A DNA stretch of 45,249 nt, taken from the NCBI GenBank assembly GCA_017409065.1, contig JAFQTK010000116.1, forward strand, positions 1 to 45,249. The letters are read 5' to 3'. The notes under the pieces were generated by a model. The model was not told where the DNA came from, did not search any database, and was given only the letters and a program-made list of their open reading frames with translations. Shown in pieces: positions 1 through 45,249 of the stretch. Every line of letters begins with the position of its first letter. Within the stretch, counting starts at the first letter, position 1. The position numbers were made by a program, and so were the translations under genes. This DNA is from a bacterium (GTDB lineage: Bacteria; Cyanobacteriota; Vampirovibrionia; Gastranaerophilales; Gastranaerophilaceae).

Positions 1-77
1 AAAGACACAACGGTATCACCCCTTGTGTATATCTTCAGCATTTTTTGTTTACATTTAGGACATTCCAAAATTTGCAT
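1..77 (-). CDS. Zinc-ribbon (Com-like) protein, partial duplicate of the gene at 45015-45185
   Basis: This is the N-terminal part of the small zinc-ribbon gene that is complete at the other end of the window, duplicated only because the circular sequence overlaps itself. The ATG lies at 75-77 and the reading frame runs off the left end. It should be counted once; the full description is under 45015-45185. Confidence 0.85.
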   Translation of the reverse strand, partial: MQILECPKCKQKMLKIYTRGDTVVS

Positions 78-141
78 ACCCACCCAACCCAAAACAGGTA
101 CATTTTTTGTTATCAATTCATTACTATCATAAAAAAAAAGA
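1..141. repeat. Terminal direct repeat, left copy
   Basis: These 141 bases are identical to 45109-45249. The repeat starts and ends inside ordinary sequence (within a zinc-ribbon gene and within the stem of a terminator), so it looks like the overlap left when a circular contig is cut, not a biological terminal repeat. The non-redundant genome is 45,108 bp. Confidence 0.95.
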
Positions 142-170
142 AAAGTCAAATGAATTTTATCGACTTTTCT
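131..170 (-). terminator. Rho-independent terminator after the large terminase gene
   Basis: On the minus strand a 9-bp perfect stem (139-147 with 162-170) is followed by a run of nine T (131-139 complement). It sits just after the terminase stop codon at 188, so it separates terminase from the head genes or attenuates read-through into them. Confidence 0.75.
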
Positions 171-187
171 AATTTTTTTATATTTTT

Positions 188-2065
188 TTATCTTTTGAAC
201 GAACCAACTGTAGAATAGGTCATTCCGCCAGTCCCAATATACTTCTTAACATACACTGCACAGCACTCTGGTGCGTCATCGGCAATGTTGTCTTTGTATT
301 CCCAATAGTTAATGTCCTTCATAGCCTTACCAACATCAGAGTTAGCAGTAAACACACGCCTTGAAGGAAACCACAAATACGACTGAATTTGAGTTTGACA
401 ACCATAAATCTTGTCTTTTTTAGGTTCGTATGAATAATATCCATTAACTTTTGTACTAAAATGTTTCATTTTCTTTAGAGTGTTGTTGATTTGTTCTACT
501 ATTGTACTTTCAGTATTCTCTTCGGCATCAACCTCAATACAATCGTGTGCAACAATTTTTTCGCATATTAATTCAAGTGCGGTTTTACCGCTTGCATATT
601 TATGGTCTAGTGGTTGATTATCAATAAAAGCATCAACAAAGTAGTGTTTTTCGCCATCTTGACTAAAGAATAAAGCACAAGTTTTATCTTTACCCTTTCT
701 TGATGGGTCAATTATAGCCCTACATCTTCTGCTTCTAGTTCCACCGTTTTCGTATGTAGGTGGCAATTCTTCGTAAATATGCACATTTGCAGAATCAAAC
801 GGATTAAGACCTGGCAATGGCATTTGTTGATTCATTGCTTGGAATATTCGACCACCATCAAGTGCTTCATCTCGTTCTCTTCTCAAAGAATCAGTAGGAT
901 ACTTCTCTGGGTATGTACTCTCATCAGTATCATAATCCAAACTTGGCACTCTTACAAACACTGCCTTACCCTTACTGACTATATAATTACTCTCGGCAAT
1001 ATGTGTAAACTTGTTTTTATTTGTAGTAGTAGCAATATCTCCATTATTTGCCTTCAACAAGAAAGTCAATATATCATCAACAGAATAAGTAGTACCGCCG
1101 ACAATCATATAGAAGTCAGTTAAGTTATAGTTTCTCTTTCGCCACTCGTTTGTCAACCTAAATATATCTCTTTCGTGAGCCTTTGGATTGTTCGCATCTG
1201 CAAGTTGGGCAATATCATCCAGGAATAAAAACTTGGCTCTGACACCGTTTGTGTTCTTCTCTTTCGACACCACACGAATATTAACTGGCTTACTACTACC
1301 AGCAATACGCAACTTGCTACCACTATCTTTGCACTGCCTAATCAAAAACATTCGGTTTGCAGTTTGCTCGGCATCTTCGGCTTGGAATTGCTGAAAGTAC
1401 GGAAACACTTTCGCATATCTCGAAGTAACCATCAAATCCACAAGACCAGCAGTAAATGTCCCTACATTCTCACTCGCCCCAAATACATACAACGCATCAG
1501 CATTTATATCATTACCAAAAATAAAAGCCAAAGTCATAGCATTCGAGTATGTCTTTCCCAGTCCAGTAAAACACTGCTTCGATATAAACTTCACATCACC
1601 ATTGAGTATCATACTGTTGGTATAAAACCAATAACCACCAAACAAGTGCATCGTCGGCTTCCACAACTTCTGCTCTGGCGACTTATCAAACTCCATATAC
1701 TGCACAAAATGTGTCAACGACCTGCAAGAAACCAAAGCATACACATCATCATACAACTGCGAATACTCTCCCACCAACTCTATCGGCATCCCTTTCTTCG
1801 CCAACCTTTCTTCTACTATCGGCAACACATTAGTAATAAGTTCACGCACGCTCGCACGAATACCACTCTCGCCCCTCGCACTATTCATTCTGTCGTAGTA
1901 CTCCCACACCTGCAAATAGTAGGTCTTGTAGCACATCTTCAACAACTCCAACACCTTGCTGTCGTCCGCCCAAAACTCTCGGTTCTCTGCATTTCGTGAG
2001 TACTTTGTCGCCAGTGCCTTATTTATCTCTATGATACTAGCACCATAATCTACACCTTTCGCCAC
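188..2065 (-). CDS. terL: Phage terminase, large subunit
   Basis: ATPase-nuclease motor that cuts concatemeric phage DNA and packages it through the portal. A Walker A-like loop, CFTGLGKT, lies at about residues 165-172 and a Walker B strand, FLFLDD, at about 279-284. The C-terminal RNase H-like nuclease begins at the IIDPSRKGKD motif (about 451-460), with further acidic residues near 515 (VDAEEN). At 625 residues it is somewhat longer than most (400-600). The start is GTG at 2065, six bases after AAGGAG. It lies upstream of the zinc-ribbon, portal, scaffold and capsid genes across the circular join, which is the expected packaging-head order. No small subunit is obvious next to it; the HTH protein at 2724-2978 is one possible candidate. 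Confidence 0.93.
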   Translation of the reverse strand: MAKGVDYGASIIEINKALATKYSRNAENREFWADDSKVLELLKMCYKTYYLQVWEYYDRMNSARGESGIRASVRELITNVLPIVEERLAKKGMPIELVGEYSQLYDDVYALVSCRSLTHFVQYMEFDKSPEQKLWKPTMHLFGGYWFYTNSMILNGDVKFISKQCFTGLGKTYSNAMTLAFIFGNDINADALYVFGASENVGTFTAGLVDLMVTSRYAKVFPYFQQFQAEDAEQTANRMFLIRQCKDSGSKLRIAGSSKPVNIRVVSKEKNTNGVRAKFLFLDDIAQLADANNPKAHERDIFRLTNEWRKRNYNLTDFYMIVGGTTYSVDDILTFLLKANNGDIATTTNKNKFTHIAESNYIVSKGKAVFVRVPSLDYDTDESTYPEKYPTDSLRRERDEALDGGRIFQAMNQQMPLPGLNPFDSANVHIYEELPPTYENGGTRSRRCRAIIDPSRKGKDKTCALFFSQDGEKHYFVDAFIDNQPLDHKYASGKTALELICEKIVAHDCIEVDAEENTESTIVEQINNTLKKMKHFSTKVNGYYSYEPKKDKIYGCQTQIQSYLWFPSRRVFTANSDVGKAMKDINYWEYKDNIADDAPECCAVYVKKYIGTGGMTYSTVGSFKR

Positions 2066-2068
2066 AGA

Positions 2069-2323
2069 CTACTCCTTGATTTTATTTATCAAATCTTCCA
2101 AAAGAATTTCAGTAGACACTTCCTTATCTTTGTTATGAATTAAAACTATATCATCTTCATTTTCTAATATAAGTTGCAACATATACAATGTTTGTTCTAT
2201 TCCAAAATTATAAGCCTTTATTTCTTCGCTATTCATACCAACACAAGCAGTATTTGAAATTTCTGCCACAAGATTTTGTGTTTCTTTTACAATATTACTT
2301 TCATAAATTTGTTTCATTTTCAA
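2069..2323 (-). CDS. Hypothetical protein, 84 aa
   Basis: I do not recognise this acidic, helix-rich protein. Its start codon overlaps the stop of the upstream metallopeptidase-like gene by four bases (ATGA type), with a ribosome site TAGGAG inside that gene, so the two are translationally coupled. It ends four bases before the terminase start. The place just upstream of terL makes a packaging accessory role conceivable, but nothing in the sequence shows it. Confidence 0.75.
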   Translation of the reverse strand: MKMKQIYESNIVKETQNLVAEISNTACVGMNSEEIKAYNFGIEQTLYMLQLILENEDDIVLIHNKDKEVSTEILLEDLINKIKE

Positions 2324-2670
2324 TCTCCTAATTTAACTCTTTTTGCATCAACTAATGCTTTTGCCATATCATCTATAAGTTGGTGTTGTATCCTATCTTG
2401 CAAATCATTACCACTTTCACCTAATAAACAAAACTTACAGTGTAATAATTCGTGTACAAGTGTTTTTTCTTTATCAAATGGTATAATTCTACTACCATAG
2501 TCTTTTTTACTAATTATTCTTATTACAGCACACTTACCAACTTCTTGCCACTCGGTTTCACCAGCACAATCTTTTAAAACCATATCATTAGGACTACAAT
2601 TATCCCTCAACTCAATATACCAGTCTTGCAATCCTAATCTTTCTTTCCATTCTTTTAATAATTCTTGCAC
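2320..2670 (-). CDS. SprT/ImmA-like putative zinc metallopeptidase
   Basis: The protein of 116 residues carries HELLH at about residues 73-77 within LVHELLHCKF, the HExxH zinc-binding signature of small metallopeptidases such as SprT-like and ImmA/IrrE proteins. A tryptophan-containing N-terminal segment and the strand before the motif fit a minimal protease fold. The third zinc ligand is not certain; a downstream glutamate or histidine could serve. The start is GTG at 2670, with GGAGG about 11 bases upstream. It lies between an HTH gene and terL. Similar orphan HExxH proteins occur in many phages of Firmicutes; the substrate is unknown. Confidence 0.6.
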   Translation of the reverse strand: MQELLKEWKERLGLQDWYIELRDNCSPNDMVLKDCAGETEWQEVGKCAVIRIISKKDYGSRIIPFDKEKTLVHELLHCKFCLLGESGNDLQDRIQHQLIDDMAKALVDAKRVKLGD

Positions 2671-2723
2671 AATCCTTTCGACCTCCTCGTATTTCGGTTT
2701 TAATCATCAGCAAAGAAACAAAT

Positions 2724-2978
2724 CTATTCCCTGCCCATCAATATATCCAGTGCTTGCTTCGGGTATCTTATCACCCTACCAGCCAATAGCAGTGGCACTT
2801 CTCTCAACTTGTCCAAATGCTGTGTGCTAGCCACATACTCTCCACTAGCCCACTTTGACACAACACAATTGTTCACCCCGCACCACTTCGCCACATCTCT
2901 CTGCGACATCTTAAACTCTTCCTTTAGTTTAGCCAACAACACTTGTGCCTGCCCTCTGTTCTCGCCATTTACTCTCAT
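2724..2978 (-). CDS. Small HTH DNA-binding protein, probable repressor
   Basis: An 84-residue protein with an XRE-like helix-turn-helix at about residues 22-52 (MSQRDVAKWCGV then VVSKWASGEY). It has its own promoter (-35 at 3037-3042, -10 at 3013-3018) overlapped by a 19-bp near-palindromic operator at 2998-3016, as expected of an autoregulated repressor. The same operator sequence recurs in the promoter of the serine-recombinase operon at 19279-19297, so it may control both. The ribosome site is GAGGAG before ATG at 2978. An alternative is that it serves as the DNA-recognition (small) terminase subunit, since terL lies downstream. Confidence 0.75.
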   Translation of the reverse strand: MRVNGENRGQAQVLLAKLKEEFKMSQRDVAKWCGVNNCVVSKWASGEYVASTQHLDKLREVPLLLAGRVIRYPKQALDILMGRE

Positions 2979-2997
2979 ATTCTATCTCCTCTGTCGG

Positions 2998-3042
2998 TAT
3001 TTCACTAGTGATATATTAACACAATACTATAGCACTTGTCAA
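2998..3042 (-). promoter_or_regulatory. Promoter with operator for the HTH gene at 2724-2978
   Basis: Minus-strand -35 TTGACA (3037-3042), an 18-base spacer and -10 TAATAT (3013-3018). A 19-bp element at 2998-3016, containing the 10-bp perfect palindrome TCACTAGTGA (3002-3011), overlaps the -10 and start site. It matches 19279-19297 at 16 of 19 positions (consensus ATATATCnnTAGTGAwATA). Confidence 0.7.
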
Positions 3043-3052
3043 CTACTTAAAC

Positions 3053-3081
3053 AAAAAAAGAACAGGAAATTTTCCTGCTCT
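3053..3081 (-). terminator. Rho-independent terminator ending the fibre operon
   Basis: Minus-strand hairpin with stem CAGGAA/TTCCTG (3063-3068 with 3072-3077), extended outward with one mismatch, followed by a seven-T run (complement of 3053-3059). It lies eight bases after the stop of the zinc gene at 3089 and just upstream of the promoter at 3037-3042. Confidence 0.75.
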
Positions 3082-3088
3082 TCTACTT

Positions 3089-3328
3089 TTAATATTCTTC
3101 GTCCAAGTCTTCGTCGCACACTTCGTCCAAATCAAAACTTATCGTGTGCTTCACCTTACATATCGGACACTCCACATAATTTTGGTAAAACAACGAACAC
3201 TCGCCGTTCCCTCCGTCTATTATAACTGGGTCGCTCAACTTTATGTCCTCAACCATAAATATAAACTCGCAACCGCAGTTGTAACAGACAACCTTGTTGT
3301 CAACATCTGGATATTTGAGAATCTCCAT
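3089..3328 (-). CDS. Zinc-ribbon protein, 79 aa
   Basis: Two paired-cysteine knuckles (CYNCG near residue 15 and CPICKVKH near residue 54) indicate a small zinc-binding domain; the C-terminus is strongly acidic (DEVCDEDLDEEY). The protein resembles the 64-residue early protein at 13516-13710 in spacing and in the EF...DI...CPxC...H pattern, so the two are likely paralogues on opposite strands. Its ATG overlaps the upstream stop codon (TAATG). Function unknown. Confidence 0.75.
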   Translation of the reverse strand: MEILKYPDVDNKVVCYNCGCEFIFMVEDIKLSDPVIIDGGNGECSLFYQNYVECPICKVKHTISFDLDEVCDEDLDEEY

Positions 3329-3501
3329 TATTCCACCACCTTTTCGGTGTATGTGTCAGTGAAAAGTTCACTTTCGACTTCGCAATAAGACTTCGCTCTT
3401 CCGCCGTTATTATATTCTACGAAATCTTCCGCCCAGCGAGTTACATTGTTGTAAGTGTTAATTAATTCTCCAGTTTCTCTGTTAATTAAATAAATTGTCA
3501 T
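3328..3501 (-). CDS. Hypothetical protein, 57 aa
   Basis: A short gene between the fibre gene and the zinc-ribbon gene. It begins MTIYLINRETGELINTYN and ends YTEKVVE. A strong ribosome site (GGAGG, spacing about six) precedes ATG at 3501, and the stop overlaps the next start (TAATG). I do not recognise the family. The tight coupling on both sides supports it as a real member of the fibre operon. Confidence 0.75.
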   Translation of the reverse strand: MTIYLINRETGELINTYNNVTRWAEDFVEYNNGGRAKSYCEVESELFTDTYTEKVVE

Positions 3502-3502
3502 A

Positions 3503-5353
3503 TTACACCTCCAAAGATATTCTCAAATTTAAAACTTCCCTAGTTGTAGGGTCATACGTAAACTTATAACCTCTTGCAGATGAAGATGAAACTTCTATCT
3601 TATCGCCACTAACAATAAATTGATTATATAAAGAACCATATGCCATAGGCTTTCTAAAGGTTCTGTTTTGTTTATCATATTCTAAAAAACCATAATAACT
3701 GGAATTGTTTGAACCAAACAGCATAACTTCAGGCAACTCTAACGAATATATAAATTGTACGCCATAATAAGCACCAAGCGTCGCTGTTTTGGTTGCTCGG
3801 TCATAAACAATCATTCCCATATCACCAGAACCTGAATAACAACCAATAAGAACAACATCATCAAGCTTATAAAACGTGTTATATGCTGAATTGTTGCTAA
3901 ATAAAATTGAGACTGCTTTTGTTTGTTTATTGTAGTTTAGAAGCCCCTTACTGTTGGAGCCATTTACACCCCCAATCAACAAGTCTTCTCCGACGTCACA
4001 ATAAGCACTCCAATATCCACCGCCAGAATATATTTGGGTTATAGTGTTTTCGCTGGCACTATACAATACTATCCCATAATTGCCATTCGCACTAAGAATA
4101 CAATCTCCATTGTCAAGAGCAAAACCATATTGCCATTGAACTCCAGCGGTATAAAGTTTTGTTGCACTATTAGTCGTATAGTTGTATACCCAAATTCCAG
4201 CATAAGCAGTTGAACTATTGTGTGAAATAAAACACAGTTGATTTGTAAGGAAGTGCTTAACATAACCAGAGTTATTCGCAGTAAGAACTTGCGTCGCTGT
4301 ATTTAGTGTTAGGTCGTATACCCAAACACCATAACCTCCAGTTGAACCAATAATCAAGCGGTCTTGTAACTGACTAATTGTCAAAATGCCACCAAACGAA
4401 GAAATAACCCTTTCCGCTGTTTTTGTATTGCCGTTATATACAAGCAGACCATTGCTCGATTGTGACGAAGAAACTATCACCTTATCGCCGTAAATAAAAA
4501 AATATCGCCAATCATATCCACCATAAAGACTTTTTATTGTACGTTGTGTGCCATCATATAACAATAAATAAGTACTCGAACCACCTATAAGACAATCTGT
4601 ACCAACCATTTGGAAGTATTGATAGTTTAACAACGATTTCCACAACTGCACACAAGCATTTGTTCTTAAATCATACTCCCAAACACCAATTCCGCTTACA
4701 TCTCCACTAAGTAATATTATATTTTCAGAAACGGCAAATGAATATACTTGACCAACTGTTGAAAAAGCGTTTGGCAAATATAGTGTCTTCTCTCCAACTC
4801 CTCCTATATTGACTTTCGCCGTAACAAAGCTAGTCACATCATACGTCCCGTTCTCGGTTATATCAATAGAACCACCAACTTGCACGTAGTCGCTCGGTAT
4901 CGCACCAACCTCTACTTCCTTTATGTACTTCCCATCACCCGCCGTAATCGTTTGCACATCTCGGCTCGGCTCAACCAGAAAACTCTCCGTTTCAACAGCC
5001 TTCGCAACAACCTTCGCCAACTCATACCCCGTGTCAGCAATAACCACCTGCTCTTGCTCGCTCGGATAAATCGTCTTCTCTTGGTCTGGCTTATCAGGAG
5101 CAACGTTCCCAGCCACCCCCAATATACTCGCACCCAGCCTTATATTCTCTGGCTTTATATTTTCGTCTATCCCAGCAGTGACCCCCTTAACAATAACAGA
5201 AGACAACGTGTACTTATCACTATCAGGCAAAACAACCACATCTTCCGTCTTCGCCTCTACCACCTTCTCCTGCTCTTCCTTCCTAAGGTCAATCACCACT
5301 CTCTCAAGTTCACCTTCCAAAATCGGCAAATCCGTCAACCTATTCTCCAACAT
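3503..5353 (-). CDS. Tail fibre / receptor-binding protein with beta-propeller-like repeats
   Basis: Probable adsorption protein. The N-terminal 190 residues carry repeats of the type found in tail fibres of gut Firmicutes phages: NIKPENIRLGASILGVAG, IPSDYVQVGGSIDITENGTYDV and a TIYPSEQEQVV strand motif. From about residue 200 to the end there are some eight to ten repeats of about 45 residues with the pattern G(I/L)xxYDxxTxxxxxL followed by a turn, suggesting a beta-propeller or similar beta-solenoid binding head. The ATG at 5353 is preferred over GTG at 5362 because GGAGG lies eight bases before the ATG and would overlap the GTG. It overlaps the BppU-like gene upstream by 14 bases. Confidence 0.75.
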   Translation of the reverse strand: MLENRLTDLPILEGELERVVIDLRKEEQEKVVEAKTEDVVVLPDSDKYTLSSVIVKGVTAGIDENIKPENIRLGASILGVAGNVAPDKPDQEKTIYPSEQEQVVIADTGYELAKVVAKAVETESFLVEPSRDVQTITAGDGKYIKEVEVGAIPSDYVQVGGSIDITENGTYDVTSFVTAKVNIGGVGEKTLYLPNAFSTVGQVYSFAVSENIILLSGDVSGIGVWEYDLRTNACVQLWKSLLNYQYFQMVGTDCLIGGSSTYLLLYDGTQRTIKSLYGGYDWRYFFIYGDKVIVSSSQSSNGLLVYNGNTKTAERVISSFGGILTISQLQDRLIIGSTGGYGVWVYDLTLNTATQVLTANNSGYVKHFLTNQLCFISHNSSTAYAGIWVYNYTTNSATKLYTAGVQWQYGFALDNGDCILSANGNYGIVLYSASENTITQIYSGGGYWSAYCDVGEDLLIGGVNGSNSKGLLNYNKQTKAVSILFSNNSAYNTFYKLDDVVLIGCYSGSGDMGMIVYDRATKTATLGAYYGVQFIYSLELPEVMLFGSNNSSYYGFLEYDKQNRTFRKPMAYGSLYNQFIVSGDKIEVSSSSARGYKFTYDPTTREVLNLRISLEV

Positions 5354-5684
5354 CTTCGCCACCTCCAGCCAACTCCGTCTTATTTATGCTCCTATAAACA
5401 AACTCACTCTTCGGCACAGTCCCTGCAACTTCCCCGTTCTCCATCAAAAACCTCGCCTGCCACTCTATCACTCCGTCAAGCATAAACGTTTCCGCCTCAC
5501 TCAACGGCACAACCCAGCACCCTCGCCCAGCATCATACCAAACCTCACCACCGTCGCCGTACCGCTTCTCCAACTCGCCAACCTGAAAAACGCCACTCTT
5601 CACCTTCGCCTCATCAATCACCGCTCCGCTCGCATCCCTCACCACTATCGGCAACCCATAACTGCTTCCCTGCAACATCGCCAT
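5340..5684 (-). CDS. BppU-like N-terminal domain protein, putative baseplate/fibre attachment protein
   Basis: A 114-residue protein with a beta-strand pattern (LPIVVRDASGAVIDEAKV, VWYDAGRGCWVVPLSEAETF, IEWQARFLMENGEVAGT) that fits the small immunoglobulin-like domain at the start of baseplate upper proteins. That domain usually couples fibres to the tail tip. It is the first gene of the minus-strand block, 28 bases downstream of the predicted start site of the promoter at 5719-5748, and overlaps the fibre gene. Two ATGs (5684 and 5678) are possible; the second has the better spacing from GGAG. The assignment is from pattern only. Confidence 0.6.
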   Translation of the reverse strand: MAMLQGSSYGLPIVVRDASGAVIDEAKVKSGVFQVGELEKRYGDGGEVWYDAGRGCWVVPLSEAETFMLDGVIEWQARFLMENGEVAGTVPKSEFVYRSINKTELAGGGEDVGE

Positions 5685-5718
5685 CTCTCCAAATCCCCCT
5701 CTCGCTTTCTTTACTCCC

Positions 5719-5748
5719 CTTATATCACACCACGCACCTCCTTGTCAA
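5719..5748 (-). promoter_or_regulatory. Strong sigma-70-type promoter for the minus-strand block
   Basis: Minus strand: -35 TTGACA (5743-5748, perfect consensus), 18-base spacer, -10 TATAAG (5719-5724) preceded by an extended TGn. It directly precedes the first late gene at 5684. Confidence 0.75.
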
Positions 5749-6278
5749 ATGTTTTTCCACACTTTCTGTTTTTTTTATTAGCGTAAAAAGTAGGGGTAAT
5801 GGGCTTGTTTGTTCGTTTTTTTCGTTCCCCCCACCGCCACCGCCACCAATAGCCAAAACAAAAAGAAAACAGCAAGAAAACAAGCACAAACAACCAGAAA
5901 AGCCACCAGAACAAGCCAAACGCCCACAGTTTAACACAAACGAACGTTTGCGGAAAGAAAACAAAAACCGTGCGGTGCGGTTGTAAATATATAATATATA
6001 TATATAATATTATTATTTTTTTGTAATACAGGACAAAACTGTAGTTACTTCCGCGTCTTGTTTTATTGTTTTTGATTGTGTAAATTGTATTAATTGTATA
6101 ATAAAAATATAATTGATATTAGGGGCGTTTATATTGCTATTGTTTGCGGTTGTGTTATTAGTGGCGTTTATAGTGTTATAACGTGCGTTATTGTTCTTTT
6201 GTTCGTTCTTGTCTTGCTTTTCGGTTTTTGTTAAAAAATAAAAAAGTTAAAAAAGTTTTGGAAACTTTGCAAAATTGC
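5749..6278. other. Non-coding divergent region, putative replication origin / control region
   Basis: No convincing gene in about 530 bases between the two divergent blocks. In order it holds: a plus-strand tract with a single T over 103 bases (5827-5929); an inverted repeat CAAACG-AA-CGTTTG (5937-5950); a GC patch GTGCGGTGCGG (about 5970-5980); a very AT-rich alternating TA stretch (about 5984-6018) suited to strand opening; and a 13-base direct repeat GGCGTTTATAkTG at 6124-6136 and 6163-6175. The nonamer TGCGGTTGT also occurs twice. This combination is typical of origins, but no DnaA box set or initiator gene confirms it. Overlapping minus ORFs at 5720-5964 look spurious. Confidence 0.4.
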
Positions 6279-6307
6279 TTGCATTGATATAATATTTATG
6301 ATATACT
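6279..6307 (+). promoter_or_regulatory. Promoter for the first plus-strand unit
   Basis: -35 TTGCAT (6279-6284), 17-base spacer, -10 TATACT (6302-6307) with an extended TGn. It is followed by an AAAGGAGGG ribosome site and the ATG at 6340. The spacer/-10 region resembles that of the promoter at 19270-19299. Confidence 0.65.
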
Positions 6308-6339
6308 ATAAACGTAAATAAATAAAGGAGGGAAAGCAA

Positions 6340-6495
6340 ATGACCTTGACCCAAACAGAGAAAATCATAATAAAATATATCGAACTTAGACGATTGGCAC
6401 CGCCAGAACTTCAAGAAGTCATAAACGCCGAACTTGATTGGCTTTATCGCGTCAAATATTATTTATTAAAACAACAACAACCAAAAACAAAATAA
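6340..6495 (+). CDS. Hypothetical protein, 51 aa
   Basis: A short basic protein (MTLTQTEKIIIKYIELRR at the start, QQQPKTK at the end) predicted to be mostly helical. It has the strongest ribosome site of this unit (AAAGGAGGG, spacing about seven) and is the first gene after the promoter at 6279-6307. It lies next to the putative origin. I do not recognise it; a small regulator is possible but unsupported. Confidence 0.7.
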   Translation: MTLTQTEKIIIKYIELRRLAPPELQEVINAELDWLYRVKYYLLKQQQPKTK

Positions 6496-6532
6496 AAGTA
6501 AAAGGAACGCCAAACGGCGAAAAGGTGTAAAA

Positions 6533-7456
6533 ATGAAAAACAATTTGAAACAATACAAAACAATCAAAACAAATTTATTAAAAGAATGGAGTGAAAAAGA
6601 CTTTGAAAGAATAAACAAACATATTTTATATATGCTAAAAACAAACTTTACGCATAATATAACAATAGAACACGGACACGATGAAAACACAATCGACTAC
6701 ACAAGCGAACACAGACTCGGCGAGGTTTTCGGGCTTCCTTATACATCGGGCGGAGACTTTGCGGGGGTTTGGAACACTAACACCCAAACCGTAACAAAAT
6801 ACGGCGTACGCCTATATTTTAGAGGCGTAGCAGTGGCGGAGGACTTAAAAACGGTTTTATTGTTTGAAGATAAACAACAACAATACTATTATTTTTATGA
6901 TTATGATTTTATAACATACCAAGAGCAAGAAAGACGCACACAAAAGGCGAAAGAGTGGGGCGAACTTGTAAAAAACGCAAATATTATAAAAAATAAATGT
7001 ATTGAAATTTTAAAACCATACGAGGGCAAGCCATACGGAGAAAAAACCGCCCAAAAAATCGGCGAAGAGTTGCGAGGGGTTGCGGTTGGTCTTGGGCTTT
7101 CTTCTGCTTGGCTAGATTCTAGCAAATACGGGCAAGGGCTGAAAGTTTACGGCAAAAATAACAAAGAAAAAAGATTTTATTTTAATTTTTTAAATGACGA
7201 AAACAAAATAACAACGCCAACAGACCACAAAGGCGAAGCGGTCGCAGATGTTGAAGAGTTCAACACGGTCGCAGAGTTTGAAAAGGCGGGCGAGTTTGTC
7301 GACAAAATGAAGAAAAAGGCGGGCGAGCTTTTAAAACTTATTGAAGAATTTAAAACACACGCAAGCCGTGCCAACTACTACCCAAAAGAAACACAAAGCA
7401 CCTACAGCGTAGACCTCGAAAACCTTTCAAGGGGTCGCATCAGTTGGGAGGGCTAA
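6533..7456 (+). CDS. Hypothetical protein, 307 aa
   Basis: A long unrecognised protein. The N-terminal half (1-130) mixes helix and strand and includes RLYFRGVAVAEDLKTVLLFEDKQQQYYYFYDYDF. The middle (150-225) has GEKTAQKIGEELRGVAVGLGLSS, like a small amphipathic repeat. The C-terminal part (245-290) is a charged helix rich in Lys and Glu. There is no catalytic signature, signal peptide or membrane segment. It is the main gene of the origin-proximal unit, so a replication or copy-control role is an inference from position. Ribosome site AAGGTG before ATG at 6533. Confidence 0.75.
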   Translation: MKNNLKQYKTIKTNLLKEWSEKDFERINKHILYMLKTNFTHNITIEHGHDENTIDYTSEHRLGEVFGLPYTSGGDFAGVWNTNTQTVTKYGVRLYFRGVAVAEDLKTVLLFEDKQQQYYYFYDYDFITYQEQERRTQKAKEWGELVKNANIIKNKCIEILKPYEGKPYGEKTAQKIGEELRGVAVGLGLSSAWLDSSKYGQGLKVYGKNNKEKRFYFNFLNDENKITTPTDHKGEAVADVEEFNTVAEFEKAGEFVDKMKKKAGELLKLIEEFKTHASRANYYPKETQSTYSVDLENLSRGRISWEG

Positions 7457-7460
7457 AAAA

Positions 7461-7634
7461 ATGCAAATAACAGTACAAAACGAATTTATAAAAATTGGTC
7501 AATGGTTCAAAGGCAATATAAATGGGGCAAAGTTTAAAATAATAGACATAACAAAAGGACTAAAACAAGAGCCCTACAAGGTGCAACAAAGCCCCAAAAA
7601 CGATACACAAGGGGGGCAAATATGCCAATATTAA
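7461..7634 (+). CDS. Hypothetical protein, 57 aa
   Basis: A short protein beginning MQITVQNEFIKIGQWFKG, with a strand-rich start and a polar tail rich in Gln, Lys and Asn. A good ribosome site (GGGAGGG) lies at the end of the preceding gene and the spacing to that gene is only four bases. Function unknown. Confidence 0.6.
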   Translation: MQITVQNEFIKIGQWFKGNINGAKFKIIDITKGLKQEPYKVQQSPKNDTQGGQICQY

Positions 7635-7690
7635 TATTTTTATTATTTAGTTTTTATTTTATCACAGGAATAGCAAAAAACAACAAGTAG
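7622..7690 (+). CDS. Possible membrane micropeptide, 22 aa
   Basis: An ATG at 7622 preceded by a GGGGGG run opens a frame that encodes one hydrophobic segment (MPILIFLLFSFYFITGIA) and a basic tail (KNNK). It overlaps the end of the 57-residue gene by 13 bases and ends just before the terminator at 7702-7730. The pattern fits a single-pass membrane peptide, but at this length the evidence is thin. Confidence 0.35.
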   Translation: MPILIFLLFSFYFITGIAKNNK

Positions 7691-7701
7691 AAGAAAAGGA
7701 G

Positions 7702-7730
7702 AACGGGCAACAATTAAAGCCCGTTTTTTT
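7702..7730 (+). terminator. Rho-independent terminator of the first plus-strand unit
   Basis: Stem AACGGGC (7702-7708) pairs with GCCCGTT (7719-7725) around a 10-base A-rich loop, and the run of T continues to 7730. It directly follows the last reading frame of the 6340-7690 unit. Confidence 0.8.
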
Positions 7731-7819
7731 ATTGCCAATTTTACACCACGCAACACCCACACACAACGCCGAAAAATGCACCAAAACCGCCCAAACATCA
7801 CCGACCTTGTCAACTTATT

Positions 7820-7949
7820 AACCGCACCAAAAACAAGGCAAAAACACAAAGAAAACGAAAGAAAAACGGCACAACAACAACCAGAGAAGAACAGCAACAG
7901 AACGCCAGCCAAACAACCAAAACAAAACACCCAACCAGCAAAGGCGGGG
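7820..7949 (+). other. T-free tract, 130 bases
   Basis: The plus strand has no T between 7820 and 7949; it is mostly A and C with scattered G. It lies between two terminators (7702-7730 and 7925-7962). A plus-strand transcript here would lack U and be unstructured; a minus-strand transcript would lack A. A 71-codon frame (7776-7991) crosses it but has no ribosome site and runs into the terminator, so I do not call a gene. Confidence 0.6.
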
Positions 7950-7962
7950 TGTTTATTTTTTT
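7925..7962 (+). terminator. Rho-independent terminator
   Basis: Eight-base stem AAACACCC (7925-7932) with GGGTGTTT (7947-7954), followed by a T-rich run ending near 7962. With no clear gene between it and the terminator at 7702-7730, it may end a short non-coding transcript or act as a second stop. Confidence 0.7.
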
Positions 7963-8008
7963 ATCTATTACAACCCGTATATATACAATAGTATCTGTAG
8001 GCGATAAT

Positions 8009-8083
8009 CTGTTGCAAGATATACAGGTGTACTATCATAACTGTTGTAGGTAGTAGTATGTATAGTCGTTTAACTGTTGCAGG
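8009..8083. repeat. Three iteron-like direct repeats
   Basis: The decamer CTGTTGyArG occurs at 8009-8018, 8041-8050 and 8074-8083, at 32-33 base intervals (three helical turns). The bases between copies are related but diverged. The array sits just 3' of the HNH gene. Such phased repeats often bind a regulator or replication initiator. Confidence 0.5.
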
Positions 8084-8085
8084 TT

Positions 8086-8472
8086 CTAGAACGGCTTTTT
8101 GTAATAAGTTGGTCTACCAATATAACTAGAACAATAAGGACAATGAGTTAAGGCTTCTTTCATATATTTGTCTTTTGATATTTTATTTAAGCAAAACTTG
8201 CAAGTAATTGTTTTTCTCTTTGATTTACTGCATTTTTTTAGATTTCTAATGCGATGCAATCTGTTATGGCAATCCTCGCACAAAAACATCAATTCATTAT
8301 CTCTCTCATTCATAAAATGCTTATATGTTTTATGATGAATATGAAAACCAGTCTTTATTACTTTTTTACACTTTTCGCAAGTGAATTTTCTTAAAACAGC
8401 AATATGCTGTCGCTTTTTTGCCCATTCAGGACTTTTTAGATAATCTGTGTATCTTTTTTTATTATTACTCAT
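8086..8472 (-). CDS. HNH endonuclease
   Basis: A 128-residue free-standing HNH nuclease. It has a paired cysteine (C32, C35), the catalytic HIHH (44-47), and the CEDCHNRLH block (65-73) supplying the second zinc pair and the N and H residues. A second zinc ribbon follows (C91, C94, C111, C114). The N-terminal YTDYLKSPEWAKKRQ is usual for phage HNH proteins. It is encoded against the direction of the early block, alone between non-coding stretches, which fits a mobile homing-type gene. A packaging-associated HNH is less likely because it is far from terL. Weak ribosome site GGTGGTGAG. Confidence 0.85.
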   Translation of the reverse strand: MSNNKKRYTDYLKSPEWAKKRQHIAVLRKFTCEKCKKVIKTGFHIHHKTYKHFMNERDNELMFLCEDCHNRLHRIRNLKKCSKSKRKTITCKFCLNKISKDKYMKEALTHCPYCSSYIGRPTYYKKPF

Positions 8473-8605
8473 TTACTCACCACCAAAACATACTTTTAGA
8501 AAGAAACAAGAGAAAACGAACCGAGAAACAACACATAAGAAAGACAAATAAAAGAGAAGAAAGAAAGAACGCCCCCAAAACCCCCAATTCACCGCTTACG
8601 ATTTT

Positions 8606-8854
8606 GTGGCAGACTTCCCACTTCGAGTTAGAACTTGAATTTACTTTCTCACAGACCCTAACTAGGTTCTACTTGGCTTACCAAGCATCAGCACTATTGT
8701 TGAGGCTGTTGGCTATCAGCCGTTGTTAGAAAAACAAAAAACCACAACTACTTGACAATCGACACCTTGCCTTTCATTGCGGTTTTTCTAACCCTTAAAA
8801 ATATTCAGTTGTGACCTAGATATTCCGTGTCGTCTGAATATCCAAGGGTTTTTT
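8606..8854. ncRNA. Candidate structured RNA: seven adjoining hairpins
   Basis: Seven stem-loops follow one another with almost no gap: 8606-8621 (GTGG/CCAC), 8622-8639, 8653-8670, 8672-8685 (CTTGG/CCAAG), 8704-8721 (GGCTG/CAGCC), 8725-8792 (11-bp GTTAGAAAAAC/GTTTTTCTAAC) and 8790-8850 (outer AACCCTT/AAGGGTT, inner ATATTCAG/CTGAATAT). The last is followed by six T on the plus strand (8849-8854), like a terminator. The last two stems share bases 8790-8792, so they may compete. No reading frame with a ribosome site covers the region. Sense strand is unresolved: one non-Watson-Crick pair becomes G-U on plus, another on minus. Confidence 0.5.
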
Positions 8855-8961
8855 GCGATTTATGAAATCAAACCGATAACACCATAACATATAAAAAAGT
8901 AAAAGTAAAGCGATTTTCGAAAAAAAATTAAAAAAATTTTAAAAAAGTTTTGCAAAATAGT

Positions 8962-8990
8962 TTGACTATGTGCTTTTGTTGTGATACAAT
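8962..8990 (+). promoter_or_regulatory. Promoter of the recombination gene unit
   Basis: -35 TTGACT (8962-8967), 17-base spacer, -10 TACAAT (8985-8990) with an extended TGn. It precedes the RHH gene at 9025 by 34 bases. A short inverted repeat TTGT-N6-ACAA overlaps the -10 and could be an operator for the RHH protein. Confidence 0.8.
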
Positions 8991-9024
8991 ACATATACAA
9001 GATAAGAACAAAGGGGGTGCAGAA

Positions 9025-9201
9025 ATGAACCAAAGAGTGGCGAGATTGAAAGACGATACGCATAGATACCTTAATAATATGTGTAAAGAAACAAATGCTT
9101 CTCAAAACGATATTATTAAATACGCACTGGTGTCGTTTAAGAAAACAAAAGAGTATGCAATGCTAGTTTTGTATAACCAAGAACCAAAAAACATTGAATA
9201 G
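9025..9201 (+). CDS. Ribbon-helix-helix (CopG/Arc-like) transcriptional regulator
   Basis: A 58-residue protein with the RHH layout: a short strand (QRVARLKDD), then helix A (THRYLNNMCKET) and helix B (SQNDIIKYALVSFKK). As the first gene after a strong promoter it probably regulates the 9025-14359 unit. The ATG at 9025 is chosen because AAAGGGGGTG lies eight bases upstream; the frame also extends upstream into the promoter. Confidence 0.65.
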   Translation: MNQRVARLKDDTHRYLNNMCKETNASQNDIIKYALVSFKKTKEYAMLVLYNQEPKNIE

Positions 9202-9211
9202 GAGAGTGAAG

Positions 9212-9373
9212 ATGTCTGAGAAAGATTTGAAGCGAAGAGTGAGTGAACTCGAAAAATCTTTGAAGGGCGAAAAAGACTTGAATAAAGTTTTGGAAATTTG
9301 GGGAAAGCTTGAAAATTTGGCGAAGCAGAAAGAAAAATTAAGGGGGTGTTCAGAGAATGGACGAAATTGTTAA
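9212..9373 (+). CDS. Small coiled-coil protein, 53 aa
   Basis: Charged heptad-like protein (LKRRVSELEKSLKGE ... LENLAKQKEKL) predicted to form a single coiled coil. Ribosome site AGGAGAG before ATG at 9212. Its 3' end overlaps the next gene by 17 bases. I do not recognise a family. Confidence 0.6.
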   Translation: MSEKDLKRRVSELEKSLKGEKDLNKVLEIWGKLENLAKQKEKLRGCSENGRNC

Positions 9374-9515
9374 TAAGATTAATAAGGCAATCGAAACTGT
9401 GCTGTTTGTGCGAGATAAGAGATGCGAGAACTGGAAAGAGCGAGATGACCTTGCCTATGTGTGCAATGTGATGGATAGGCTGGTTGAGTTCATAACAAAA
9501 ATGGGGGGGCATTAA
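9357..9515 (+). CDS. Hypothetical protein, 52 aa
   Basis: A helical small protein (MDEIVNKINKAIETVLFVRD ... VMDRLVEFITKMGGH) with two cysteines. AGGGGG lies about ten bases upstream of ATG at 9357, inside the preceding gene. The next gene starts one base after its stop. Function unknown. Confidence 0.6.
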   Translation: MDEIVNKINKAIETVLFVRDKRCENWKERDDLAYVCNVMDRLVEFITKMGGH

Positions 9516-9516
9516 T

Positions 9517-9678
9517 ATGGAATCAAGACTATTATTTACTCCATTATATATAAACGGGGTACTTGCCAGCGAACAGGACAGGAAGAGATTTGCGTTTGAT
9601 TATATAAGTGGCAAGATAAAGGTAAAAAGAGCAAGGCTTGACAAGGCAAAACAAGTGGGCTTTGTAGAAACATTTTAG
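9517..9678 (+). CDS. Hypothetical protein, 53 aa
   Basis: A basic small protein (LLFTPLYINGVLASEQ, then RKRFAFDYISGKIKVKRARLDKAK). A run of seven G provides the ribosome site before ATG at 9517. The strand-rich basic second half could bind nucleic acid, but no family is recognised. Confidence 0.6.
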   Translation: MESRLLFTPLYINGVLASEQDRKRFAFDYISGKIKVKRARLDKAKQVGFVETF

Positions 9679-9686
9679 GAGGGCGT

Positions 9687-9947
9687 ATGGACGAAGTTAT
9701 TATGAAATGCGGACACATTGGATACGGCAGAACCGCTGAAGGCAAACCCTACTGCTTGGTGTGTGATTGCGAAGAAGTTGCAGATGAAAAAGATGTCATA
9801 GACCTAACAGGCAGAAAGGCAAAGTGTAGCAGTTGCGGTCATATAACCAATAGTTCTTGGTCGTTGCCGTTTTTCTCGCCACGAGAAGAATTTAACCAGA
9901 GCGGTGAGTACGACTCGTACTACTGCGGGTGCGGAGGCTGGGACTAA
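9687..9947 (+). CDS. Zinc-binding protein, 86 aa
   Basis: Cysteine pairs and histidines in order: CGH (8-10), CLVCDC (23-28), CSSCGH (47-52) and YYCGCGGWD at the end, enough for one or two zinc sites. The first part (MKCGHIGYGRTAEGKPYCLVC) is a pattern seen in many phage proteins of unknown role. Strong ribosome site (AGGAGGG). The stop overlaps the next start (TAATG). Confidence 0.7.
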   Translation: MDEVIMKCGHIGYGRTAEGKPYCLVCDCEEVADEKDVIDLTGRKAKCSSCGHITNSSWSLPFFSPREEFNQSGEYDSYYCGCGGWD

Positions 9948-10132
9948 TGACAGAAGAAGATGTAAAAACAATATGGCGACTTTACTGGGACGAAATGATG
10001 AACCATGAGCAGATACTTACATACTTTAACGGCAAGTACAACAAGTTCGAAGTGAAGTCGGCAATAAATAAAAGGTACTCAACGCTAGTTGACTTTGAGT
10101 GTAAAAAAGATAGGAGAAAATATGGAAAATAA
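9947..10132 (+). CDS. Hypothetical protein, 61 aa
   Basis: Helical protein (MTEEDVKTIWRLYWDEMM ... KYNKFEVKSAINKRYSTL) whose spacing resembles a small helix-turn-helix: one helix, a turn at YFNGKY, then a second helix. The start at 9947 is chosen because it overlaps the previous stop; an upstream in-frame start at 9929 would lie wholly inside the zinc gene. Its end overlaps the erf start by 11 bases. Confidence 0.6.
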   Translation: MTEEDVKTIWRLYWDEMMNHEQILTYFNGKYNKFEVKSAINKRYSTLVDFECKKDRRKYGK

Positions 10133-10706
10133 GAAAAATTTGAAACAAAAACTACAAGAAGCGAGAATGCTTTTGAAAAAGGAAAATATTACTAAAAGTG
10201 GAAAAAATAGTTTCACAAAAGTGGGATATTACACGCTTTCTGATATTTTACCACCAATAACAAGAGTGTGCCATGAAGTTAGAATGACACCACTTGTAAC
10301 CTTTGATAAAGAGGTCGCAACATTAACAATATATGACTGGGATAGCGAAGAAACATTGAGTGCAACAAGCCCAATGGTTGAACAAAAAGATGGTAAAATG
10401 AATGAAATACAAATTCTCGGCTCACTTGAAACTTACCAAAGAAGATACATTTTACAAAATGTTTTCGATATTGTTGAAGAAGATAATGAAGTGGCTGATA
10501 GTTTAGAGTTTCATAATATTATGAGCGTAAAAAATAGGATAGAAGTATTGATGACCGATTTAATGAAAAAGGGTTATGATATGAATGATGTTGTTACTCA
10601 ATGCGGTCTTAAAGACGAAAAACAATATATGCAATACCTTAATGCTTGTGGTGTAATAAAAAGACTAGAAGATAATATGAGAGTTTTATTAAACAACAAG
10701 GAGTAG
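10122..10706 (+). CDS. erf: ERF-family single-strand annealing recombinase
   Basis: Anneals complementary single strands in phage recombination, usually with a partner exonuclease. The ERF domain spans most of the 194 residues: the N-terminal helix KLQEARMLLKKENITKSGKN, then YYTLSDILPPITRVCHEV, and the family signature GSLETYQRRYILQNVFDIVEEDNE. The ATG at 10122 (after TAGGAGAAAAT) is chosen over 10089, which lies inside the previous gene. The next gene is a YqaJ-like nuclease, completing a recombination pair. Confidence 0.85.
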   Translation: MENKKNLKQKLQEARMLLKKENITKSGKNSFTKVGYYTLSDILPPITRVCHEVRMTPLVTFDKEVATLTIYDWDSEETLSATSPMVEQKDGKMNEIQILGSLETYQRRYILQNVFDIVEEDNEVADSLEFHNIMSVKNRIEVLMTDLMKKGYDMNDVVTQCGLKDEKQYMQYLNACGVIKRLEDNMRVLLNNKE

Positions 10707-10710
10707 TTAG

Positions 10711-11292
10711 GTGATAACCAACAAAGATAGAAGCAAGTATTGGGGAGCATCTGAAACGAGCAAGATAGTTGGCAACTGGGACACAAAGACCTTTATGGAG
10801 TTATACCTAGTGAAACTTGGGGTGTCGGAAAATAACTTCACGAACACATACTTAATGGCTGGCAATGCTTACGAGAGAAAGATAGCTGAGAGTTTGGGTT
10901 TGAAGATGAAGTTTGACCGTTGCATCAAGTTGCCGAAGTTGCGACTACGAGTGAACCTAGATGCTGAAACGAAAGACTGCATATATGAGATAAAGACCCA
11001 CAAGGCGACCGAGAAAGAGTGGAAACCACCGACTTCATACATTCAACAATGTCAAGTGCAGATGTTTGCCACTGGTAAGCACAAGTGCAAGTTGGTTGCC
11101 TACCCTATGACCGAAGAGAACTACGAGAATTTCTTTCTTGAAGTTGATAGAGAAAAGGTCGAAGTGTTCGACATTCCCTATGATGAGCAGTGGGTCAAGA
11201 ACGAGTACCTGCCACGACTGGTGTATCTGGCAGAGTGCTTAAAGAAGCGAAAAACACCGAATATGAGAGAGTTTAAGGAGAGAAAATTATGA
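10711..11292 (+). CDS. YqaJ-like viral recombinase exonuclease (PD-(D/E)XK fold)
   Basis: Exonuclease partner of the annealing protein. A PD-(D/E)XK core is visible: E55 in GNAYERKIAE, D84 in VNLDAETKD and E93-I-K95 in CIYEIKTHK, followed by the YIQQCQVQM segment typical of YqaJ/lambda-exonuclease-like proteins. The start is GTG at 10711 with AAGGAG about eight bases upstream. 193 residues is usual for the compact phage forms. Probably makes 3' single strands for the Erf protein. Confidence 0.8.
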   Translation: MITNKDRSKYWGASETSKIVGNWDTKTFMELYLVKLGVSENNFTNTYLMAGNAYERKIAESLGLKMKFDRCIKLPKLRLRVNLDAETKDCIYEIKTHKATEKEWKPPTSYIQQCQVQMFATGKHKCKLVAYPMTEENYENFFLEVDREKVEVFDIPYDEQWVKNEYLPRLVYLAECLKKRKTPNMREFKERKL

Positions 11293-11675
11293 GTTTATGG
11301 TGGATATTAACCATTGCATCTATTGTTTTAATCATACCATTTATTATATGGGGAATTAAGACAGAGTGGGATAGCTTGTGTGCGATTGGATTAACTATGC
11401 TTTTAGGATTTTGTTTTATAGGCTTTGCAATTACTAGTATTGTACAACCATTTTCATTGAAGAAAGAAATGATAAGACAAAACAAAGAAAGACAACAAAT
11501 TATATATCAAATCAAACATATAACAGAAGATAGCGATAGAGTAAAATTAAACGAATGGATTTTAACATACAATGACTGGGTAAACGATGTAAACACCAGC
11601 AAAGAAATGTATGGCTGGGCAAGTTGGTATTATTCAGTTGATATGTCAGAACACACAATTATAGAATTAGTTTAA
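11289..11675 (+). CDS. Membrane protein, 128 aa
   Basis: Two hydrophobic segments near the N-terminus (about residues 4-24 and 30-54) are followed by a charged helix (LKKEMIRQNKERQQIIYQIKHI) and a Trp/Tyr-rich end. The start overlaps the nuclease gene's stop by four bases. Family not recognised; probably inner membrane with the C-terminus in the cytoplasm. Confidence 0.65.
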   Translation: MSLWWILTIASIVLIIPFIIWGIKTEWDSLCAIGLTMLLGFCFIGFAITSIVQPFSLKKEMIRQNKERQQIIYQIKHITEDSDRVKLNEWILTYNDWVNDVNTSKEMYGWASWYYSVDMSEHTIIELV

Positions 11676-11690
11676 GGAGAGAACGGCAAA

Positions 11691-11927
11691 ATGAAGAAAG
11701 TGTTGAACTCGGCTTTAACAAATAGTATATACTATGGCACTGTTAAAGAATTGCCAAATGGGAACTATGTTTCTACTGGCAATAAAGAAGATATTACTGA
11801 TGATTGCATAGGTGCTGTTTTCCAATGGTTTGTAAACGAAATTAAAAAAGACAAGGCACAAACTTTTGAGATAACATACCCAAGCAGTGAATACAAATTG
11901 ATTATGACAAAAAAGGAGAATAAATAA
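11691..11927 (+). CDS. Conserved phage protein, 78 aa (DUF7446-like pattern)
   Basis: The N-terminal pattern MKKVLNSALTNSIYYGTVK ... NGNYVSTGNKEDITDDCIGAVFQWF matches a small protein I recall as common in Firmicutes phages (S/PLTNTIY then GNKEDVTDDA). Its biochemical role is not known to me. Ribosome site AAGGAGAG. It lies between a membrane protein and SSB in the recombination unit. Confidence 0.6.
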   Translation: MKKVLNSALTNSIYYGTVKELPNGNYVSTGNKEDITDDCIGAVFQWFVNEIKKDKAQTFEITYPSSEYKLIMTKKENK

Positions 11928-11929
11928 TT

Positions 11930-12316
11930 ATGTTTAATGTTAGTGGAAAGAGAAATTACAAGGTAGCATCAATCTATGGTGGGACTGGAAAGAACGGGCG
12001 TTGCTACACATTTATCACAATCGAAGATATGCCAAAGGAAGGCTTGAAATACGGCGACAAGGCGAAGGTGCAACTATGGGGCGAAGATTTATCTAGTCAA
12101 ATCAAAACTGGCGACTGGGTAAAGATTTTGGGCTGTACTGATGCTGGGTTGGAAGATAAGAAAGACCCAAACACAAACAAGTGGTACAAGAATTTTACCC
12201 TAGTATGCTCGGCTGGTGATGTCGTAATGGGCGAAGAGCCTTTCAAGAAAGAAGAGAAGAAAGAAGAGCCAGCAGTGATGCAACCGATAGACACAGAAGA
12301 TGAATTGCCTTTCTAG
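11930..12316 (+). CDS. ssb: Single-stranded DNA-binding protein
   Basis: A 128-residue OB-fold-type protein: strands MFNVSGKRNYKVASIYGG, RCYTFITIEDM, KAKVQLWGEDL, GDWVKILGCTDAG and FTLVCSAGDVV. A Glu/Lys linker follows, ending in the acidic tip DTEDELPF, which is the standard SSB tail used to recruit partner proteins. It does not look like host-type SSB at the N-terminus, so the family call rests on the tail, length and operon position beside Erf and the exonuclease. Confidence 0.75.
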   Translation: MFNVSGKRNYKVASIYGGTGKNGRCYTFITIEDMPKEGLKYGDKAKVQLWGEDLSSQIKTGDWVKILGCTDAGLEDKKDPNTNKWYKNFTLVCSAGDVVMGEEPFKKEEKKEEPAVMQPIDTEDELPF

Positions 12317-12326
12317 GAGATAAACT

Positions 12327-12701
12327 ATGGTAAGAGTTAAAGTAATAAAAATAGATGAAAGACACGAAGAATATGCTACACAAGAAGAAAAAGATAGAGT
12401 TGGTAAAATATTTGAAGCATTTGTAATAAATGATGAATACCAACAAGATGAAAGATACAAAACACAATATGCTTTAAATTTACACAAATATGTTTGGTTT
12501 GTTCCTGCTGATTGTTGTGAAGTTGTTGAAGGTCTTACAACTATGGAAAACAACAGCAAAGATGAAACACATAATCCAAAGAGTACAAGTGGTATTCTTT
12601 TAGTTGAAGATGGCTCTGTTGATATAGACCACATTGAAGATGATTTAGGAATACCTTGCATTGTGTATAGACAAGGTGCAAACAAGCCAGAGTGGTTGTA
12701 G
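12327..12701 (+). CDS. Conserved phage protein, paralogue of 21905-22273
   Basis: A 124-residue protein in two parts. The N-terminal 70 residues (VRVKVIKIDERHEEY ... FVPADCCEVVEG) and the C-terminal 50 (SGILLVEDGSVDIDHIEDDLGIPCIVYRQGANKP) both match the protein at 21905-22273 in the same order. The C-terminal ILLVEDGSVD ... VYRQG motif is one I associate with many gut phages; its role is unknown. Ribosome site AGGAGAT before ATG at 12327. Confidence 0.7.
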   Translation: MVRVKVIKIDERHEEYATQEEKDRVGKIFEAFVINDEYQQDERYKTQYALNLHKYVWFVPADCCEVVEGLTTMENNSKDETHNPKSTSGILLVEDGSVDIDHIEDDLGIPCIVYRQGANKPEWL

Positions 12702-12711
12702 GAGATAGCGA

Positions 12712-13197
12712 ATGAGCAAAGTAATTGTAAGCGACACAAGGGAACAACGAAATGCCGAAGTGTTACGATACCTAGAAGTGATAGGACAACCCTATGTGGT
12801 GCGAAAGGTCGAGGCTGGCGACTACATTTGGTGTATCAATGGCGAAGATGACTACTCGACCGTAATTGATTTGAAGAAGGACTTGGTGGAAGTGGCTGGT
12901 AATATTGCTGGCACGAAGAAAGAACATGAGAGATTTAAGCGAGAAATCGCAAGAGCAAGGGAACTCGGTTGCACACGATTTGTTGTGCTAATCCGAGAAC
13001 CCCTACACTCTCTTGAAGATGTGCAAACTTGGCAAAGCCCAAAGTTGAGAAACGGCAGAAAGTTAGTGAGCCGACCACCAACAGCACTATACAAGACTAT
13101 GAAAACTTTTGAGAGCCGATATGGTGTCGAGTGGAAGTTTACAAGTCGCTTTCGTGCTGGTGAAGATATTATAGCCATATTAGATGGCAAGTTGTGA
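12712..13197 (+). CDS. ERCC4-type nuclease (XPF/MUS81-like)
   Basis: A 161-residue nuclease with the ERCC4 active-site layout: VSDTREQ (D8, R10, E11), D37 in AGDY, and VIDLKKDL (D53, K55, D57) standing in for the usual ERKxxxD. Downstream HERFKREIARARELGCTRFVVLI is the expected helix-strand segment. It probably cuts branched or flap DNA during recombination or repair. The glutamate of the ERK motif is replaced by aspartate, as in other phage members. Ribosome site AGGAGAT. Confidence 0.75.
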   Translation: MSKVIVSDTREQRNAEVLRYLEVIGQPYVVRKVEAGDYIWCINGEDDYSTVIDLKKDLVEVAGNIAGTKKEHERFKREIARARELGCTRFVVLIREPLHSLEDVQTWQSPKLRNGRKLVSRPPTALYKTMKTFESRYGVEWKFTSRFRAGEDIIAILDGKL

Positions 13198-13203
13198 GGA
13201 ACT

Positions 13204-13488
13204 ATGAAAAAGTTTAATAAAACACAAATAAATGAAGCAGTTTTACATTATGGAGATTGGGTTGTAAGTTCAATAGAAAACAGCCCAGAGTTATGGACTA
13301 AATGCGAAATATGTGGCAATCCGATTTGCTACGAAACTGCGATTTATTGTATGAATGATTGTAAATCAAAAAAGAACAAAGATTATCGAGATGAATATGG
13401 TGATGAGTTTGAAGTTAGGTTTTGCCATAAATGCTTCAAAATTCTAAAACATTGTCCTATTTGCAAAGATAATCATTTTGGCAGATAA
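13204..13488 (+). CDS. Zinc-binding protein, 94 aa
   Basis: Several paired cysteines: CEICGNPIC in the middle, then CHKCF and CPICKDNH near the C-terminus, consistent with one or two zinc fingers. The N-terminus is helical (KKFNKTQINEAVLHYGDWVVSSIE). Family not recognised. GGAAC precedes ATG at 13204, a weak ribosome site, but the gap to the previous gene is only six bases. Confidence 0.65.
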   Translation: MKKFNKTQINEAVLHYGDWVVSSIENSPELWTKCEICGNPICYETAIYCMNDCKSKKNKDYRDEYGDEFEVRFCHKCFKILKHCPICKDNHFGR

Positions 13489-13515
13489 CTCACGAAGTGA
13501 GATAAGGAGAAGATT

Positions 13516-13710
13516 ATGAAAATAATAAAGATACCTAAATGGAGCATAGTAAAATGCAGTTGTGGTGCTGAGTTTGAAATTGAGAAAGATGACATCAGCA
13601 TAGAAACATACAATATGGGAAATTTAGACGGAACAAGAAAAATTATATTCACTTGGTATATAAATTGTCCTTTTTGTGGCGAACAACACAACTTAAAAAT
13701 GGGGGAATAA
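13516..13710 (+). CDS. Small zinc-ribbon protein, 64 aa
   Basis: Two knuckles, CSCGAEF (about 14-20) and CPFCGEQH (about 51-58), indicate a zinc ribbon. Spacing and surrounding residues resemble the minus-strand late protein at 3089-3328, suggesting a duplication across the two blocks. Strong ribosome site AAGGAGAAG. Confidence 0.7.
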   Translation: MKIIKIPKWSIVKCSCGAEFEIEKDDISIETYNMGNLDGTRKIIFTWYINCPFCGEQHNLKMGE

Positions 13711-13713
13711 GTT

Positions 13714-13929
13714 ATGAAATTAACACAATACGACAGGGTGCTAGACCACCTACAAAGAAATGGGAAGTTGAGCCAGAAACAAGCAATCCGTTTATTTGGT
13801 GCGTATCGACTTTCGGCGATTATACACCGTTTAAGAAAAGACGGCTACAATATTAGTTCGAACTTCAAGTCAGGCAAGAACAGGTTTGGCGATACTGTGA
13901 GTTGGGCTGAGTACAAGTTGGAGGCATAA
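13714..13929 (+). CDS. HTH_39-like DNA-binding protein
   Basis: A 71-residue winged-helix-like domain: LTQYDRVLDHLQRNGKLSQKQAIRLFGAYRLSAIIHRLRKDGYNI matches the phage HTH_39 pattern (start helix, SQKQA turn, RLxxxIxxLRxxGYxI recognition helix and wing). Likely a regulator in the early unit or a small accessory of DNA transactions. Starts three bases after the previous stop. Confidence 0.65.
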   Translation: MKLTQYDRVLDHLQRNGKLSQKQAIRLFGAYRLSAIIHRLRKDGYNISSNFKSGKNRFGDTVSWAEYKLEA

Positions 13930-13939
13930 GGAGAGAAAA

Positions 13940-14359
13940 ATGTATTATTTGAATGAAGTTAAAATTACCGAGAGAGGTTGGGCTGGTCATTTTATATGTG
14001 CCGATAAGTGCAAGTTTAGAAGAAACACCTTGCTAGAATATGGCGATAAAAAATGGATAGTAAGCACAGTTGGTGCTATGCCACAATCAGAAACATTTAG
14101 AAAAATACCAGAGCTTTGTTCTAAAAATGGGTTTGAAACAATAGGACTTGACAGATATTATGAAACAATGGCATTTGAAGCGCAAGATTGCACAGAAAAT
14201 GGTTCAGATTGCGTGTATCTCGATGCAAATGTAAGTGAACAAATTGATTTTGATAGCAACTGGGCAATCGACCATATTGATTTTGGTTCAGACCAAGAAG
14301 CAAACGATATGCACGATACTGTTGTAATGGAACTGGTAGAAAAAATAAAGGCAAACTAG
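13940..14359 (+). CDS. Conserved phage protein, 139 aa
   Basis: The N-terminal block ERGWAGHFICADKCKFRRNTLLEYGDKKWIVSTVGAM is a pattern I recall from many Firmicutes phages and prophages, followed by a YYETMAFEAQ segment and an acidic C-terminus. A cysteine pair (CADKC) may bind metal. Function unknown. It is the last gene of its unit; the terminator stem begins at its stop codon. Ribosome site AAGGAGAG. Confidence 0.7.
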   Translation: MYYLNEVKITERGWAGHFICADKCKFRRNTLLEYGDKKWIVSTVGAMPQSETFRKIPELCSKNGFETIGLDRYYETMAFEAQDCTENGSDCVYLDANVSEQIDFDSNWAIDHIDFGSDQEANDMHDTVVMELVEKIKAN

Positions 14360-14381
14360 GGTGGGCTATGCTCACCTTTTT
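14359..14381 (+). terminator. Rho-independent terminator of the recombination unit
   Basis: Stem GGTGGGC (14359-14365) with GCTCACC (14369-14375, one G-U pair), three-base loop, and six T after it. It overlaps the last base of the preceding stop codon. Confidence 0.8.
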
Positions 14382-14428
14382 TCTACTAAAAAATTTTTGA
14401 GAAATTTGAAAAAAGTGGTGAAAATCGT

Positions 14429-14457
14429 TTGACACCTTGTAAAACAAAATGTATAAT
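14429..14457 (+). promoter_or_regulatory. Consensus sigma-70 promoter of the third plus-strand unit
   Basis: Perfect -35 TTGACA (14429-14434), 17-base spacer and perfect -10 TATAAT (14452-14457). It lies between the terminator at 14359-14381 and the HTH gene at 14489. Confidence 0.9.
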
Positions 14458-14488
14458 TAGGGTAACAAAAATAAAAAAGGAGAAATTT

Positions 14489-14668
14489 ATGCTAACAGAG
14501 AATCAAGAAACTAGAATCAGAATGCGAATGGCAAAGCACAAGTATAATATTTCAAAACTTGCATTAGAGTTTGGAGTGCAAAGACCTATTCTTTCTGAAA
14601 TAATTAATCGAAAAAGAAATGATGTTGAAATCGAAAAGAAATTGTTAGAATGGAAAAAAGGAGAATAA
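14489..14668 (+). CDS. Small Cro/CI-type HTH regulator
   Basis: A 59-residue single-domain HTH protein: RIRMRMAKHKYNISKLALEFGVQRPILSEIINRKRN gives the two-helix motif (ISKLALEFGV turn, then PILSEIIN). It is the first gene after the consensus promoter at 14429-14457 and so a candidate autoregulator. The frame is open upstream to a TTG at 14429, but that would place the start inside the -35 box; the ATG at 14489 follows AAAAAGGAG. Confidence 0.75.
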   Translation: MLTENQETRIRMRMAKHKYNISKLALEFGVQRPILSEIINRKRNDVEIEKKLLEWKKGE

Positions 14669-14669
14669 T

Positions 14670-14711
14670 ATGGCAATATTTGAACACTTACACGAAGATA
14701 AAGGAGAGTAG
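14670..14711 (+). CDS. Possible micropeptide, 13 aa
   Basis: MAIFEHLHEDKGE, read from ATG at 14670 after AAAGGAG. Its last codons form the ribosome site of the next gene. The 18 bases at 14690-14707 recur exactly at 21881-21898, in front of another gene. It may be a coupling leader or a remnant. Confidence 0.3.
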   Translation: MAIFEHLHEDKGE

Positions 14712-14713
14712 TT

Positions 14714-15235
14714 ATGATAACCGAAGAAGAACTAATACCACTTATACGAAACCGAGAAACTATTTATTACCTTGACGGATATTACAATGACACCATCAAA
14801 GAACTTAAACTCAATGACGATTTTAGCTTTGGTTATATTGATATAGATTGGAATGCGACTAGATGCCTTAGACAATACCTACATACTTATTATGACGAAG
14901 ATGGTGATGAGTGTTTTGCAAATGAATATTACTTATTTGAAAACTTATACAAAACAAAGAAAGACGCAGAATGGGCAATGAAAATGCACGACAAAAAAAC
15001 AGTGAAATTTCAACCACCAACTTACGAAGAAATGACACAAAACAATGAGTGTTCTATTTACGAGTTTGAGAATTATCAATTATTCACAAGTTTCTTCTAT
15101 AATTATGTGTCTTTGGTTAGGCAAACATTTGAAACCCAAAACATATTGTGCAAAGAAGAACTCACCGAAGAAAACTATACAAAAGTAGTTGAGTATGCGA
15201 AAGGTTTATTTAAAGGAGAAAAAGTATGCAAGTAG
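14714..15235 (+). CDS. Hypothetical protein, 173 aa
   Basis: Acidic protein rich in aromatic residues. The middle has YDEDGDECFANEYYLFENLYKTKKDAEWAMKMH, a helix pattern that recurs in several neighbouring hypothetical proteins here (KTKKDAE, TKEEAQAK, NLADAQKY). Those proteins probably share a small domain in which a strand pair is followed by this short helix. No known function. AAGGAG precedes ATG at 14714. Confidence 0.65.
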   Translation: MITEEELIPLIRNRETIYYLDGYYNDTIKELKLNDDFSFGYIDIDWNATRCLRQYLHTYYDEDGDECFANEYYLFENLYKTKKDAEWAMKMHDKKTVKFQPPTYEEMTQNNECSIYEFENYQLFTSFFYNYVSLVRQTFETQNILCKEELTEENYTKVVEYAKGLFKGEKVCK

Positions 15236-15669
15236 GAGATGTATTTTATTCAGTAATGCAAAAAGATAATTGTCCTTTTGAAAAGCCAAGAATTACAAAG
15301 TTTGTTATTGATAAGATTTTTACTGCTAATTGCACCCACCCTATTGTTGCGACAAAAACTGACAAGTGGGGCAGGCATTATTGTTTTAAGGAAAGTCAAG
15401 TTTACTCCACTTATGAAGATGCAATACCAGAAAAGAATGAGAAACTAGAAAAAATAAGACAATGGGAAAAAGATAGACAAGAGTGGAATGCTAAGATTTT
15501 TGAAGAACAACGAAAAAGAGAAGATTTAGAGAAAAAGCAAATAGCAATAGATGTACTAAAAGATTTGAAGAAATATGCTTGTTTGAAAATATGTTTTGTT
15601 AGTCTTGATGAACAATATAGGTTTTACGATTATATCGATAATAAAATCAAGGAACTGAAAGGGGGTTGA
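15226..15669 (+). CDS. Hypothetical protein, 147 aa, strand domain plus coiled coil
   Basis: The N-terminal half (1-70) is a small strand domain (MQVGDVFYSVMQ ... ITKFVIDKIFTAN ... SQVYSTYEDA); residues 75-115 form a charged coiled coil (KLEKIRQWEKDRQEWNAK ... EEQRKREDLEKKQ). It overlaps the previous gene by ten bases. The VGDVFY start resembles that of 16162-16449 (VGDEFYIIV), suggesting a related domain. Function unknown. Confidence 0.65.
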   Translation: MQVGDVFYSVMQKDNCPFEKPRITKFVIDKIFTANCTHPIVATKTDKWGRHYCFKESQVYSTYEDAIPEKNEKLEKIRQWEKDRQEWNAKIFEEQRKREDLEKKQIAIDVLKDLKKYACLKICFVSLDEQYRFYDYIDNKIKELKGG

Positions 15670-15671
15670 TT

Positions 15672-16133
15672 ATGAAGAGTGCGACAATTAAGCATCTGCA
15701 AAGCCTAATCACAGACGAAACACCGAAAAAGACTTGCGACCTTTTGCAGTTCGCAATTAGGTGTGTGAGAGAGCATAAGGGGGAAGAGAAGGAAGATGTA
15801 AGTATGCTGGTTGAAGTTCTAGGGTACTTGAACGAGAAGGCTGGCACGAAGTATAAGCCAGTGGAGAGCAACTTAAAGTTCATACGAGCAAGACTGAAAG
15901 ATTATTCTGTTGCTGATTTGAAAGCGGTTGTTGATAGACAAGTCGCCAAATGGAAGGGAACGAGTATGCAGATGTATTTGCGACCAGAAACTTTGTTTAA
16001 TGCCACCAAGTTTGAAACCTACCACAACGGGCTTGCCAACGAAAACAAAACCGCCAAGTCGACGAGCAACAGAGAATATGCACAGCAAGATTTCACAAAG
16101 ATGTTCGCAAGCATCGACACCTTGCAGATTTGA
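15672..16133 (+). CDS. Replisome organiser C-terminal domain protein (Phg_2220_C-like)
   Basis: Residues about 45-110 match the conserved C-terminal region of phage replisome organisers: VEVLGYLNEKAGTKYK, LKFIRARLKDYSVADLKAVVDRQVAKWKG, MYLRPETLFNATKFETYHNG. In full-length organisers this domain follows a winged-helix DNA-binding region of about 120 residues; here only about 45 residues precede it, so the DNA-binding part is missing or supplied elsewhere. Probably helps load host replication proteins. ATG at 15672 follows AAAGGGGG; TTG at 15666 is a weaker alternative. Confidence 0.7.
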   Translation: MKSATIKHLQSLITDETPKKTCDLLQFAIRCVREHKGEEKEDVSMLVEVLGYLNEKAGTKYKPVESNLKFIRARLKDYSVADLKAVVDRQVAKWKGTSMQMYLRPETLFNATKFETYHNGLANENKTAKSTSNREYAQQDFTKMFASIDTLQI

Positions 16134-16161
16134 AAATGATAACAGAAGGAGAGATTGAGGT

Positions 16162-16449
16162 ATGAGTAATTTTTTAACTTTTAAGAAAACCCTAAAAGTA
16201 GGAGATGAGTTTTATATTATCGTAAAAGAATGTCCACCTATAATACTAAGTGGAGCAAAAGACAAAGAGTATCACTTAAAGAAAGAAGATTTAATATGGA
16301 AGCCACAAAAGAGAGTTGTGGACTATATAGAGTTTACTTCTGGTGATGTTTATGATGAAGATGAAATGTTGTTGGAAGATAGTTTAGTTAAATTTGACAA
16401 CCTTGCTGATGCTCAAAAGTATTGCGATGAGAAGAATAAAAACAAATAA
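16162..16449 (+). CDS. Hypothetical protein, 95 aa
   Basis: Small alpha/beta protein starting FLTFKKTLKVGDEFYIIVKECPP, with an acidic middle (GDVYDEDEMLLEDS) and a C-terminal NLADAQKYCDEK helix. The VGDxFY block resembles that of 15226-15669. AAGGAGAG precedes ATG at 16162. No function recognised. Confidence 0.65.
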   Translation: MSNFLTFKKTLKVGDEFYIIVKECPPIILSGAKDKEYHLKKEDLIWKPQKRVVDYIEFTSGDVYDEDEMLLEDSLVKFDNLADAQKYCDEKNKNK

Positions 16450-16532
16450 CCCCCAAATTTGCGTTTTAAGGCACTAAAACGAGTTGGGGCGAGCAATTTA
16501 TCGAGAAAGTGACAAACAGCCGTTTAAACGGC
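16450..16532. other. Nested inverted repeats and 14-bp perfect palindrome
   Basis: A nested hairpin has outer arms CCCCAA (16451-16456) and TTGGGG (16484-16489) and inner arms CGTTTTA (16462-16468) and TAAAACG (16475-16481). It is followed by the perfect palindrome GCCGTTTAAACGGC (16519-16532). No T run follows, so it is not a standard terminator. It lies in the only sizeable gap of this unit, after the replisome-organiser region, which fits an origin element, an RNA processing site or an operator. Confidence 0.5.
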
Positions 16533-16575
16533 AAATAAATGCGAAATAAGGGCATATTAAAGTGAAAGGAGAGAT

Positions 16576-17298
16576 GTGAAAGTGAAAAAACATATTGCAA
16601 GTGTCAGTTTTGGCAAAGATAGTCTTGCTATGTTGTTGAGATTACTGGAAGAAAATAAACCACTAGACGAAGTTGTATTTTACGATACTGGTATGGAGTT
16701 TAATGCAATATATAATATACGAGATAAAGTTATAGAAATGCTAAAAGACAAGAATATCAAGTTTACTGAACTAAAACCTAAATGCAACTTTGAATATTGT
16801 ATGTTTGAGAAACCAGTAAAGGTAGGCAAACCAAACGAGCATAAAGGTTATTCTTGGTGTGGTGGTCGTTGCCGTTGGGGAACTATGGAGAAAATCAGCA
16901 CAATAGAAAAGTATTGCGAAAATGCTTACGAGTATGTTGGTATTGCTGTTGATGAACCACAAAGACTTCAAAAAGAGAGAAAAGGCAACAAGTTATTTCC
17001 ACTAGAAGAATGGAATATGACCGAGAAAGATTGTTTATCTTATTGCTATGCTAATGGTTTTGACTGGGTGGAAGATGGCATACATTTATACGATATTCTT
17101 GATAGAGTTAGTTGTTGGTGTTGTGCAAATAAGAACCTAAAAGAGTTAAAGAACTACTACCTATACTTGCCGACATATTGGGAAAAGTTAAAACAACTTC
17201 AAAGTAAGACTGATAGACCTTTCAAGTATAACAAATATACAATTTTTGATTTGGAAGAAAAATTTAAGAAGGAGAAGAAAGATGGCGACATACGATAG
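16576..17298 (+). CDS. PAPS-reductase / DndC-like ATP pyrophosphatase family protein
   Basis: The PP-loop motif SFGKDS (residues 11-16) and VVFYDTGMEFNAIYNIRD identify an adenylate-type alpha-hydrolase of the PAPS reductase family. Cysteines at YSWCGGRC (C95, C99) and CWCC (C180, C182, C183) could hold an iron-sulfur cluster or zinc, as in phage relatives; EYVGIAVDEPQR is also typical. Phage members may act in DNA or nucleotide modification; DndC itself works in DNA phosphorothioation, but no other dnd gene is seen here. Start GTG 16576 or 16582, both near AAGGAG. Confidence 0.8.
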   Translation: MKVKKHIASVSFGKDSLAMLLRLLEENKPLDEVVFYDTGMEFNAIYNIRDKVIEMLKDKNIKFTELKPKCNFEYCMFEKPVKVGKPNEHKGYSWCGGRCRWGTMEKISTIEKYCENAYEYVGIAVDEPQRLQKERKGNKLFPLEEWNMTEKDCLSYCYANGFDWVEDGIHLYDILDRVSCWCCANKNLKELKNYYLYLPTYWEKLKQLQSKTDRPFKYNKYTIFDLEEKFKKEKKDGDIR

Positions 17299-17617
17299 AC
17301 ACAAGATAGTAGTAGGAAGCAAATTAGAAGTGCGAACAGTGCGAAGTGGGGTGGACAAGAAGGGCTTGCCGTACTGGAAGTTCTACACCCCGTACACAAT
17401 GCGAATCAATGGCAACCCTGTCGTGTACAAGCACCTTTGGTGTGTGGTGTATGGTCGAATGCACCCGATTGCCGAAGGGGACTGGGTGGTAGTAACTCGC
17501 ATTTTGGGACACCGAGCCAACTGTCGCCCCAATGATGATGGCGGGATGCAGGTGTTCGAGGACTTGGTGGTCGAAGTGGAAAAAGTGGTGAAGGAGAGAG
17601 ATTATGTTCAAGATTAA
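17282..17617 (+). CDS. OB-fold-like nucleic-acid-binding protein, 111 aa
   Basis: The strand pattern GSKLEVRTVRSGVDKKGLPYWKFYTPYTM, VYKHLWCVVYGRMHPIAEGDWVVVTRILGHRAN, then MQVFEDLVVEVEKVV looks like an OB fold of the SSB type with the usual GDWVxV turn. It could be a second SSB-like or replication-accessory protein beside the one at 11930. Start ATG 17282 follows AAGGAGAAGAAAG; the frame extends to 17246 within the previous gene. Overlaps that gene by 17 bases. Confidence 0.55.
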   Translation: MATYDRHKIVVGSKLEVRTVRSGVDKKGLPYWKFYTPYTMRINGNPVVYKHLWCVVYGRMHPIAEGDWVVVTRILGHRANCRPNDDGGMQVFEDLVVEVEKVVKERDYVQD

Positions 17618-17864
17618 AGAAGAAATTGAATTAAAAGAGTTAGCAAAATTCGGTTTTGAAGAATATAATGGTTATTATGTATTGTTTGGAAATAATCAAT
17701 ACGAAAAGCTTATAGAAGTATTTGAAACTGAATTGTTTATAAATGTTCAACTTTATGAAGATAGATTTTATCAGTCTTATGTTGACGAAAAATGCTTAAA
17801 TAAATTGCTTGGAGTTTTGTTTGACTTGACTTTGGCAGGAATTATCGAAAAGGTAGGTGAGTAG
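17604..17864 (+). CDS. Hypothetical protein, 86 aa
   Basis: Acidic helix-strand protein (FKIKEEIELKELAKFGFEEYNGYYVLFG ... LLGVLFDLTLAGIIEKVGE). AAGGAGAG lies upstream of ATG at 17604, inside the previous gene, which it overlaps by 14 bases. No family recognised. Confidence 0.65.
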   Translation: MFKIKEEIELKELAKFGFEEYNGYYVLFGNNQYEKLIEVFETELFINVQLYEDRFYQSYVDEKCLNKLLGVLFDLTLAGIIEKVGE

Positions 17865-17865
17865 T

Positions 17866-18516
17866 ATGAGCGAAATAGTTTTGAACCCAGACGGCACTAG
17901 CATTTGGACTGATGCTCGTGAGAAGTTGGAAGCCGTTAAGTCGGCATTGAAAGTACACTTGGAGAGAATAGACACCAAAGTCAGAGCAAACGAGAACAGC
18001 CTTTATCCAAGAAAATTAGAAAATTTTAGTAACGCCATTTACAAGCGAATCCAACTTTGCCTTAACAAGTTCCCAATAGTTCCGACTAGATATGCAGTAA
18101 ATGTTGACATATCTGTTCTAAAAGACAACATCGACTGTTTTTACGAAATGGTAGAGTATATTATGAACTACTATGAAGATTTTATAATAACAAAGGTGTT
18201 GTTCGTCAATTTTCTGCGTTGTGAGTCGTATGTCTATAATCAGTTGCTGTTAAGCCCAGACCCTGACATCTTGACCGAAATGCACATACTTGATGAGAAC
18301 TTCGTGAACGAAACCTTGCTTTCAGCAGAAGTCGGCAAGACCAAAGAGAAGAGTTCGTCTATCAGAATGTCCGTTGATGGTGTTGGTCATAATGTGTCGC
18401 TAAAGCCAACATTTGAAGATAAGCCAACTATCAATGTGATTAGTTATGATGTCGAAAGTATTACAAAACGCCTTGAAAATCTAGGCGTGAAAATGATAGA
18501 TAATAAGAAAAAGTAG
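17866..18516 (+). CDS. Conserved phage protein, 216 aa
   Basis: Begins MSEIVLNPDGTSIWTDAREKLEAV, continues as mostly helix through KVRANENSLYPRKLENFSNAIYKR and a hydrophobic core near YEMVEYIMNYYEDF, and ends in a polar segment. I recall similar proteins next to modification genes in gut phages but know no function. ATG 17866 follows AGGTGAG; GTG 17857 is less likely because it overlaps that site. Confidence 0.65.
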   Translation: MSEIVLNPDGTSIWTDAREKLEAVKSALKVHLERIDTKVRANENSLYPRKLENFSNAIYKRIQLCLNKFPIVPTRYAVNVDISVLKDNIDCFYEMVEYIMNYYEDFIITKVLFVNFLRCESYVYNQLLLSPDPDILTEMHILDENFVNETLLSAEVGKTKEKSSSIRMSVDGVGHNVSLKPTFEDKPTINVISYDVESITKRLENLGVKMIDNKKK

Positions 18517-18526
18517 GAGAAAGAAA

Positions 18527-19249
18527 ATGAAAGTATTATTAGCGTGTGAAGAAAGTCAAGCAGTATGTAAAGAGTTTCGTGCATTAGGACACGAAGCATA
18601 CTCTTGCGACTTATACGAATGTAGTGGTGGACACCCAAAGTGGCATATTAAAGGTGATTGTTTGCCGATATTAAATGGAAGGTGTGAGTTTACTACCGAA
18701 AATGGAGATAAGCACTCAATAGATACAAAGTGGGATTTAATAATTGCTTTCCCACCTTGCACTCATCTTGCTGTTAGTGGTGCTAGACACTTTGAAAAGA
18801 AAAGAGAAAGTGGTGTACAAGCAGAAGCAATAGAGTTCTTTTCTCAAATGCTTAATGCTGATTGTGATAGAATTGCTGTTGAAAACCCTATAAACATTAT
18901 AAGTGGAGATTATATAAAAACTTATTATCCTGAATTATGCGAAAAATATGGACTACCAAAGAAACAAAATCAAATAATTCAGCCATATATGTTTGGTGAT
19001 GAGTTTGAAAAATCTACTTGCTTGTGGTTAAAAGGATTGCCACTTCTTCAACCTACAAATATTGTTGGCAAGGGAGAGTTCTTTGAGTGGACAGACAAGA
19101 AAACTGGAAAAGTAAAAAGACAGCCAAAATGGTTCTTTGATGCTTTAAGGACAGCAAAATCAACGGAAGAAAGAAGTAAACTTCGTAGTAAAACTTTCTT
19201 GGGAATTGCAAAGGCTATGGCTGAACAATGGGGAAAATTAAAAAAATAA
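18527..19249 (+). CDS. C5-cytosine DNA methyltransferase-like protein
   Basis: A 240-residue Rossmann-type protein. KVLLACEESQAVCKEFRALGHEAYSCDLYE forms the cofactor-binding start, PPC (76-78) in AFPPCTHLAVSGARHF is the catalytic motif IV and ENP (119-121) in AVENPINIISG is motif VI. It is much shorter than bacterial C5 methylases and has no clear target-recognition domain, as usual for this phage subfamily. It may protect phage DNA from restriction or act in base modification. It shares a unit with the PAPS-reductase-like gene. AGGAG precedes ATG at 18527. Confidence 0.75.
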   Translation: MKVLLACEESQAVCKEFRALGHEAYSCDLYECSGGHPKWHIKGDCLPILNGRCEFTTENGDKHSIDTKWDLIIAFPPCTHLAVSGARHFEKKRESGVQAEAIEFFSQMLNADCDRIAVENPINIISGDYIKTYYPELCEKYGLPKKQNQIIQPYMFGDEFEKSTCLWLKGLPLLQPTNIVGKGEFFEWTDKKTGKVKRQPKWFFDALRTAKSTEERSKLRSKTFLGIAKAMAEQWGKLKK

Positions 19250-19269
19250 AAAATTTCTTTGAAAAACTC

Positions 19270-19299
19270 TTGACATTGATATATCGGTAGTGATATACT
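19270..19299 (+). promoter_or_regulatory. Promoter with operator for the serine-recombinase unit
   Basis: -35 TTGACA (19270-19275), 18-base spacer, -10 TATACT (19294-19299) with an extended TGn. A 19-bp element at 19279-19297 covering spacer and -10 matches the operator at 2998-3016 of the opposite strand at 16 of 19 bases. In this copy the arms TATATC and GATATA are separated by six bases. Confidence 0.75.
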
Positions 19300-19324
19300 A
19301 ATAACAACAAAAGGAGAAATGGTT

Positions 19325-19645
19325 ATGATACAAACGACTCAAAGAGGAACTGGCAAAGAACGCAAAATGTTTGAAGATGGTATTATGTGGGCTAGAGAAG
19401 ATAATTCGGTTTTGTGGATTTGCAGAGATAGAAGAAATAAAAAATCTGTCATACAACGAATATTTGACTGGGTAGATAAGAATCGCATACTTGATATTAG
19501 AATTTGGAAGAACAGCAAAAGTAGTATAGAAAGCATAGTAATCAAAAACTATTGTGGCAAAACTATTACGATTATACCTAGACTTTCAAGAATTAAACCA
19601 GCAACAAAAACAACCATTCTTGATGATTTAATGGGGGATAAATAA
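19325..19645 (+). CDS. Hypothetical protein, 106 aa
   Basis: First gene of the operator-controlled unit. The sequence (MFEDGIMWAREDNSVLWICRDRRNKKSVIQRIFDWVDKN, then IVIKNYCGKTITIIPRLSRIK) suggests alternating strands with basic patches. No family is recognised. ATG at 19325 is chosen because AAGGAG lies eight bases upstream; the ATG at 19319 would be only two bases from it. Possibly a partner or regulator of the recombinase that follows. Confidence 0.6.
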   Translation: MIQTTQRGTGKERKMFEDGIMWAREDNSVLWICRDRRNKKSVIQRIFDWVDKNRILDIRIWKNSKSSIESIVIKNYCGKTITIIPRLSRIKPATKTTILDDLMGDK

Positions 19646-19646
19646 T

Positions 19647-20237
19647 ATGAGATTTGGATACATTAGAGTTTCGTGTGCCGACAAGCAAGAGTTTTTTAGA
19701 CAGGAGTTTGCATTGCAAGACCACCAAATAGAGAAGTTGTATGAAGAGAAGATAAGTGGGACGAAGAAAGCAAGCACTCGCCCAGAGTTCGAGAAGATGG
19801 TCGCTGAGTTGTCTGCTGGTGATGAAGTTTACTTCGAGAGTATGAGCCGTATGGCTAGGTCTATGCAAGACTTAATTGATACTACGAATATGTTAGTAAA
19901 GAAGAAAAAGGTCAAAGTAGTATTCTTAAAAGAGAACCTTACTATTGGTGGCGATAATAATAACGATGCTATGGCGACCTTAATCTTCAACATTATGGGT
20001 TCGTTTGCCCAGTTCGAGCGTGATTTGATTGCAGACAGGACAAAGCAAGGTTTGAAGGCTAGACGAGAACTGCTTGGTGATGCTTTCAAAATCGGCAGAG
20101 AGAAACAATTTGTCGAGCCATCTGTCATTGAAACGATAAAATCACTCTACGGCACTTGCTCTGTTTCAGAAATCCAACGCAGAGTCGGTATCAGTAGGAG
20201 AATAGTTGACAGGGTGATAAGGGAGGAGTGTAAGTAA
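19647..20237 (+). CDS. Small serine recombinase (resolvase/invertase family)
   Basis: A 196-residue serine recombinase. The nucleophile is S9 in GYIRVSCADKQ; the SRMARS segment (67-72) carries the conserved arginines R68 and R71; FERDLIADRTKQGL is the dimer helix, and residues 155-195 (SEIQRRVGISRRIVDRVIREE) form the C-terminal HTH. This is the Hin/Tn3-resolvase size class, not a large phage integrase. It may invert a segment, resolve multimers or substitute for an integrase. No invertible segment with paired crossover sites was seen. Its unit is controlled by the operator shared with the HTH gene at 2724-2978. Confidence 0.9.
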   Translation: MRFGYIRVSCADKQEFFRQEFALQDHQIEKLYEEKISGTKKASTRPEFEKMVAELSAGDEVYFESMSRMARSMQDLIDTTNMLVKKKKVKVVFLKENLTIGGDNNNDAMATLIFNIMGSFAQFERDLIADRTKQGLKARRELLGDAFKIGREKQFVEPSVIETIKSLYGTCSVSEIQRRVGISRRIVDRVIREECK

Positions 20238-20398
20238 TGCGAAGATTAACAAAAAAATTATACAAAAACCAATATATACTAAAGGATATGGGAGAATTTC
20301 CACTTTGTGTTTTTCTATACTCAAAGCAATTTAGGAAAGAAAGAAAACTTATAAACAAACTAGGAAAGATAGAAGATAAAATGGAGAGAATTGTATGA
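20237..20398 (+). CDS. Basic hypothetical protein, 53 aa
   Basis: Strongly basic short protein (MRRLTKKLYKNQYILKDMGE, then FRKERKLINKLGKIEDK). The ATG shares a base with the recombinase stop (TAATG) and its stop overlaps the next start (ATGA). This tight coupling supports expression. Function unknown. Confidence 0.6.
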   Translation: MRRLTKKLYKNQYILKDMGEFPLCVFLYSKQFRKERKLINKLGKIEDKMERIV

Positions 20399-20796
20399 GA
20401 TTATGGCATTTTAGATTATTACCATACTTGCCAGACAGTCAGTTGTTGGCTCAAAAGCGAGAGTGTGATTTGATTTGGAAAGACATACATAACGGCAAGA
20501 AAACAAATCATATTCTTATAAACTATATTTGGGAGTACGATACTTCTAACTTCGTCAGTTATTACTATTTATTACAAGAAGAGTTTAAGAGAAGAAACTT
20601 TAAGTTTAATAACAAGTCGAATTGGGGAACATTTATCTATGCTGACCCTTACGAAAGACACCACAATAACGAATATTTGACAATGTGTTATTGGAACTTG
20701 GCAGAAAAGTACTTGCGAGGTCAAAAGGACTTCACTGCTGATGTTTGGAAAAAGTTGGACGAGTTTTATAAAAAGGAGATGGGAAATAATGGGTGA
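20395..20796 (+). CDS. Pyrimidine dimer DNA glycosylase-like protein
   Basis: Begins MRLWHFRLLPYLPDSQLLAQKRECDLIW, which matches the N-terminus of the Pyr_excise / T4 endonuclease V-related family (MRxWHxxLxPxLPxxQLxxQxRE). In T4 endonuclease V this N-terminal region holds the catalytic centre. The following YIWEYDTSNFVSYYYLLQEEFKRRNF agrees with the TIGR02328-type branch. Probably repairs UV photoproducts or acts as a related glycosylase. 133 residues is the usual length. Start overlaps the previous stop. Confidence 0.75.
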   Translation: MRLWHFRLLPYLPDSQLLAQKRECDLIWKDIHNGKKTNHILINYIWEYDTSNFVSYYYLLQEEFKRRNFKFNNKSNWGTFIYADPYERHHNNEYLTMCYWNLAEKYLRGQKDFTADVWKKLDEFYKKEMGNNG

Positions 20797-21049
20797 ATTT
20801 ATAAAATCAATATTTGAAACACCAGTAAATTTATGGACTTTGCCACAAGAGTTATTTGTATTTGCTATGGCTATAATCATTCTCGTTGCAGGTTACTTAA
20901 TTATATGGGGTGTAATCTCAATTATAGATAGGCTAAAATATAAAGGTTGCACATTAAAAAAGGTTGCACCAAGTCAATGTAATGGTGATTGTAAAGGCTG
21001 TAGTTTTACTAAACATAAAAATAAAAAGAAAGGAGATAATGAAAGATGA
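20789..21049 (+). CDS. Single-pass membrane protein, 86 aa
   Basis: One strong hydrophobic segment (about residues 22-46, FVFAMAIIILVAGYLIIWGVISII) is followed by a basic cytoplasmic tail with a cysteine cluster (CTLKK ... CNGDCKGCSF) that may bind metal. ATG at 20789 follows AAAAGGAG; it overlaps the end of the glycosylase-like gene by eight bases. Function unknown. Confidence 0.6.
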   Translation: MGEFIKSIFETPVNLWTLPQELFVFAMAIIILVAGYLIIWGVISIIDRLKYKGCTLKKVAPSQCNGDCKGCSFTKHKNKKKGDNER

Positions 21050-21822
21050 GTAAAACAATAGAAAATCTTAAAAATGGTAATTATGAAGTGGTTGACAATC
21101 AAGGTGTTTCGGTTACAAGGAATTTTGTAGAGTGTTTAGAAAAAGAATTTGCCGACCTAGAAGCAAAACTTGCTGAGAGTGAAAAAAAGAATAGAGAGTT
21201 ACACACAGCAATAAATTTAAGCATTCCAAATCAAATTGCTATGAAAGATGAAATTGATAGATTACACACTTGTGTAGATAAAAGAATTGGAGAGTTAGTT
21301 GAAGAAAATACAGAACTCAAACAGCAACTTGCAGAGAAACAGAAAGAAAAAATTGAATATACAGACACAATTAATTTTGTAGAAACAAGTGAACCAGATA
21401 TTGTAGCAAATGAACTTGACAGATTAAATCAGCAACTTATTTATAAAGAGAAAGAACTAAACGATTGGAAAGATGGAACCATTATTTGTAAATGGACTGA
21501 TGCTGAAAACAAGGTTAAAGATTTGGAACATCAACTTGCAGAAAAAGAAGAACAATTAAACTCAGCACAAGTAGGAGAGCAATTTGCCTTGAAATGTTGT
21601 AAAGAAGCAGAAGAGCAACTTGAAAAACAAGCAAAAATTCATTACAAACATCTTAAAGAAAAAGACCAAGACAAAATCTCGTTCTGCGTTAAGCATCTAA
21701 CTGAAATTAGAGAGTATGTAAAAGAATGCCAATCACTTGATACGACAGAAGGTAAAGTAAGGCTTGATATTGCTAAAAAGATTAGATTAAAAATAGAAGA
21801 ACTTAAAAAGGAGATGAAATAG
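21046..21822 (+). CDS. Coiled-coil protein, 258 aa
   Basis: Long coiled coil over most of the length: LEKEFADLEAKLAESEKKNRELH, ENTELKQQLAEKQKEK, DRLNQQLIYKEKELNDW, DLEHQLAEKEEQLNSAQ, EEQLEKQAKIHYKHLKEKD. The N-terminal 30 residues (NGNYEVVDNQGVSVTRNFVE) are globular. Common in phages as a scaffold-like or unknown protein. Starts within the previous stop (ATGA). Confidence 0.7.
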   Translation: MSKTIENLKNGNYEVVDNQGVSVTRNFVECLEKEFADLEAKLAESEKKNRELHTAINLSIPNQIAMKDEIDRLHTCVDKRIGELVEENTELKQQLAEKQKEKIEYTDTINFVETSEPDIVANELDRLNQQLIYKEKELNDWKDGTIICKWTDAENKVKDLEHQLAEKEEQLNSAQVGEQFALKCCKEAEEQLEKQAKIHYKHLKEKDQDKISFCVKHLTEIREYVKECQSLDTTEGKVRLDIAKKIRLKIEELKKEMK

Positions 21823-21823
21823 T

Positions 21824-21868
21824 ATGGACACAAGCGATTATGCACCAATACCTATAAGTTATCTATAA
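21824..21868 (+). CDS. Possible micropeptide, 14 aa
   Basis: MDTSDYAPIPISYL from ATG at 21824, ten bases after AAGGAG. It precedes the second copy of the 18-base repeat (21881-21898). Mentioned because the arrangement parallels 14670-14711; real expression is uncertain. Confidence 0.25.
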   Translation: MDTSDYAPIPISYL

Positions 21869-21904
21869 ACTAACCCACCAACACGAAGATAAAGGAGATA
21901 AAAA

Positions 21905-22273
21905 ATGAAGGTAAAAGTAGTTAAACTAGATGATAGATATGATGGACACTTACAAGAACAAAAAGAAATGATTGGTAAAGTGTTTGACGCATTAAGATTT
22001 AGAAACGATTATGATAAAGACTTTAAAGATTATTATGCTCTAGGTTTAGAAAATGGGGTTTATCATATACCTGCTCAATGTTGCGAGGTTGTCGAAGAAC
22101 TTGTAATGGCAAATAACAGCACAAAAGGAGAACCTAAAACAAGTTCAATAAAAAGAATTTTGCTTGTCGAAGACGGCTCAGTAGATATTGACAAGTTAGA
22201 ACAAGATGGATTTTATGTTATTCCTTATAGACAAGGAAGTGTACCGCCAATATGTTTGAATAAAGGAGAATAG
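21905..22273 (+). CDS. Conserved phage protein, paralogue of 12327-12701
   Basis: A 122-residue protein with the same two parts as 12327-12701: KVKVVKLDDRYDGH ... HIPAQCCEVVEELV, then IKRILLVEDGSVDIDKLEQDGFYVIPYRQGSVPP. The two genes are about 9.5 kb apart in different units, pointing to an old duplication with retained function. The internal methionine before ANNSTKGEPKTS could give a shorter product with the C-terminal domain alone. AAAGGAG precedes ATG at 21905. Confidence 0.7.
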   Translation: MKVKVVKLDDRYDGHLQEQKEMIGKVFDALRFRNDYDKDFKDYYALGLENGVYHIPAQCCEVVEELVMANNSTKGEPKTSSIKRILLVEDGSVDIDKLEQDGFYVIPYRQGSVPPICLNKGE

Positions 22274-22274
22274 T

Positions 22275-22670
22275 ATGAGTAAGCGATTTTATTTTGATGA
22301 ATTTAGCGAAGATATATTTGATGATGAGATACAACAATATCCAAGCAATCAAACTATCTGCAATATACTAAACCAACAGCAAAAACGAATAGCAGAACTA
22401 GAAGAACAACTGAAAAATGCGATTGTTTTGCCGATTTCGGTAGAACAAGAAATCTATTGTGTATATGAAACTGATATCAATGGTAATATTGATTACACTA
22501 TTGATAAAGGGTATATAAGCACTATTTCAAAAGATGTTCATGATGTTTGGTTCTATGGTATATATGATAGTGGGTTAACTTATTGGCATTTATTACAAGA
22601 CTTCAATAATGAAGTATTTACCACCAAAGAAGAAGCACAAGCAAAACTGGAAGAATTGAAAGGAGAATAG
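22275..22670 (+). CDS. Hypothetical protein, 131 aa
   Basis: An acidic N-terminus (FDEFSEDIFDDEIQQYPSNQ), a short coiled coil (NQQQKRIAELEEQLKNA) and a C-terminal strand domain ending in FTTKEEAQAKLEELKGE. That ending resembles several neighbours (14714, 16162, 22769) in which a strand pair leads into a short helix marking a repeated domain type. Function unknown. AAAGGAG precedes the start. Confidence 0.65.
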   Translation: MSKRFYFDEFSEDIFDDEIQQYPSNQTICNILNQQQKRIAELEEQLKNAIVLPISVEQEIYCVYETDINGNIDYTIDKGYISTISKDVHDVWFYGIYDSGLTYWHLLQDFNNEVFTTKEEAQAKLEELKGE

Positions 22671-22671
22671 T

Positions 22672-22755
22672 ATGCCACCAATAGCAATCGCACTAACAAT
22701 AGGAATACCAGTTATAGTTTTATGTATTTTAGCAATTATTAAGTTTAGTAAATAA
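22672..22755 (+). CDS. Membrane micropeptide, 27 aa
   Basis: MPPIAIALTIGIPVIVLCIL followed by AIIKFSK: one transmembrane helix with a basic end. It begins one base after the previous stop, has AAAGGAG upstream and is followed by another ribosome site. Small but well placed. Confidence 0.5.
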   Translation: MPPIAIALTIGIPVIVLCILAIIKFSK

Positions 22756-22768
22756 AAGGAGAAACGAG

Positions 22769-22981
22769 ATGAAGAAAGGTGATAGAGTTTGGTTTGTTGA
22801 CTTTACTTTTAATGAACAATGTGTAGAAGTTCCTTTTGTCGAGTATGGCATACTTGTTGAAGATAAACAAAATGGCTATTGTATAGTACATCATTATTGG
22901 GGAGATTTTTCAATTAGCAAAGATGCTTTATTTGAAACAAAGGAAGATTGTGAGAAATTTATATTAGGAGAAAATAAATGA
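22769..22981 (+). CDS. Hypothetical protein, 70 aa
   Basis: Strand-rich protein (KKGDRVWFVDFTFNEQCVEVPFVEYGILVEDKQNGYCIVHHYWGDFSI) ending in LFETKEDCEKFILGENK. It fits the strand-pair plus helix layout repeated in this unit, like a small SH3-type or KOW-like barrel (KxGDxVWF). AAAGGAG upstream; stop overlaps the next start. Confidence 0.6.
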   Translation: MKKGDRVWFVDFTFNEQCVEVPFVEYGILVEDKQNGYCIVHHYWGDFSISKDALFETKEDCEKFILGENK

Positions 22982-23286
22982 AAGTGTATGTAGACAATTA
23001 TAAAAAGGTGAGTTCTTGGATTTGGGATTTTGACAAAGAAAAAGGAGAGTTTTGCTTAAAGATAAATTTCTCTTCGTTAGATTGGGACGAACCTCTTAAT
23101 CTATTAAGTCTTGCCTACCACGACAAGCAAGTGAGAAAAGAAGTGTGCGAGGAGATAACAGAAGAATTATTAGATATATCACACGAATATTGGAAAACAT
23201 TTTTGAAAAATGGGGTTCAATATATGACATCTAATGATTTATATGAGTTGCTAAAAGAAATAACAAAGCGAATACAAAAAAAATAG
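22978..23286 (+). CDS. Hypothetical protein, 102 aa
   Basis: Mixed helix-strand protein: KVYVDNYKKVSSWIWDFDKEKGEFCLKINFSSLDW, then a helix-rich second half (EEITEELLDISHEYWKTFLK, NDLYELLKEITKRIQKK). TTAGGAG inside the previous gene serves as its ribosome site. No family recognised. Confidence 0.6.
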   Translation: MKVYVDNYKKVSSWIWDFDKEKGEFCLKINFSSLDWDEPLNLLSLAYHDKQVRKEVCEEITEELLDISHEYWKTFLKNGVQYMTSNDLYELLKEITKRIQKK

Positions 23287-23326
23287 ATTGTATCATTACA
23301 ATGATATAGAACAAAGGAGATAAAAA

Positions 23327-24190
23327 ATGAAGAAAGGATTTTTAGAACAGATAACAGAGTCTGGCGAACTCCAGACACTTATTCAAATGAGATATGACGG
23401 CAAGACAATACACGAAATTGCTGAACATTTTGGTGTTGCCTATGGAACGATGTGGAACACCATAAAAAGGATTGAGTCAATGAAAGGAACTGAAGAACCA
23501 CAAGCCCAAGCGGAAGAGATTGAAACACCATACGATAAATTATATAAGAACCGCAAAAGAGTAGTGGAGTTAAGAAAGCAAGGATTATATAATGTTGAGA
23601 TTGCCAAGATAATCGGCGTTAGCGACCAAGATGTATTTGATTTCTTTGGGAAAAGAGTGCAACTCACATCAGAACAGATAAAACAAATAAAAATGCTATA
23701 TGTCAACGGTCGTGCTATTGAAGATATTGCGGAGAATTTTGGAGCAAGTGTAGAAACCATCAAGAGAATTTGTAAATCAGTAATAGTGAATCAAGAAGAA
23801 GATACAAGTGTTGCCGAACAAGTAACGGTTGACCTTGATTGTATATCACAATTTTATAATTTAATTAAACAAATAGAAGATAAGGCAACAAACATAGAAG
23901 AAGATGAAGAAAAGACAGCCAAAAAAATTCAAGACCTTTTACATATAGTTGAAATGGAAGATTGCGATGATAAAAAAGGTTTGGAGATATTAAAAGAAAT
24001 TAAACAATTAAGACTTAACCGAAGAGAGAACAAAGACTACCTTGCTTTGGTTGAACCAATTAGAACATTCTTAAACGATGAGGACAATTTGAAAGTATTA
24101 AAAAATCTTGTAAATATAGTTGGACAAGTCAACAACAAGGCACGCAAGGCTGGGAATAGGGTGTATTTTTTGCGAACACAGCAAGAATAA
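23327..24190 (+). CDS. Multi-HTH DNA-binding protein, 287 aa
   Basis: Three successive resolvase-type HTH units: residues about 9-48 (LIQMRYDGKTIHEIAEHFGVAYGT), 72-103 (VVELRKQGLYNVEIAKIIGVSDQD) and 110-147 (IKMLYVNGRAIEDIAENFGASVET). A helical C-terminal half (170-287) is rich in Glu and Lys. It could be a late-gene activator or a DNA-recognition protein; the tandem HTHs would suit repeated target sites. A small-terminase role is possible because none is recognised near terL, but the opposite strand and distance argue against it. Confidence 0.65.
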   Translation: MKKGFLEQITESGELQTLIQMRYDGKTIHEIAEHFGVAYGTMWNTIKRIESMKGTEEPQAQAEEIETPYDKLYKNRKRVVELRKQGLYNVEIAKIIGVSDQDVFDFFGKRVQLTSEQIKQIKMLYVNGRAIEDIAENFGASVETIKRICKSVIVNQEEDTSVAEQVTVDLDCISQFYNLIKQIEDKATNIEEDEEKTAKKIQDLLHIVEMEDCDDKKGLEILKEIKQLRLNRRENKDYLALVEPIRTFLNDEDNLKVLKNLVNIVGQVNNKARKAGNRVYFLRTQQE

Positions 24191-24209
24191 GTCAAGGGGG
24201 TGATTAGTG

Positions 24210-24386
24210 ATGACTATTAATGAATCAAAATACTATACAATAATAAAAGACCACGATGACAAAAAGTCGTGGGTTGGCTTAAGAATTTATTTGGGCAACG
24301 CAGTAGAAAAAGCATTTAACAAACTGACAAAAGAACAGCAAGAGGATTGCAAAATCTACGAAATCGTGGGAATAAAGGAAATTTAA
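24210..24386 (+). CDS. Hypothetical protein, 58 aa
   Basis: Last gene of the plus-strand block (MTINESKYYTIIKDHDDKKS ... QEDCKIYEIVGIKEI): strand, helix, strand. A ribosome site (AAGGGGGTG) precedes it and the terminator at 24405-24437 follows. Function unknown. Confidence 0.6.
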   Translation: MTINESKYYTIIKDHDDKKSWVGLRIYLGNAVEKAFNKLTKEQQEDCKIYEIVGIKEI

Positions 24387-24404
24387 CACCAAAACTTGTC
24401 GCTC

Positions 24405-24437
24405 AGACGCTCTCAGACAGAATGGGAGCGTCTTTTT
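24405..24437 (+). terminator. Rho-independent terminator ending the plus-strand block
   Basis: Eight-base stem AGACGCTC (24405-24412) with GAGCGTCT (24426-24433), followed by T to 24437. It closes the early block before it meets the opposing minus-strand unit. Confidence 0.85.
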
Positions 24438-24447
24438 ATAAAAAAAA

Positions 24448-24494
24448 GAGTAGCAAAAATGCCACTCCCCAAAACCAAACAGCCTTGCCTACTC
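24448..24494 (-). terminator. Terminator of the small minus-strand unit (bidirectional)
   Basis: Arms 24448-24456 (GAGTAGCAA) and 24485-24494 (TTGCCTACTC, one bulged base). On the minus strand the stem is followed by eight T (complement of 24440-24447); on the plus strand by five T. It can stop traffic both ways. Confidence 0.6.
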
Positions 24495-24539
24495 TTTTTC
24501 ATTTCTTATATATCATTCCCATATACTGAGCCACAATAA

Positions 24540-24575
24540 CTATTTACGTTTTTGTAAAAGAAAAATAATTCCCAT
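24540..24575 (-). CDS. Possible leader micropeptide, 11 aa
   Basis: MGIIFLLQKRK, read from ATG at 24575 with GGGAG eight bases upstream, directly downstream of the strong promoter at 24599-24627. It is the best-supported frame of the small minus-strand unit. The hydrophobic plus basic make-up resembles small toxic membrane peptides or leader peptides, which is inference only. Confidence 0.35.
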   Translation of the reverse strand: MGIIFLLQKRK

Positions 24576-24598
24576 AAAAATATCTCCCTTGCATTGTT

Positions 24599-24627
24599 AT
24601 AATATCATAACAAAATTAGTTTGTCAA
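24599..24627 (-). promoter_or_regulatory. Promoter with operator for a small minus-strand transcript
   Basis: Minus strand: -35 TTGACA (24622-24627), 17-base spacer, -10 TATTAT (24599-24604) with an extended TGn. A perfect inverted repeat TTGTTAT-N6-ATAACAA (24594-24613) spans the -10, so the promoter is likely repressible. Predicted start near 24592. Confidence 0.75.
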
Positions 24628-24630
24628 TAG

Positions 24631-24655
24631 AAAAGGCAGGATTATTTCACCTGCC
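24631..24655 (-). terminator. Rho-independent terminator after the late block and tRNA
   Basis: Minus-strand stem GGCAGG/CCTGCC (24650-24655 with 24635-24640), nine-base loop, then four T (complement of 24631-24634). It ends minus transcription arriving from the tRNA side just before the promoter at 24599-24627. Confidence 0.65.
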
Positions 24656-24657
24656 CC

Positions 24658-24743
24658 AAATTGATTTGACTGTGATAAATCAGAGCAATCTTCTTAAGGG
24701 GAGGAAGGGAACTCTCTTGCAACAGTACTCCATAAATCAATTT
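24658..24743. repeat. Long-range inverted repeat between terminator and tRNA
   Basis: AAATTGATTT (24658-24667) and AAATCAATTT (24734-24743) are perfect 10-bp inverted arms 66 bases apart. The enclosed sequence has a short GGAG/CTCC pairing and no reading frame. The rest of 24656-24801 holds no gene that I can see. It could be a processed RNA upstream of the terminator or a protein-binding site. Confidence 0.4.
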
Positions 24744-24801
24744 CAATTAAAGTATACACTTTTATTTGGAGCAAGTCAAACGATTTTACGAAATATTTTT
24801 C

Positions 24802-24877
24802 TGGAGGCACGGGCGAGATTCGAACTCACGCATAAAAGTTTTGCAGACTTTCCTCTTAACCACTTGAGTACCGTGCC
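24802..24877 (-). tRNA. trnC: tRNA-Cys (anticodon GCA)
   Basis: Complete cloverleaf on the minus strand: acceptor GGCACGG/CCGTGCC, anticodon stem AAAGT/ACTTT with loop CTGCAAA giving GCA, T-arm GTGAG-TTCGAAT-CTCGC, discriminator T as expected for Cys, and an encoded CCA (24802-24804 complement). It is the last gene of the minus-strand block. It may supplement Cys decoding for the many cysteine-rich phage proteins. Confidence 0.95.
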
Positions 24878-24900
24878 ATAGGGGGCAGTAGCCCCGCTAT

Positions 24901-25269
24901 TTATATAACCTTCCACGCATCTGTTACTACTTCTGAACGGCAGTCAAAAATGTCATACACTACACCATCAACGATTGTTGATATGTGTCCGCCCATTCGC
25001 ACAAGATATGTTCCGTATGGGTGTTTGTCGGCAAACTGCCCAACGTCCAAGCCGTCGCAATCCATTCTTTGATACTTCATTACGTCGTCTAGGAGATGCC
25101 TATAACAGCATACGCATAATTTCTCGCAGTTCAAAAGTTTTGCAGTGTGGTAAAGTTTGGTTCGTATTTCCTCATAGGGAATACCGCTCGCAAAAGAAAC
25201 AGCCCTAGTTACACAATCGCTAATTCTACGAGAGTCTGGGTTTTGGTTGTGGTAAACATACCTTGCCAT
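24901..25269 (-). CDS. Putative papain-like (C39-like) cysteine peptidase
   Basis: A 122-residue protein with a plausible Cys-His-Asp triad: C19 in SRRISDCVTRAVSFASG, H95 in VRMGGHISTIVDG and D106 in VVYDIFDC. The order and spacing fit small papain-fold peptidases such as the C39-like group found in phages. It could mature a virion protein or cut host cell wall peptides; no other lysis enzyme is evident. Its start overlaps the stop of the repeat-rich gene upstream (TAATG). Extra cysteines (LCVCC) are unusual. Confidence 0.5.
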   Translation of the reverse strand: MARYVYHNQNPDSRRISDCVTRAVSFASGIPYEEIRTKLYHTAKLLNCEKLCVCCYRHLLDDVMKYQRMDCDGLDVGQFADKHPYGTYLVRMGGHISTIVDGVVYDIFDCRSEVVTDAWKVI

Positions 25270-26123
25270 TACTTGCCTTCAATAATGCAGTCATAGTAGA
25301 TGGCAAGTTTTTCTCCACCTTTAACAGCGGAGTCTTTGTCTTCCAACCAATCCCTAGCCAACTCAATGAAAAAGTCCATATTGTTGCCGATATATTTCTT
25401 TGCGGTCTTGCAGTAGTCGGTGTAAACCATTGCGGTTGCTACTACAAGTTCTTCTTCGGTGTAGTCTTTCATTTGTACACCCATTTGTTTTGCTTTTTGA
25501 CCGATGTGTTCTTTGGTGAAGAATTGTCTATCTTTGTCTTCGACCTCTTGCATCAGTTTTTTTTTCCACTCTTCGAGTTCTTGCTCGCTCAAAGTTTCAC
25601 CATAGTCGCCAGCGTAGTCGTAGCCGTAGTCATAGCGACCGCCACGCATATCATAGCCGTAGTCATAGCCATAATCTCTGCCACGACCATAGTCGGCTTG
25701 TGGTTCTCCCCAGTAGCCAGTGAATCTGCCCATTGCTTCTACTGGGTGGTAGGTCGAGCCTTGGCTCATTGGGTAGTGTCCATCACGACCTCTTCCGCCA
25801 CGAGCCATATCTTCTTCGTAGTCGCCATAATCACGACCACGACCTCTCATATCCCCATAATCGCCACGAGCCATATCAGATTGTCCCATTGATTCATAAT
25901 CTCTGCGACCTCTCGCCATATCCTGTTCTGAATATGCCCTATCGCCTCGTCTTGAATCATATTCGTAATCGCCACCACGATAATCTCGTCTATCGTAAGC
26001 ATAGTCCATACCTCTATCTCTGCGACCTCTTCTGCGACCCCTTCTCGAAGATGTTACATAGCCACCTTCAGAGCCATAAGGGTTTCGTCCGTCCATCATT
26101 CTTCTATCCATCATTCTAGGCAT
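25269..26123 (-). CDS. Arg/Gly/Tyr/Asp-rich low-complexity protein, 284 aa
   Basis: Residues 1-175 are disordered-type sequence made of short repeats: RRGRRRGRRDRG, YDRRDYRGGDYEYD, DMARGRRDY, DMARGDYGDMRGRGRDYGDY and YGYDYGYDMRGG. The C-terminal 100 residues (LSEQELEEWKKKLMQEVEDKDRQFFTKEHIGQKAKQMG, then a helix-rich end) form a compact domain. I have seen this layout in gut phage genomes near structural genes. The RGG/RG-like part could bind nucleic acid or peptidoglycan. Function unknown. Strong ribosome site AAAGGAGGT. Confidence 0.7.
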   Translation of the reverse strand: MPRMMDRRMMDGRNPYGSEGGYVTSSRRGRRRGRRDRGMDYAYDRRDYRGGDYEYDSRRGDRAYSEQDMARGRRDYESMGQSDMARGDYGDMRGRGRDYGDYEEDMARGGRGRDGHYPMSQGSTYHPVEAMGRFTGYWGEPQADYGRGRDYGYDYGYDMRGGRYDYGYDYAGDYGETLSEQELEEWKKKLMQEVEDKDRQFFTKEHIGQKAKQMGVQMKDYTEEELVVATAMVYTDYCKTAKKYIGNNMDFFIELARDWLEDKDSAVKGGEKLAIYYDCIIEGK

Positions 26124-26126
26124 AAT

Positions 26127-26576
26127 CTATACCTCCTTTGTTACATTAAGAACAACACTGGTAAAAGTTGCATCAATACCATCGCTGACATTAACGAGAG
26201 AAACAGTCCTGGCATCGGTTGTAGTAACCCCAAGAACGCAATCTTTATCGACCTTAATGTAGTAGTCAATTACAAAGGTTCTAAATTCAGTTGTAGCGGT
26301 TGTTATTGTTTCGCTAGAAATAGCACCTGTTAAAAGTTCGCCGTTTTCAGCAAGTTGTACACTAACCAAACCAGCAGTTTCACCAGTACCAACCAAAGTA
26401 GCGGTAATGTGATATATGCCTTCGTGGTTTAATGTTACGCCGTTTGAAGTAACGGTAAATGCAGGAACCCCACATCTGTTCGCTCTGCAATATTTTCTGT
26501 AAACATTTCCAATGTTAATTGTTCCAGTTTCAAGCACGGTTTGAGTGCCTGTGTTTTTTAATCCAATTAGTAACAT
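26127..26576 (-). CDS. Putative virion beta-structured protein, 149 aa
   Basis: All-strand pattern with LIGLKNTGTQTVLETGTINIGNVYRK, VTLNHEGIYHITATLVGTGETAGLVSVQLAENGELL and YYIKVDKDCVLGVTTTDARTVSLVNVSDGIDATF. This resembles the TNF/C1q-like jelly-roll domain found in virion decoration or tail proteins. AAGGAGAG precedes ATG at 26576. It belongs to the 24901-28363 group of probable structural or accessory proteins. Confidence 0.6.
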   Translation of the reverse strand: MLLIGLKNTGTQTVLETGTINIGNVYRKYCRANRCGVPAFTVTSNGVTLNHEGIYHITATLVGTGETAGLVSVQLAENGELLTGAISSETITTATTEFRTFVIDYYIKVDKDCVLGVTTTDARTVSLVNVSDGIDATFTSVVLNVTKEV

Positions 26577-26599
26577 AAATTCTCTCCTTATAATAAATT

Positions 26600-26626
26600 A
26601 AGGCACAAGTTTTTACCCTGTGCCTT
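26600..26626 (-). terminator. Intergenic hairpin, possible weak terminator
   Basis: Eight-base stem AAGGCACA/TGTGCCTT (26600-26607 with 26619-26626), weak T tail. Two smaller hairpins, 26641-26655 and 26663-26679, lie just upstream, between the stop at 26680 and this stem. Together they may reduce expression of the genes that follow. Confidence 0.4.
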
Positions 26627-26679
26627 TACAAAAAGTATTCAGGATAATTAATCCTATATTGTGCTGATAGTTAATCAGC

Positions 26680-27414
26680 CTAAACTACACTTGCTCCGCA
26701 ACCATTGTATCCAAAGTTTGCATAAGCAACATTTCCACAGCAGTTAGTTGGGAATGTTACAGGTTGTGCAGGTTGTACCACATAAGCAGGTTGTGGGCAT
26801 TTTGGTGCTAGTGCATCAATAATGTAAGCACTTTGTCTTTCATTAGAAATTTGTGCTTTCAAGCCACTATTTTCTGCTTGTAGGCTAGAAATTTTTTCAG
26901 TTGTTAGATAATCCAAGATTGCTCTAGTATTGTCTTGTCCTGCTCTTATGATGTCGCAAGTATTTCTTTCGTTTGAGTACTTAACATCTGCGATTGCAGA
27001 ACGGGTATCACAGCAACATTGTGCTATTTGAGTTGACAATGCGTTAAATCCTGCTTGGTTTTGGTATCCCAATGTGCAAATTGCGTTGTTTACACCAGCA
27101 AAACCAGTGTTGATTGTTGAGTTAAGACCAGCAAATCCTTGATTTATAAAGTTTTGCATTTGTGCTTGACCCAAAATAATGTCATTTAAGTCGCTCATAA
27201 TTTCGCTGTTAGCAAAGCCTGCTGACAAGTCTGCTTGAGTAGCAGGAGAGCCACCACGGTTTCCGAATAGTCCGCCTCCAAAACCACCACCGAATAAACC
27301 AGCAACGGCAATCAAGCCTATAATCCAACTCCAGTCATTCCAACCATTGTTGTTGTAGTTGCCACAATTTCCGTTAGCAACATAAGGAACATCGCCTTCA
27401 ACATAAAGTCCCAT
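26680..27414 (-). CDS. Gly/Asn-rich and Cys-containing putative structural protein, 244 aa
   Basis: N-terminal YVANGNCGNYNNNGWNDWSWIIGLIAVAGLFGGGFGGGLFGNRGG contains one hydrophobic Gly-rich segment (about 30-50). It continues with helix repeats (NSEIMSDLNDIILGQAQMQNFINQGFAGLNSTINTGFAGVNN), a cysteine run (QIAQCCCDTRSAIADV) and a coiled coil (EKISSLQAENSGLKAQISNERQS). The family is common in gut phages; I know no experimental function. The Gly hydrophobic stretch could insert in a membrane. AAAAGGAG precedes the start. Confidence 0.65.
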   Translation of the reverse strand: MGLYVEGDVPYVANGNCGNYNNNGWNDWSWIIGLIAVAGLFGGGFGGGLFGNRGGSPATQADLSAGFANSEIMSDLNDIILGQAQMQNFINQGFAGLNSTINTGFAGVNNAICTLGYQNQAGFNALSTQIAQCCCDTRSAIADVKYSNERNTCDIIRAGQDNTRAILDYLTTEKISSLQAENSGLKAQISNERQSAYIIDALAPKCPQPAYVVQPAQPVTFPTNCCGNVAYANFGYNGCGASVV

Positions 27415-27500
27415 AATAAAATTCTCCTTTTAATAATATTTATATCCACAACTTCCATTATTAGTCGACATTTAACTTCGGTTGGAGATACCGAAAAAAG

Positions 27501-27758
27501 TTATTTAATGCCCATAAGTCGAGAAAGACCTATTGCATTTTGTTCGGTCAGCCCGTTTTGTTTGAGTGCCTGAATAATAAACTCGGGCATTGGGCGACCT
27601 TGTGCCATATTTTTAAGTTGTGTTTGAGCCAGTTGTATTTCGTTTTGGTAATTCATATTTCTGCCCATAAGTTGTTGCATCACCGCTTGTGGTTGCATAC
27701 CCCTATTTGCCATATTGATTATCATTTCGGCTCTTTGATTTAATTCTTGTGGGTTCAT
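27501..27758 (-). CDS. Gln/Met-rich helical protein, 85 aa
   Basis: Helical protein (NPQELNQRAEMIINMANRGMQPQAVMQQLMGRNM ... LTEQNAIGLSRLMGIK), rich in Gln, Asn and Met. I recall it as commonly paired with the Gly-rich protein downstream in gut phages. It follows the short coiled-coil gene by four bases. Function unknown. Confidence 0.65.
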   Translation of the reverse strand: MNPQELNQRAEMIINMANRGMQPQAVMQQLMGRNMNYQNEIQLAQTQLKNMAQGRPMPEFIIQALKQNGLTEQNAIGLSRLMGIK

Positions 27759-27762
27759 AGAA

Positions 27763-27885
27763 CTACCCCCTATTCCTTAAAACCTTTGAAAGTGTTTCTA
27801 TTTTCGCTTCAAGGGTTTTTACTTTCTTTTCCAATTCTGCAACCCGCTTCATAAACGGGGTTTGTTTTTCGTTATTTTGTTCCAT
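27763..27885 (-). CDS. Short coiled-coil protein, 40 aa
   Basis: MEQNNEKQTPFMKRVAELEK followed by KVKTLEAKIETLSKVLRNRG: one heptad-repeat helix. GGGGGCAGG precedes ATG at 27885, and the gene overlaps the end of the upstream protein by 14 bases. A similar small gene often sits here between the two Gln-rich proteins in related phages. Confidence 0.65.
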   Translation of the reverse strand: MEQNNEKQTPFMKRVAELEKKVKTLEAKIETLSKVLRNRG

Positions 27886-28363
27886 TGACACCTGCCCCCT
27901 TTTCCATTTCTCGTATGCTTACTTTTCGTTGCAGTACATCTAGTTTAGAATACAATTCTTTAAGGTCTTCCTTTGTAGTGAAGTTGCCCAAGTCTTTTTT
28001 TGTTATAAAGTCGCCAAGCTCATCTCGTTTTACAAATAAATTTGGGTCAAATTGGGCGGTTTGTTGTTCTGCTTGGGTGTTTACTCGTTTGAAAGTTATT
28101 AGTGACGGATTGCCCATATTATCAGCCGTTTTCACATATATCTCTCCTAGTGGACTATTATAGAAAGCAACCGACTTGTTAGGTGCTACAATATGCCCCT
28201 CTGCTTCTTTTATTGTTCCAAAGTGTGCCTCAGCGAAAGGGTTATCGCTCACTTGCTGTTGCATCATATTTTGTGCCATTTGTGGCTGTTGATATTGCTG
28301 ATAACTCATTGGGCTGTAGTTGTACCCGCCGTATCCGTAGTTTCCGTTATAGTTGTATGCCAT
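27872..28363 (-). CDS. Conserved phage protein with Tyr/Gln-rich N-terminus, 163 aa
   Basis: The first 45 residues are low complexity (AYNYNGNYGYGGYNYSPMSYQQYQQPQMAQNM is a 32-residue span described here by composition: Tyr, Asn, Gly, Gln). They are followed by a conserved core, EAHFGTIKEAEGHIV, KSVAFYNSPLGEIYVKTADN, PSLITFKRV, then a C-terminal coiled coil (LYSKLDVLQRKVSIREME). First gene after the terminator at 28465-28498. Ribosome site AAGGGAG. Typical of gut Firmicutes phages; role unknown, probably virion associated. Confidence 0.65.
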   Translation of the reverse strand: MAYNYNGNYGYGGYNYSPMSYQQYQQPQMAQNMMQQQVSDNPFAEAHFGTIKEAEGHIVAPNKSVAFYNSPLGEIYVKTADNMGNPSLITFKRVNTQAEQQTAQFDPNLFVKRDELGDFITKKDLGNFTTKEDLKELYSKLDVLQRKVSIREMEKGAGVNGTK

Positions 28364-28403
28364 TTCAAATCTCCCTTATACTTAAAATTGCGTCAAAGCG
28401 AGT

Positions 28404-28444
28404 AGCGGTTGTTGGCAAGGGATTTCAACTCCCACCACTCCGCT
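28404..28444 (-). other. Structured leader with tRNA T-arm-like hairpin
   Basis: On the minus strand AGCGG (28440-28444) pairs with CCGCT (28404-28408), and inside lies GGGA-GTTGAAA-TCCC, which resembles a tRNA T-arm with one altered loop base. No acceptor or anticodon arm is present, so it is not a tRNA. It lies in the 5' leader of the gene at 28363 and may be a remnant or a control hairpin. Confidence 0.35.
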
Positions 28445-28464
28445 AGACACCTATTTTTTAGCAT

Positions 28465-28498
28465 AAAAAAAGTACCCTAGACAATCGTCTAAGGTACT
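28465..28498 (-). terminator. Rho-independent terminator after the tail/membrane gene block
   Basis: Twelve-base stem (28487-28498 with 28471-28482, one G-U pair on the minus strand, a C-A mismatch on the plus strand), four-base loop, then T run (complement of 28464-28470). It ends minus transcription after the gene at 28514. Confidence 0.85.
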
Positions 28499-28513
28499 AA
28501 AAAAGTACGAATA

Positions 28514-29092
28514 TTACAATTTTACTTTTAATTTTTGATGTATTACCTTCTTGTGGTAATCCATACCAGTTTTTGAGTAGTTACGCTCTTGGCAAATCTC
28601 AAACCAACGATAATTGTGTATGACTTTTAACACAAGAGTGTCAACTACTTGCTCGCCTAATCCATTGCTTTTAGCGAAATTTCTCAATTCTTCTTCCGAA
28701 AGGCTATAAATGTATTCTTTTGTATCTAGTTCGGCGAGTCCTTTATCAATTAGCCATTGCACCTTATATAGAATATAGGTCATAACCAACGAAATGACTA
28801 CACTAGAAACAATACTTACACCCAGCGGTAAAGACAAAGTGTCGCAAAGTACAAAAATCATTATGGAGTATGCAAAACATTGTAGCGTTGTTTTTGCGTG
28901 CCAAGTAGTAGGATAGCACCAACGCAAAGCCGTGTAGCAACCCAAAACTATCACACTTTGTACGACTCTATCTATTAGCCAAGCATAGAACATTGTAATG
29001 CCTAAAAACGCAAGATAGAAAGCAATTCTGCAAGCCCAAAGAGTGAGTTGAATCTTTAGTTTTGCCTTACTTATCTTGTTTTTTGATTTCAT
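28514..29092 (-). CDS. Polytopic membrane protein with C-terminal helical domain, 192 aa
   Basis: Four hydrophobic segments at about residues 16-40, 44-58, 73-92 and 94-113, with LRWCYPTTWHAKTTLQC between the second and third. After residue 120 a soluble domain (LSEEELRNFAKSNGLGEQVVDTLVLKVIHNYRWFEIC) looks like a small HTH. The membrane part recalls AgrB-like proteins of gut phages, but the AgrB catalytic His-Cys pair is not certain. May act in lysis or signalling. Starts inside the upstream gene. Confidence 0.6.
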   Translation of the reverse strand: MKSKNKISKAKLKIQLTLWACRIAFYLAFLGITMFYAWLIDRVVQSVIVLGCYTALRWCYPTTWHAKTTLQCFAYSIMIFVLCDTLSLPLGVSIVSSVVISLVMTYILYKVQWLIDKGLAELDTKEYIYSLSEEELRNFAKSNGLGEQVVDTLVLKVIHNYRWFEICQERNYSKTGMDYHKKVIHQKLKVKL

Positions 29093-29837
29093 CGTCTATC
29101 GCCTTAACCTCTTCTTCCAAAGTCTTGATTTTGTTAAGTCGTGTTTGTTTCATCTTCTCTAGTTGAGGTTTAGATTTTCCAAACAACCAGTCCATAAACC
29201 AACCCATTCTTCTATCTCCTTTATTATTGATTGAATATAAATAGTATATCGCTAGCATCATATACATATCTATCGAGTAAATGATAGCAACTAAAAAATT
29301 GTCTGTTAGTGGTTTAATCGCAAGGTTTCTTACCAGCAGTGAAATGAACTGGAACATAAAGTTTGCGATATTGCCGTAAATGTATGTCGGCACAAACCAT
29401 CTTAAGCAAGCAACTTTTCTTCCCCTTGTAAAAACAAAAGGCACAATAAAGAATTGAATACAATTAATTATTGTAGATGCTATAAGTATTCCGTTACTTG
29501 TTGCCCATATTCTCAACAACACAAACATCGGTGTTACAATTAACAGGAACAAGAACTCCCACTTCTCAAACCATTTCTTGCGTAGTATTGCCAAGTAGAA
29601 GAGTGCGTATGTTACAATGCTCGACACACTTCCTATTATGAACTGCATCAACACACTGCCATCAACGAACTCGCAAAACTTGGAAAAATTCTCGCTTTCG
29701 CAAATAATATTAAAAAAGTCGCCACCGAAGATTTTAACCGCAAAGCATACGAAAAGCAACACCCAACATATAACAATCGCTCTTTTCAATACAACTTGTG
29801 CATAGTTTTCTTCATTTGTAGCAACTTTGATTTTCAT
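29067..29837 (-). CDS. Multi-pass membrane protein with C-terminal coiled coil, 256 aa
   Basis: About six hydrophobic helices between residues 18 and 205 (for example VICWVLLFVCFAVKIF, FLFLLIVTPMFVLL, IINCIQFFIVPFVF), then a basic charged helix (KSKPQLEKMKQTRLNKIKTLEEEVKAIDDEIKKQ). No family recognised. It lies between two other membrane proteins downstream of the tail genes, where lysis genes usually lie. Ribosome site AAAGGGGG. Confidence 0.65.
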   Translation of the reverse strand: MKIKVATNEENYAQVVLKRAIVICWVLLFVCFAVKIFGGDFFNIICESENFSKFCEFVDGSVLMQFIIGSVSSIVTYALFYLAILRKKWFEKWEFLFLLIVTPMFVLLRIWATSNGILIASTIINCIQFFIVPFVFTRGRKVACLRWFVPTYIYGNIANFMFQFISLLVRNLAIKPLTDNFLVAIIYSIDMYMMLAIYYLYSINNKGDRRMGWFMDWLFGKSKPQLEKMKQTRLNKIKTLEEEVKAIDDEIKKQDK

Positions 29838-29866
29838 AAGTCCCCCTTTTTATTTGACTTACTAAT

Positions 29867-30619
29867 TTATTTAGATGCTTCTGTTAAGGTCTTCTTAACC
29901 GCATCAACTTTGGCACGATATTCTTTTTCGGCTTTTTCTTTTTCAGCCTTAGCCTCAGCAAGAGCAATCTCTTTTGCCTTAGCCTTTTCCTGTTGTGCCT
30001 GTGTTTGGTTAGCCAACTTGCTTTCGTTAGCCAACTCTTTTTTTGCAACCTTTACAATATTTGCCTCCTCTTTCTCTGCCTTGCAAGCATCAATTCGAGC
30101 CTTAAATTTAGCATAAGACTCTGGGAAGAACGAAGCCCATATTGCCAAGCCACCAAGTATTACATAGTAAAGTATCGGTGTTAAATTAACAGAACCAACA
30201 ACTAGTGCTGGCAGACAATTAACATCAATGACTCCCATTCCAGATAAGGCAATTAGAATGCCATCGCCAATACCCAAAAGTGTAAACTTGTTAGCAGTAA
30301 GCCAGTTGCCAAACTTTTTAAGTTTTTCCATTTTGTCATTTCCCTCCTTATAAGTTAGTCTTTTAACGAGTGGGAATATAAGTTTTTTTGTTAAAAATTT
30401 AATTCCTTGAGTTGTTGCAATAACACCCCAAGCAGAAAGTGCTGTCATAAATGCAAGTGCTGTCGCACCACTTATGCAATATGCAATACCATCTTCCAAC
30501 ACTTCTTCAAAAATCTCCCAAGCATAGCCTAAAAGAAAAGAACTTAGAACCATTGTAATAGTGCCAATTTTACTTTTTAACCAACTAAGGAAATTCCCCT
30601 CTTTTTCAGTGCGAGTCAT
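29867..30619 (-). CDS. Membrane protein with Ala/Lys/Glu coiled coil, holin candidate, 250 aa
   Basis: Two N-terminal hydrophobic segments (about 20-35 and 48-70), a second pair (about 111-131 and 147-166) and a long charged coiled coil (175-250) rich in Ala, Lys and Glu. An internal ATG at 30331 (residue 97) is preceded by AAGGAGGG about ten bases upstream, so a second product with only the second membrane pair and coiled coil may be made. Dual starts are known in holin/antiholin genes; that reading is inference. First of three consecutive membrane genes. Confidence 0.6.
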   Translation of the reverse strand: MTRTEKEGNFLSWLKSKIGTITMVLSSFLLGYAWEIFEEVLEDGIAYCISGATALAFMTALSAWGVIATTQGIKFLTKKLIFPLVKRLTYKEGNDKMEKLKKFGNWLTANKFTLLGIGDGILIALSGMGVIDVNCLPALVVGSVNLTPILYYVILGGLAIWASFFPESYAKFKARIDACKAEKEEANIVKVAKKELANESKLANQTQAQQEKAKAKEIALAEAKAEKEKAEKEYRAKVDAVKKTLTEASK

Positions 30620-30621
30620 TT

Positions 30622-30852
30622 CTACTCCACCGTTTCTGTGTTTTCTTCGGTTACTTCGCCGTCTTCGTCTGGATATTCAACTTCAACCGATTCTGAAGTA
30701 AGTGCGATTAGTTGGTCTAGTTTTTCAGTTCTTTCTTTAAGCACTCTTTCGAACTCTTCTCTAACTTCAGATTCCACAACGGCTTTGCGTGCAGTATAAC
30801 GAACATAATCGTCTTCAAAACCTGCAAGTGGTCTAACTTCAACCTTAATCAT
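30622..30852 (-). CDS. Hypothetical acidic protein, 76 aa
   Basis: Begins MIKVEVRPLAGFEDDYVRYTARK, followed by a helix (VVESEVREEFERVLKERTEKLDQL) and an acidic tail (EYPDEDGEVTEENTE). ATG at 30852 is chosen because AAAGGAGG lies eight bases upstream; an upstream GTG in frame would fall within that site. Function unknown. Confidence 0.65.
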   Translation of the reverse strand: MIKVEVRPLAGFEDDYVRYTARKAVVESEVREEFERVLKERTEKLDQLIALTSESVEVEYPDEDGEVTEENTETVE

Positions 30853-30921
30853 TCCACACACCTCCTTTCAAAATTCCCCCTTTCGCCTTAGGGGTAAGCA
30901 TTCGCCCGTTTCACAACGGTC

Positions 30922-31530
30922 TTATTGTCTTGTTAAGAGAACAAGTAGCACTACAATCGCAGTTGTTATCAATGCCCATTTAAGGATATTGAAAATAGCC
31001 TTTCCCAGTTTGAAGTCTTTTTCGTTCTCTGTAAACTTCTTGTTTAGTTCAACATACCTATCGGCACAATCAAACACCATTGTTATAAACCCTTTGATAA
31101 CAAAGGTTACAAACTCTATCATCCACCCAAGGGTTAGCAAATACACCAAAAAGAATGGATAGCCAACAATAAGAGCGGTTACTCTAAATGCTGGTGGCAG
31201 TTTTTCTGTAAGTCCTTGTGCCTTTAATATGGTTCTAGACCTTTCAGTCTTTTCTTCGTCAACTTCGGTGTTAGCCCTAGTTACATCCTTTTCGGTTTGG
31301 GCTTTTAACACCGCCTTTCTGCCTTCTATTTGCTTTTCCTTAACATCTATCTCGGCATCAACCAATTTCTCGGTAAGCCCTTGAATTTTGCCAGTTCTTT
31401 CAGCAAGAGAATTATCATAGTATTCGGCAATAGAGTCGTTGATTTTGCTGGAAAGCACCATCTCGTTTTTTTGCTCTTCCCTTTTACGCTTTATGCGTTC
31501 AAATTCTTCTTCTTCGTTGAAGTCCCCCAT
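30922..31530 (-). CDS. Coiled-coil protein with membrane segments, 202 aa
   Basis: The N-terminal 110 residues are charged helix (EEEEFERIKRKREEQKNEM ... VLKAQTEKDVTRANTEVDEEKTERSR). Hydrophobic segments follow at about 117-148 (ALIVGYPFFLVYLLTLGWMIEFVTFVI) and at the C-terminus (182-200, ALITTAIVVLLVLL). It may anchor a complex to the inner membrane. Ribosome site AGGAGAT. No family recognised. Confidence 0.6.
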   Translation of the reverse strand: MGDFNEEEEFERIKRKREEQKNEMVLSSKINDSIAEYYDNSLAERTGKIQGLTEKLVDAEIDVKEKQIEGRKAVLKAQTEKDVTRANTEVDEEKTERSRTILKAQGLTEKLPPAFRVTALIVGYPFFLVYLLTLGWMIEFVTFVIKGFITMVFDCADRYVELNKKFTENEKDFKLGKAIFNILKWALITTAIVVLLVLLTRQ

Positions 31531-31540
31531 ATTTTATCTC

Positions 31541-31903
31541 CTATAACCCTAATTCACTTTTTGCTTGAGCCTTACAAGACTCTACATAATCGTAATACTC
31601 TTGGTACTCGAGCGGTTTCACATCTCTTTGTCGAAGCAATGCAAATTCTTGATTTATGGAGTATTTTTGCCGTATCTTATACATTACTTCGTTCTCATAT
31701 CTTATCGCACGTTCTTTTTCTTTTCGTGTTTCGTACTTGCTTTTATTAAACTTAATGCCATCAAAATCGTCTGGCATAACATCGTCAAAAGGAACATAGG
31801 CTTTAGAATATCCATACAAGTCCAGTTTTTGTTCGCCAAACACCGAAAGAAAGGTTGTATCTATGATTGTTTCGCCATTAACTACCTTAATTGCTATTTC
31901 CAT
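31541..31903 (-). CDS. Putative tail fibre-associated protein, 120 aa
   Basis: A strand-rich N-terminus (IAIKVVNGETIIDTTFLSVFGEQ) is followed by a helical C-terminus (ENEVMYKIRQKYSINQEFALLRQRD ... EYQEYYDYVESCKAQAKSEL). The latter resembles short proteins after tail fibre genes in Firmicutes phages (ending xxYDxYVExCKxxAK), often called XkdX-like or fibre chaperones. Its start overlaps the end of the upstream fibre gene. Confidence 0.55.
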   Translation of the reverse strand: MEIAIKVVNGETIIDTTFLSVFGEQKLDLYGYSKAYVPFDDVMPDDFDGIKFNKSKYETRKEKERAIRYENEVMYKIRQKYSINQEFALLRQRDVKPLEYQEYYDYVESCKAQAKSELGL

Positions 31904-32564
31904 ACCTTACCCCCAAAATTCTATAAATTCTAGCACGCCCATAATCAATTGTTGTTTGAGTAGACCAGTTAAATGCAGAAGAAGCAAAATTTATAACATT
32001 TTTTTCTAAATTAACTCTAACTGTTATCTTTTGGTACGCTTCTTCTGAACCACCAACGCCAACAAATCCGTGATAATTGTTTGAAACGGTTGTTGTTCCA
32101 ACAAATGGATACGTTCCGTTGCTTGATTGGGTTCTTAAGTCTGTAGTTACTTTAGACATTACAGATGTAGATGTCATTGCATCTCCAGAAGTAATAAAGT
32201 AAGTTATTATTTCGTCATACTCCGAAACATCAAAACTTTTGATTACTCCACCTTGCGAATCTGTTTTAAATCCATCAGGTACATCGACATCATAAATTGC
32301 CGTATAGTACATAAGTGAGGTATTCGGGTCTTGCTTAAAGTCCAAAAATGGTTGTGCTACACCATTGACACGTGCAATAGTACCATTGCCAGTAAACGCC
32401 GAATTTGCCTTTTCAAGAGCCTCTTCGCTCTTTTTTACTGCATAAAAACCATTCTCCGTAATAGCGTTTAACTGCTCACGGCTTAACCTATCTTTTTTCT
32501 CGTATCGGTTTCCAGCATTTATTTCCGATGGTTCGTGCTTAACGCTTGAATCCCATTTAGCCAT
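31887..32564 (-). CDS. Tail fibre / baseplate protein, 225 aa
   Basis: The N-terminus (AKWDSSVKHEPSEINAGNRYEKKDRLSREQLNAITENGFYAV) has the short leader seen at the start of tail-tip fibres, with the pattern I-x-x-G-x-x-Y then LNxIxEN. A coiled segment (SEEALEKANSAF) follows, then an all-strand domain. Probably an attachment or side fibre. Placed directly after the tail hub gene. Ribosome site GGAGAGG. Confidence 0.65.
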   Translation of the reverse strand: MAKWDSSVKHEPSEINAGNRYEKKDRLSREQLNAITENGFYAVKKSEEALEKANSAFTGNGTIARVNGVAQPFLDFKQDPNTSLMYYTAIYDVDVPDGFKTDSQGGVIKSFDVSEYDEIITYFITSGDAMTSTSVMSKVTTDLRTQSSNGTYPFVGTTTVSNNYHGFVGVGGSEEAYQKITVRVNLEKNVINFASSAFNWSTQTTIDYGRARIYRILGVRYGNSN

Positions 32565-32625
32565 CTCGTCACCTCTCCCCTATATTGTTTCATAATTTTT
32601 TATAAATGTCAAATGTTTTTGCCCA

Positions 32626-35016
32626 CTATTTTAGTTTTACTTCTTGAAGTTCAAGATTAATAAGTGGTACTCCAGTCTTAAGAAAGTTTCTTCCTGTTAC
32701 TCTCCAATATCTAGGCGAGCCGTCTTTATACTCGCTTTGCGAATCTCCATTGTTGTTTTTGTCTATTCTAACAATTTCGTAAGGTTTGATAACTTCTCCG
32801 ACACCCCAGTTTTTAACAAGGTTGCCATCTTCGTCATAATATGTGTCGCAAATAATGTTAATACTTCCGTTAGATATCCCAGTTGAATAATCTTGCTTTA
32901 TATTGTTTTTTATAATCGTAGACATTTTTGTGCCTTTGTACTTTGTTCCAGTTTGCAACAATTCACTTGAACCCACTTGTGCTATTGATTTTGCGGTTGC
33001 AATATTTGAGTCGCTTGCAGAAATGTTTACTGAAGATATTTTTCTTTTGTCCCCATAAACAGCTATTGATGTGCTTTGTGCTGTATATTTTTTAAGTGAA
33101 ACATTATGCCAAACAACCGTACTAGCCGAGTCTGGCACTATCCTTTCTTGAAATGACAACTTCAACACACCAGTTAGTACTTTATAGTCGCACCTATATT
33201 CTTCACCGTCATCAAATATATTAAAATACGACGTATCTTTTAGTGAAACACTTGCATTATTAAGGGATAAACTTAAATCTTTTAACGTAATCTCTTCATA
33301 ATATATCTCTGGAGTTTCGCCAAATAAACCAACATCAAAAGAAGTATATTCTCCACTAGTTGCCCTTTGGTAGGCTTTCGAGTGGCTACCCCCAAGACCC
33401 CCAAGAGATTTTTCGTCTATATTAAGTGAATATACTATGCAGTTGTCTGAATGCTTCGTGTACGTTTCTTCATTTGCGTCCTTTCCCTCATATACTAAAA
33501 CAACAGAAGATAGGTTTAGATTTTCTTTTTTAGGGAAAGTGAACGAACCTGTTACGTAGTAAGACTCTACCCTTACTACGTTTTCACCATAATCAACAAC
33601 AATATTGTTATCATCTTTTACATCCCATCCCACATTGTATAAAAGCGGGTTTGTTGTCGTTGTGTAAGTATGCAGTGCTTCATTGAATAACACTTCGTCC
33701 GTTATTTTAGTTTCTTCTATTTCCACCGCATCAAACTTGTTTTTTAGTATTATGGTTTCTGAAAGTTGACTAGACTGCCTATTTGATGGAACGACAATAA
33801 TGTTTTTGTTTTCTTCCGAAGTCATTACTGGTCGTGCAGATACAAATTTTATTTCATTGTTTTCATTTATATATACTTGCAGTTGTGCTAGCCTACATAT
33901 TTTCTCTACGGAATCTTTTAGTGTTCCCGCTTCCATATATCCATAAGGTATTGTTATGTTTTTCAAATAATCTGACACAGTGCCTTCAACATTGTCGTTT
34001 CCAAACACTATTTTTGTGTCTAAAAGTTTGTCAAATTGCTTTTGTTCTGTAAACCCATCAAGAGAAGACTTGAAAATATCCCATAATATTTGATATGCTG
34101 TTTTACTGGAGTTTCCGCCTTCGATTTCTAAAGGAAAACCCGAGTATTTAATACCGTCCCAACTTTGCAACAAATTAGTAAGGTCAACCGAAAAGGTTTT
34201 GCTTTGCGTGTCATAATCACTATCGTTAGCAATATGATGTTGAACCACATTGCCATTAGCAATTATTTCGCACGGAGTATTTGAGTTGAAAGAACCATTG
34301 TCTTTGATATAATCCCTAACTTCGCCTTTTACATCTACTATGCTCGCAGAACCACTGTTTGCTATAACTCCATAAAAAATGTCGTTTGGCGATGCAGTAG
34401 TTTGAGAAAGGCTCTCAATGTTTTTCATAGACAACTTATCAAATTCTATATATTGAGGAACAACACTTATCTTTGTTAAAGTAGCATTATAATTCCCACG
34501 ATTCCAGTCGGTGAACTCAATAGTATGAGTATCACTCTCAGTTTCAAAATTGACCGACCATTCTGGGTCGTCGCTAAACAACTCTTTCGTGCCGTCAATA
34601 ATAGCACGAGTTGGGAATTGACCGCTTATTGCATCGCCATAAAACTGAACATCTTTTAAGTTCGTAGCATTTGTAAATGTCAACTTTACATAATACTCCC
34701 CGTTCTCTGGCACAACACCCCAAATCATTGCACTCGGATTGGTTTCGCTTTCTAAATAAGCATTTGAGTTTTCAAAATTATCCAAGTAGTCGTATTCATT
34801 AAAAACCAAGTAATCGTCTTCACCCCAAGTAAATCCGTTTGAGCCTTCCCCAGACATAGCATTTGCGTCTATAAACAATCCACTTTCTTGAGCCTTAATT
34901 GAAGTATTAGCCAAGTTGCTGTTAGTTGCACCGCTTTCGCCGTAATTGGTAATGTTACCAAGAGTTTCTTCGCTTGCATTTGGGTTCAATTCCATTCTCA
35001 ATTTTACATCTGCCAT
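32626..35016 (-). CDS. Large tail tip / hub protein, 796 aa
   Basis: Position after the distal tail gene and size suggest the tail-tip hub (Tal/gp27-like). The N-terminal 190 residues include beta sandwich-type sequence (EYYVKLTFTNATNLKDVQFYG, PEWSVNFETESDTHTIEF). Residues about 290-430 (AYQILWDIFKSSLDG, KNITIPYGYMEAGTLKDSVEKICRLAQLQVYINENNEIKFV) are a hub signature: helix plus strand pattern as in baseplate hubs. A C-terminal strand region closes the protein. No peptidase motif seen. Start ATG shares a base with the distal tail stop. Confidence 0.65.
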   Translation of the reverse strand: MADVKLRMELNPNASEETLGNITNYGESGATNSNLANTSIKAQESGLFIDANAMSGEGSNGFTWGEDDYLVFNEYDYLDNFENSNAYLESETNPSAMIWGVVPENGEYYVKLTFTNATNLKDVQFYGDAISGQFPTRAIIDGTKELFSDDPEWSVNFETESDTHTIEFTDWNRGNYNATLTKISVVPQYIEFDKLSMKNIESLSQTTASPNDIFYGVIANSGSASIVDVKGEVRDYIKDNGSFNSNTPCEIIANGNVVQHHIANDSDYDTQSKTFSVDLTNLLQSWDGIKYSGFPLEIEGGNSSKTAYQILWDIFKSSLDGFTEQKQFDKLLDTKIVFGNDNVEGTVSDYLKNITIPYGYMEAGTLKDSVEKICRLAQLQVYINENNEIKFVSARPVMTSEENKNIIVVPSNRQSSQLSETIILKNKFDAVEIEETKITDEVLFNEALHTYTTTTNPLLYNVGWDVKDDNNIVVDYGENVVRVESYYVTGSFTFPKKENLNLSSVVLVYEGKDANEETYTKHSDNCIVYSLNIDEKSLGGLGGSHSKAYQRATSGEYTSFDVGLFGETPEIYYEEITLKDLSLSLNNASVSLKDTSYFNIFDDGEEYRCDYKVLTGVLKLSFQERIVPDSASTVVWHNVSLKKYTAQSTSIAVYGDKRKISSVNISASDSNIATAKSIAQVGSSELLQTGTKYKGTKMSTIIKNNIKQDYSTGISNGSINIICDTYYDEDGNLVKNWGVGEVIKPYEIVRIDKNNNGDSQSEYKDGSPRYWRVTGRNFLKTGVPLINLELQEVKLK

Positions 35017-36179
35017 TATTCAACATCTCCTAAAATTGGATAAATTGTTGTGTTTTCAAACACAGACCAGTTGGAGTTTGGTAAAATGTTCAAGCCAGTG
35101 CCATCAGCACGAGTGTTCCAGCCATTTAGAGTTTTTCCTTCAGGAATTTGGTAAAAATCAGCCAGTTCAGTTCTTGTCAAAATGTGAATTGACTTTCCCC
35201 AATCAACTTCTCTTTCCACGTTAATTTGTGGAGTAATTTTTGCCCAGTATTTTGTATCGTCAGGACTTTGCCCACTGAATGTTTCTTTGTAATATATCGC
35301 TTGATAAAAAGTCTTTGTTTCACCGCTTAAAACATACGCATATTGACCTTTTGAGTATGTCTTTGTGTCAGAATATTCGGAAACAGAAATCTCTCTCCAA
35401 TACTCTCTATTTGTTGTCAAATAACCGTAAAAGTTTTCTTTCTTGGCTTCGTAATATTTTCGTGTTGTATTACCACCACTTGTCGTATCTTTGTAAACAA
35501 AATCGCCAGTTGTATAAGTTGTAACATCATTCCACAACGTTGGAGTTTTCTTCTGCCAGTATTGTGTGTTTGTTGGCGGTATTTCCTTAAATGAGTTTTC
35601 GTAATATATTGCTTCGTAATAACTGCTATTCCAGTATACCTTTTGCCCCTTTGTGTAGGTTGCACTTGAAGAGTATTCAATACTCGTTGGGGTTAAGTCC
35701 ACCAGAGCATTTCCGTTCCAATATTTTGGCAAATACAAAACCTTAAATGTTTCTAGGTTGTTAAGTGTGCCAATAAAAGAAACTTCATAGTCAAGCACCC
35801 CAATAACAGAAGTGCCAACATTATATATCTTCGCCATCTCTTCTGGCTCTACATACATCATATATGTCCTAAATTCTCCAAATTGCTTGTCGAAGTAAGA
35901 CACTGGGAACTCGTTGGCAGAGTTTATCACCCTGCACAACCTTTGGTAATCCCTTATGTTAAAGAACTTGAAGTTGACTTTGCATCGTGGCACAATAAAT
36001 GTGTCGTGGTCGTTTATGTTCGCAATAGAACCATCATTTTGTCTTACTGGCTCTTCCACATAAGTCTTTGTGTTCACAGTCATTAACCCTTGATAGCCAA
36101 TGCCAGTAAATTCTTCACCACCAATGAAAATCTTTCCTAAGTTCTCGTTCTCTATCGCACCCGCCCAGTCAACTCTCAT
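35016..36179 (-). CDS. Distal tail protein with carbohydrate-binding repeats, 387 aa
   Basis: Residues 1-150 form a distal-tail-like domain (GGEEFTGIGYQGLMTVNTKTYVEEPV, VNFKFFNIRDYQRLCRVINS). Three CBM5/12-like repeats follow at about 166-211, 214-264 and 267-315, each with xxTYxxGxxVYxxxxxYYEA ... PPxxxxYW. The end (345-383) matches an InlB / Listeria-Bacteroides repeat (TLNGWNTRADGTG ... TTIYPIL). This is an evolved Dit whose added domains probably bind cell-surface glycans. Ribosome site AAAAGGAG before ATG at 36179. Confidence 0.75.
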   Translation of the reverse strand: MRVDWAGAIENENLGKIFIGGEEFTGIGYQGLMTVNTKTYVEEPVRQNDGSIANINDHDTFIVPRCKVNFKFFNIRDYQRLCRVINSANEFPVSYFDKQFGEFRTYMMYVEPEEMAKIYNVGTSVIGVLDYEVSFIGTLNNLETFKVLYLPKYWNGNALVDLTPTSIEYSSSATYTKGQKVYWNSSYYEAIYYENSFKEIPPTNTQYWQKKTPTLWNDVTTYTTGDFVYKDTTSGGNTTRKYYEAKKENFYGYLTTNREYWREISVSEYSDTKTYSKGQYAYVLSGETKTFYQAIYYKETFSGQSPDDTKYWAKITPQINVEREVDWGKSIHILTRTELADFYQIPEGKTLNGWNTRADGTGLNILPNSNWSVFENTTIYPILGDVE

Positions 36180-36193
36180 TCTCTTTTCTCCTT

Positions 36194-38320
36194 TTAACTA
36201 TTTGCTCTTAATAATCCAGTTCTCACCATCTCACCGTGTGAACTTTTTGCAACAACTCTACCAACCTTCGTGCCATCAAGATAAACATCTCCACTGCCAC
36301 CTTGCCCACGAGTTTGTGCATTATATGCCATCATCGCACTATAAACACCTTGCGTAATACCAGTTACGATTTGGTCGTTATTTGCTACTGCTGTTCTGCC
36401 ACCCATAGAGCCAACCATTTCTGCACCTGCCTCACGAGCAATGAATAATTGACCTTCTCTTGGAAAGCCTCCATCTGCAAATGCAGAGAATGAACCCTTA
36501 AAATTAGACCAACTAGATTTTGCAAACTCTGTACTCTTCCAGTTAGACCAAATAGCAGATTGATTTTTACCAAAATTAGACCAGTTAAATGTAGCAATAT
36601 CAGCCAATGCTTGAATTATAGATTGTAATACTTTCAAAACAAATTCTAAAGCATAAGCAAAAGGTATTAATGTTAGAATTGCTCCACTTAAAGAAATATT
36701 GAATACCTTTATTACATAAGAAAGACCAGTGCCTACCAAGTTTATAACCCCAGTAATTAGTGGCATTAAAGGTTTTAGAATATCTGCAATTAAACCTAAA
36801 AGTAAATCTAATAACGGTTTTAAAGAATCAAACAATTCATTTATACTTTCTCTAAAATCTTCGTTTGTAAAATATAGTATTCCAAGCACTGATAATATTA
36901 TTCCAAGTGGAGAAGTAAAGAATTGAATCGCCTTTGAAAGCCCTAAAACTCCACTAGAAATACCACCTACACCTTGAGCAACAGCAGTCAAACTTGTGCT
37001 AGTTTCTTTAGAAAGTGCTAAAAGTGCTTTTATATCACTAATAGAACTTTTAATTCCTCCGACCTTTACACCAAGACCTCCAAACAATTTATTTCCAATA
37101 GAATATGCAGAGATAACTGCCAATATTCCACCAACTAATTTTAATACCGAATACCACTTTTCAGTTTGTTCAGTTGCGACATATATTCCTTTTTCAGCAT
37201 CATAAACATAGCCAAGAGCAGAAAGCCATTCTTCCGAAAGTGTTTGTGCTTCCATCTTAAACTCTTCCATTTCGTAGTTGATGTTTTCTAATAAGCCAAG
37301 AACAGTGCTATCAATTCCCAACACATTAGACTCTGCCGAATTTAATGCTTCAAATCTATCAAACGAAAGTAGTTTGCCCTGTATCTCATCTATTGCTTCG
37401 GAAGCATCTTCACTTGTGGTTACTAACCCCTTTAAGAAGTCGTCTTCCACATAATTGGCAGAACTCTTAACAATAGACTTAATTATTTCCTTTGTTGTCA
37501 TTAAGAAAGCATTTACTTTTTGTAGCACCCCAGCATTTCTTAACCACATAAGCACAAGTTGTCCCGTCCAAGTTAGAGTTTCTTTTGCTTGTTCTGACAT
37601 AATTCTTGCTTGGTTCGATGCACTCTCAATAGTTTTTGCCATATCACCAGTAGCACCAGTAGCACCCATTTGGTCGAACACTGCCACAATTCTCAACAAA
37701 CGCTTTTCAATTTGCGATAATTGTCGCATTGTCTTTTCACCACCAGCACCAGCATACAGGTCGAATATTGTGTTTTCGGTTATGTCGTAACCAGATATTG
37801 AACGAATTGGTCGAACTTGCCCACTCAACACCGCTTGGAATTTTTGCATTGCCTGTGGAATTGTTACATTGTACAAAGACGAGAAGTCCAACGCCATTTG
37901 AGTAAGTTGCATTGACAAGCCACTTGAAATCTCATCAGATAAATCACCAAGAGCAGAAAGCATATTCTTAAATATCGCTTGGTAGTTCATCAATGTTGCT
38001 TCAGAAACTCCATAAGCCTTATTCATTTTCTCAATAAATTGGTCTGCAATATCCAAATTGTTTCTATTCGCAACTTGCCATAAGTTTTGTGTTTCCACAT
38101 AGTCCATTGATAATTGAACAATATTGGCTAGGCTTCTACCATAATACCTAGCCATATTTATCATATAATTCCATTTACCAAGAGATGCTGTTATTCCAAC
38201 ATTCTTCAAGGTTTTTTGTGTTTTTGAGAGTTGGTTATTCATTTTTGTTAAGCCAGTTGTTGCCGTTTTCGCATAACTTATAATTCTTAACTCAAGATTT
38301 CCAACTTGATAATTTGCCAT
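36194..38320 (-). CDS. Tape measure protein
   Basis: Sets tail length and passes to the cell envelope at infection. 708 residues from ATG 38320, chosen over 38353 because AAAGGAG lies upstream of it and the longer frame overlaps the chaperone. The early part has the Tmp-type pattern of helices (LRIISYAKTATTGLTKMNNQLSKTQKTLKN; MDYVETQNLWQ). Central hydrophobic helices occur at about 425-450 and 470-570 (LKPLLDLLLGLIADILKPLMPLITGVINLV). The C-terminus, FADGGFPREGQLFIAREAGAEMVGSMGGRTAVANNDQIV, is common in tape measures. Confidence 0.85.
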   Translation of the reverse strand: MANYQVGNLELRIISYAKTATTGLTKMNNQLSKTQKTLKNVGITASLGKWNYMINMARYYGRSLANIVQLSMDYVETQNLWQVANRNNLDIADQFIEKMNKAYGVSEATLMNYQAIFKNMLSALGDLSDEISSGLSMQLTQMALDFSSLYNVTIPQAMQKFQAVLSGQVRPIRSISGYDITENTIFDLYAGAGGEKTMRQLSQIEKRLLRIVAVFDQMGATGATGDMAKTIESASNQARIMSEQAKETLTWTGQLVLMWLRNAGVLQKVNAFLMTTKEIIKSIVKSSANYVEDDFLKGLVTTSEDASEAIDEIQGKLLSFDRFEALNSAESNVLGIDSTVLGLLENINYEMEEFKMEAQTLSEEWLSALGYVYDAEKGIYVATEQTEKWYSVLKLVGGILAVISAYSIGNKLFGGLGVKVGGIKSSISDIKALLALSKETSTSLTAVAQGVGGISSGVLGLSKAIQFFTSPLGIILSVLGILYFTNEDFRESINELFDSLKPLLDLLLGLIADILKPLMPLITGVINLVGTGLSYVIKVFNISLSGAILTLIPFAYALEFVLKVLQSIIQALADIATFNWSNFGKNQSAIWSNWKSTEFAKSSWSNFKGSFSAFADGGFPREGQLFIAREAGAEMVGSMGGRTAVANNDQIVTGITQGVYSAMMAYNAQTRGQGGSGDVYLDGTKVGRVVAKSSHGEMVRTGLLRANS

Positions 38321-38343
38321 AAACCCAACTCCTTTTGCTAAAT

Positions 38344-38711
38344 TTATATCCAAGAATTATTTGCCATTTGATATTTTTGGCTCATAACTCTATTTTTTTC
38401 AAGTTTATATTGAGCATATCTTTCATATTGCTTTTCGGTCAATTCGTTTATCATATCTCGCATTTCCACTTCTTTGCCGTAGATATATTTTTTACCTTTA
38501 GACCAGAAATTGTTATAAGCAACAGAAACTGCTTGTTCTATATAAGCACCATTAACATAAGCACTTTGATAAAGGTGGTTTATATATGCCTTTTCATACG
38601 CAGTAATTAAGTCCATATCCTCGTGCCAAAACTGATATGGCGACATACCATACTGAATAGCACGAGGCAGAACCCAATCTTTAAAATATTGCTCAATGTC
38701 CTCTATTTTTT
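38344..38711 (-). CDS. Tail assembly chaperone T part, made by -1 frameshift from G
   Basis: Frame -1 to the G gene stays open from the G stop to 38344: it continues IEDIEQYFKDWVLPRAIQYG and then SPYQFWHEDMDLITAYEKAY, about 120 residues. The site at 38703-38712 reads G AAA AAA TAG, where a -1 slip at AAA-AAA passes the stop and gives a GT fusion. This is the standard arrangement of tail chaperones before the tape measure gene. An internal ATG at 38646 exists but has no good ribosome site. Confidence 0.8.
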
Positions 38712-39302
38712 CTTGCGAATTTGTCTGCGAGCCTCCAACATTTTTTGTTGTTGAACTCGCTTTCTCGCTAAAAAATCGTTTTCATTAGCCTCCTGATTAA
38801 ACAAAGTATCTCCAATCGCATAAATCCATTGACTTGCTTCAGCAGTTCCAACCTCATCAACAAACTCTGCCCACAATTCTTCAGCACTAGACTTTGACAT
38901 ATTGTGTTGTTCTGAAATCGCAAATATAATTGCTTTTTCATAATTGTCTAACAATATCTTTGTGGACTTATTTAAGAAATCCATTTCCTTGCTATTAGCA
39001 TTGATTAGTGGCTCTTGAGTTTCCTTATACAACTGCTTTAAAGCATTGAATTTTGCTTTTTTGTCAGCATTTGTTGGGTCGTCAAGATATTCTTCTCTTG
39101 CTTCCTTCATTTTCTCACCAACAAGTTCCAATTCTTCCTGCAACTCATTAAATGTGTTTTGAATTTCTAAATAATTGTTTGCATCTTCTTCTGCAAGTCT
39201 ATTTTGTTTTGAAAGTTTTTGAAACTCAACCATTAAGGCACGAGTTCTTTTAATTTCATAATCCTTACCATTTACAGTAAAGATAGGTTTTAAATTTTCC
39301 AT
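38703..39302 (-). CDS. Tail assembly chaperone G
   Basis: A 199-residue chaperone that, with the frameshifted GT form, holds the tape measure during tail assembly. NLKPIFTVNGKDYEIKRTRALMVEFQKLSKQN is the conserved N-terminal region; a charged coiled coil and LLDNYEKAIIFAISEQHNMSKSSAEELW follow. The stop at 38703-38705 lies directly after the slippery A run. ATG at 39302 is chosen because GAGGAGATTAAGT precedes it; a longer frame to 39332 lacks a site. Located between the major tail protein and tape measure genes, as expected. Confidence 0.85.
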   Translation of the reverse strand: MENLKPIFTVNGKDYEIKRTRALMVEFQKLSKQNRLAEEDANNYLEIQNTFNELQEELELVGEKMKEAREEYLDDPTNADKKAKFNALKQLYKETQEPLINANSKEMDFLNKSTKILLDNYEKAIIFAISEQHNMSKSSAEELWAEFVDEVGTAEASQWIYAIGDTLFNQEANENDFLARKRVQQQKMLEARRQIRKKK

Positions 39303-39369
39303 ACTTAATCTCCTCAGTTGGCTTTCAGCCATATATTAAAATTTGCAATTACATTGCTAGTTTCACAAC

Positions 39370-40152
39370 TTATTCAGTTGCAGATTGTTTTGTATTAGGA
39401 ACTTCAACAGAGATAGTTGACTTCCAAGATTGTTTACCTGTTTCAGAAATTTCGATTTCTACAAGGTAATATTCAGTTTGAGTACCAGCACTGTTTGCAC
39501 CAGTAATTGTAAGTTTTTCAGAAGCATAAGATGCACTTACTTTAGCATCTTCAACCTCTTCACCCATTCCATCAAGAATTTTTGTTACTGCTTTAACATT
39601 TGTATCCAAAGGAATTGAAACAGTTTCAACACTATCACCATAAGCAAGTTTAATGCTGTCTGGAATAATAGATGCGATACCATTCTTTTGGAATTTACAA
39701 GTTGGCATTAACATACTTCTTGCATCAAGTACTCTATCTGCGTTCATAGTTGCAGGTGTAATAGATACAACACCTTCAAATGTGCTATCACCCAAATCTC
39801 CTCTTCTATATGCAAGAGTTCCAGTAATTTTTTCTGCTGTGTATTCTGGTGAGATAATTAAGAAGTCAAGTTCTCCAAGACTTTCAAGATAAATACATCT
39901 CGCTTTCATATCTCTGTGCCAAACAACAGGCAAATCAATTTTGTCTAGGTTTTGTTGTCCTTGAGTTTTACCTTTGAATCTTTCTGTTATAAGAAAAGCA
40001 TCATAAGTGTCAACATCACCAACAACTGCTGGTATTGTTCCAGTAGCAAATGCAAAAGCATATTTACTTTCTGTTGATTTTTTGAAATACAAAGCACCAC
40101 CAACACCACTTGTTTTTCTATCTTCGTTATACTCGAAAACAAAATTGTTCAT
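39370..40152 (-). CDS. Major tail protein
   Basis: Forms the tail tube. 260 residues, mainly strands: FVFEYNEDRKTSGVGGALYFKK, FAFATGTIPAVVGDVDTYDAFLITERFKG, LPVVWHRDMKARCIYLESLGELDFLII, with a C-terminal immunoglobulin-like part (about 170-255: KLAYGDSVETVSIPLDTNVKAV, YYLVEIEISETGKQSWKSTISVEV). Its place between the terminator protein and the chaperone genes fits. Strong ribosome site AAGGAGAAAT. Called by context and fold pattern. Confidence 0.75.
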   Translation of the reverse strand: MNNFVFEYNEDRKTSGVGGALYFKKSTESKYAFAFATGTIPAVVGDVDTYDAFLITERFKGKTQGQQNLDKIDLPVVWHRDMKARCIYLESLGELDFLIISPEYTAEKITGTLAYRRGDLGDSTFEGVVSITPATMNADRVLDARSMLMPTCKFQKNGIASIIPDSIKLAYGDSVETVSIPLDTNVKAVTKILDGMGEEVEDAKVSASYASEKLTITGANSAGTQTEYYLVEIEISETGKQSWKSTISVEVPNTKQSATE

Positions 40153-40171
40153 AGTATTTCTCCTTATTATT

Positions 40172-40585
40172 TTATATTAACATTCTTCTGTTGTTGTATA
40201 GGTTTGAGTTGTACATAATTATAATGCCACACAAATCTCCATCAGCAACAGTAGGGTCGGGATTAAAACTCACTTGCTTTAACCCAATGTTGTCAAAATA
40301 TCTATCCAAATACATAGCAATTTTTCTTGCTATTGTTAGTTTCGATACAGACCCTTTCGTTTTTGCATAAATCCTTACACGATAGCCCAAATTAGAAACA
40401 ACATCTTTTATATCACCAAAAGAGTGATTGCCGACATTGTTTCTTATTTCTTCAAACACTACATAAGGATAAGTAGGTTTAGATGCTGGGAAGTGAACTA
40501 AACTTGGAGTATAAAAATCTTTGCCATAATCTGCAATGTATTTTTCAAGTCCACTATAAATGTTTTCGTAAACTTCTATATCCAT
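40172..40585 (-). CDS. Tail terminator / tail completion protein
   Basis: 137 residues: an N-terminal helix (ENIYSGLEKYIADYGKDF), then YPYVVFEEIRNN, a conserved strand block (SNLGYRVRIYAKTKGSVSKLTIARKIAMYLDRYF), and a C-terminal IIIMYNSNLYNNRRML. This matches the general pattern of gpU/gp17-like terminators that cap the tail. It sits between gp10-like and major tail genes. Ribosome site GGAGGTTAAG. Confidence 0.7.
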   Translation of the reverse strand: MDIEVYENIYSGLEKYIADYGKDFYTPSLVHFPASKPTYPYVVFEEIRNNVGNHSFGDIKDVVSNLGYRVRIYAKTKGSVSKLTIARKIAMYLDRYFDNIGLKQVSFNPDPTVADGDLCGIIIMYNSNLYNNRRMLI

Positions 40586-40586
40586 C

Positions 40587-41186
40587 TTAACCTCCTATAT
40601 ATTTTGCCCAGGCACTTTTATAAAGTTGTGCTGGAATTTCTAAATTGTTCGCAAAGTCCATTATTGCATTGTACATAAACAAAACACCTTGACTTCCTTG
40701 AGAAACATATACTTTATTTCCGTCTTTTTTCTCTTTGTACAGTTGTGCATTGTTTGGCAACATATCAAGTGGCTCATTACTTTTAACAACAAAAGTCCAC
40801 CTTCTCGATACTGGATATTTTGCATCACTATCCATATCGTATTCCCAGTTTATCTCTTTGTTAAACTCAGCTTTTGGATATGGCTCTTGTAACCCGACTT
40901 GACCTACACCAAATTCAATGTAAGCACCTTGTGGATGTCTAACGATTAAATGTCCCGCCCTAACAAAAACCTTTTTAACAAAACTTTCTCTTAATGCGTT
41001 TATCATATCGCCATTTAATCCACTGGTTTCTAAATATGTTATTGCTCGATTTTGTATCCAGTCAAGACACATGGAAACAAACTCTGTATTAACTTCTTTG
41101 TTAATTGATTTGATAATGTTTTTTATCTCTTTCTTTGCATTTACAATGCCTTTTTCAGAAAGGTCAAAAGTTACAATTTTATTCAT
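40587..41186 (-). CDS. HK97 gp10-like head-tail/minor capsid protein
   Basis: 199 residues with the gp10-like pattern: helix KNIIKSINKEVNTEFVSMCLDWIQNRAITYLETSGLNGDMINALRESF, then VRAGHLIVRHPQGAYIEFGVGQVG (the YIEFGTG motif of the family). The C-terminal end, VLFMYNAIMDFANNLEIPAQLYKSAWAKYIGG, is also typical. Overlaps the upstream gene by eight bases. Acts at tail completion or head-tail joining. Confidence 0.8.
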   Translation of the reverse strand: MNKIVTFDLSEKGIVNAKKEIKNIIKSINKEVNTEFVSMCLDWIQNRAITYLETSGLNGDMINALRESFVKKVFVRAGHLIVRHPQGAYIEFGVGQVGLQEPYPKAEFNKEINWEYDMDSDAKYPVSRRWTFVVKSNEPLDMLPNNAQLYKEKKDGNKVYVSQGSQGVLFMYNAIMDFANNLEIPAQLYKSAWAKYIGG

Positions 41187-41565
41187 TAAAACTCTCCACT
41201 ATTGACTTCAAAGCAAAGTAAATGGCAACATTTTGTTTTGCAATTTTATTAACCACATAATTTGCATCAAATCCCCAACCTTCATCTGGCTCGGTACTTG
41301 TATCAAACCCCTCTGGCAACAAGTCAAGATAGAACCTATCACCTTCAGCAATTTTAGTTTCCCAAAACTCGTAAGGTGTAGCACAACCCTTCTCAGTGTA
41401 GTCCTTAAACTCACCAAAGGTACTATCATAAACATTTCCAGTATTTGGCTGTATTGTCAAATATCTAGGTCGTAAAACATATCTTTCTGGCTTCGCAAAG
41501 GTTTCAACTTCAGCATTAGGCAGGCTTGTTCTCTTGCAATGATAAACAACTTTTCCGTTCTTCAT
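41179..41565 (-). CDS. Putative head closure / stopper protein
   Basis: 128 residues, strand-rich: KVVYHCKRTSLPNAEVETFAKPERYVLRPRYLTIQPN, SEFGEFKDYTEKG-type segment, then GDRFYLDLLPEGFDTSTEPDEGWGFDANYVVNKIAKQNVAIYFALKSI. I identify it by position between the connector and gp10-like genes, where stoppers lie in siphophages. The sequence alone does not prove it. Ribosome site AAGGTAGG. Confidence 0.6.
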   Translation of the reverse strand: MKNGKVVYHCKRTSLPNAEVETFAKPERYVLRPRYLTIQPNTGNVYDSTFGEFKDYTEKGCATPYEFWETKIAEGDRFYLDLLPEGFDTSTEPDEGWGFDANYVVNKIAKQNVAIYFALKSIVESFNE

Positions 41566-41572
41566 ATCGCAC

Positions 41573-41893
41573 CTACCTTATAATGCCAATGTTTCGTGGT
41601 AGTCGGTCTAGCAATGCTTGACTCACGCCAGCCCTATCAAATGTCCAACTCATTCCATTTTCTTTGTAACTCGTTACACTCGATATGCCAACCCTCTCTA
41701 CCAACTCATCAACGCAGTCTAGCAACCACATATCAAATCTCGGATTAGTCCAATCAAAAGAAAGATAGTTGATAGACAAATCGTTTGGATACAACTGGTC
41801 TATCGCTATCGCTTTTGCCTTATTGATAAACAAATTTACTTCTCTATCAGATAGATGTTCATATTTGCTCTTAATCTCAACTTTTAAGTCCAT
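41573..41893 (-). CDS. Head-tail connector (gp6/gp15-like)
   Basis: 106 residues, mostly helical: IKSKYEHLSDREVNLFINKAKAIAIDQLYP, WTNPRFDMWLLDCVDELVERVGISSVTSYKENGMSWTFDRAGVSQALLDRLPRN. The helical pattern and place after the major capsid gene match the adaptor that docks under the portal. ATG at 41893 follows AAAGGAGAAAG; the frame also opens at a TTG one codon earlier. Confidence 0.75.
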   Translation of the reverse strand: MDLKVEIKSKYEHLSDREVNLFINKAKAIAIDQLYPNDLSINYLSFDWTNPRFDMWLLDCVDELVERVGISSVTSYKENGMSWTFDRAGVSQALLDRLPRNIGIIR

Positions 41894-41909
41894 CAACTTT
41901 CTCCTTTAA

Positions 41910-42068
41910 TTAAAATCTTGGTGCAGTTGAGTTAACAACTGTATCTTTCTTAACATAATCAGGTTCTTTGTTAAGTTTTTTTGTTTTAGGTGGATTAACC
42001 ACAGGTTTGCCATTAACTTTTGGCTGTACCTCTGGCTTTCTACCCTTCCTTCTTAATAGCATTCCCAT
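41910..42068 (-). CDS. Basic Pro/Lys-rich small protein, 52 aa
   Basis: MGMLLRRKGRKPEVQPKVNG, then KPVVNPPKTKKLNKEPDYVK and a short end. Strongly basic and proline-rich, probably disordered. GGAGGTAAT precedes ATG at 42068. Small basic genes often follow the capsid gene in related phages; possibly a head decoration or DNA-binding internal protein. Confidence 0.65.
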   Translation of the reverse strand: MGMLLRRKGRKPEVQPKVNGKPVVNPPKTKKLNKEPDYVKKDTVVNSTAPRF

Positions 42069-42081
42069 AGATTACCTCCAA

Positions 42082-42876
42082 CTAAGCGATTGTAATTTTG
42101 ATTGCTTTAGAAGCGTCTTTCAAGTATGTAGCATAATGTTCATCAGCAGTAATTACTGTGTATTTAGCAATAATATCTCTATCAGATTCAACCATTACAC
42201 CTCTTTTTAGTTCGATACCCAAAGCACCAGGAGCAACAATGTAAGCAGTTGTATCATTTACTTTGCCAGAAACTTTAACTTGAAGTCCAGCAACTTTACC
42301 AACAACACCATTGATAAGTACTTTGTCAGTATTTTCAAGACCTACGATTTCAGTAGCAATCTTTACATAGTTGTTAGGTGAAACAACCAATACAGCAGGT
42401 TGGTCAACATATTCACCAAATTTTGCTTTTGCTGTTAATAGACCAGCAACTGTCATAGCACCACTAGCAGTAAGTGTAGCAGTAGAAAGTGCTTCAAACA
42501 AGTCGTTATCAATTTTGTTAGCAATAGACATTTTTAATTGATTTTTTGCTTCGCCAACTGGGTCGCCATAACCAGACAAAACTGATTCGTCAGTGATTTC
42601 TACACCCTTACCAGCCTTTTTAACTGTTACGCTAGTATCAGTTGTTCCCATTTGTGTAATGCTGATGTCTGCACCTTCTGCTACATCATTAGCATCACCG
42701 ATATAATTCCACGCTGGGAATTTAATTGTATCTCCTGCTCTACCTTGTAATTTTCTACCCACAGTTGCTAATGGAGCAAGTGCAATAGCATTTGGAAGTT
42801 CAGCACTAATCATATCAGCAAGAACTTCTGGGTTTACTAAATTTGCCAATTTTGTTCCGTTTTCAGAAATAGCCAT
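42082..42876 (-). CDS. Major capsid protein, N4-gp56 family
   Basis: Forms the capsid shell with an HK97-type fold. 264 residues; the N-terminal NLVNPEVLADMISAELPNAIALAPLATVGRKLQGRAGDTIKFPAWNYIGDANDVAEG and the following VTVKKAGKGVEITDESVLSGYGDPVGEAKNQLKMSIANKIDNDLFEAL are the family signature. Later, AVLVVSPNNYVKIATEI and the C-terminal YATYLKDASKAIKITIA agree. Lies after the scaffold gene. Ribosome site AAAGGAGAAT. Confidence 0.9.
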   Translation of the reverse strand: MAISENGTKLANLVNPEVLADMISAELPNAIALAPLATVGRKLQGRAGDTIKFPAWNYIGDANDVAEGADISITQMGTTDTSVTVKKAGKGVEITDESVLSGYGDPVGEAKNQLKMSIANKIDNDLFEALSTATLTASGAMTVAGLLTAKAKFGEYVDQPAVLVVSPNNYVKIATEIVGLENTDKVLINGVVGKVAGLQVKVSGKVNDTTAYIVAPGALGIELKRGVMVESDRDIIAKYTVITADEHYATYLKDASKAIKITIA

Positions 42877-42890
42877 TTTTTAATTCTCCT

Positions 42891-43442
42891 TTATTTGTTT
42901 ACTAATTTATTGTAAGTTTCCCTATCTTTTACAAATAGTTCACTTCTTTCTGCAAATGACATTGCGTCGAATTGTTCTTTTGTGATACCACCCGTTGCAG
43001 TTGTTGGTGGCGGAACTGGATTGCTTCTCAAAAGTTCAGCATCGTGTTCCTTGATGGCATCAGCAACTCTTGTTTCAATGTACTTGTTGATTTTCTTAAT
43101 AGCATCAATTTTCTTGTCGCCAATAAGGTCATCAATCACTCCACTTAAAACTTTTTCGTCTTTAATGCCCTTTGAAAGTTCAGCACCCAACTCAATCCTT
43201 GCAACTTTTTCTTCCAAAGATTTTGTGTAAGCATCTCTTTCTTCTTGTAATGCTTTTCCTTGTTCTTCTTCAGTCAACTTTGAGTTGTACTTTCTTTTCC
43301 AATCTGCATTTTCAGAGTTTGATTTAGAAAGTGCATCTTTAAGTTTTTTGATTTCAGCCTCGTAATCAGCATTTTGTGTGTTTTGAGTGTTCACCGCACT
43401 TGTTTGGGTATCTAACCCTTTGTTTGTTTCGTTATTTTCCAT
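42891..43442 (-). CDS. Capsid scaffolding protein
   Basis: 183 residues, charged coiled coil from about 28 to 115 (DYEAEIKKLKDALSKSNSENADWKRKYNSKLTEEEQGKALQEERDAYTKSLEEKVARIEL). A globular C-terminus, GITKEQFDAMSFAERSELFVKDRETYNKL, is the common capsid-contact motif of Gram-positive phage scaffolds (FxxMxxxERxxLFxxDxxxY). Directly before the capsid gene. Ribosome site GGAGGAC. Confidence 0.85.
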   Translation of the reverse strand: MENNETNKGLDTQTSAVNTQNTQNADYEAEIKKLKDALSKSNSENADWKRKYNSKLTEEEQGKALQEERDAYTKSLEEKVARIELGAELSKGIKDEKVLSGVIDDLIGDKKIDAIKKINKYIETRVADAIKEHDAELLRSNPVPPPTTATGGITKEQFDAMSFAERSELFVKDRETYNKLVNK

Positions 43443-43460
43443 AACTGTCCTCCTGCGATT

Positions 43461-43525
43461 TACGATTTCCCTATCGCCACTATCCGTGGAAGATTTTTTG
43501 CGAATTTTGTTATACGATTTCCCTA
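43461..43525 (-). repeat. 13-bp direct repeat between portal and scaffold genes
   Basis: TACGATTTCCCTA occurs at 43461-43473 and 43513-43525, 52 bases apart, within the only sizeable gap of the head module (43443-43542). It could be a recombination scar from loss of a minor head protein gene, or a regulatory pair. Confidence 0.5.
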
Positions 43526-43542
43526 CCGTAATATAATCTCAA

Positions 43543-45015
43543 CTAAATGTTGTTATTACCATTGTTTGCATTATTAACAACCTGTTGTTGTTCTTGTGCC
43601 AATTTTTCTCTATATTGCTCAATTCTTCTTGATGCTGTAACTGGGTCATTAGACAAACGACACCAAGCAATAGCCAAGTCTGAAGGCACACTACATTGTA
43701 TAAATGTTTGATATGCTTGCGATTTAGACACCATATTGTCAGTCATATTAGGGTTGTACTTAATCTCTATCTCACTAGCATTTAACTCGTTCAACTTCGA
43801 GTTAGGGTCTTTCTTGCAGATTGTCAGTATCTTGTCAAGAAGTTTATAATCAGCAACAAGGAAACTGTTAATCTCGTCAAGTAGGCGGTCATAAGCGTTT
43901 TCCCAACCATTTCCTAACTGCAATGCACCTTGCTTGTTTCCACCATTACTTGTATCACTAATAGCAATAGGAACACCACAAGTAGCATATAGTTCGTTTT
44001 TAATGCTTTCCATAAGCGACAGAACATCAGTATGGTCTAATTTAGTACTTAAAGTCTTAACGTCAGCCTCTATATCCGGGTTAGGGTCTTTAATTTCTAA
44101 CGCACCACCACGCTTTGCATCACGCAAGTTCTGTGCTTTCTCTTCTGGAGTATTACCAAGTACGCAGTTTCTAAATATCAACATTTCGTTCACAAGGTCT
44201 TGCACATTGTCAACTTCGTTTGAATAAATGTTGTCAATAGCATTTTGCAAAGTTTCGCCAATTTCAACAACTCCAATTCTGCTTTCGTTAGCAAATTTCT
44301 CTGTCAAAGGCAATTTCTTGTAAATTGGTCTAGTTTTTGTCTTATCAGCCCTTATATCGAACTTTGGAGTGTTAGGAATTGTATTGTCGCACTCAAATTC
44401 GTAGTAAAAGTCTGGCAAATACAATGAAATTAGTATAAATTCTTTTTCTTTGCCTTGATTTATCTTCTTATAACTCGTAACCAGCATATCAAAGAGTTCT
44501 TCTTCGCCGTTATACGAACTATAAATCTTCGCACAAGTATCAGCAGGTCTTAACCACAAATCGTAAGGTGCTTCGGTTTCAGAATCGTAAATTTCCGACT
44601 TTGGCTCTGTAAAGTAGTAACCAACACCAGTAGCATACACCCAATTCGCAACATTTTTGTCGATAGTACGCATATTTGCTGATTTTGAGTACTTGTTTAA
44701 GTATTTTATATCATCAGTTTGCTTTTCTTCGGTTTGTGCATACTCTTTTGGGTTTCCAAGTGCATAACCACTCTTAAAATTAACGATTGCCCACAAGTGC
44801 GGAGTCGAAACCTTGTTGTTTATGTCGCTATCGTCTTCATATCTACGAGTTTTTTTGTCAATCTCGTGCTTGTTTTCGTAAACTTCCCAAAAGTGTTGAA
44901 TTTTTTTCCGGTTTTCGCAGAACTTTTCAAAAACAGTAGGCAAATAAGGCTCAATCGCACTCAAAGTCAGTTCTTTTTTCCTAACTGGTATCTTGATTTT
45001 CTCAATTCCTGCCAT
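43543..45015 (-). CDS. Portal protein (SPP1 gp6-like)
   Basis: Twelvefold ring through which DNA enters and leaves the head. 490 residues: STPHLWAIVNFKSGYALGNPKEYA near residue 70, IDKNVANWVYATGVGYYFTEP, an extended wing and clip region, the helix GGNKQGALQLGNGWENAYDRLLDEINSFLVADYKLLDKILTIC, and a Gln/Asn-rich C-terminus (EQQQVVNNANNGNNNI). This is the SPP1-type pattern. Start ATG shares a base with the stop of the zinc gene, with AAGGAGG upstream. Confidence 0.9.
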   Translation of the reverse strand: MAGIEKIKIPVRKKELTLSAIEPYLPTVFEKFCENRKKIQHFWEVYENKHEIDKKTRRYEDDSDINNKVSTPHLWAIVNFKSGYALGNPKEYAQTEEKQTDDIKYLNKYSKSANMRTIDKNVANWVYATGVGYYFTEPKSEIYDSETEAPYDLWLRPADTCAKIYSSYNGEEELFDMLVTSYKKINQGKEKEFILISLYLPDFYYEFECDNTIPNTPKFDIRADKTKTRPIYKKLPLTEKFANESRIGVVEIGETLQNAIDNIYSNEVDNVQDLVNEMLIFRNCVLGNTPEEKAQNLRDAKRGGALEIKDPNPDIEADVKTLSTKLDHTDVLSLMESIKNELYATCGVPIAISDTSNGGNKQGALQLGNGWENAYDRLLDEINSFLVADYKLLDKILTICKKDPNSKLNELNASEIEIKYNPNMTDNMVSKSQAYQTFIQCSVPSDLAIAWCRLSNDPVTASRRIEQYREKLAQEQQQVVNNANNGNNNI

Positions 45016-45185
45016 TATTTAACCTCCTTATCAATTTTTTCGACTGAATATGCAATTTTTTGTCCGCAGTTTCTACACTTTGCAGTTTCATTTGCTTTAG
45101 ACAAGTCAAAAGACACAACGGTATCACCCCTTGTGTATATCTTCAGCATTTTTTGTTTACATTTAGGACATTCCAAAATTTGCAT
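45015..45185 (-). CDS. Com-like zinc-ribbon protein, 56 aa
   Basis: MQILECPKCKQKMLKIYTRG, then a strand linker and CRNCGQKIAYSVEKIDKEV: two CPxC/CxxC knuckles as in the Com family, whose Mu phage member is a translation activator. Located between terL and portal. ATG at 45185 is chosen as it gives the usual start of this family; the frame is open from a TTG at 45224 but no ribosome site is clear for either. The gene crosses the window join and its first part reappears at 1-77. Confidence 0.75.
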   Translation of the reverse strand: MQILECPKCKQKMLKIYTRGDTVVSFDLSKANETAKCRNCGQKIAYSVEKIDKEVK

Positions 45186-45249
45186 ACCCACCCAACCCAA
45201 AACAGGTACATTTTTTGTTATCAATTCATTACTATCATAAAAAAAAAGA
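45109..45249. repeat. Terminal direct repeat, right copy
   Basis: Exact copy of 1-141. See that entry. Joining 45108 to 1 restores a continuous zinc-ribbon gene and the spacer to terL, so the genome is closed. Confidence 0.95.

Follow-up and report, generated by a model that had tools for sequence, protein, structure and literature searches.

The window analysed here is a stretch of 45,249 nucleotides. A direct terminal repeat of 141 bp in this contig, together with the alignment of a related phage across its ends, identifies it as a complete, circularly permuted phage genome of approximately 45.1 kb. The contig was binned within a 2.18-Mb MAG, in which a second, remote terminase (27% identity; G000:C14:3838-5373, L080) probably belongs to another phage or prophage. 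The window phage encodes its late genes on the minus strand and its early genes on the plus strand. The element described here, of which the phage and its assembly contain one copy, is located in the early control region, with a small plus-strand block (6533-7634) on one side and the early operon on the other. The single tRNA gene of the phage (~24802-24877) is found 16 kb away. The early region also encodes a PAPS reductase-like protein (16576-17298), a DNA methyltransferase (18527-19249) and an ERCC4-type nuclease (12712-13197), all on the plus strand, and a DNA invertase-type serine recombinase is encoded at 19647-20237 (plus strand; phrog_125, Pfam Resolvase). The main features are:

188-2065, minus strand: terminase
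7918-7952, minus strand: terminator-like stem ACACCC...GGGTGT followed by TTTGTTTTG, read from the sequence
8086-8472, minus strand: gene for an HNH endonuclease-like protein of 128 aa, downstream of the element on the same strand
8473-8703, minus strand: remaining leader as far as the HNH start, with a pyrimidine-rich linker at ~8485-8575 and folding no better than shuffles
8672-8685, minus strand: possible further hairpin CTTGGTAAGCCAAG (L005: CTTGGTTAAGTTCAAG), a motif resemblance seen by eye
8881-8909, minus strand: predicted promoter of the RNA, TTTACT-17-TATGGT, an extended -10 type with TGT before the -10 hexamer
8962-8990, plus strand: promoter-like site of the early operon, TTGACT-17-TACAAT, TG extended, divergent and outside the RNA
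42082-42876: major head protein
43543-45015: SPP1-type portal

One syntenic phage, IMG/VR 3300029305_003066 (L005), was found through the early annealing protein (ERF-like). The ERF-like proteins of the two phages are 85% identical and their terminases 84% identical; nearly all of the small early genes differ, and a 307-aa neighbour is only 27% alike. The 128-aa protein encoded next to the element in the window matches phrog_119 (HNH endonuclease, E 2.3e-9) and, below the cut-off, Pfam HNH (E 0.0017). Its matches are HNH-like and zinc-ribbon-like only, with no RuvC part, and no homologue of the protein was detected in L005 by tblastn.

The predicted promoter of the RNA is a weak match to the consensus and is absent from the list produced by a consensus promoter scan. 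The homologous L005 site (6496-6524, minus strand) reads TTGACA-17-TATTGT and likewise has an extended -10, with TGn before it. Minus-strand transcription is predicted to start at ~8873, approximately 22 nt upstream of the first hairpin of the element. The stem at 7918-7952, which is missing from the consensus terminator scan because its loop is too long, is the probable end of this transcript. Terminator-like sites are listed on the minus strand of L005 at 5866-5885 and 5642-5658, and from promoter to terminator the L005 transcript would extend for ~635 nt without a convincing ORF, comprising in order hairpins A, B and C, an unexceptional middle part (z -0.66), a structured segment at 5980-6160 and the terminator-like sites. 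That segment of the RNA 3' part (minus strand, z -4.91) contains three hairpins or segments with AAAGGTAAT that were not found in the window. L005 also has a second structured stretch on the plus strand (6564-6835, z -3.25), with a promoter-like TTGACA-17-TAAATT and a terminator-like end, to which the window has no DNA match. Repeated TGCAACAG boxes lie between the HNH gene and the terminator-like stem (7952-7918) of the window. The box AACTGTTGCAG / CTGTWGYA recurs at 8002-8023, 8038-8056, 8067-8088 and ~6040-6060 of the window and at 5844-5910 and ~3690 of L005, at matching places in both phages that flank the convergent plus-strand block; these boxes might be bound by a phage regulator.

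An earlier note on this DNA had described seven adjoining hairpins between 8606 and 8854, at a density said to exceed chance. On inspection of the sequence all seven stems are legible, including the perfect 11-bp stem (arms 8725-8735 and 8782-8792), and the last two do overlap at bases 8790-8792. When both strands were folded and compared with dinucleotide shuffles, as the note had proposed, the result was far better than shuffles on the minus strand of 8720-8856 only: z was -4.25, with none of 100 shuffles as good, while the plus strand of the same segment gave -0.97. Values for 8600-8720 were near zero (-0.70 plus, -0.32 minus), and 8473-8600 showed no excess structure (+0.69). Across 8600-8860 as a whole, 14 of 200 shuffles folded equally well on the plus strand (z -1.60), compared with 2 of 200 on the minus strand (z -2.94). 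The folding excess is thus limited to 8720-8856 of the minus strand; the claimed density fails for most of the region, and the seven hairpins do not hold together as a unit or on the strand originally read. In a scan of 137-nt windows over the phage, with ranks approximate at 20 shuffles per window, the minus-strand window at 8720 ranked 7 of 902. Strong folding relative to shuffles was also seen at windows 41920 (plus), 35820 (minus), 33520 (plus), 40320 (minus), 25220 (minus) and 28520 (plus), some of which exceed the window at 8720. This case shows that assessing such regions by the strand that is read first can mislead.

On the minus strand, the element consists of three hairpins, the first of which has two mutually exclusive forms:

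8790-8850, minus strand: hairpin A in its final form, 8834-8850 paired with 8790-8808 over 17 bp, interrupted by a small bulge
8815-8846, minus strand: hairpin A in its alternative form, 8837-8846 paired with 8815-8824 over 10 bp
8725-8792, minus strand: hairpin B, with a lower stem (8783-8792 / 8725-8734), an upper stem (8776-8782 / 8742-8748) and a tip (8768-8771 / 8754-8757)
8704-8721, minus strand: hairpin C, GGCTG-atagccaa-CAGCC (L005: AGCAG-atggttga-CTGCT, equal loop length)

The final form of hairpin A is part of the MFE structure of both phages (-21.7 kcal/mol and 17 bp in the window, -21.8 kcal/mol and 16 bp in L005), and between them it contains one two-sided change, two one-sided changes and no broken pair. 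When growing 5' fragments were folded, the alternative form appeared first (-11.2 in the window, -8.8 in L005) and was preferred as long as no more than the initial ~40-55 nt of the element existed, giving way to the final form; all ten of its pairs are kept in both phages. These folding models predict that hairpin A of both phages refolds from a metastable short form into the long form. The switch that had been proposed between the last two hairpins stands as a competition for a few bases, but the conserved switch sits within hairpin A instead. The upper stem and tip of hairpin B are present in the MFE structure of each phage folded separately; L005 keeps this hairpin with two-sided changes at one upper-stem pair and one tip pair, other changes to or from G-U, and nothing broken. 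In hairpin C, two of the five pairs are changed on both sides and none is broken. Hairpin C is present in the MFE structure of L005 but not in that of the window, and is therefore weaker than A and B.

Window positions 8715-8898 align with L005 6336-6512 (187 columns, 74% DNA identity) at an equivalent point of the gene order, and the L005 copy likewise folds strongly on the minus strand (z -5.52). No DNA match to L005 was found in the remainder of the leader (8473-8703). Alignment gaps in the core are 1 and 2 bases long, and therefore no reading frame is common to the two phages across it. Hairpins A, B and C are intact in both, with 40 non-overlapping pairs on the minus strand, of which 29 are identical, six are changed on one side, five are changed on both sides and none is broken. 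Five of the window pairs and three of the L005 pairs are G-U, which would become A.C mismatches in a plus-strand reading. When the 16 observed substitutions were placed randomly in the stems of the two phages, aligned by structure, zero broken pairs occurred in 0 of 200,000 trials and at least five double changes in 6 per 100,000. A slid-partner control on a MAFFT alignment, which is independent of the structure-guided stem alignment, gave 98.7% paired cells for the true partners versus 39-55% for slid ones; a letter-shuffle control gave 33/500, a weak control in that two alignment rows can reach no better. Within the one comparison that provides this covariation evidence, between the window phage and L005, the 5' part (hairpins A, B and C; ~8704-8850) shows conservation of both sequence and pairing in an RNA-like, strand-specific and non-coding way. 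An apparent inversion between window 8928-8977 and L005 6509-6556 was also noticed; it was not counted as a sign of an invertible segment, the match being a similarity of A/T-tract-plus-TTGACW promoters in opposite orientation.

The proposal of a structured phage RNA is well supported by its compensatory changes (in the one relative), its non-coding indels and its better-than-shuffled folding, and is corrected in its strand, which is minus, and its core, which is ~8704-8850 rather than 8606-8854. None of the results named beforehand as arguing against it (no compensation, shuffle-like energy or a conserved protein frame) was obtained. The nested plus-strand stem with a T run is not retained as a terminator in the relative (window AAGGGTTTTTTG, L005 AAGAGTCTTATTTCC).

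The earlier note had recognised no known RNA family, and Rfam searches of the window phage and L005 agree in giving no match at the locus. With Rfam 15 (4227 families) at gathering score, only the tRNA at 24805-24877 was reported in the window and nothing in L005, and in relaxed searches (E up to 10) the best score at the locus was 23.1 bits compared with a gathering score of 54. Weak matches to DUF2800 RNA and STnc370 were rejected, as they fall far under the gathering scores and are missing from the L005 list. Further members were sought using DNA patterns from hairpin B, hairpin A (in viral sequences and in genomes) and the B-C junction, for which the L005 contig was the only true match, the other matches lacking the flanking fold. 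Terminase queries recovered L005, remote terminases and L077 (a fragment of 5.6 kb, closely resembling L005, that ends before the element), and the element is absent from the YqaJ and ERF relatives. A covariance model (R1) run against 288 family genomes gave a best E of 0.0132 in one genome, which is chance level over 288, and the alignments do not resemble the element. A blastn search of INPHARED and plasmids returned nothing. The antisense search of the two phages found no partner or target of the RNA, there being no antisense target of at least 12 nt common to both.

Taken together, these results are probably best explained by a phage-encoded structured minus-strand RNA, regulatory or noncoding and with a fold of roughly 150-200 bases, in which A, B and C are conserved. 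In the window its transcript would continue into the HNH gene. Transcription would begin at the predicted start, from a promoter divergent from the early-gene promoter across a common A/T tract; hairpin A would form first as the short metastable hairpin and then in its long form, with B and C following directly. The L005 transcript would contain no convincing ORF up to its end ~635 nt later, and because of this the element would there be a free-standing noncoding RNA or its 5' domain. In the window, the HNH gene would use the promoter of the element. As to mechanism, we tentatively place first a free-standing RNA made from the phage early control region, which would fold cotranscriptionally and bind a host or phage component, although conservation limited to the 5' part of the transcript disfavours a long free-standing RNA. 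The next likeliest mechanism, and a rather doubtful one, is a 5' domain that would act in cis on its own polymerase.

An analogy with HK022 putRNA suggests a promoter-proximal cis leader that would act on RNA polymerase by anti-pausing or antitermination and let the minus-strand transcript pass terminators. Two long hairpins in direct succession, ~22 nt after the predicted start and in the early control region, would suit such a leader, as would the conservation of the 5' part alone, with an HNH gene downstream in the window and noncoding sequence in L005. However, the element is approximately twice the length of put and present in one copy rather than the two of HK022, a read-through transcript would be antisense to the convergent plus-strand genes until it reached a first minus-strand gene, and in L005 the late genes possess their own promoter-like site (3376); we consider this explanation, the main rival, unlikely. 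It is less likely still, and improbable, that the element regulates the HNH gene in cis as its 5' leader or attenuator. The gene does follow on the same strand and has a plausible ribosome-binding sequence, but the structured part stops ~230 nt before the start codon, the linker is unstructured, no terminator is listed between element and gene, and L005, which lacks the gene, still has element and promoter.

Replication origins often contain inverted repeats, and the hairpins might be merely RNA-like, forming a DNA-level element such as operators or origin hairpins between the divergent promoters, with three related GATATTC units in hairpin A as candidate protein-binding sites. We regard this as quite improbable: exceptional folding is restricted to one strand, the minus-strand G-U pairs give A.C mismatches in the plus-strand fold, and loop-side changes obey RNA rules. 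An OMEGA-type or other guide RNA of the HNH protein, or its remnant, to which the earlier note had tentatively linked the hairpins, has nothing in its favour except its position beside an HNH-like gene and is highly improbable, given a 128-aa protein with only an HNH-like stretch, no match to HEARO or any other Rfam family at E up to 10, and an L005 that keeps the RNA without the gene.

L005 keeps both RNA and promoter with no HNH gene there; a link between the structured minus-strand RNA that we favour and that gene is not supported, and the gene is probably a passenger. A broader reading, that the element represents a new class of phage noncoding RNA of ~600-900 nt whose conserved 5' domain would fold via an obligatory metastable hairpin and which was invaded by an HNH gene in one lineage, seems unlikely. 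Structured phage RNAs whose function is unknown form a recognised but thinly sampled kind; this element offers a defined strand, a likely promoter, a conserved core with a refolding step and an HNH-less relative, making it directly testable.

Among known RNAs, phage c4 antisense RNA is a small RNA of the early control region. The present element differs from it in having no Rfam match and no conserved antisense target of at least 12 nt in the two phages; c4 antisense RNA (RF01695) is listed among phage RNAs (PMC2864571). HK022 putRNA consists of two stem-loops in ~70 nt, with putL located just downstream of PL, and its two copies of similar sequence suppress pausing and termination through the beta-prime zinc-binding domain (PMC9378689). 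The element would resemble put in layout, lying in the early control region of a phage just behind a (here predicted) promoter and having adjoining stem-loops with no ORF between them; the element is ~150 nt long and single, in contrast to ~70 nt and two copies. GOLLD and ROOL are phage-encoded structured noncoding RNAs of hundreds of nt and unknown biological role, often found near tRNA islands and containing multiple pseudoknots (PMC12286853). The predicted ~635-nt L005 version would likewise be a structured phage RNA of hundreds of nt, but here there is no Rfam match, the tRNA gene is distant and conservation is limited to the 5' part. The HEARO/OMEGA RNAs of IsrB/IscB (PMC12286853) share with the element only an HNH-like gene nearby, and differ in that here no family match and no RuvC-containing protein were found and the RNA occurs in L005 without an HNH gene. 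As far as they are testable, the features that define HEARO/OMEGA and GOLLD/ROOL RNAs are missing from the element, as is at least one of those of put. Thousands of candidate gut RNAs, some adjoining phage genes, have been reported (PMC8040213), and the element is probably a new structured phage RNA, with two members so far, that is possibly already present as an unnamed candidate in that collection.
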